Positions 1-34,498 of a stretch of 34,498 bases of DNA are shown here, piece by piece. How positions within the stretch are numbered: the stretch's first letter is position 1; the number at the start of each line of letters is the position of its first letter. Origin of the DNA: Longimicrobiales bacterium (GTDB lineage Bacteria > Gemmatimonadota > Gemmatimonadetes > Longimicrobiales > RSA9); assembly GCA_035764935.1 (NCBI GenBank), contig DASTYK010000050.1, forward strand, positions 1 through 34,498. The letters are read 5' to 3'. The position numbers and the translations under genes are program-made. The notes beneath the pieces were generated by a model that had not been told where the DNA came from, did no database searches, and saw only the letters and a list, made by a program, of their open reading frames with translations.

Positions 1-750
1 GGCCTTGGCACCCTCGACCGTGTACTTCTCCTCGTACAGCAGGTGCTTCACCAGCGAGATCAGCCGGATCTCCTTGCGCTGATAGACGCGGTTGCCCGAC
101 CGGTTCTTGGACGGGTTCAGCACCTGGAACTGCGTTTCCCAGTAGCGCAGCACGTGCGGCTTCAGACCGACCAGCTCACACACCTCGCTGATCGCGTAGT
201 ACTCCTTCTGAGCGACCGGCTTCTCGCGCAGCGCAGCACTTGCACGCTCCGCCGCCTGCCGCGCGTACTCCGTATCCAGCACCTCGAAGCGGGACTCGTC
301 GTCCGTCGTGTCGTCGGCGACCACGTCGTCGGCCAGGGTGTCAGCGGCCGCGGCATCGGCCGGCGCGTCAGCAGATGCGGTCGCGTTGCCAACGTCCGCA
401 GTGGCCTGCGCCGTATCCGCGTCTCCCGTGGCATCCACGGCATCGACCGCACCGGCATCGTCCACGTCATTCGAGGCGAGCGACGTCGCCGCGCCGGCAT
501 CGTTCCCTGGTTCGGCTTCATCGCGCCCGGCTGCCGCGGGCGTTGCCTCCGCATGCGGCGCAGCACTCGCCTCGGATGTCGCCGCACCCTGCCCTGCGTC
601 CTGGCCGGCCTCGTCCGATCCCGCGGCGTCCCTCCCGGACTCCACGCCAGCGTGCGCATGGCCCGCGTCACCCGCATCCGCGCGTTCTGCAGCGGCCTGC
701 GGATCGCCGCCTTCCTTTTCCCACGGAAACAGCACGTCCGGATCGTTCAT
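1..750 (-). CDS. MerR-family DNA-binding regulator with long acidic N-terminal tail (partial, 3' end beyond window)
   Basis: The ATG at 750-748 opens a frame of 250 codons that is still open at base 1, so the C-terminus is missing. Residues about 182-250 form a MerR-type winged helix: YYAISEVCELVGLKPHVLRY, then a WETQF segment, then a basic wing with NRSGNRVYQ. Such proteins bind operator DNA as dimers; the effector domain would lie outside the window. Residues about 10-165 are low complexity, rich in Ala, Asp, Glu and Gly, and probably disordered; MerR proteins normally start directly at the helix-turn-helix. The start overlaps the gpsA stop by 4 bases (ATGA), implying translational coupling. 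The regulated genes and ligand are unknown. The DNA-binding family is clear; the exact start is less so, because a start nearer the helix-turn-helix would remove most of the tail. Confidence 0.85.
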   Translation of the reverse strand, partial: MNDPDVLFPWEKEGGDPQAAAERADAGDAGHAHAGVESGRDAAGSDEAGQDAGQGAATSEASAAPHAEATPAAAGRDEAEPGNDAGAATSLASNDVDDAGAVDAVDATGDADTAQATADVGNATASADAPADAAAADTLADDVVADDTTDDESRFEVLDTEYARQAAERASAALREKPVAQKEYYAISEVCELVGLKPHVLRYWETQFQVLNPSKNRSGNRVYQRKEIRLISLVKHLLYEEKYTVEGAKA

Positions 751-1751
751 CGCCACAGCTCCGGCTTAGGGTCGCGCAGCATCAGGGATTCGACCGCTTC
801 GGCCGGCGGCCGGTTCTCGAACAGCACCTCGTGCACCGCGGAGGCGATCGGCATCTCGACGCGCGTGCGCTGCGCGAGGGCGTGTGTGGCCCGCGTCGTC
901 GCGACGCCCTCGGCCACCATGGTCATCTCGCCGAGCACCTCCTCCAGCGTACGGCCCTTGCCGATCTCCATGCCGACGTGGCGGTTCCGGCTGAGGCCAC
1001 CCGTGCACGTCAGGATCAGGTCGCCCATTCCGGCCAGCCCGCTGAGTGTGAGCGGGTTGGCGCCCAGCTCGACAGCGAGGCGGGTGATCTCTGCCAGGCC
1101 ACGCGTGATCAGTGCGGCCGTCGTGTTGTGACCGAAGCCGAGACCGGCGACCATGCCGGCCGCTACGGCAACCACGTTCTTGAGCGCACCGCCCAGCTCG
1201 ACGCCGACCACGTCCTGGCTCGTGTACGGCCGGAAATAGGGTGTCTGGAAGAGGTCCTGCGAGCGCAGCGCCACGTCCTCGTCATGACTCGCGATCGTGA
1301 CGGCGGTCGGCATCCGCTGCGCGACCTCGAGTGCGAAGCTCGGTCCCGACAGGTATGCGGTCGGCGTCCCTCTCGGCAGCACCTGGGCGAGCACCTGCGC
1401 CATCGTGTTCAGCCGCTCCTGCTCGATGCCCTTGGACGCGCTGATGATGATTGCGTCCTTGCGCATGTGCTCGGCGGCTTTCGCCATGATGCCCCGCACG
1501 TGCTGCGCAGGGCTGACGGACACGATCACGGACGCGTCGCGCACTGCGTCCGGGAGCGCCGCCGTCGCCTGCAATGAAGGTGCGAGCTGAACGCCCTGCA
1601 GGTACTTCGGGTTCTCGTGCCTCGCCTCGATCGCGTCCGCCACATCGGGCTCGAACGACCAGAGCACGACGTCGTGGTCCTTGCGTGCGAGCAGGTCCGC
1701 CAGGGCCGTGCCCCAGCTTCCTGCACCAACGACTGCAATCCGTTCAGGCAT
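747..1751 (-). CDS. gpsA: Glycerol-3-phosphate dehydrogenase [NAD(P)+]
   Basis: This 334-residue cytoplasmic enzyme reduces dihydroxyacetone phosphate to sn-glycerol 3-phosphate, the backbone for phospholipid synthesis. The N-terminal Rossmann fold shows GAGSWGTALA at residues 9-18. The C-terminal helical domain carries the conserved Lys191 in ELGGALKNVVAVAAG, the segment GFGHNTTAALITRGLAE at 205-221 and the GLAGMGDLILTCTGG block from 238. Length is normal for bacterial GpsA. It follows plsY with an 8-base overlap, so the enzyme making glycerol 3-phosphate is coupled to the acyltransferase that uses it. The order der-plsY-gpsA is common in many bacteria. No odd features seen. Confidence 0.97.
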   Translation of the reverse strand: MPERIAVVGAGSWGTALADLLARKDHDVVLWSFEPDVADAIEARHENPKYLQGVQLAPSLQATAALPDAVRDASVIVSVSPAQHVRGIMAKAAEHMRKDAIIISASKGIEQERLNTMAQVLAQVLPRGTPTAYLSGPSFALEVAQRMPTAVTIASHDEDVALRSQDLFQTPYFRPYTSQDVVGVELGGALKNVVAVAAGMVAGLGFGHNTTAALITRGLAEITRLAVELGANPLTLSGLAGMGDLILTCTGGLSRNRHVGMEIGKGRTLEEVLGEMTMVAEGVATTRATHALAQRTRVEMPIASAVHEVLFENRPPAEAVESLMLRDPKPELWR

Positions 1752-2352
1752 CGGCGCGCGCCTTTCTCCGGAACCGGTGCTCCTCGCCGCGCAGCAGGCG
1801 CCGCACGTTGGCGCGGTGGGCGTAGATCACGAACGCGGCGAGGGCGAGCGAGAGGTAGAAGACCGGGTTGGCGCCCTGCATGAGCAGCACGACCCCCGGC
1901 AGCACGATGGCAGCCGTGATCGACGCGAGTGACACGTACCCGGTCGCGAACACGAGCAGCAGCCAGACCACCAGTCCGGCGAGCACGGCGATCGGTGCGA
2001 GGGCGAGGAAGACGCCGGCGCCGGTGGCTACGCCCTTGCCGCCGCGGAACCCCACGTAGATCGAGAAGACGTGACCGACGATGGCGGCTGCGCCGTATGC
2101 CAGCGGCCAGCCCCAGCCCGTGGCGCCGTCCCAGAGCGGGAACAGTGCTGCCGGCAACCAGCCCTTGAAGATGTCGAAGATGAAGATCGGTGTCGCGGCC
2201 TTCCAGCCGAGCACGCGGAACGCGTTGGTCGCGCCCAGATTGCCGCTGCCGTGCTCACGCAGGTCGATGCCGCGGACCCGCCGCGCGACCAGGTAGCTGG
2301 TCGGCGTTGCACCGAGCAGGTAGCTGATCACCAGCAGCAGCCACGGCATCAT
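1744..2352 (-). CDS. plsY: Acyl-phosphate:glycerol-3-phosphate acyltransferase
   Basis: PlsY is an integral inner-membrane enzyme that transfers an acyl group from acyl-phosphate to the 1-position of glycerol 3-phosphate, the first step of phosphatidic acid synthesis. The 202-residue product has the family's conserved loops: an N-terminal SYLLGATPTSYLVAR, GSGNLGATN at 35-43, GHVFSIYVGFRGGKGVAT at 93-110, and a C-terminal HRANVRRLLRGEEHRF. About five hydrophobic segments alternate with these loops. I chose the ATG at 2352 because it overlaps the der stop as ATGA and gives normal family length; the second ATG at 2349 is equally possible. A longer upstream reading (to 2448) would add about 32 unrelated residues inside der. 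Confidence 0.95.
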   Translation of the reverse strand: MMPWLLLVISYLLGATPTSYLVARRVRGIDLREHGSGNLGATNAFRVLGWKAATPIFIFDIFKGWLPAALFPLWDGATGWGWPLAYGAAAIVGHVFSIYVGFRGGKGVATGAGVFLALAPIAVLAGLVVWLLLVFATGYVSLASITAAIVLPGVVLLMQGANPVFYLSLALAAFVIYAHRANVRRLLRGEEHRFRRKARADA

Positions 2353-3680
2353 TCGCGCTTCTCCCGCCGGCCGCGTACGCGCAGTCGCACCGGCGAGCCG
2401 ATGAAGCCCCAGGCCTCGCGGATCCCGCGCATGACGAACCGCAGCCATGCGGGCGTCAGTGCCTTCGGGTGGTTCACGAACAGCACGAAGGTGGGCGGCT
2501 TCACGGATACCTGCGTGGCGAACAGCACCTTGACCGGCATGCCCCGATAATGCGGGGGCGGCTGGCGCTGCGCCAGCTGGCGAACCAGCTCCACGACGTC
2601 ATGCGTCGCGATGCGCCGGTTGCGCTCTGCTGCGACCTGGAGGACCAGGTCCAGCACCTTCTGCACGCGCTGACCCGTGAGCGCCGATGTGAAGATGATC
2701 GGAACGTTCGCGAGCTGCGGCGCACGCTTGCGCATGGCGCGCGCCCACTCGACCGACGTCATCGTGTCCTTGGAGACCAGGTCCCACTTGTTGGCGACGA
2801 TGATCAGCGCGCAGCCCGCCCGCCACGCCTTCTCCGCGACCTTCAGGTCCTGCACGTGCGCGGGCTCGGTCGCGTCCATCAGCAGCAGGCAGACGTCCGA
2901 GCGCTCCACCGCCCGCTCCGTCCGCAGCGCACTGAAGTACTCGATGCCGCGCTCGATGCGGGCCTGCCGCCGCAGTCCGGCCGTGTCCACGAAGACGATG
3001 TCGCGGCCGTGGTAGCGCATCGGCGTGTCGATGCTGTCGCGCGTGGTGCCCGCGACCTCGCTCACGACCATGCGCTCCTCGCCCAGCAGCCGGTTCACGA
3101 AGCTGGACTTGCCCACGTTCGGCTTGCCGATCACGGCGACGTACAGCGTCTCGTCGTTCTCGGCCCCCTCTTCGGTCGGCGGCAGCATCTCGACCACGCG
3201 GTCCAGCAGATCGCCTGAGCCCTTGCCGACGAGCGAGCTGACCGGCAGCGGCTCACCGAGCCCCAGCTCCCAGAACTCGTGGTGGCCCAGGTCCTCCGGC
3301 AGCCGGTCGAGCTTGTTCACGACGAGCAGCACCGGAAGGTCCACCTTGCGCAGCATCTCGGCGATCTGGTGGTCGACCGGGTGGGGGCCCGCCTGCCCAT
3401 CGGTCAGGAACACGATCACGTCCGCCTCGCCGATCGCGGCGTCCACCTGCCGGCGGATCGCCGCCTGCATCGGCTCGTCGTTCTCCGGCTCGAGACCGCC
3501 CGTATCGATCAGGAAGAAGCGGCGGCCGGCCCACTGCGCGCGACCGAAATTCCGGTCACGCGTAACGCCCGGCTCATCCTCGACAATGGCGCGACGTTCA
3601 CCGAGCACGCGGTTGAAGAACGTCGATTTGCCGACATTGGGGCGGCCGACGACCGCGACCGCGGGAAGTCCCTGCCTCAC
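2349..3680 (-). CDS. der: Ribosome-associated GTPase Der (EngA)
   Basis: Der is an essential double GTPase that acts late in 50S ribosomal subunit assembly. The 443-residue protein has two G domains and a KH-like C-terminal domain (about 355-443). G domain 1 has GRPNVGKS at 12-19, DTGG at 59-62 and NKLD at 122-125. G domain 2 has GKPNVGKS at 185-192, DTAG at 232-235 and NKWD at 297-300. The linker is acidic (about 168-178), as usual. Its start overlaps the end of the DUF512 radical-SAM gene by 4 bases and its stop overlaps plsY. All GTPase motifs are intact. Confidence 0.97.
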   Translation of the reverse strand: MRQGLPAVAVVGRPNVGKSTFFNRVLGERRAIVEDEPGVTRDRNFGRAQWAGRRFFLIDTGGLEPENDEPMQAAIRRQVDAAIGEADVIVFLTDGQAGPHPVDHQIAEMLRKVDLPVLLVVNKLDRLPEDLGHHEFWELGLGEPLPVSSLVGKGSGDLLDRVVEMLPPTEEGAENDETLYVAVIGKPNVGKSSFVNRLLGEERMVVSEVAGTTRDSIDTPMRYHGRDIVFVDTAGLRRQARIERGIEYFSALRTERAVERSDVCLLLMDATEPAHVQDLKVAEKAWRAGCALIIVANKWDLVSKDTMTSVEWARAMRKRAPQLANVPIIFTSALTGQRVQKVLDLVLQVAAERNRRIATHDVVELVRQLAQRQPPPHYRGMPVKVLFATQVSVKPPTFVLFVNHPKALTPAWLRFVMRGIREAWGFIGSPVRLRVRGRREKRE

Positions 3681-4948
3681 AGGCGTGACAGGGTCTCGGT
3701 CAGCTCGTGGCCCGCAACGACGCGGGCCGGGGACAGCGCGCTGACCACGTCATCCAGCGCAACGTCGTCGACGAATACGAGATCGTCGTTCAACGCCTCC
3801 GCAGGGAGCAGCACGCCGTCGAATGCGCCCGCGGCCAGCACGGCGTCGCGGATGTCCGCACCGGGCAGCAGCCCGGCCGTCGTGGTCGTCGGTCCGAACA
3901 TGCGGTTCTCCACGCCGATCACCTCGATACGCGCGCCGGTGTGTCGTGCAACAGGTGCAATGATGGTTTCGATCACCGGCGCCATGCGGCTCCCTGTGAC
4001 GATCGCAATGCGACGCCCCGTCATCGGCTCCAGCGCGCTCGTGCCCGCAGCGACAGCATCGATGAGGCTGCGCACCGCACCGACACCGTTCTCCGTGAGC
4101 GGCCAGTCGTCGTAGTACGAGGCCGGAGGAACGTCGCGACCGGCGATGAAGAACATCTCGTCGCCGACGTAGCCCCAGCCGGTCCCGCGCTCCGTCATCG
4201 AGCGGGCACGCGCAGCATCGACCTGGTCGATGGAGCGGGCGGCCTCTTCTGCCGTGAGCAGTCGCACGGGCCGGTTCAGGTTGTACTTCGTCAGGCCGAC
4301 CGGCACCACCGAAAGCGAGAGCACACGCTCGCCGAGACCGTAGAGGTCGTCGATCGTGCGCTGCAGGTGCTCGCCGTCGTTCCAGCCGGGACAGAGCACG
4401 ATCTGCGTGTGCACCTCGATGCCGGCCTGCGTGAGCTGCGCGAGCTGCTCGACGATCTCGCCGCCACGCGGGACGCCCAGCAGGCGCTCGCGCACGTCCG
4501 GCTCCGTGGCGTGCACGCTGACGTACAGCGGCGAGAGACGCTGCTCGATCAGACGCTCGAACCCCTTCGGGCCGAGGTTCGTCAGCGTGACGTAGCTGCC
4601 GTACGTGAACGAGAGACGGAAGTCGTCGTCCTTCAGGTGCAGCGACTGGCGGGCGCCGTCGGGATTGCCGTCGACGAAGCAGAACACGCACTTGTTCGCG
4701 CACTGCCGAACGGAATCGGCTGCGGGGATGATGCCGAGCGGCTCGGCCTCGTCCTTCTCGATCTCGTACAGGACCCGCTCGCCGCATGGAGTCGCGACCT
4801 CCAGCTCGAGAAAGCCCTCCGCCTCCAGGAAGCGGTAGTCGATCGTATCGCGCACCGCCGTGCCGTTGATGCGCACGACACGACTGCCGATCTCGAGCGC
4901 GAGCTCGTCGGCGATCGTGCCTGCTGCGATTTCGGCGATGCGGACCAT
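3677..4948 (-). CDS. DUF512-family radical-SAM-like Fe-S oxidoreductase with N-terminal PDZ-like domain
   Basis: This 423-residue protein belongs to the DUF512 family of NifB/MoaA-related Fe-S proteins; the reaction is not known. The N-terminus (about 1-65) looks like a PDZ fold (IADELALEIGSRVVRINGTA). C83, C87 and C90 form a CxxxCxxC cluster motif in CANKCVFC, the spacing expected for a radical-SAM 4Fe-4S cluster. The middle contains SVHATEPDVRERLLG and a CPGWNDG segment typical of the family. The rest, about 240-423, matches the DUF512 region in style. The ATG at 4948 is firmly set by an AGGAGGG ribosome site 3 bases upstream. The gene leads a DUF512-der-plsY-gpsA block, an order also known from Clostridia, which hints at a link with ribosome assembly or membrane lipid supply (inference). 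Confidence 0.88.
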   Translation of the reverse strand: MVRIAEIAAGTIADELALEIGSRVVRINGTAVRDTIDYRFLEAEGFLELEVATPCGERVLYEIEKDEAEPLGIIPAADSVRQCANKCVFCFVDGNPDGARQSLHLKDDDFRLSFTYGSYVTLTNLGPKGFERLIEQRLSPLYVSVHATEPDVRERLLGVPRGGEIVEQLAQLTQAGIEVHTQIVLCPGWNDGEHLQRTIDDLYGLGERVLSLSVVPVGLTKYNLNRPVRLLTAEEAARSIDQVDAARARSMTERGTGWGYVGDEMFFIAGRDVPPASYYDDWPLTENGVGAVRSLIDAVAAGTSALEPMTGRRIAIVTGSRMAPVIETIIAPVARHTGARIEVIGVENRMFGPTTTTAGLLPGADIRDAVLAAGAFDGVLLPAEALNDDLVFVDDVALDDVVSALSPARVVAGHELTETLSRL

Positions 4949-4950
4949 GG

Positions 4951-4957
4951 ACCCTCC
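4951..4957 (-). promoter_or_regulatory. Strong Shine-Dalgarno site of the DUF512 gene
   Basis: Reading on the minus strand, AGGAGGG lies 2-3 bases before the ATG at 4948. It is one of the best ribosome sites in the window and fixes this start. It also suggests independent initiation here rather than coupling, since the preceding gene ends 90 bases upstream. Confidence 0.75.
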
Positions 4958-4963
4958 TGCGAC

Positions 4964-4991
4964 TCGGGGCAGCCCGCCTGGACTGCCCCGA
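4964..4991 (-). other. GC-rich inverted repeat upstream of the DUF512-der-plsY-gpsA block
   Basis: A perfect 9-base stem (TCGGGGCAG with CTGCCCCGA) encloses a 10-base loop. It lies in the largest intergenic gap of the window, 4949-5038, just before the DUF512 ribosome site. On the transcribed strand it is not followed by a T-run, so it is not a classical intrinsic terminator. It may be a Rho-type or L-shaped terminator for the upstream gene, an RNA-stability element or an attenuator. An unusually AT-rich patch, TTAAATAGC on the minus strand around 5006-5014, could hold a -10 element, but I cannot pair it with a convincing -35. Confidence 0.45.
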
Positions 4992-5038
4992 TCCGTCGCA
5001 ACGACAGCTATTTAAGGTACTGCAACGGAGACGCCGCC

Positions 5039-5596
5039 TCAAGCCATGGCGCGCGGCAATTCTGCTCCGCAGGAGCGGCAGGTCACCTCGCCGGCCTCGT
5101 AGGCCGAGCCGCACGACGGGCACGCGAACGCCACCTCGCCCCGATTGTCCATGTGCGCCTGCAGCGTCTTGCGGGCATCCAGCCAGGCAAATGCGGGAAC
5201 GAGCACCCGGATGTGGGCGAAGTCGCCCAGGTCGAACGTCAGCGTCCGGTCCTTCTGCGAGAGAATTTCCGCATCGATGCCGTCCGCCTGCAGGTTGTCC
5301 CGGATCAGCTGCGCCTCCAGCTCCTCCGGCGTCGTGTAGAGCTGCGCCCAGCCCTCGAAGACCGGGATGTCCGCGTGGTCGGAGCAGACGCAGTAGCCGC
5401 GCTCCGCGCTGCCGCAGTCGTCGCAGACCCGGCGGCCGCAGATGATGCATGCGCCGACCGCCTTGCGCTCAGGGTGTTCATCGCAGAACGCCTCGATGAA
5501 CAGGGTACCGCACGCGGGGCAGGACTCGCTCTCCGCGTCGATCTGCTGGTCACAGTTCGGACAGCGCCGCGTCGCGGTGTTCTCGCTCGTAGCCAT
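5039..5596 (-). CDS. Zinc-ribbon / B-box / DUF2007 / zinc-ribbon protein
   Basis: This 185-residue cytoplasmic protein has four visible modules. Residues 12-29 form a zinc ribbon (C12, C15, C26, C29). Residues 38-74 resemble a bacterial B-box finger (C38, H41, C50, C53, C58, C61, C69 or C71, H74). Residues about 83-150 (LYTTPEELEAQLIRDNL onward) look like the small alpha/beta DUF2007 'signal transducing' domain. Residues 159-176 form a second zinc ribbon (C159, C162, C173, C176). No enzyme motif is seen; a protein- or nucleic-acid-binding adaptor is plausible but unproven. The ATG at 5596 has GGAGA at 5601-5605; a TTG at 5635 would add 13 residues without such support. It lies 49 bases after larC and 90 bases before the DUF512 gene. 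Confidence 0.8.
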   Translation of the reverse strand: MATSENTATRRCPNCDQQIDAESESCPACGTLFIEAFCDEHPERKAVGACIICGRRVCDDCGSAERGYCVCSDHADIPVFEGWAQLYTTPEELEAQLIRDNLQADGIDAEILSQKDRTLTFDLGDFAHIRVLVPAFAWLDARKTLQAHMDNRGEVAFACPSCGSAYEAGEVTCRSCGAELPRAMA

Positions 5597-5600
5597 CTTG

Positions 5601-5605
5601 TCTCC
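5601..5605 (-). promoter_or_regulatory. Ribosome-binding site choosing the ATG of the zinc-ribbon protein
   Basis: GGAGA on the minus strand lies 5 bases before the ATG at 5596. This favours that start over the TTG at 5635. Confidence 0.6.
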
Positions 5606-5645
5606 GTGGCAAGTGTGCCAGTGGAGGAAGTGCAAGAAGGGTTCC

Positions 5646-6848
5646 CTATTCGCCCGCCACAGCTTCCACTTCGAGACGCACCTGCCACGCCGGCATCTTC
5701 TCCGCCGCAGCCGCTTTCACGACGTCGTCGTACTCGGGCTTGGCGCGGCGGCTGCCGTCGGGCAGCACGACCCGCTTGCAGCGGATGGAGTGGCCGCGCC
5801 ACGTGACGCGAACGGTCTCGCGCTCGAGCGACGGTCGCTCCACCGTCCAGTGGCGCACACCGATGGTGGGTGTCGCACGGAAGACGGCAGCGATCACCGC
5901 GTCCAGGGTAGCCTCATCCGTGAGTGCCTCGAGCCGCAGCCCCGGCCGCCCCTTCTTCATGGCGAGCGGGAGGAAGACGACGTCGCGCGCACCTGCGGCA
6001 AGGATCTCGTCCTGCGCGGGCGCTGCGTACTCCGGCGCGAGGTCGTCGACGTCGGCCTGGAGCAGGATGAGGCGATCGCTCGGCGTTGTTGCGGGCGAGC
6101 AGGCGATCAGCCGGACGCAGTTGGGGTGCGTCTGCGGGTCACGCGTGCCGGCGCCGAAGCCGGTGCGGCGCGGTGTCAGCTCTGCTGGCGGCTGTCGTCC
6201 CTCGGTCAGCGTCGCGACGATCGCCGCGCCCGTGGGCGTGGTGCACTCACCCTCCAGCTGCAGCCCGCCTACCGGCACGCCCTCCAGGATCTTCAGCGTG
6301 GCCGGTGCGGGGACCGGGAAACGGCCGTGGGCGATGTCGACCCAGCCCGAGCCGAGCGCGACGGGGCGCGTGTAGAACGTGTCGAAGCCGAGCGCCTCGA
6401 ACCCCGCCATGCTGCACACGATGTCGAGGATCGCGTCCAGAGCGCCCACCTCGTGGAAGTGCACCTTCTCGACGGTCGTGCCGTGCACTTCCGCCTCGGC
6501 CACGGCAATGCGGCGGAACGCCTCGCGTGCGCGCTGCTTCGCGCGGTCCGGCGCGTTGCAGCGATCGATGATCTCCTCGACGTGGCGCAGGTGGCGGTGC
6601 GCGTGCTCGTGCGGCAGGTCGAAGCGCACGCGGCCGCAGTCGATGCCGCGGCGGTTGGCGCGCTCGGTGTGCACGGTGATGTCGCCGAGGCCGAGCCCTG
6701 CAACGAAATCGCGCAGCCACTCGCCGGACAGACCCAGATCGAGCAGCGCGCCAAGCGTCATGTCGCCGCTGATGCCGGCGAACGGATCGAACAGCAGCGC
6801 GCGTGCGCCGCCCTGGTGAGTCATCTGTCTACCGGTTGAATGCGTCAT
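5646..6848 (-). CDS. larC: Nickel-pincer cofactor biosynthesis protein LarC
   Basis: LarC inserts nickel into the pyridinium bis-thiocarboxylate mononucleotide that becomes the cofactor of LarA-type racemases and epimerases, using CTP. The 400-residue protein opens with LLFDPFAGISGDMTLGALLD (residues 18-37), the family signature. It has a His-rich stretch HEHAHRHLRH at 80-89 and VHFHEVGALDAILDIV at 129-144. In Lactobacillus the two halves are joined by a programmed frameshift; here they are one continuous frame. The N-terminus is uncertain: the ATG at 6848 lies 10 bases after gltX, another ATG at 6824 lies 34 bases after it, and neither has a good ribosome site. larA, larB and larE are not in the window, so the client enzyme is unknown. 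Confidence 0.93.
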   Translation of the reverse strand: MTHSTGRQMTHQGGARALLFDPFAGISGDMTLGALLDLGLSGEWLRDFVAGLGLGDITVHTERANRRGIDCGRVRFDLPHEHAHRHLRHVEEIIDRCNAPDRAKQRAREAFRRIAVAEAEVHGTTVEKVHFHEVGALDAILDIVCSMAGFEALGFDTFYTRPVALGSGWVDIAHGRFPVPAPATLKILEGVPVGGLQLEGECTTPTGAAIVATLTEGRQPPAELTPRRTGFGAGTRDPQTHPNCVRLIACSPATTPSDRLILLQADVDDLAPEYAAPAQDEILAAGARDVVFLPLAMKKGRPGLRLEALTDEATLDAVIAAVFRATPTIGVRHWTVERPSLERETVRVTWRGHSIRCKRVVLPDGSRRAKPEYDDVVKAAAAEKMPAWQVRLEVEAVAGE

Positions 6849-6858
6849 TCCAGACTGA

Positions 6859-8292
6859 TCATGCTGCTTCGCCGCGCGCTCTGTCGAGCTGCGCGAGTGC
6901 ACGTTCCCTGCCCTGCACCCGCAGGATGGCAACCAGCGCCGGCCCGTGCTCCGCGCCCGTCAGCGCGCGGCGCAGCGGCGTGTAGAGCGCCGGCCCCTTA
7001 ACGTTCGCGGCGCGGCCGATCTCCCTGACGATTGCCTTGAGCGTGTCAGGCGTCCAGTCCGCGGCATCGTCGAGCAGCTCGCGCGCGGCGCTCAGCACGG
7101 GGATCTCCTCCGCGAGGACTGTCACTGGCTCGCTGGCCGGCAGCAGTGTCTCGATCTGTGCGCGCGCGTCGGCAAACGTCTCCAGGTGCGTGCGCACGGC
7201 CTCGATCGCTTCCGGCAGGAGCGACTCGTCGAACGGCAGCTGGTCCGGCAGAAACGGCCGTACGGCTCGCACCAGCTCAACGGTGCCCATGCGTGCGATG
7301 TGCTTGCCGGACAGCCACCGCAGCTTCACGGGATCGAAGACGACGTCGGAGGCGCCGATGCGCTCGAGGGTGACCTGCGCGATCAGCTCCTCCCTCGTCA
7401 GCACTTCCTCGCCCGACGGGCTCGACCACGAGAGCAGCGAGAGGTAGTTGACGAGCCCGTCCGGGTGGAACCCCTGCGCACGGTACTCCTCCAGCGCCTG
7501 CGCTCCCGTGCGCTTGGACAGCTTGTGCCGATCGGGGCCGAGCACGGTCGGCACGTGCGCGAACACGGGCAGCGGCGCATCGAAGGCCTGGAACAGCAGC
7601 ACCTGGCGGGGCGTGTTGGGCAGGTGCCCCGCCCCGCGGATCACGTGCGTGATACGCATCGCGATGTCGTCGACGACCACGCCGAAGTTGTAGGTCGGCC
7701 GTCCGTCGCTGCGCAGCAGCACGAAATCGCTCAGCGTCTCGGGCGCGAACTCGACGGTGCCGCGCACGACATCGGTGACGGTCACGGGCGCGTCGACGCT
7801 TACGCGGAAGCGCAGCGCGGGCCTGCGCCCCGCTGTTTCGTGTGCGGCACGCTGCGCATCCGTCAGCGCGGCGCACGGGTCGGGCGCCTCGCGTGCACCT
7901 TCCTCGAGCTGCGCACGGCGGGCCGCGACCTCCTCGTCCGTGCAGTAGCACGGGTACGTGAGTCCACGGTCCGTTAGCTCCTGCGCGGCGTCCCGATACA
8001 CCTGCATGCGCTCGGATTGCCGGTACGGTCCGTACCCGCCCGGTGCGGGCGTGCCCTGGTACTCGGGCCCCTCGTCCCAGTCGAGACCGAGCCAGCGCAG
8101 GTCCCGCAGGATCGCGTCCTCCGAGCCGTGCACATTGCGCTCGACGTCGGTGTCCTCGATGCGCAGCAGGAATGAACCGCCGTGGTTTCGGGCGACCAGC
8201 CAGTTGAGCACGGCGAGGCGCGCATTGCCGACGTGCAGGCTGCCGGTGGGGCTTGGTGCGAAGCGTGTGCGTACGGTCGCGTTCACTGTCAC
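6859..8292 (-). CDS. gltX: Glutamyl-tRNA synthetase
   Basis: This class I aminoacyl-tRNA synthetase charges tRNA-Glu (or tRNA-Gln in non-discriminating forms). The 477-residue length is normal. The HIGH-type motif is HVGN at 20-23 within FAPSPTGSLHVGNARLAVLN, and the KMSKS-type motif is KLSKR at 257-261. C115, C117 and C140 resemble the zinc site of the E. coli enzyme, though the matching His is not evident. An oddity is RGAGHLPNTPRQ at 219-230: the family normally has two acidic residues (RGEDH or RGEEH) where this protein has A221 and G222. The GTG start at 8292 overlaps the uvrC stop as GTGA, implying coupling. Confidence 0.95.
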   Translation of the reverse strand: MTVNATVRTRFAPSPTGSLHVGNARLAVLNWLVARNHGGSFLLRIEDTDVERNVHGSEDAILRDLRWLGLDWDEGPEYQGTPAPGGYGPYRQSERMQVYRDAAQELTDRGLTYPCYCTDEEVAARRAQLEEGAREAPDPCAALTDAQRAAHETAGRRPALRFRVSVDAPVTVTDVVRGTVEFAPETLSDFVLLRSDGRPTYNFGVVVDDIAMRITHVIRGAGHLPNTPRQVLLFQAFDAPLPVFAHVPTVLGPDRHKLSKRTGAQALEEYRAQGFHPDGLVNYLSLLSWSSPSGEEVLTREELIAQVTLERIGASDVVFDPVKLRWLSGKHIARMGTVELVRAVRPFLPDQLPFDESLLPEAIEAVRTHLETFADARAQIETLLPASEPVTVLAEEIPVLSAARELLDDAADWTPDTLKAIVREIGRAANVKGPALYTPLRRALTGAEHGPALVAILRVQGRERALAQLDRARGEAA

Positions 8293-10121
8293 TTCCTCAG
8301 GTGCTCCAGCACGCGCTCGGCAAGCGTGCGGGAGAAGCCGGCCAGTCGCGAGACCTCCTCGGGCGACGCCTCACGCAGCGCGCGCACACTGCCGAACCTG
8401 GAGAGCAGCACCTTCTGGCGCGCGGGACCGATTCCTGGAATCCGCGACAGCTCGCTGGACAGTGTTCGCTTCCCGTGCAGCTTGCGGTTGTAGCCGTGCG
8501 CGAAGCGGTGTGCTTCGTTGCGGATGCGCTGCAACAGGCGGAGCGCATTGCTGGTGCGCGGCAGGCGCAGCGGATCCGGGCGGCCGGGAAGGTAGATTTC
8601 CTCTTCCCGCTTTGCCAGTGCGATCAGGGTGGCGTCGTGCGCCCCCGCCTCGTCCGCGGCCGCCTGCGCCATGGACAGCTGCCCCTTGCCGCCGTCGATC
8701 ACGGCCAGCTCGGGGAGCGGCTTCCCCTCCTCGATGCGGCGGCGCAGGTAGCGGCCGACCACTTCCTTCATCGAGCGGAAGTCATCGTTGCCCCAGTCGC
8801 CACGCACCTTGAAGCGGCGGTACTCGTTCTTGTTCGGCGTGCCGTTCTCGAACGCGACGCAGCTCGCGACCACCTCCGTCCCCTGCATGTGCGAGATGTC
8901 GAAGCACACGATGAAGCGCGGCACGACCTTCATCTCGATGGCTTCCTGCAGGTCGTAGAGGGCGTCGTCTGCGCGCTCGTCCACGGCCTCACTCAGCACC
9001 GCACGCTCCTCGAGCAGGTGGCGCGCGTTCTGGTTCGCCAGCTCGATCAGGCGCAGTTTGTCGCCGCGTACGGGCACGTGGGTGCCGACGCGCCGGCCGG
9101 CGCGATCCGACAGCATGGTCTCGACCGTCGCGCGGTCCTCGAACTCGTCCGGCAGCAGCACCTCGCGCGGCAGGTCCGCGAGGCCGTGCTCGCCGCGTCC
9201 GAAGTAGATGCGGCTGACGGCCGTCGAAAGCAGCTCCTCCTCGCTCTCCCCGCCCACGTTCTCGAAGAAGTCCAGCTCCCTGCCGAGCAGCTTGCCTTCA
9301 CGGATGCGGAGCTGAACGGCGCATGCGTTGTCGCCGTCGCGGGCAGTGCCGATCACGTCCACATCACCACCGCGCACGTCCAGTGCACGCTGGCGCTGCT
9401 CGATCGACTGAAGACCGGTGAGCACGTCGCGCAGGTTCGCTGCGCGCTCGAAGTCGAGCGTTTCGGCGGCCTGCCGCATCGTCGTCTCGACACGGCGCCG
9501 CACGTGCCCCACGCGGCCGCCGAGCACCTCCAGGATCTCGTCGATCATCGCGCGGTACTCCTCGCGCGACTGCAGGCCCACGCAGGGCGCCCGGCATCGG
9601 CCGATGTGGTAGTCCAGGCACGCACGCGCCGGCGACTCGTCGGGGAGATCGTAGCGGCAGCTGCGCACGGTGTAGAGGCGCTTGACCACCTCGAGCGCCT
9701 GCCGCATCGCGCCGACCTCCGTGTAGGGCCCGAAGTAGCGCGCACCATCGTTGTCGAGCCGGCGCGTCACGTAGACGCGCGGAAACGGCTCCTGCACCGT
9801 CACCTTGATGTACGGATAGCGCTTGTCGTCACGGAGCTGGATGTTGAAGCGCGGGCGATGCTCCTTGATCAGGTTCGCTTCGAGAAGCAGTGCCTCGGCC
9901 TCGGAGCCGACCACGATCGTGTCGACGTCCAGCACCCGCCGCAGCATCTCCACGTTCTTGAGCGACGTCGCCGCATCCACGGCGAAATGGCTGCGCACGC
10001 GGGCCCGCAGCGACTTGGCCTTGCCGATATAGAGGATCTCGCCCGCGCGGTCCTTGAACTGGTAGACACCCGGACGCGCGGGCATGTGGCGCAGCTTGCG
10101 CTCGATGGACTCCGGAATCAT
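8289..10121 (-). CDS. uvrC: Excinuclease ABC subunit C
   Basis: UvrC makes the dual incisions flanking a DNA lesion in nucleotide excision repair. The 610-residue protein has all expected parts. A GIY-YIG nuclease is seen with GVY at 18-20, YIG at 31-33 and the catalytic Glu near 81 in EALLLEANLIKE. Four cysteines, C155, C168, C176 and C180, match the Fe-S cluster ligands reported for UvrC. A UVR motif (QAAETLDFERAANLRDVL) spans about 217-234. The RNase-H-like second nuclease includes CFDISHMQG and AVIDGGKGQ. A C-terminal helix-hairpin-helix pair begins at LSRIPGIGPARQKVL. The start at 10121, 18 bases after murJ, has no clear ribosome site; a downstream ATG at 10088 is an alternative. Confidence 0.96.
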   Translation of the reverse strand: MIPESIERKLRHMPARPGVYQFKDRAGEILYIGKAKSLRARVRSHFAVDAATSLKNVEMLRRVLDVDTIVVGSEAEALLLEANLIKEHRPRFNIQLRDDKRYPYIKVTVQEPFPRVYVTRRLDNDGARYFGPYTEVGAMRQALEVVKRLYTVRSCRYDLPDESPARACLDYHIGRCRAPCVGLQSREEYRAMIDEILEVLGGRVGHVRRRVETTMRQAAETLDFERAANLRDVLTGLQSIEQRQRALDVRGGDVDVIGTARDGDNACAVQLRIREGKLLGRELDFFENVGGESEEELLSTAVSRIYFGRGEHGLADLPREVLLPDEFEDRATVETMLSDRAGRRVGTHVPVRGDKLRLIELANQNARHLLEERAVLSEAVDERADDALYDLQEAIEMKVVPRFIVCFDISHMQGTEVVASCVAFENGTPNKNEYRRFKVRGDWGNDDFRSMKEVVGRYLRRRIEEGKPLPELAVIDGGKGQLSMAQAAADEAGAHDATLIALAKREEEIYLPGRPDPLRLPRTSNALRLLQRIRNEAHRFAHGYNRKLHGKRTLSSELSRIPGIGPARQKVLLSRFGSVRALREASPEEVSRLAGFSRTLAERVLEHLRK

Positions 10122-10139
10122 GGGGGTCTGATACCCGCG

Positions 10140-11876
10140 TCAGCGTCGTATGCGCCGCAGGACCCGGTCCGTGGCCGCAGACGCCTCGGGTACGCCGAGC
10201 ATCCGTGCCAGCCCGAAGTACACGACGCCGAAGGGGATCAGCACGATCACGGCAACGACGATCGGATGCAGCGGCGGCAGGAGCCACTCGACGCCGCGCC
10301 CGATCAGTGCAGCGACCACAGCGGATACGAGCAGCTTTGCGACACGCCCGCCGCCCGCACCGGGCGCGCCCTCGAGCTGCCGGCCGAGCGAGCGACGCAG
10401 GACGTACCACTCGAACCACGCGCCGACACCCGCACCGATCGCAATGCCGACCGGCCCGAGCGGCTGCCCCGCAAGCGTCACGCGCTGCAGCAGGAACATC
10501 AATCCGGCGCCGATTGCGGCCGCCAGGATCACACGCGCCGTCGCGACCTTGGCGGGCGTCGTCGTGTCCTGCAGCGCGAAGAAGGCCGAGTTGTACAGGC
10601 GTGTCGACGTCGAGGCCAGCAGCCCGATCGCGTACGCCGCGAGCACCGCCCAGACGAGCAGCGTGTCGGCGCGCTCGAACTCGCCCGTCTGGTACAGCGC
10701 TGCGACCAGGACATCACCGAGCAGGATGAAGGCGACGAACGACGGAATGACGTAGACGATCAGCTCGCGCAGTCCGGCACTCACGCGCTCGCGCAGCACG
10801 TTCTTCGCCGCCTGCCGCTGGCGCGACAGCTCCGGCAGCTCCGCGGCGGCGATGCTCATGCCGAAGAGGCTGTACGGCAGCAGGTAGATCGTGCTGGCGT
10901 ACGTGATCGTCGCAAAGGCGCCGGCAGCCAGCAGCGACGCCAGCACCAGGTCGAGGTAGCCACTCAGCTGCACGACGCCGCGCCCCATGATTGCGGGGCC
11001 CGCATTCCGCAGCACCGTCTGCACCGCAGGGATGCGCGGGGCCCAGCGGACGCGCAGGTTCGGCTCCAGCCTCAGCAGGCGCGGGACCTGGATGGCGAAC
11101 TGCAGCAGTCCACCGATGAAGGCACCCCACGCCAGGGTCGTGACCAGCTCGCCCTGGCCCTGCCGCGGACCGAAATACAGCAGCGTCGCGATCATCGCCG
11201 CGTTCCACAGCACCGGCGCGAAGTACGCGAGGAAGAAGCGACGATGGCTGTTCAGGATGCCGAGCGCCCATGCGGAGAGCACGAGGGTGCCCGTCATCGG
11301 GAAGATGATCCGGATCGCCGAGATGGTCAGCTCGCGGCGTTCCCCCTCGAATCCGGGCGACAGCACGGAAACCAGCACGGGCGCCAGCGCGATGCCGATC
11401 AGTGAGAGCAGGCCCGCCGCGGCCAGCAGCAGCGCGAAAACGGCACCGGCGACACGCCCCGCCTCCTCCTTTTTCCCTTCCGCCAGCAGCTCCGAGTACA
11501 CGGGGATGAACGAGGCGCTCAGCGTGCCCTCGCCGAGCAGGTTCTGGAGCACGTTGGGCCCGCGCAGCGCGGCCTTGAACGCATCCGCGGCGAGGGATGT
11601 CCCGAAATACTGTGCGAAGATGCGTTCCCGGATCAGCCCCGCGATGCGGCTGAGCAGGATGCCGGCAGCGACGAGGCGGGCGTAGGCTGCGGCCCTGGGC
11701 GGCGAGCTGCCCGAGTCGCTCTGAGGCGGCGCCTCGAGCGCTTCCGTCGACGCCGCGTCGGGAACGCCGGCGGCCGCCTGCGCGGACGCGTCGCGCTCCC
11801 GGCTCTGCGCCGACCGTGGCTCAGGGTGCCCCCTGTCTCCCGCGCCGGCGGGAGCCTCGTCCGCGGGGTCGCTCAA
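10140..11876 (-). CDS. murJ: Lipid II flippase MurJ (MviN family)
   Basis: MurJ moves undecaprenyl-linked peptidoglycan precursor (lipid II) across the inner membrane. From residue about 64 the 578-residue protein is a polytopic membrane protein with about 14 hydrophobic segments. The family N-terminal block is present: LLSRIAGLIRERIFAQYFG, with R77, R83 and D98 matching E. coli R18, R24 and D39. Where E. coli has R52 this protein has Q111 (PNVLQNLLGEG). An Ala/Ser/Pro-rich hydrophilic tail of about 63 residues precedes the core and is not usual. The TTG start at 11876 is supported by AAGGAG just upstream and overlaps the preceding stop as TTGA; a later start that trims the tail cannot be excluded. 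Confidence 0.92.
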   Translation of the reverse strand: MSDPADEAPAGAGDRGHPEPRSAQSRERDASAQAAAGVPDAASTEALEAPPQSDSGSSPPRAAAYARLVAAGILLSRIAGLIRERIFAQYFGTSLAADAFKAALRGPNVLQNLLGEGTLSASFIPVYSELLAEGKKEEAGRVAGAVFALLLAAAGLLSLIGIALAPVLVSVLSPGFEGERRELTISAIRIIFPMTGTLVLSAWALGILNSHRRFFLAYFAPVLWNAAMIATLLYFGPRQGQGELVTTLAWGAFIGGLLQFAIQVPRLLRLEPNLRVRWAPRIPAVQTVLRNAGPAIMGRGVVQLSGYLDLVLASLLAAGAFATITYASTIYLLPYSLFGMSIAAAELPELSRQRQAAKNVLRERVSAGLRELIVYVIPSFVAFILLGDVLVAALYQTGEFERADTLLVWAVLAAYAIGLLASTSTRLYNSAFFALQDTTTPAKVATARVILAAAIGAGLMFLLQRVTLAGQPLGPVGIAIGAGVGAWFEWYVLRRSLGRQLEGAPGAGGGRVAKLLVSAVVAALIGRGVEWLLPPLHPIVVAVIVLIPFGVVYFGLARMLGVPEASAATDRVLRRIRR

Positions 11877-12154
11877 GACTCCTTGCCCGGTGGCAGCGAC
11901 TCGGGGGTGGGCTTCTGCTCCAGCAGCCGGTGCAGGAAGGTGCTCTCCTCGTCCAGCCGCTCGACTTCCCGGCCGAGGCGCTCCACTTCCGCCTCGAGCG
12001 CGCTCAGCCTGCGGCCGGAGGCGTCGCCACCCCCCAGCTCGCGGTCGCGCTCGAGCCGCGCGGCCAGCGCACGACCGACCTGCGAATCCAGGATGACCGC
12101 AGTCAGCGGGATCATCAGTGCCACGAGGAGCACGACGAGAACGAGCATCATCAT
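11873..12154 (-). CDS. Small single-pass membrane protein with coiled coil
   Basis: The ATG at 12154, first of three consecutive ATG codons, gives a 93-residue protein. Residues about 3-23 form one transmembrane helix (MLVLVVLLVALMIPLTAVIL). Residues about 47-80 form a heptad-rich amphipathic helix (LSALEAEVERLGREVERL), followed by a Pro-rich tail. An AAAGGA ribosome site lies about 10 bases upstream. A longer reading to 12289 would overlap bshC with basic, unrelated residues, so I reject it. The layout resembles phage-shock protein PspB (N-terminal helix then coiled coil), but I see no firm sequence match. It sits between bshC and murJ, is coupled to murJ by a 4-base overlap, and may help MurJ or sense envelope stress (inference). 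Confidence 0.72.
   Translation of the reverse strand: MMMLVLVVLLVALMIPLTAVILDSQVGRALAARLERDRELGGGDASGRRLSALEAEVERLGREVERLDEESTFLHRLLEQKPTPESLPPGKES
11879..11884 (-). promoter_or_regulatory. Shine-Dalgarno site supporting the TTG start of murJ
   Basis: AAGGAG on the minus strand lies 2 bases before the TTG at 11876. The short spacing and the TTGA overlap with the upstream stop suggest translation by re-initiation. Confidence 0.5.
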
Positions 12155-12157
12155 ACG

Positions 12158-12169
12158 AAGGATATCCTT
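12158..12169. repeat. Perfect 12-base palindrome overlapping a ribosome site
   Basis: AAGGATATCCTT is identical to its own reverse complement. It sits 3 bases before the start codon of the small coiled-coil protein gene, and its left half supplies that gene's Shine-Dalgarno sequence. It could be an operator half-site pair or simply chance; I see no second copy nearby. Confidence 0.35.
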
Positions 12170-12218
12170 TGACCGGCCCGGATTCACAGGGTGCAAGAAC
12201 GCAGCCCGGTAGTCCCGT

Positions 12219-13895
12219 CTACCCGCAGCCGCCCACGCCGCTCCAGTCGGGGGCAGGTGTATCGAGCGCGACCGGCATCGCTGCGGCAATCGCGCCCGGC
12301 AGGCTCATGCCATAGCGCGCCAGGAAGCTGAAGATGTTGAGCTGGCGTTCCTGTGGTGCGCCCAGGGGTCGCAGGTGCGCGGCGATCCGCTCGATCTGAC
12401 GTGCGGACGTGCTTTCCCGCTGGCGCAGCCGCGCCAGGATCTTCTTCTCGATGCCCTCCACGTTCGCCAGCGCTGCGCGGCGGGCGGCGTCAACCGGACC
12501 GGCCAGCGTCACGTCGATCGGCAGCGCCGAACCGGCCAGTCGCTCGAAACCGGCATCGATGCCGGCGCGCAGCTCACGGAGGGCGTCCGCAATACCGGCC
12601 GGCACGTCGTCGCGCAGCGCCTGGTGCACGAGCGCGGTCACGTCGCGCCGGAAGGACGCGACTTCGAGCCCCTGTCGTTCGAGCAGTCTGCGCACCGTGG
12701 GTCCGACGAGCGTCAGCGAATGGCGCGGGAACACCACGGGCGGCTCGATGCCGTGCGCCCGGAACAGGCAGCCGATCTGCGCGAAGTACGCGAGCTCGCC
12801 CGGACCTGCAACGTACGCCACCGTCGGCAGCAACGCGCTCTCCACGACGGGTCGCAGCAGCACGTTCGGTGAGAACGCCTCCGGTTGCTGCTCGAGCCGC
12901 TCCCGGAGCGAGTCATCGCTGATGCGGCGATGACTCCGCCGATGGTGCCATCCCTGTTCCTCGCGCACGAGGCGGTCGCGTCCGCCCTCGTCGGTGTGGA
13001 ACACGTTGGACACGTCCGACGCGATCGGCACCTGCACCCCGTAGCCTGCTCGCTCCAGCGCTGCGCTCGTGTGGGCGAGCAGCCTGGCATGCTCGGCCTG
13101 CGCGTCGAACTCGTGGCGCAGCACCGCTGCCGCAGCCCGCTTCAGCGCCGGATGCGCGGAGCTGACGATGACGACGTCGAAGGGTGCGAGCAGCTCGGCC
13201 ATGCTCGCTTCGAAGGCGTCCGCCACCATCCGGCCGGGCCGGTAGTGTGCACGCAGCCGCGCGCGCGCGTCGGCGCCGTACGGTCCCTGCGGCAATGTTG
13301 CGGCAAACGCATCGAGCGCAGCGGTCACGTCGTCGCCCAGCGGCTGCTCCGCCATCGGCAGCGCGGCCGCGTCCGCCGGCCGGCTGATCTCGATCCGGTG
13401 CAGCACGTCGCTCTCATCGAGCGCAACGACATGCGAGATCTCGTCGAAGTCGTGATCATCGGCACCGATCCAGAAGACCGGTACCACGATCCGGCCGAGC
13501 TGGCGCTCGAGCGACTCCGCCAGCCGGACCGCGCTCAGCACCTTGTAGACGGTGTAGAGCGGACCGCCGAACAGCCCGGCCTGCTGGCCGGTCGTCACGA
13601 AGAAGCCGTTGCCGTCCAGCACCTGCCGCAGTCGATCGGCGGCACGCGGCGTGGTCGGCTTCAGTGCATCCTCGAGCCGCGCGCGCGACGTCGGGTCGAG
13701 CCGCCGCTCGACCTCGGCCGCCTTGCGACGGTACGCCTCGATGTCATACGGGTGCCCGGAGAAGAACGGCGCGAGCGCGGGATGCCCGATCTGGTAGTCG
13801 TCGACGATGCGTGAGCCGGCGAGCGGCGCAACGTGCAGCTCGAGGCCATCCAGGGGGCCATCGCCCCGCACCACACCCGGCGCCGGTCGGCTCAT
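12219..13895 (-). CDS. bshC: Bacillithiol biosynthesis cysteine-adding enzyme BshC
   Basis: BshC is thought to add cysteine to glucosaminyl-malate, the last step of bacillithiol synthesis; bacillithiol is a low-molecular-weight thiol used for redox balance and detoxification. The 558-residue protein shows family blocks TTGQQAGLFGGPLYT at 101-115, PVFWIGADDHDFDEI at 139-153, and NVLLRPVVESALLPTVAYVA followed by GPGELAYFAQIGCLF. The C-terminal third is helical and probably coiled coil. The ATG at 13895 overlaps the rlmH stop as ATGA and has GGGAG upstream. bshA and bshB are not in the window. About 64 bases separate it from the next gene downstream. Confidence 0.93.
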   Translation of the reverse strand: MSRPAPGVVRGDGPLDGLELHVAPLAGSRIVDDYQIGHPALAPFFSGHPYDIEAYRRKAAEVERRLDPTSRARLEDALKPTTPRAADRLRQVLDGNGFFVTTGQQAGLFGGPLYTVYKVLSAVRLAESLERQLGRIVVPVFWIGADDHDFDEISHVVALDESDVLHRIEISRPADAAALPMAEQPLGDDVTAALDAFAATLPQGPYGADARARLRAHYRPGRMVADAFEASMAELLAPFDVVIVSSAHPALKRAAAAVLRHEFDAQAEHARLLAHTSAALERAGYGVQVPIASDVSNVFHTDEGGRDRLVREEQGWHHRRSHRRISDDSLRERLEQQPEAFSPNVLLRPVVESALLPTVAYVAGPGELAYFAQIGCLFRAHGIEPPVVFPRHSLTLVGPTVRRLLERQGLEVASFRRDVTALVHQALRDDVPAGIADALRELRAGIDAGFERLAGSALPIDVTLAGPVDAARRAALANVEGIEKKILARLRQRESTSARQIERIAAHLRPLGAPQERQLNIFSFLARYGMSLPGAIAAAMPVALDTPAPDWSGVGGCG

Positions 13896-14365
13896 GCTCC
13901 CTTATGGTAGGGTTCGTTGCGAACGATGGTGCCGGCGCGGTAGAGCTGCTCGGCGAGGACGAGGCGGGCGAGCTCGTGCGGGAGCGTCATGCTGGACAGG
14001 CGCAGCGAGCGCGTACAGCGGGCGATGACATCGTCCGGCAGGCCGAGTGCCCCGCCGATCACGAATGCAATGCCGGCATGCCCCGCGACGGCGCGCTGCT
14101 GCAGCCATGACGCCAGCTCGCGTGAGCCGAGCGCATCGCCCGTTCGCGTCAGCGCGACCGTCTCCACACCCGAAGGTACCCGTTCCCAGAGCCGCTCCCC
14201 CTCCGCCGCGCGGATCCGGTCCGGATCCGCGTTTCTGCCCGAACGCTCCTCGCGCACCTCGACCACCTCCAGTGGCCAGTAGCGCGCCGCGCGCTTCTCG
14301 TACTCCTCCACGGCCTCGCTCAGCAGGCGCGATGGCCTGCCCACGACGAGCACATGGACCTTCAC
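13892..14365 (-). CDS. rlmH: 23S rRNA (pseudouridine1915-N3)-methyltransferase
   Basis: RlmH is a small SPOUT-class enzyme that methylates pseudouridine 1915 in helix 69 of 23S rRNA on the assembled ribosome, using S-adenosylmethionine. The 157-residue length is typical. The knot region has FVIGGALGL at 101-109 and SSMTLPHELARLVLAEQLYR at 124-143, followed by a C-terminal PYHK at 152-155. All are diagnostic. It lies 5 bases after the dehydrogenase gene and overlaps bshC by 4 bases. Confidence 0.96.
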   Translation of the reverse strand: MKVHVLVVGRPSRLLSEAVEEYEKRAARYWPLEVVEVREERSGRNADPDRIRAAEGERLWERVPSGVETVALTRTGDALGSRELASWLQQRAVAGHAGIAFVIGGALGLPDDVIARCTRSLRLSSMTLPHELARLVLAEQLYRAGTIVRNEPYHKGA

Positions 14366-14370
14366 GATGG

Positions 14371-15663
<1,293 letters not shown>

Positions 15664-15676
15664 GATCTCCCGTCTC

Positions 15677-17260
15677 CTATGACCCTGCGCGTTCCAGAAC
15701 GGTATCGCGGAGCTCCCGCTCGTTGTCCCGGTACGGGTAGTCAGTGTTGTGATGCAAACCCCTGCTCTCCCTGCGCAAGCGCGCCGACCGCACGACCAGC
15801 TCCGCGACCTCGAGGAGGTTGCGCGCCTCGAGGAACTCGGGGTCGCGCACGGAGCCGGCGTCCAGGCCGGCGCGCAGGGTGTCAAGGCGGCGAGCGGCTC
15901 GCCCCAGGCGCTCGTCGGTCCTGACCAGGCCGACGTCGTCCCAGAGCGACTGCCGGATGGACGCGCGCAGCGACTGCCACGCACCGCCCGGTGCCCGCCC
16001 CTCGGGCAGAGGCACCACCGGCTCACCACGGCCGCCCGTCACTCGCCCCGCCTGCGCCAGCGAAGCCGGCAGCGCCTGCGCTGCCCGGTGACTGTAAACG
16101 ACCGCTTCCAGCAGAGAATTGGATGCTAGACGATTTGCCCCATGGACGCCAGTGCAGGCCACTTCGCCGGCCGCGAAGAGCCCGCGCAGCGACGTACGAC
16201 CATCCGCATCCGTGCGGATGCCGCCGCATGCATAGTGCGCCGCGGGCACCACCGGTATCGGCTCCCGGCGGATATCGATTCCGCGCGCCGCGCACTCCTT
16301 CATGATGCCCGGGAAGCGTGCCTCGATTCGATCGCCCGCGATCGGCGAAAGGTCGAGCAGCGCGTGTGGCGCATCCGTCTCCTTCATCAACCTGTCGATC
16401 GCCCGTGCCACGATGTCGCGCGGGGCGAGCGAGCCGAGCGGATGCACCCCCTCCATCAGCGCCGCGCCCGAGGGGGTTCGCAGGATGGCGCCCTCGCCGC
16501 GCACCGCTTCCGAGATCAGGAAGGTGACGCCGTCGGGCGCGTCCAGCGCCGTCGGGTGGAACTGCATGAACTCGAGGTTGGCGACCTGGGCCCCGGCTCG
16601 GTACGCCATCGCAACGCCGTCACCTGTCGCGATGTCCGGGTTGGTCGTGTGCAGCCACGCCTGCCCCATCCCGCCGGTGGCGAGCAGCACGACCTGCGCG
16701 TCGTACCGGGTGAGCGTATCGGTATGGTGATCCAGCACGATCGCACCCGCACAGCGCGGCGGTGTGCCGCGCACCAGCAGGTCCACCGCGAGATGATCCT
16801 CGAGCAGCGTGATGCGCGGCTCGGCCGCGACGGCACCGAGCAGCGCGCGCTCGATCTCGCGGCCGGTGAGATCACCCGCGTGCAGAATGCGACGCACCGA
16901 GTGTCCGCCTTCGCGGCCGAGCGAGACCGTTTCCTGCTCCTGCGTGAAGCGCACGCCCCACTCGATGAGCTCCCGCACACGCGCGGGCCCCTCCTCGACC
17001 AGCATGCGCACGGCGCTCGTGTGACAGAGCCCCGCACCGGCGACGAAGGTGTCGCGCGCGTGCAGCTCGACCGAGTCGTCGTCGCTCCACACGGCCGCGA
17101 TGCCACCCTGCGCGTAGTTCGTGCTCGACTGCGCCCGCTGTTTCTTGGTGACCAGCACCACGTCCCCGTGCTGCGCCGCCTTCAGGGCATAGCTGAGCCC
17201 GGCGATGCCACTGCCGATGACGAGCACGTCGCACGCCTCGTGGCGCATCCGATCAGGCAT
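15677..17260 (-). CDS. nadB: L-aspartate oxidase
   Basis: NadB is a FAD enzyme that oxidises aspartate to iminoaspartate, the first step of de novo NAD synthesis. From the ATG at 17260 the protein has 527 residues. The FAD fold shows [16 protein letters not shown] at 14-29 and [10 protein letters not shown] at 48-57. Active-site residues typical of the family are seen: H235 in [10 protein letters not shown]281 in [10 protein letters not shown]342 in HYACGGI and R377 in [15 protein letters not shown]. The start is uncertain: 17260 overlaps lpxK by 8 bases, and 17248 begins just after its stop. nadA and nadC are not in the window. The C-terminal helical domain is full length, so a fumarate-reductase or succinate-dehydrogenase flavoprotein is unlikely. 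Confidence 0.94.
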
Positions 17261-18344
17261 GCGACACCGGCAGTGTCGAGAGCAGGCGATCCAGCTCCTC
17301 TGCACCATCCGTCATGACGACGTCCTGCTCGAGCAGCCACACGTCGTCCGCATTCAGCAGGCCCTGCAGCTTCACCCAGTCCTTGGCAGTCGTGACAACC
17401 GGCCTGCCGGACGCGCGCTGCTCGATCGCTGCTGCGTCCGTGCGCGTGTATGCGTGATGGTCGCGGAACGTGAGCACGTCACCGATCTGCGCCCCCGCCG
17501 CGCGTGCGCCGGCCAGGAACAGCTCGGGCTGTGCAACCGCTGCGACGAGCAGCGCCGGGCGCTCCGGCGGACCGGCCGCGTCGCGTCCGGTACCTGCCCG
17601 CGGCTCTGCACGCGCTCGCTCCACCTGGCTGCGAGCGACGTCGGGCGCTGCACCTGTCGGCCGGGTCCACCGTTCGGGGGTCATGCGAGCGAGCCATACG
17701 GGCACACCGCCCGCGATGCGCTCCACGTCTGACCGCACGGGCGCAGGGTCCAGCGGCGTTCGGTATGTCACGATCACTGCCGTGGCGCGCTTCAGTGCCG
17801 ATGGCGACTCGCGCCACGCACCGCGCGGCAGCAGCCGCGGCATCGACGTCCACGTTTCTGCCGCGACCAGCACCAGGTCGATGTCACGTGCAAGCCGCCG
17901 ATGCTGGAACCCGTCGTCGAGGATCAGCACCGTGGCACCCTCATCCGCAGCTGCCCGCGCACTCGCGACGCGATCACGGCCGACGTGAACCGGCACATCC
18001 GGGTTCCACTGCCGGTGCAGCATCGGTTCGTCCTCGGCATAGCCGCCATGCAGGAGCGCCGGACTGTGGCCCAGCATCGCGAGCCGCGCGGCGAGGAACG
18101 CCGAGAACGGCGTCTTCCCTGCACCGCCGATCGCGATGTTGCCGACACTGATGACGGGGACCGGTGCGCGCTCGACGGCGCGCATGCCGCGCGTGAACGC
18201 TGCGTTACGCAGCGTGCTCACACCCCGGAACGCGAGCTCGGCGGGAACGAGCAGCGCGCTCAGCGCACGTCCCGCAGCCCCGGCCTGCTCGCGCCACATG
18301 CGCTCTACGAACGCGCCCGCCCGCTCACTCACGCGGCTCACCAT
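17253..18344 (-). CDS. lpxK: Tetraacyldisaccharide 4'-kinase (lipid A), divergent
   Basis: LpxK phosphorylates the 4' position of the tetraacyl disaccharide to give lipid IVA, at the inner membrane. The 363-residue protein has an N-terminal amphipathic or membrane segment, Walker A GNIAIGGAGKTP at 69-79, the metal and base motif DDGFQHRRLARD at 143-154, FRDHHAYT at 293-300 and TTAKDWVKL at 318-326. Two oddities stand out. Where the family has SRGYGG followed by about 15-20 residues before DEP, this protein has only LLHGGYAEDEP (97-107). Residues about 224-263 form an Arg/Ala/Pro-rich insert. I chose the ATG at 18344; a GTG at 18350 is possible. It overlaps the DUF374 gene by about 20 bases. 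Confidence 0.88.
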   Translation of the reverse strand: MVSRVSERAGAFVERMWREQAGAAGRALSALLVPAELAFRGVSTLRNAAFTRGMRAVERAPVPVISVGNIAIGGAGKTPFSAFLAARLAMLGHSPALLHGGYAEDEPMLHRQWNPDVPVHVGRDRVASARAAADEGATVLILDDGFQHRRLARDIDLVLVAAETWTSMPRLLPRGAWRESPSALKRATAVIVTYRTPLDPAPVRSDVERIAGGVPVWLARMTPERWTRPTGAAPDVARSQVERARAEPRAGTGRDAAGPPERPALLVAAVAQPELFLAGARAAGAQIGDVLTFRDHHAYTRTDAAAIEQRASGRPVVTTAKDWVKLQGLLNADDVWLLEQDVVMTDGAEELDRLLSTLPVSHA

Positions 18345-18987
18345 GCACACCCAGCGCGCGCTCCGCGCGCTCGGTCAGTGCGTTCATCTCCGTCTCGATC
18401 TCGGCGCCCACCCGCTCGAGCTCTGCGTCGTCGGCGTCACGCGGGATGGTTCTCGGCTCACCATAGACGAGCCGCACGCGCGTGAACGGCTGCGGCACCA
18501 GGAATCGGTCCCAGCCGCCGAGCCACCAGGCACGGGTTGCCGCGGCTGCCGTCGGCAGCACGGGCACACCGCTCATCCGCGCAGCGAGCAGCGAGCCGGG
18601 CTTCAATTTCCGCCTCGGCCCGCGCGGGCCGTCCGGCGTCACCGCGAGCGACTGTCCGTCGCGCAGCACCCGCACCATGGAACGCAGGGCACCCGACCCA
18701 CCGCGCGAGCTCGAGCCGCGCAGCACGGTGTATCCCCAGCGCTGCACCACCCGGGCAATGTACTCACCGTCCTTCGACTGGCTGATCAGGGTGGCGAGTC
18801 CTGCACCGCGCTGACGGAATGCGAACACGAGCAGGTGGCCGTGCCAGCACAGCCCGAGAAGCGGCTTGCCGTTGATGCGCAGTCCGTGCTCCGGCTCGTT
18901 CTCCGTCTCGAAGCGCACGCTCGCCATGAGCGAGCGGATCAGGGCATCGCCGGCAAAGCCGGCGAGCGCGTAGCGTGGCTCACTCAT
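18325..18987 (-). CDS. DUF374 lysophospholipid acyltransferase-like protein, probable lipid A acyltransferase
   Basis: This 220-residue protein is a DUF374 member of the lysophospholipid acyltransferase superfamily. Visible family blocks are WHGHLL at 48-53, where the family usually holds its catalytic His, ISQSKDGEYIARVV at 68-81, RGSSSRGG at 90-97 and TPDGPRGP at 117-124. DUF374 proteins include the LpxJ type of late lipid A acyltransferase known from epsilonproteobacteria. Its position between lpxB and lpxK, overlapping lpxB by 4 bases (ATGA) and lpxK by about 20, strongly suggests that it adds a secondary acyl chain to lipid A. I see no LpxL/LpxM-type gene in the window. A role in phospholipid synthesis is the alternative. 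Confidence 0.85.
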   Translation of the reverse strand: MSEPRYALAGFAGDALIRSLMASVRFETENEPEHGLRINGKPLLGLCWHGHLLVFAFRQRGAGLATLISQSKDGEYIARVVQRWGYTVLRGSSSRGGSGALRSMVRVLRDGQSLAVTPDGPRGPRRKLKPGSLLAARMSGVPVLPTAAAATRAWWLGGWDRFLVPQPFTRVRLVYGEPRTIPRDADDAELERVGAEIETEMNALTERAERALGVHGEPRE

Positions 18988-20117
18988 CGCTGCTCGATCA
19001 GCTCGCGGGCGAGTGCAGCGACCTGCGTCGCGGCATCCCCTGCACCGGGCGGCGGCTGCAGCGCCGTGCGCACCCTGGCGAGTCCCGCGAGCGTGCGCGT
19101 GCGGGTGGGGCCGTCGGCGAGCAGCGGCAGCAGCGCGTCCGCGAGTGCCGCGGGCGTCGCCTGGTCCTGGATGAACTCCGGGGCAAGGCGCTCACCCGCC
19201 ACCAGGTTCACGAGTCCGACGTGCTCCACCTCGACGACGCGCCGCGCGATTGCATAGGACAGCGGGTGCATCCGGTACGCGATGACCATCGGCGTGCCGG
19301 CGACCGCCGCCTGCAGCGTGGTCGTTCCGGACTTGACGAGCGCGGCCGATGCATGCTGCAGCAGTGCCTGGTTGTCACGTGTGCGGGGCCAGGTCGCCGT
19401 GGCGTACAGCGGTGCGGGTACTGCGTCGCCCGCGGCGATCACCGGCTGCACATCCGGCCGCGCGGCGCGGACCCGCTCAGCGGCCGCTTCGAAGAGCGCG
19501 AGGTGGCGTCGCACCTCCTGCGCGCGTGAGCCGGGAAACAGGGCCAGGATCGGTCGCCCGGGATCGATGCCCAGCTGCGCGCACAGCGCAGCGCGTGCGG
19601 TCGCTTCGGCCCGTCGGTCGAGCAGCGGGTGGCCGACGAAGAGCGCACGCGTGCCCGCTGCCTCGAAGAGCTGCTGCTCGAATGGAAGGATGACCGCAAG
19701 TCGGTCGGACGTCTCGGCAAGCTGGCGCACCCGGCTGCTGTGCCACGCCCAGACCTGCGGCGCAATGTAGTACAGCACCGGGATGCCGCGCTCCTTCGCC
19801 ATGCGTGCGAGTCGCATGTTGAAGCCGGGATAGTCGATGGGGATGACCAGGTCGGGCGGTCGGGCATCCAGCTCGCGACGCGTGTCGCGCAGCAGTCGCA
19901 CGAAGAATGGCAGGTGACGCGCGACCTCGGCAAAGCCCATGACCGCGAGGTCGTCGACGTGCGCCCGCAGACTGACGCCGGCACCCTGCATGAGCGAGCC
20001 GCCGAAGCCGTACAGCTCTGCATCGGGCCATTGCTCGCGCAGTGCGCGGGCAACACCGGAACCATGCAGGTCGCCCGACGGCTCACCCGCCGAGATCAGG
20101 ATGCGGGGTGCTGCCAA
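18984..20117 (-). CDS. lpxB: Lipid-A-disaccharide synthase
   Basis: LpxB joins UDP-diacyl-glucosamine with lipid X to make the lipid A disaccharide, working as a peripheral inner-membrane glycosyltransferase. The 377-residue protein starts ILISAGEPSGDLHGSGVARAL (near residue 6), the family hallmark. It also shows IDYPGFNMRLA, YYIAPQVWAWHSSRVRQLA, VGHPLLD, ALFPGSRAQEVRRHLALF and the C-terminal SGTTTLQAAVAGTPMVIAYR. The start is a TTG at 20117, only 7 bases after the stop of a 44-residue gene and without a clear ribosome site. Upstream in frame is a stop, so no better start exists. Coupling to the small gene is likely. Confidence 0.95.
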   Translation of the reverse strand: MAAPRILISAGEPSGDLHGSGVARALREQWPDAELYGFGGSLMQGAGVSLRAHVDDLAVMGFAEVARHLPFFVRLLRDTRRELDARPPDLVIPIDYPGFNMRLARMAKERGIPVLYYIAPQVWAWHSSRVRQLAETSDRLAVILPFEQQLFEAAGTRALFVGHPLLDRRAEATARAALCAQLGIDPGRPILALFPGSRAQEVRRHLALFEAAAERVRAARPDVQPVIAAGDAVPAPLYATATWPRTRDNQALLQHASAALVKSGTTTLQAAVAGTPMVIAYRMHPLSYAIARRVVEVEHVGLVNLVAGERLAPEFIQDQATPAALADALLPLLADGPTRTRTLAGLARVRTALQPPPGAGDAATQVAALARELIEQR

Positions 20118-20124
20118 GGCGTGC

Positions 20125-20259
20125 TCAGGTGTAGCGGCTCAGGTACCAGATCATGTACAGCACGAGCAGAAATCCAAGCACGAGCTTCCACGTCTTCGGC
20201 CTCCCTTTCGGTCCGCCGAAGCCGTCCCGTCGCTCACGCCGTCTCTCGATCAGTGACAT
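20125..20259 (-). CDS. Small basic membrane peptide (44 residues) between the Gfo/Idh gene and lpxB
   Basis: An ATG at 20259 opens a 44-codon frame ending TGA at 20125. Residues 1-25 are strongly basic (MSLIERRRERRDG, then GPKGRPKTWK). Residues about 26-40 form a hydrophobic helix, LVLGFLLVLYMIWYL, and the peptide ends SRYT. The layout matches a small single-pass inner-membrane protein with the N-terminus in the cytoplasm. It overlaps the end of the oxidoreductase gene by 26 bases and ends 7 bases before the lpxB TTG. Without it there would be a 116-base gap in an otherwise tightly packed operon. No homologue is recognised; the function is unknown. A weak GGA 5-7 bases upstream is the only ribosome-site hint. 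Confidence 0.6.
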   Translation of the reverse strand: MSLIERRRERRDGFGGPKGRPKTWKLVLGFLLVLYMIWYLSRYT

Positions 20260-21262
20260 GGGTCCGCATCCGTTCTACGATGTCCAGTGCGACCGCGAGC
20301 GCGCGCCTTCCATCTTCGCCGCTCACCGCCACCGCCTCCTCCCCGCGCACCGCCGCCAGGAAGCTGGCCAGCTCGGGGCGCAGCGGCTCGACGCCGTCGC
20401 CCTCCAGCGGGATGCGCTCGACGATCTCGAGCAGTCCTGCGGCCATGGGCAGGCCACCACTGCTGCCGTCGTCCGTACCGGCCGCGAGCGCGGCCATGCG
20501 CGACTCGACGTCGATCCCGGGACGCAGCCGCAGAAACTCACCGGTACCCGCGGCAAGGTCCAGGCTGATGTAGCCGCTCCGCTGGAAGAAGCGGATCTTG
20601 CGCTCACGCTTGATCGACACGCGGCTCGCCGTCAGGTTGGCGACGCCGCCGCCCTCGAACTCGAGGCGCGCGTTCGCGATGTCCGGGCTGCGCGTCAGCA
20701 CGGGCACACCTACCGCAGCGAGCGAGACGACCGGCCGCTTCATGATGCTGAGCACCAGGTCGAGGTCGTGGATCATCAGGTCGAGCACGACCGCGACGTC
20801 GGTGCCCCGTGGGTTGAACGGTGCGAGCCGGTGCGACTCGACGAACAGCGGGTCGTCGAGCCACGGCTCACACGCGCGTACCGCGCCGTTGAAGCGTTCG
20901 ACATGCCCGATCTGCACGATCGCTTCCGCACCCGCTGCAGCCGCGAGGATCCGGTCCGCCGCATCGATCGAGGGCGCAATCGGCTTCTCGATCAGCACGT
21001 GCACACCCCGCGTCAGTGCCTCCAGCGCCGCACGCTCGTGCGCCTGCGTCGGGACCGCGATCACGCATGCGTCGACACGGTCGAGCAGCTCACCCGCATC
21101 CGCGAACGTCGGCACGCTCAGCTTCTCTCCTACCTCCGCGAGCCGCTCCGGATTGCTGTCGTGCACACCGACCAGGTCGCTTCCCTCCAGCTCGCGCAGG
21201 ATGCGCGCGTGATGGAAGCCCAGCGCACCGACCCCGATGACCCCGGTGCGGACCGCGCTCAT
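20234..21262 (-). CDS. Gfo/Idh/MocA-family oxidoreductase, GnnA-like candidate
   Basis: This 342-residue NAD(P)-dependent oxidoreductase has an N-terminal Rossmann fold (TGVIGVGALGFHHARIL, residues 6-22), the EKP motif at 92-94, and a conserved acid/His pair in DLMIHDLDLV at 161-170. It lies between lpxA and lpxB, overlapping lpxA as ATGA. In Acidithiobacillus ferrooxidans the genes between lpxA and lpxB include gnnA, a member of this family that oxidises UDP-GlcNAc at C3, so that GnnB can install an amine for amide-linked lipid A. That context makes a UDP-GlcNAc 3-dehydrogenase the best guess. However, no GnnB aminotransferase is present here, so the product could also be another sugar-nucleotide or envelope metabolite. 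The first ATG at 21262 is clear; longer readings run into lpxA. Confidence 0.85.
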   Translation of the reverse strand: MSAVRTGVIGVGALGFHHARILRELEGSDLVGVHDSNPERLAEVGEKLSVPTFADAGELLDRVDACVIAVPTQAHERAALEALTRGVHVLIEKPIAPSIDAADRILAAAAGAEAIVQIGHVERFNGAVRACEPWLDDPLFVESHRLAPFNPRGTDVAVVLDLMIHDLDLVLSIMKRPVVSLAAVGVPVLTRSPDIANARLEFEGGGVANLTASRVSIKRERKIRFFQRSGYISLDLAAGTGEFLRLRPGIDVESRMAALAAGTDDGSSGGLPMAAGLLEIVERIPLEGDGVEPLRPELASFLAAVRGEEAVAVSGEDGRRALAVALDIVERMRTHVTDRETA

Positions 21263-22029
21263 ACCGCGATCCCGCGCCGACTCGTCTCGATGAAGCGGAT
21301 CATCTGCCGCACCTCGTCGGTCTGCTCCACCTCGCCGCGGATCCGCTCGAGCGCCTGCGTCACGTTCAGCCTGGACTGGAAGAGCAGCCGGTGCGCCTGG
21401 CGGATCGGACGCAGTGCGCCGTTCTCGAAGCCGCGGCGGCGCAGCCCCACCGTGTTCAACCCGATGATGTGTATGGGATGACCGGACGCTTTCACGAATG
21501 GCGGAACGTCCTTGCGTACGGCCGAGGCGCCGCCGACCATCGCATGCGCGCCGATGCGCGCGAACTGATGGATCGCGGTGAGTCCGCCCACGATCGCCCA
21601 GTCGCTGATCTCGACATGGCCGCCCATCTGCACCGCGTTTGCGATGATCACGCGGTCGCCGATGATGCAGTCGTGCGCGACGTGTGCATACGCCATGATC
21701 AGGCAATCTTCGCCGACCTCGGTCCGCCCGTGCGCAGCCGTACCGCGGTTCACCGTCACGCACTCGCGAATCGTCGTACGATCGCCGACGACCACAGGCG
21801 CGACCTCACCCCCGAACTTCAGGTCCTGCGGATCCCCGCCGAGCACAGCACCGGCTGCCACGAAGCAGTCGCTGCCGAGATGCACGTCGCGCTCGAGCAC
21901 GACGTGCGGCCCGAGTCGCGTGCCGTCACCGAGCCGGCAGCCCGGGCCGACGATGCTGTACGCACCGATCTCGACGTTTGCGCCCAGCTCCGCGCTGCCA
22001 TCGATCAGTGCCGTCGGATGAATGGCCAA
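21259..22029 (-). CDS. lpxA: Acyl-[ACP]--UDP-N-acetylglucosamine O-acyltransferase
   Basis: LpxA catalyses the first lipid A step, moving an R-3-hydroxyacyl chain from ACP to the 3-position of UDP-GlcNAc (or of its 3-amino analogue in some species). The 256-residue protein is a left-handed beta-helix of hexapeptide repeats (such as LGANVEIGAYSIVG). The catalytic-type His119 lies in MAYAHVAHDC. HAMVGGASAV keeps a glycine at the position matching E. coli Gly173, which in E. coli permits a long (C14) chain. The C-terminal GLRRRGFENGALRPIR block is typical. The TTG start at 22029 is backed by a GGGGGA site and lies 9 bases after lpxC-fabZ. Confidence 0.96.
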   Translation of the reverse strand: MAIHPTALIDGSAELGANVEIGAYSIVGPGCRLGDGTRLGPHVVLERDVHLGSDCFVAAGAVLGGDPQDLKFGGEVAPVVVGDRTTIRECVTVNRGTAAHGRTEVGEDCLIMAYAHVAHDCIIGDRVIIANAVQMGGHVEISDWAIVGGLTAIHQFARIGAHAMVGGASAVRKDVPPFVKASGHPIHIIGLNTVGLRRRGFENGALRPIRQAHRLLFQSRLNVTQALERIRGEVEQTDEVRQMIRFIETSRRGIAV

Positions 22030-22033
22030 CTCG

Positions 22034-22040
22034 TCCCCCT
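22034..22040 (-). promoter_or_regulatory. Purine-rich ribosome site supporting the TTG start of lpxA
   Basis: AGGGGGA on the minus strand overlaps the TAG stop of lpxC-fabZ and lies 4 bases before the TTG at 22029. The arrangement fits re-initiation after the upstream stop. Confidence 0.55.
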
Positions 22041-23328
22041 ACCGATCGACGATGCGTGCCATCATCTCGGCCTCGACGGCGAGCTTGCCGTCCACGAACC
22101 CTTCGCCACGCATCTTGCACACGTGACGGCGCATGGACAGCACCTCGACCTCGAAGCGGATCTGGTCGCCCGGAGTGATGGGACGGCGCCACTTCACGTT
22201 GTCGAGGGACATGAAGTACACGATCTTCTCCTCGACGTCCGGGATCGACCCCATCATCAGCAGTCCGCCGACCTGCGCCATCGCCTCGATAATGAGGACG
22301 CCCGGCATCACCGGGTGCCCCGGGTAGTGCCCCTGGAAGAATGGCTCGTTGATCGTGACGTTCTTGATCCCGACGATGCGGCGCTCCGACTCGTACTCGA
22401 TGATCCGGTCGACGAGCAGCATCGGGTAGCGGTGTGGCAGGTGCTGCATGATGCGGTTGATGTCCACGATGCCCTGCACCGCCGGGCTGCGACGCACCGA
22501 CTCGGCGATCGCGCGCGCCAGCTCCAGGTTGCCGGCGTGACTCGGCCGGTCCGCGATCACGTGTGCGTGCAGCCGCCCGCCCAGCAGCGCCAGGTCGCCG
22601 ATGATGTCACCCACCTTGTGGCGCACGAACTCGTCGTCCCAGCGCAGCTCGCCCTGCTCCAGCCCCTCGTCATTGAGCACGACGGCGTTATCGAGCGTGA
22701 CACCCTGTGCAAGCCCGCGCGCACGCAGTGCTTCAGCCTCGTTCATGAAGCCGAACGTGCGGGCAGCGCTCAGCTCCGCGCGAAAGGCGTCGGGGCTCAC
22801 GTCCCAGGAGCCGAACTGGCGGCGTATCAGCGGGTGGTCGAACTCGATGGTCGTCGAGATGCGCAGGTGCTCGGCCGGCAGCGCGGAGTAGCTCGGGCTG
22901 CCCCGCTCCCCGATGGACACCGGCGCGTTCAGCCGGATCACGTGGGGTGGCACGCCCTGCGCATTCAGCCCCGCCGTTTCGAGCGCCTCGAAGAACGGCT
23001 GGAAGCTGCCGTCGAGGATCGGGATCTCGGGGCCGTCGATCTCGATGATGATGTTGTCGATGCCGAGTGCGCTCACGGCCGCGAGCACGTGCTCGATGGT
23101 GTGCACGCGCACGTCGCCCTGGGCGAGCGTTGTGCCACGGTCGGTCGACGCCACGTGCTGGAGCCGCGCCTGCAGCTCCGGCCGGCCGTCCAGGTCCACA
23201 CGCCGGAACCGTATGCCTGCGTTCGCCTCCGCCGGCAGAAATGTCAGGCGGGCGGTGCTGCCCGTGTGCAGGCCCACGCCCTCGAGTGTCGCTTCTCCGC
23301 CGATCGTCTGCTGCTCCGGCGCTGTCAT
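22039..23328 (-). CDS. lpxC/fabZ: Bifunctional UDP-3-O-acyl-N-acetylglucosamine deacetylase / 3-hydroxyacyl-ACP dehydratase (LpxC-FabZ fusion)
   Basis: One 429-residue frame carries two enzymes. Residues about 5-282 are LpxC, the zinc deacetylase that commits the cell to lipid A synthesis. Zinc ligands are H80 (HTIEHVLAA), H237 and D241 (HKVGDIIGDLALLG), with E79 and H264 (RPSHAGN) as catalytic residues. Residues about 287-429 are FabZ, which dehydrates 3-hydroxyacyl-ACP in fatty-acid elongation. Its HLPHRYPMLLVDRI and GHYPGHPVMPGVLIIEAMAQ include the active-site pair H334 and E348. The two enzymes compete for, or act just after, the same 3-hydroxyacyl pool, so fusion could balance membrane lipid and lipid A. 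Such fusions are known from Bacteroidota. The ATG overlaps the lpxD stop as ATGA. Confidence 0.97.
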   Translation of the reverse strand: MTAPEQQTIGGEATLEGVGLHTGSTARLTFLPAEANAGIRFRRVDLDGRPELQARLQHVASTDRGTTLAQGDVRVHTIEHVLAAVSALGIDNIIIEIDGPEIPILDGSFQPFFEALETAGLNAQGVPPHVIRLNAPVSIGERGSPSYSALPAEHLRISTTIEFDHPLIRRQFGSWDVSPDAFRAELSAARTFGFMNEAEALRARGLAQGVTLDNAVVLNDEGLEQGELRWDDEFVRHKVGDIIGDLALLGGRLHAHVIADRPSHAGNLELARAIAESVRRSPAVQGIVDINRIMQHLPHRYPMLLVDRIIEYESERRIVGIKNVTINEPFFQGHYPGHPVMPGVLIIEAMAQVGGLLMMGSIPDVEEKIVYFMSLDNVKWRRPITPGDQIRFEVEVLSMRRHVCKMRGEGFVDGKLAVEAEMMARIVDR

Positions 23329-24356
23329 TCGCTCCCCTGTTCCTTCCCGAAGATCGCGCGCTCCAGCGCGCGGATACGATCCATGAGGCGGGGAAGTCTG
23401 AAGAGCGCGGCCTGCGCGCGCAACGCCTCGCGGTGTGGGCGCGCGGGATAACCGCTGTAGGTCACACCCCCATCCAGGTCGCCGAACACGCCGGCCTGCG
23501 CGGCCACGGTTGCGCGATCCCCGATGGTCAGGTGCCCCGCCACGCCGGCCTGGCCGGCGAGCGTCACGCCCGCGCCGACCCGCGTGCTGCCGGAAATACC
23601 CACCTGTGCGATGATGATCGTGTGCGGCCCCACGCGAACGTTGTGACCGATGTGCACCAGGTTATCGATCTTCACGTCGTCGCCGATCTCGGTGTCGCCG
23701 ATCGACCCGCGGTCGATCGTCACGTTCGCGCCGATCTCGACCTCCGCGCCGATCACGCACCCGCCGACCTGCGGCACCTTGCGGTGCGCGCTGCCGTCCC
23801 ATGTATAGCCGAAGCCCTCGACGCCGAGGCGCGCACCACTGTGCACGATGCTGCGTGCGCCGATCCGCACCCCCGGATAGAGCGTGACGTGCGGATGCAC
23901 GACGACGTCCTCGGCCAGCGAGCATCCCGCACCGACGTCGGTGTATGCGCCGATCCGCGTACGGTCACCGATCCGTGCACCCGCCCCGATCTGCGCGTAC
24001 GCGCCGATCGACACGTCCGCGCCGAGCACGGCGTCCGGCGCGATCACTGCACTCGGGTGAACACCCGGCTCCGGTCGCTGCTCGGGATACAACCTGGGGA
24101 GGATCTGCGCCATCGCCCCCTGGGCGTTCCTCACCAGGATCGCCGGCACGGTGCCATCGAGCCGGTCCGCCAGCTTCTCCTCGACCAGGAGCGCGCCAGC
24201 GCGCGTCCCTGCGAGCTGCGGCGCGTAGCGGGGGTGGGACAGCAGAGACAGCTCTGCGGGACCGGCACGATCGAGGGGCGCGACGCCCGTCAGTTCCGGG
24301 TCGCCGCGCCCCTCCATTCGGCCGTCCACGAGTGCTGCGATTTCGCTCGCTCTCAC
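23325..24356 (-). CDS. lpxD: UDP-3-O-(3-hydroxyacyl)glucosamine N-acyltransferase
   Basis: LpxD adds the second 3-hydroxyacyl chain, to the 2-amine of UDP-3-O-acyl-glucosamine. The 343-residue protein has an N-terminal uridine-binding domain (about 1-98), a hexapeptide left-handed beta-helix (about 99-310) and a C-terminal helix. The catalytic-type H238 lies in NLVHIGHNV. SGARLGVEGFGYTWDG at 173-188 is the usual lipid-binding loop block. The start is a GTG at 24356 with AGGAG just before it, 25 bases after skp. All expected regions are intact. Confidence 0.96.
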   Translation of the reverse strand: MRASEIAALVDGRMEGRGDPELTGVAPLDRAGPAELSLLSHPRYAPQLAGTRAGALLVEEKLADRLDGTVPAILVRNAQGAMAQILPRLYPEQRPEPGVHPSAVIAPDAVLGADVSIGAYAQIGAGARIGDRTRIGAYTDVGAGCSLAEDVVVHPHVTLYPGVRIGARSIVHSGARLGVEGFGYTWDGSAHRKVPQVGGCVIGAEVEIGANVTIDRGSIGDTEIGDDVKIDNLVHIGHNVRVGPHTIIIAQVGISGSTRVGAGVTLAGQAGVAGHLTIGDRATVAAQAGVFGDLDGGVTYSGYPARPHREALRAQAALFRLPRLMDRIRALERAIFGKEQGSE

Positions 24357-24358
24357 GG

Positions 24359-24363
24359 CTCCT
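24359..24363 (-). promoter_or_regulatory. Ribosome site supporting the GTG start of lpxD
   Basis: AGGAG on the minus strand lies 2 bases before the GTG at 24356. It supports this start over later codons. Confidence 0.55.
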
Positions 24364-24381
24364 GTCGCTTGCAGTCTGTTG

Positions 24382-24915
24382 TTACTGGCCGGAGCCCTGC
24401 TGGCGCAGGCGAGCGAGCACCCGCTCGGTCATGTCCAGCGTGGTGTCGGCCGAGACGATCGCGTCCGTCGCCGCGTCGAACAGCATTGCGAAACCGCCCT
24501 CCTGGCGCACCGCACTGATCGCCTCCTCGATGCGCTGCATCACCGGAGCGAGCAGCTCGTTCTGCTTCTGGGCCGCGGTCTGCTGCACCTGGGCGGCACG
24601 CTGCTGCAGCCCCTGCGCCTTGGTCTGGAACTCCTGCTGGCGCTGTGTACGCGCCTGCTCGGAGAGACCCGCCGGCTCCTGGCCGAACTGCTGCTGCAAG
24701 GTGCGCAGCGAGTCCTCGAGGGCACGCAGCTGCTGTTCGAACGGCGCCAGCTCCGTGCGGATGCGCTGCTGCACGTCCTGCGTGCCGGGCGCGTCCTGGA
24801 GCAGCTTCTGCGTGTTGATGTAACCAACCCGCACCGGCTGCTGCTGTGCCGCCGCCGGTCCGGCCAGTGCGACGAATGCGAGCGCGGCGAACACCGCGCC
24901 GAGATGCTTCTTCAT
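24382..24915 (-). CDS. skp: Periplasmic chaperone of the OmpH/Skp family
   Basis: Skp/OmpH holds unfolded outer-membrane proteins in the periplasm and passes them to the BAM complex. The 177-residue product has a signal peptide with basic MKKH and hydrophobic core, probably cut after Ala23 (GPAAA then QQQ). The mature protein begins with the family's VGYINTQKLLQDAP strand (30-43). It is followed by long Gln-rich helices (about 44-150) that would form the coiled-coil tentacles. The ATG at 24915 has AGAGGA upstream. It sits 32 bases after bamA and before lpxD, the classic bamA-skp-lpxD order. Confidence 0.94.
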   Translation of the reverse strand: MKKHLGAVFAALAFVALAGPAAAQQQPVRVGYINTQKLLQDAPGTQDVQQRIRTELAPFEQQLRALEDSLRTLQQQFGQEPAGLSEQARTQRQQEFQTKAQGLQQRAAQVQQTAAQKQNELLAPVMQRIEEAISAVRQEGGFAMLFDAATDAIVSADTTLDMTERVLARLRQQGSGQ

Positions 24916-24947
24916 GATACGTCCTCTTTCCTCGTGCTCGCGTGAAA

Positions 24948-27395
24948 TCAGAAGCCCTGACCGAACTTGAAGTGCAGCTGCCAGCCCGGGTTCGGCTTGT
25001 CGAAGCCGTATGCGTAGTCCAGGCCGATCGGGCCGAAGGGGGTGACCAGTGTCACGCCGACGCCGGCGCCGCGCGCCAGCTTCAGCACGTTGATCTCCTG
25101 CGGCTCGAAGAATACCCCGCCGGCATCGTAAAAGGTGCTGACCGAAATGTTGTCGTTGAGCCGCACTGCGTACTCTGCGCTCAGCCGCAGGAACGCGTTG
25201 CCCAGGCGGTCCGCGGTGGCGAAACGGCGGTCGTCGTTGTCGATCACGCCGATCGGCGTGACTTCCAGCTCGTCGTAGCCGCGCAGGTTGCGGCCGAACT
25301 GGACGCCGCCCATGTAGAACTTCTCGAACGGGAAGCGGCTCACGTCCCCGAAGATGGCGCCGCCTTCGGCGGTCAGCCCGAGGGTGAAGCGGATCGGGCT
25401 GCTGCCGGGCGAGTCGCCACCCAGCGTGCCCATCGGCACCCAGATCGAGCTGGAGCCGATGTAGCGCTGGAACTCGCCGTCACCACCCAGGATCCCGCCG
25501 TTCAGCTCCGCCGACACGTCCAGCCGCGTCCCGATCGTCGGGAACATCGGATGGTCGATCGTCGAGCGCTGCAGGCCGAGCGTGATGCCGCTCTGGATGC
25601 CCGGCGGCTGCGAGAAGATCGACTCCACGTCCTCCTCGTCGAACTGCTCGTACGAGGTGCGAGAGAGTGAGTACCCAACGATCAGCCGGCTGTAGCGCGG
25701 ATCCGTGGGCAGCGGCAGCCCGAACCGGAGCGATGCGCCCGTCCGGCGGCGCCGCCCGTCGGGCAGGCTGATGAAGCGGTCGCGTGAGCTGAACACCGAG
25801 AGCGAGCCGCTCACGTTGGAGTCGAGCAGTGCCGGATCCGAGTAGCTCGCCTCGAAGTTGTTCGAGTAGCTGCCGAACTCCCAGCGCAGGTGCCCGCTCT
25901 TCGCCCGGCCGAACAGGTTCGGCTGGTCGTAGCCAAGGAAGCCGGCGATGCCGGAGGCTCCGCCGAGTGCCGTGCCGAAGTTGATCGAGCCCGTCTGCTT
26001 CTCGACCACCTCGAACGTGATGTCGACGTCGCCCGTCTCCTCGTCCGGCTCGATGCGCGGCGTCGGGATCGGCGTCTCGAAGAAGCCCAGCGCGCTGATC
26101 CGGCGGTAGCTCTGGATCAGCAGCTCCTCGCTGTACACGTCGCCCGGCACCAGCAGCAGCTGGTTGCGGATCACGTCCTCGTGCGTGTACGTGTTGCCCG
26201 CGATCGCCACGTTCCGGATGTACGCCGGCTGGAACTCGTTGATCTGCCACGCGACGCTGACCTGTGCCGGCGTGCTGTCGGTGGGCGGCATCCGCTCGAT
26301 CACCGGCTCCACCTGCGCATACAGGTAGCCCGAGTTGTTGTAGAGCTGCTGGACGGACTGCGTCGCCTCCTGGAACGCGACCAGGTCGAACACCGAATCG
26401 TTCGAGCTGCCGCCGCCCAGGCCGATGATGCCGAGCAGCCCGCGCGAGCGGCCCGACTCGAAGTAGCGACGCAGATCCTCCGACGCGAAGCGACGGTTGC
26501 CACGCACGTCGAAGTCGGCGAGGCGGTACTGCGGCCCCTCATTCACCTCGATGATCAGCCGGCCCTTGCCCGTCTCCGGATCGACGACCAGCGAGTCGTT
26601 CTCGACGACGAAATCCAGGTACCCGCGCTGCCCGTAGAACGCGGGCAGCTTTTCGCGCAGGTCCTGCCGCAGCGTTTCCTCGTTCAGCGTTCCCTGGCGG
26701 AACCAGAGGAACCCCTCCGGCTTCGTGCCGAGCGCACCGGTGAGGTCGCCGTCGCTGAAGACCGTGTTGCCCTCGAACACGACGTCCGCGACCGCGACCC
26801 GTCCGCCCTCGCGCACATCGAAGATCAGCCGCGCCTGCTGCGACCCCTCGACCGGTACCAGGCGGTGCTCGATGCTGCGCAGCTGGATGCCCCGGTCGGC
26901 GAGCAGCGAGCGGACCATGGCTTCCGCTGCCGCTACGCGCGCCGGGCTGAACGGCACGCCCGACTGCAGTCCGACCGTATCGCGCACGGTCGAGGCACTC
27001 ACGTTCTCGAGCCCCTCGAAGCTGATCGACGCGACCAGCGGGTGCTCGTCGACGTCGACGCGCATGGTGATCGGCGCCAGCGGATTGGTCGGATCGCCGA
27101 CCAGGAACACCTGCACGTCGGCGAACTGTCCGGTCGCCCACAGCCGGTGCATGCCGCGCTGGATGTCGAGGTAGTCGATCGTGTCGCCCGGAGCCACCCC
27201 GAGGTCAGCGAGAAGCTGATCCTCCGCGACGCGCTCGTTGCCCCTGACATCGATCGCGCTGACCACCACGCGACCCTGCAGCGAGTCGGCAGGTTCCTGC
27301 GCGGCCAGAGGGCTGAGCGAGGGGAGGCCCGAAACGAGAAGGGCCGCCGCCAGCGCGGCGGCCCATGCTGGGAACTGGAGCTTCACTCGATGCAC
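24948..27395 (-). CDS. bamA: Outer membrane protein assembly factor BamA
   Basis: BamA is the Omp85 core that folds beta-barrel proteins into the outer membrane. The 815-residue precursor has a signal peptide ending near PLAA at 29-32. POTRA domains follow (about 44-470; repeats open with motifs such as AIDVRGNERVAEDQL, VVFEGNTVFSDGDL and DFDVRGNRRFASEDL). The Omp85 barrel runs to residue 815. The substrate-loop motif RGY is at 705-707 in GRNLRGYDE. The protein ends FKFGQGF, with the C-terminal aromatic residue of a beta-signal. A Gly/Ser-rich insert (IIGLGGGSSNDSVF) interrupts one POTRA. The GTG at 27395, 8 bases after clpC, is preferred; a GTG at 27386 is possible. Confidence 0.96.
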   Translation of the reverse strand: MHRVKLQFPAWAAALAAALLVSGLPSLSPLAAQEPADSLQGRVVVSAIDVRGNERVAEDQLLADLGVAPGDTIDYLDIQRGMHRLWATGQFADVQVFLVGDPTNPLAPITMRVDVDEHPLVASISFEGLENVSASTVRDTVGLQSGVPFSPARVAAAEAMVRSLLADRGIQLRSIEHRLVPVEGSQQARLIFDVREGGRVAVADVVFEGNTVFSDGDLTGALGTKPEGFLWFRQGTLNEETLRQDLREKLPAFYGQRGYLDFVVENDSLVVDPETGKGRLIIEVNEGPQYRLADFDVRGNRRFASEDLRRYFESGRSRGLLGIIGLGGGSSNDSVFDLVAFQEATQSVQQLYNNSGYLYAQVEPVIERMPPTDSTPAQVSVAWQINEFQPAYIRNVAIAGNTYTHEDVIRNQLLLVPGDVYSEELLIQSYRRISALGFFETPIPTPRIEPDEETGDVDITFEVVEKQTGSINFGTALGGASGIAGFLGYDQPNLFGRAKSGHLRWEFGSYSNNFEASYSDPALLDSNVSGSLSVFSSRDRFISLPDGRRRRTGASLRFGLPLPTDPRYSRLIVGYSLSRTSYEQFDEEDVESIFSQPPGIQSGITLGLQRSTIDHPMFPTIGTRLDVSAELNGGILGGDGEFQRYIGSSSIWVPMGTLGGDSPGSSPIRFTLGLTAEGGAIFGDVSRFPFEKFYMGGVQFGRNLRGYDELEVTPIGVIDNDDRRFATADRLGNAFLRLSAEYAVRLNDNISVSTFYDAGGVFFEPQEINVLKLARGAGVGVTLVTPFGPIGLDYAYGFDKPNPGWQLHFKFGQGF

Positions 27396-27403
27396 GGACC
27401 CGT

Positions 27404-29887
<2,484 letters not shown>

Positions 29888-29899
29888 CGTCGCCTCGTC

Positions 29900-29917
29900 G
29901 CCGGAGCCAACTCCGGC
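29900..29917 (-). other. Short GC hairpin between mcsB and clpC
   Basis: GCCGGAG and CTCCGGC form a perfect 7-base stem around a 4-base loop. It fills most of the 36-base mcsB-clpC gap and ends 12 bases before the clpC start. There is no T-run on the transcribed strand. It may tune clpC translation, protect a processed clpC message or weaken read-through. Confidence 0.45.
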
Positions 29918-29923
29918 TGATTG

Positions 29924-31036
29924 CTACCGCCGATTCCCGCCTGCGGCTTCACCGCCGGTCGGGATACCGCCTTCGTCCTCGAGCGCCAGTCGTACATATG
30001 TGGCACGATGCAGGTCCGCCTCCGCGTCCGTCAGCGGATGACCTGCGGCCTGCTCGAGATGCGCGTGCTGCGCGTAAATCATGATCTTGTTGAGCGTGTA
30101 TACACGGACCCCGCGAAGGAGGTTCATGCTCACGCCCAGCCGCACGCCGCTCAACAGGTTCATCACTTCCTCGAAGGAAAGTGAGCGCGCGTACCGCAAC
30201 AGGCCATAGGCCCGCCAGATCTTGTCCTCGATGACCGCCGGGGCGTCACGCAGCAGCACGCTGCGCGCCTTCTCCTCGTATTGTATCACCTGGCCGACGA
30301 TCTTCTGCAAGTGCTCGATCAGGTCTTCTTCGCTCTTGCCCAGTGTGGTCTGGTTCGAGAGCTGGAAGAAGTTCCCGACCACCTCCGACCCTTCGCCGTA
30401 CAGGCCGCGGAACGTGAGGCCGAGCTGGTTGATCCCCTGCAGTACCTTGGTGATCTCCTTGGTCAGGACCAGTCCTGGCAGGTGGACCAGGATCGAGGCA
30501 CGAAGACCCGTCCCCACGTTCGTGGGACAGCTCGTCAGGTAGCCGTACTCCTGGTGGTACGCGAAGGGGAGCAGTGCGCCCAGCTCCTCGTCCAGCTCGT
30601 CCAGCCTGTGGTACGCCCCCGTCAGATGCAGTCCCGAGGTGAGTACCTGCAGTCGCAGGTGATCCTCCTCGTTGACCATCAGCCCGAGCGTGTCGTTGGG
30701 CCCCAGGAACAGACCGGCGCCGTGCGCCGGTGCCGCGCCGTCCTCTCCAGCCAGCTCGCGGGAGATCAGGTGCCGCTCCAGCAGCACGCGCCGGGACAGG
30801 GGCGAGAGGGCCGCCACGTCCAGAGCGATCCCGCCCTTGAGCGCGCTCTTCTCCGTGGCCTGGCGGATCTGCTCGTAGATCTGGCGGCGCTCGGCGTCGC
30901 GCAGCTTCGGGCTGAACGGGTGCCCCTGCAGGTTGCGCGCGAGACGAACCCGCGTGGACAGCACGATGTCGCTGCTGGGGCCGCTCGCCTCGAGCCAGCC
31001 GAGGCCGAAATCCGAGAGGTTCGACAGATCCAGCAT
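29924..31036 (-). CDS. mcsB: Protein arginine kinase McsB
   Basis: McsB phosphorylates arginine side chains, marking proteins for ClpC-ClpP. The 370-residue protein is of the phosphagen-kinase fold. STRVRLARN at 27-35, NEEDHLRLQ at 122-130 and TSCPTNVGTGLRAS at 168-181 (with C170) are the nucleotide and active-site blocks. The C-terminal helical part has ADLHRA at 340-345, where Firmicute McsB has an RDxxRA allosteric phospho-arginine motif; the first Arg is lost. The ATG at 31036 shares one base with the mcsA stop (TGATG). A longer reading inside mcsA is rejected. The last about 15 residues are Gly/Glu-rich. Confidence 0.95.
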   Translation of the reverse strand: MLDLSNLSDFGLGWLEASGPSSDIVLSTRVRLARNLQGHPFSPKLRDAERRQIYEQIRQATEKSALKGGIALDVAALSPLSRRVLLERHLISRELAGEDGAAPAHGAGLFLGPNDTLGLMVNEEDHLRLQVLTSGLHLTGAYHRLDELDEELGALLPFAYHQEYGYLTSCPTNVGTGLRASILVHLPGLVLTKEITKVLQGINQLGLTFRGLYGEGSEVVGNFFQLSNQTTLGKSEEDLIEHLQKIVGQVIQYEEKARSVLLRDAPAVIEDKIWRAYGLLRYARSLSFEEVMNLLSGVRLGVSMNLLRGVRVYTLNKIMIYAQHAHLEQAAGHPLTDAEADLHRATYVRLALEDEGGIPTGGEAAGGNRR

Positions 31037-31521
31037 CAGCCGGCCCGCTCCAGGTTCCGGATCTGGTCGCGCAGCTGCGCCGCGCGCTCGAAGTCCTCCG
31101 ACTGCACGGCGTGGTCCAGCTTCCGGCGCAGCCCGGCGAGCCGCTGTTCCTGCTGCGCATGCGTCGGGTCGGGCGGCAGGTAGACCTTGCCCACGTGCTG
31201 GGTTCCGCCATGCAGCCGGCGGAGCAGCCCCGACAGGTGCGGCTCGAACGTGACGTAGCACTGCGGACAGCCGAGGCGGCCCAGCTTCTTGAACTCGTCG
31301 AGCTTCATACCACAGAACGCGCAAGGCCCCGTAACCGTCGACTCGCCGCGGTTGACCTTGGCGAGGAAGTCCGTGAGCGGCAGCGGCGCATCGTCGTGCG
31401 GCGTGTCCAGCCCCTTCTCCGCGGCACACGATTCACACAGATGAAGCGACTTCATCTGGTTGTTCTCGATGTGCGTGAGGTGGAGCACCGCCTCGTTCTG
31501 TCCGCACTGTTCGCAGAGCAT
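31036..31521 (-). CDS. mcsA: McsA-like zinc-finger activator of McsB/ClpC
   Basis: McsA activates McsB and contacts ClpC. The 161-residue protein has four CxxC pairs (C3/C6, C29/C32, C67/C70, C85/C88), which would bind two zinc ions. A UVR motif follows at about 129-157 (LAGLRRKLDHAVQSEDFERA, then AQLRDQIRNLE), similar to that in ClpC and UvrC. The ATG at 31521 is preceded by an AGGGA site and lies 7 bases after lolD. Extending the frame to 31668 would enter lolD with unrelated residues. No ctsR gene, which heads this operon in Firmicutes, is found upstream; lolD is there instead. Confidence 0.93.
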   Translation of the reverse strand: MLCEQCGQNEAVLHLTHIENNQMKSLHLCESCAAEKGLDTPHDDAPLPLTDFLAKVNRGESTVTGPCAFCGMKLDEFKKLGRLGCPQCYVTFEPHLSGLLRRLHGGTQHVGKVYLPPDPTHAQQEQRLAGLRRKLDHAVQSEDFERAAQLRDQIRNLERAG

Positions 31522-31528
31522 TGATTCC

Positions 31529-32248
31529 CTACTGCGACGAAACGTTGCTTCGAAGGTGACCCTCCTTGAGCAGGAGGATCCGGTCGGTCTGCTCGGCCAG
31601 CTCGCGGTTGTGCGTGGCCATGACGAGCGCGACCCCGGTCGTGCGGCGCAGCTCGAAGAACAGCGCATGGAGCTGCTCGCTCGTATGCGTGTCCAGGTTG
31701 CCGCTCGGCTCGTCCGCGATCAGTACCGCCGGCCGGTTCGCGAGTGCCCGCGCGACCGCAACCCGCTGCTGCTCGCCGCCACTGAGCTGCGAGGAGCGAT
31801 GCGACGCCCGTTCCGCCAGGCCTACCGCGCTCAGCAGCTCCCGCGAACGCTCCGCCGCCTCCGGCTCCGACGTTCCGGCGATCAACTGCGGCATCATCAC
31901 GTTTTCCAGCGCTGTGAACTCACGCAGCAGGTGATGGAACTGAAAGACGAAGCCGATGGACCGGTTGCGCACGGCGGCGAGCTCCCGGTCGGCCAGCTCG
32001 TCGACCGCCCGGCCGTCGACCAGGACCGTCCCGGCCGTGGGCCGGTCGAGGCAGCCGAGCAGGTGCAGCAGCGTCGATTTTCCCGCCCCCGAGGCGCCGA
32101 TGATCGCGACCGCCTCGCCCGCCGAGACCTCGATGTCTACCCCGTCGAGAATGACGAGTTCGCTGCCATCCTCTTCGGTGTAACGCTTTACCAGGCCGCG
32201 ACCTGCGAGTACCGCGCCGTTCCGGGCGAAGCCGTGCGCGTCAATCAT
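31529..32248 (-). CDS. lolD: ABC transporter ATPase, LolD-type (lipoprotein export)
   Basis: This 239-residue MacB/LolD-type ATPase powers release of lipoproteins from the inner membrane toward the outer membrane. Walker A is GASGAGKST at 51-59, the Q-loop lies in FVFQFHHLLREFTALENVMM, the signature is LSGGEQQR at 155-162, and Walker B is VLIADEPSGNLD at 175-186. The switch His lies in MATHNRELAEQTD. The ATG overlaps the permease stop by 8 bases, so the pair is almost certainly one transporter. A MacB-like role is less likely because the permease partner is LolC/E-like. Confidence 0.93.
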   Translation of the reverse strand: MIDAHGFARNGAVLAGRGLVKRYTEEDGSELVILDGVDIEVSAGEAVAIIGASGAGKSTLLHLLGCLDRPTAGTVLVDGRAVDELADRELAAVRNRSIGFVFQFHHLLREFTALENVMMPQLIAGTSEPEAAERSRELLSAVGLAERASHRSSQLSGGEQQRVAVARALANRPAVLIADEPSGNLDTHTSEQLHALFFELRRTTGVALVMATHNRELAEQTDRILLLKEGHLRSNVSSQ

Positions 32249-33482
32249 GGCGGATCGCGTCGACCGGCTGCAGGCGCGAGGCGGTGCGCGCCGGATAGAT
32301 CGTCGCGATCAGCGCGACCGCGATGCTGGCGACCAGGATCAGCACGACGTCGAGCGGGTCCAGCGCGACCGGCAGTCGATCGATGAAATACACGTCGCCG
32401 GGCAGCTCGATGAACTGGTAGCGGTCCAGCAGCCAGACCAGGAGGAACCCGCCGATCGAGCCCAGCAGCGTACCGATCAGCCCGATGGCAAGCCCCTGCA
32501 GCAGGAAGATGCGGAGCACCGCGCTGTCCGTGAGTCCCATGGATTTCAGGATCCCGATCTCCCGCGTCTTGTCGGTGACCACCATGATCAGGGTGCTCAC
32601 GATATTGAACGCGGCAACCACCACGATCAGGAACAGGATGATCGCCATTGCCAGCTTCTCGAGCTTGAGAGCCGAGAAGAGCGAGGCGTTCAGTGTCATC
32701 CAGTTGTCGGTGTAGTACGGGAACCCGAGCTTCGTGAAGAGGGCGCCGGCCACGTCCTCCGCCTGCCAGGGATCCGTGATGTTCACCGCAATCCCCGAGA
32801 CCGTGGCGGAATCGTAGTCGAGCAGCTCCTGGACGGGTGCCATTTCGGCGTACATGAAATTCAGGTCGTACTCGTACATCCCCGTCTGGAAGACGCCGGT
32901 CACCTCGAAATTCGCGAGCTCGGGCATCAGCTCGCCGAGGGGACCCGTCTTGATGTTCTCGAACGAGCCGACGGTCACGGTGTCCCCCGGCAGAACGCCG
33001 AGGCGCTGCGCAAGTCGGCTGCCGACGAGCACGCCGGGATAGCCGCTCTGCGTCGGACCCAGCGCGTAGGTGCCGTCGCGGAGCCCGCGCTCGATGTCCG
33101 TCAGCGGCTCCGGTGCTATCCCGGGCTTGATCCCGTACAGCGAGCCGGGTGTCGCCGTCTGGCCCAGCACACCGACCTGGGCGAGCACGAACGGCTCGGC
33201 ACTCACGACGCCCTCGGTATCCAGCACCTCCGGCAGCACTTCCTGCCAGCCGCTCAGGCGGAAGCCCTGCCCCTGCTCGAACACGTAGACGTGCGGGTTG
33301 CTGCCGAGGATCTTCTCCTGCAGGTCGCGCTGCAGTCCCGTCATCACCGCAATGACGCAGATCAGCGCCATCACGCCCAGGGTGACGCCACCGACCGCGA
33401 TCAGCGTGATGAGGGAGACGAAGCGGCCCTTGCGACGGCTCGCCAGGTAGCGCCGGGCGACGTACCACTCGAGGTTGCGCAC
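32241..33482 (-). CDS. Lipoprotein-releasing ABC transporter permease, LolC/LolE family
   Basis: This 413-residue inner-membrane protein has the LolC/E-FtsX layout. The first transmembrane helix is at about 22-48 after the family's YVARRYLASRRKGRFVSLIT. A large periplasmic domain spans about 50-270. Three helices follow at about 273-298, 320-350 and 376-398. The coupling region TDKTREIGILKSMGLTDSAV (after helix 2) and the YPARTASRLQPVDAIRHD end are typical. Only one permease gene is present, so it may act as a homodimer (LolF-like) rather than the LolC/LolE heterodimer. The GTG at 33482 lies 5 bases after lysS and has only a distant GGA as ribosome site. Confidence 0.92.
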   Translation of the reverse strand: MRNLEWYVARRYLASRRKGRFVSLITLIAVGGVTLGVMALICVIAVMTGLQRDLQEKILGSNPHVYVFEQGQGFRLSGWQEVLPEVLDTEGVVSAEPFVLAQVGVLGQTATPGSLYGIKPGIAPEPLTDIERGLRDGTYALGPTQSGYPGVLVGSRLAQRLGVLPGDTVTVGSFENIKTGPLGELMPELANFEVTGVFQTGMYEYDLNFMYAEMAPVQELLDYDSATVSGIAVNITDPWQAEDVAGALFTKLGFPYYTDNWMTLNASLFSALKLEKLAMAIILFLIVVVAAFNIVSTLIMVVTDKTREIGILKSMGLTDSAVLRIFLLQGLAIGLIGTLLGSIGGFLLVWLLDRYQFIELPGDVYFIDRLPVALDPLDVVLILVASIAVALIATIYPARTASRLQPVDAIRHD

Positions 33483-33487
33483 GATCG

Positions 33488-34498
33488 CTATTCCGGCCGC
33501 ATGGTCGGAAACAGGATCACGTCCCGGATCGACGCCTGGTCCGTCAGCAGCATCGTCAGACGATCGATGCCGATGCCGACGCCACCGGTGGGCGGCATCC
33601 CGTACTCCAGCGCACGCAGGTAGTCCTCGTCGAGCTGTTGCGCTTCCTCGTCGCCGCGCGCACGCAGTGCGACCTGTGCCTCGAAGCGCTCGCGCTGATC
33701 GAACGGATCGTTCAGCTCGCTGAACGCGTTGGCGATCTCACGACCCGCGATCATCAGCTCGAAACGTTCGACGAGCTGGGGATCCCCGCGCTTCGGCTTG
33801 GCCAGTGGCGACAGCTCGCGCGGGTAGTCCGTGATGAACACGGGGTCGTGCAGGTGCTCCTCGACCAGCTCGCCGAACAGCTCGTCCAGCAGCTTGCCGC
33901 GCCCCATTGTGTCCACGTCCTCGACGCCGAGCGAGCGCGCCTTCGCCGCGAGCTCGTCATCCGACATGGCGGCCGCGTCCAGGCCGCCATGGACCCGCAG
34001 CGCCTCCAGGAACGGCAGCCGCCGGTAGGGCGGCGTGAAGTCGATCGTGCGGCCCTGGAACGTGACCGTCCGCTCACCGCCGTACAGCTCGTCGACCACG
34101 CTCACCAGCATCTGCTCGACCAGGTCCATCATGTCGCCGTAGTCGGCGAACGCCTGGTACAGCTCGAGCATGGTGAACTCGGGGTTGTGCGTGCGGTCGA
34201 TCCCCTCGTTCCTGAAGTCCTTGCCTATCTCGTACACGCGCTCCAGGCCCCCGACGATCAGCCGCTTCAGGTACAGCTCGTCCGCGATGCGCAGGTACAG
34301 CGGCATGTCGAGCGCGTTGTGATGGGTCGTGAAGGGCCGGGCCGACGCGCCGCCGTAGAGCGGCTGCAGGATCGGCGTCTCGACCTCGATGTAGCCGCGT
34401 CCGTCCAGGAAGCGCCGGATCGCCGTGACGATGCGGGTGCGCGCCAGGAAGACGCGGCGTACGTCGGGGTGCACGGCGAGGTCGGCGTAGCGCTGGCG
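33488..34498 (-). CDS. lysS: Lysyl-tRNA synthetase, class II (5' end beyond window)
   Basis: The frame stays open to the window edge. It starts within the segment [20 protein letters not shown], so the N-terminal OB-fold that binds the tRNA anticodon is outside. The 336 visible residues cover the class II catalytic core. Motif 1 surrounds [19 protein letters not shown]. Motif 2 is [20 protein letters not shown]. Motif 3 is [20 protein letters not shown]. The C-terminus ([11 protein letters not shown]) is normal for bacterial LysS. A GTG at 34474 inside the core should not be taken as the start. lolC follows after 5 bases. Confidence 0.96.

Follow-up and report, generated by a model that had tools for sequence, protein, structure and literature searches.

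Does the short open reading frame that sits just ahead of lpxB in the genome of a Longimicrobiales bacterium encode a protein and, if it does, is that protein a dedicated partner of one of the enzymes encoded around it? The frame lies within the window, by which we mean the whole 34,498-nucleotide stretch of DNA that was analysed, at a locus with the gene order lpxD-lpxC/fabZ-lpxA-oxidoreductase-lpxB-DUF374-lpxK, where it is placed between the oxidoreductase gene and lpxB. A preliminary description of this DNA had proposed that its product could anchor or regulate LpxB, LpxK or the oxidoreductase. The features of the locus that bear on these questions are as follows.

20259..20125, minus strand: small membrane protein gene, 44 codons plus stop (open reading frame; orthologues at the equivalent locus; purifying selection)
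20194..20259, minus strand: codons 1-22, with the start MSL(I/L) and a putative basic cytoplasmic tail containing RRxR(R/K) (alignments; charge)
20131..20193, minus strand: codons 23-43, hydrophobic helix with the end IWYL-S-R-Y (hydropathy; AlphaFold2 helix)
20234..20259, minus strand: 26-base overlap of the first codons of the peptide with the end of the oxidoreductase gene (ORF coordinates)
18984..20117, minus strand: lpxB (PF02684, E=4e-93; TIGR00215), with a TTG start 7 bases past the peptide stop
20234..21262, minus strand: Gfo/Idh/MocA oxidoreductase (PF01408; NF040723), nearest family UDP-GlcNAc 3-dehydrogenase

The frame ahead of lpxB and its conservation

In the ORF list of the window the frame runs on the minus strand from an ATG at 20259 to a stop at 20127-20125, and its 44-residue product is MSLIERRRERRDGFGGPKGRPKTWKLVLGFLLVLYMIWYLSRYT. 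The preliminary description had its anatomy right. The ORF, its conservation, its charge and its hydropathy agree with an unlisted 44-residue frame that has a basic N-terminus and one hydrophobic helix; the frame occupies the sole sizeable gap of the lpx cluster, the interval from the oxidoreductase stop to lpxB; and it ends 7 bases before the lpxB TTG (spacer 20124-20118, TTG at 20117), ahead of which there is no purine-rich ribosome site. At 135 nt the frame exceeds the length cut-offs commonly used by gene callers. However, the surrounding 14 kb of GC-rich DNA holds 115 ORFs of at least 40 residues and, because ORFs of this size are so common here, an open frame by itself is no evidence of a gene.

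A blind whole-genome search of 61 genomes with the peptide alone as query led to the equivalent locus upstream of lpxB in 28 other genomes, including one (L031) in which the peptide fell below the blast cut-off and was recovered by profile. At these loci and at that of the window the neighbours are as expected and the peptide is directly upstream of lpxB; the match at L027 is to an unrelated place. The search was extended with a profile (A1) to 298 genomes of the phylum, and about 100 distinct orthologues were collected. The comparison of synonymous and non-synonymous change at the same locus in relatives, which the preliminary description had suggested as a check, gave a peptide pN/pS mostly of 0.07-0.38 within groups of relatives (0.15-0.46 for lpxB of those genomes), and in nearly all groups the two alternative frames of the same DNA give values above 1. 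The low values persist when the codons overlapping the oxidoreductase gene are excluded, and selection is also seen from codon 10 onwards. Pairwise pN/pS is close to saturation in wider groups; in the family of the window itself the peptide value is 0.63, with a divergence too great for a sharp estimate. Of 103 distinct peptide starts, 59 have an SD-like core ahead of them, compared with 15.5 expected.

These results bear on the possibility that the frame is open by chance and yields no protein, as its shortness and the abundance of random ORFs of similar size in this DNA might suggest. The frame is more than chance because it is conserved, the equivalent locus being found by blind search and pN/pS lying well below 1. 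The recovery of the locus, the roughly 100 orthologues and purifying selection that extends to genus g87, described below, reduce a chance origin to a negligible probability. On the strength of its conservation we conclude that the frame is a real protein gene, and we infer that it is translated.

The orthologues are 41-53 residues long (median 44), and their alignments have in common the start MSL(I/L), the motif RRxR(R/K), and a helix that opens with an invariant Leu and closes with IWYL-type residues. In 103 peptides the best 15-residue hydropathy averages 2.94, with a minimum of 2.25, and the mean net charge is +7.0 on the N-terminal side of the helix versus +0.7 on the C-terminal side, the N-terminal side being the more positive in all 103. 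AlphaFold2, run on the single sequence, predicts a helix at residues 22-43 (block pLDDT 81-94) and a short helix at 5-12 at low confidence. Under the positive-inside rule, the more basic flank of a membrane helix faces the cytoplasm and, because of the charge difference, the peptide would have its N-terminus inside and its C-terminus outside. It is therefore predicted to be a bitopic inner-membrane protein that exposes a few residues to the periplasm. Its size (about 50 residues or shorter), its single helix and its conserved coding sequence, seen in pN/pS and in the orthologues, make it a predicted member of the descriptive class of bacterial small membrane proteins.

Probable coupling to lpxB

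The peptide is tightly packed between its neighbours. Its start overlaps or abuts the oxidoreductase gene in 71 of the 76 loci that have one, and the lpxB start lies a median of 6 nt past the peptide stop, often overlapping it (-4, -8); lpxB starts were set by rule, and individual distances are approximate. In the window, lpxB has no alternative in-frame start upstream (open frame of 384 residues versus a protein of 377). An SD core is found before only 9 of 88 lpxB starts, a much lower frequency than for the peptide starts. The coupling of the frame to lpxB claimed in the preliminary description fits the close stop-start spacing, which is widespread among species, and in many of them ribosomes that translate the peptide probably move on to the lpxB start. 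However, the missing SD of lpxB is not specific to such coupling, because lpxB genes that have no peptide ahead of them mostly have no SD core either (3 of 12 have one).

The short spacing and the rarity of SD cores at lpxB starts could also mean that the peptide is a translated leader that serves only to supply lpxB with ribosomes. Such a leader would not account for selection at the amino-acid level along the peptide, which is also seen from codon 10 on, nor for its persistence where lpxB is gone, and the general scarcity of SD cores at peptide-less lpxB genes also counts against it. We consider this explanation very improbable.

Distribution and separation from neighbouring genes

The peptide looks ancestral to the sampled Gemmatimonadota, most of which appear to retain it, because the most distant family and outgroup, f11, carries it between the oxidoreductase gene and lpxB. 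When presence or absence of the peptide is mapped on a tree of 117 LpxB sequences, five changes are required: a single loss in the clade of families f4, f5 and f6 (support 99), losses in genera g14 and g46 and in genome G013, and a change in family f8. Families f4, f5 and f6 and genera g14 and g46 have the lpx cluster and no peptide, and a genome-wide search of peptide-less genomes with a broader profile gave no credible match to a relocated copy. In one of these genomes (G273), a frame starting MSLVRVRPD overlaps the oxidoreductase end at the expected peptide start and has no helix (L051, 1437-1535); it is possibly a remnant of a lost peptide gene. No peptide was found in the LpxB loci fetched from other phyla, and there was no credible match in 16 whole genomes reached via LpxB loci, nearly all of them from other phyla.

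In family f8 (G203, G133) the gene order is lpxD-lpxC/fabZ-lpxA-peptide-DUF374-lpxK-nadB, and lpxB is on another contig. By sequence the two f8 peptides match only weakly (E about 1e-4), and their identification leans on position too. The LpxB encoded on the separate contig (L248, L249) is a distant one, with a branch of 1.44 and 35-40% identity, which looks like a replacement of the original.

Another arrangement is found in genus g87 of family f7. LpxB is absent genome-wide from all six genomes (PF02684, with G109 as positive control) and LpxK from the three tested. The lpx genes are gone on both sides of the peptide; fabZ and the peptide are contiguous in 6/6, the five genomes whose contigs reach nadB have the order fabZ-peptide-nadB, and bamA-ompH is upstream wherever the contig extends that far. 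All six genomes have an intact peptide, with a pooled pN/pS of 0.27 and, over the three codon positions, 16/7/34 variable columns (p=4e-5). G147 and G201 yielded no LpxC, and G152 has a C-terminal fragment of LpxC beside a run of N. These are MAG-like assemblies, 71-90% complete, and all six agree. The genus is apparently a diderm lineage without lipid A. A search for LptD with PF04453 gave no match even in G000 and is hence uninformative on LPS export. As side observations, bamA and ompH are kept in the cluster in g87 though LpxB is absent (L125, L132, L133, L240, L241, L244), and FabZ is free-standing in G147 and G201; in the window (22039-23328) a single 429-residue fusion protein combines LpxC with FabZ (PF03331 + PF07977).

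These distributions separate the peptide from its neighbours in turn. The oxidoreductase is missing at 22 loci of family f2 that are ordered lpxA-peptide-lpxB. Co-occurrence thus fails and a dedicated, GnnA-like oxidoreductase partner is ruled out, so the proposed role as anchor or regulator of that enzyme is not supported. Nor is the one proposed for LpxK, given that the peptide is kept in the three g87 genomes tested that have no LpxK. DUF374 is a weak candidate, as six loci have lpxK right after lpxB with no DUF374 match between them. NadB was considered as a partner on account of the g87 order and the absence of nadB from the f4, f5 and f6 locus, and was rejected on 39 extended loci: many carriers (g12, g17 and g25) have no nadB at the locus, and the peptide-less g14 and G013 have it there. 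The gene past lpxK varies by lineage (L252-L291): f4, f5 and f6 have gdh and no nadB there, many others have nadB and no gdh, g12 and g25 have neither, and the window has both (14371-17308).

The oxidoreductase gene between lpxA and lpxB (window 20234-21262) encodes a GnnA-like putative UDP-GlcNAc 3-dehydrogenase, which suggests an amide-linked (GlcNAc3N) lipid A. Its product scores 191 bits against NF040723, below the 450-bit cut-off of that family, and its best PDB chain is 7bvj.

The peptide could be a dedicated LpxB subunit, a membrane anchor or activator, with a secondary function that explains its retention in lipid-A-less genomes. In nearly all carriers, and also in the deep outgroup f11, it lies next to lpxB on the upstream side, and start and stop are close at an lpxB start that has no SD of its own. 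However, the peptide is under selection in six genomes without LpxB, LpxB occurs without the peptide in f4, f5, f6, g14 and g46, and the two are separated in f8. An exclusive LpxB partner is ruled out by these six genomes and by f8. E. coli LpxB moreover has a membrane patch of its own, with loop residues 62-76, that is needed in vivo (PMC5785501). The hydrophobicity of this loop is equal in LpxB proteins with and without the peptide (-0.03 vs -0.09), so that an extra anchor is not obviously needed; the idea that the peptide compensates for a weaker membrane patch was rejected on the same evidence. Because of the double dissociation and the unchanged loop, we regard a dedicated LpxB role as unlikely, and the anchor or regulator of LpxB foreseen in the preliminary description is not borne out.

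Alternatively, the peptide could be an accessory on the FabZ/LpxA side, recruiting acyl-ACP enzymes to the membrane for a fatty-acid or lipid precursor step. fabZ is directly upstream in 6/6 g87 genomes, where it is the sole upstream neighbour kept, and fabZ-lpxA is upstream in nearly every other carrier. The exception is f11, in which the fetched DNA upstream of the oxidoreductase gene has no lpxA or fabZ match, and f4 and f5 have fabZ-lpxA although the peptide is absent. Such an accessory seems quite improbable.

A candidate envelope role and its known parallels

Because relatives that have apparently abandoned lipid A synthesis still carry the peptide, a general envelope role is probable, rather than one for LpxB alone. 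Our preferred reading, which we hold with some confidence, is that the peptide is a Gemmatimonadota-specific envelope microprotein that modulates or stabilizes a larger inner-membrane component independently of lipid A. It would be encoded in an envelope operon just ahead of lpxB and have a job of its own, not tied to LpxB or lipid A. Its helix would most likely bind a larger envelope component in the inner membrane, one whose gene lies elsewhere and which occurs both in the presence and in the absence of lipid A, and its basic tail, on the cytoplasmic face, could act as a stabilizer or activity modulator. The partner and mechanism in this proposal are conjectural, and the dissociation from each neighbour is observed. 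Counting against it, the ancestral adjacency to lpxB, found even in f11, and the tight start-stop spacing would suit a role connected with LpxB and later put to another use.

It is also conceivable, if rather doubtful, that the microprotein is a phylum-wide new regulator or subunit of inner-membrane envelope machinery, such as that for OM assembly or for phospholipid or lipid A traffic. If so, it was important enough to stay put while g87 discarded the surrounding lipid A genes. The gene represents a protein family without a name, from a diderm phylum that has been little studied. The lineages form a natural experiment, with lipid A genes without the peptide in some and the peptide without lipid A genes in one, and the role of the peptide is therefore separable from LpxB by direct test.

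Searches for relatives gave no significant match in Pfam or NCBIfam (23 members), in PHROGs (three members) or in the PDB (profile). The best Pfam value, 0.0017 for MgtC with two members, reflects low-complexity hydrophobic sequence and falls far short of assigning a family. The family models of MgtR and KdpF were not matched (best E values of 0.1 and 0.62, respectively, from one or two of 23 members), and no AcrZ family was among the matches listed at E<=1. The literature yielded no account of a small protein encoded next to lpxB, nor of lpxB in Gemmatimonadota.

Of the known systems, GnnA, a UDP-GlcNAc 3-dehydrogenase, resembles the neighbouring oxidoreductase (NF040723, 7bvj) and is no relative of the peptide. 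The membrane loop of LpxB offers a likeness in its basic and hydrophobic membrane-association surface, there of a GT-B enzyme (PMC5785501), but it belongs to LpxB itself, whereas the peptide is a separate gene product. KdpF and MgtR are small single-pass membrane proteins that regulate larger membrane processes. More generally, such regulation is described for characterised bacterial small membrane proteins (PMC11539335), and our preferred reading draws on this analogy. Although the peptide has no significant sequence relation to AcrZ, KdpF or MgtR and is encoded in an lpx operon, it resembles all three in its length of under about 50 residues, its one helix and its lack of a catalytic motif.
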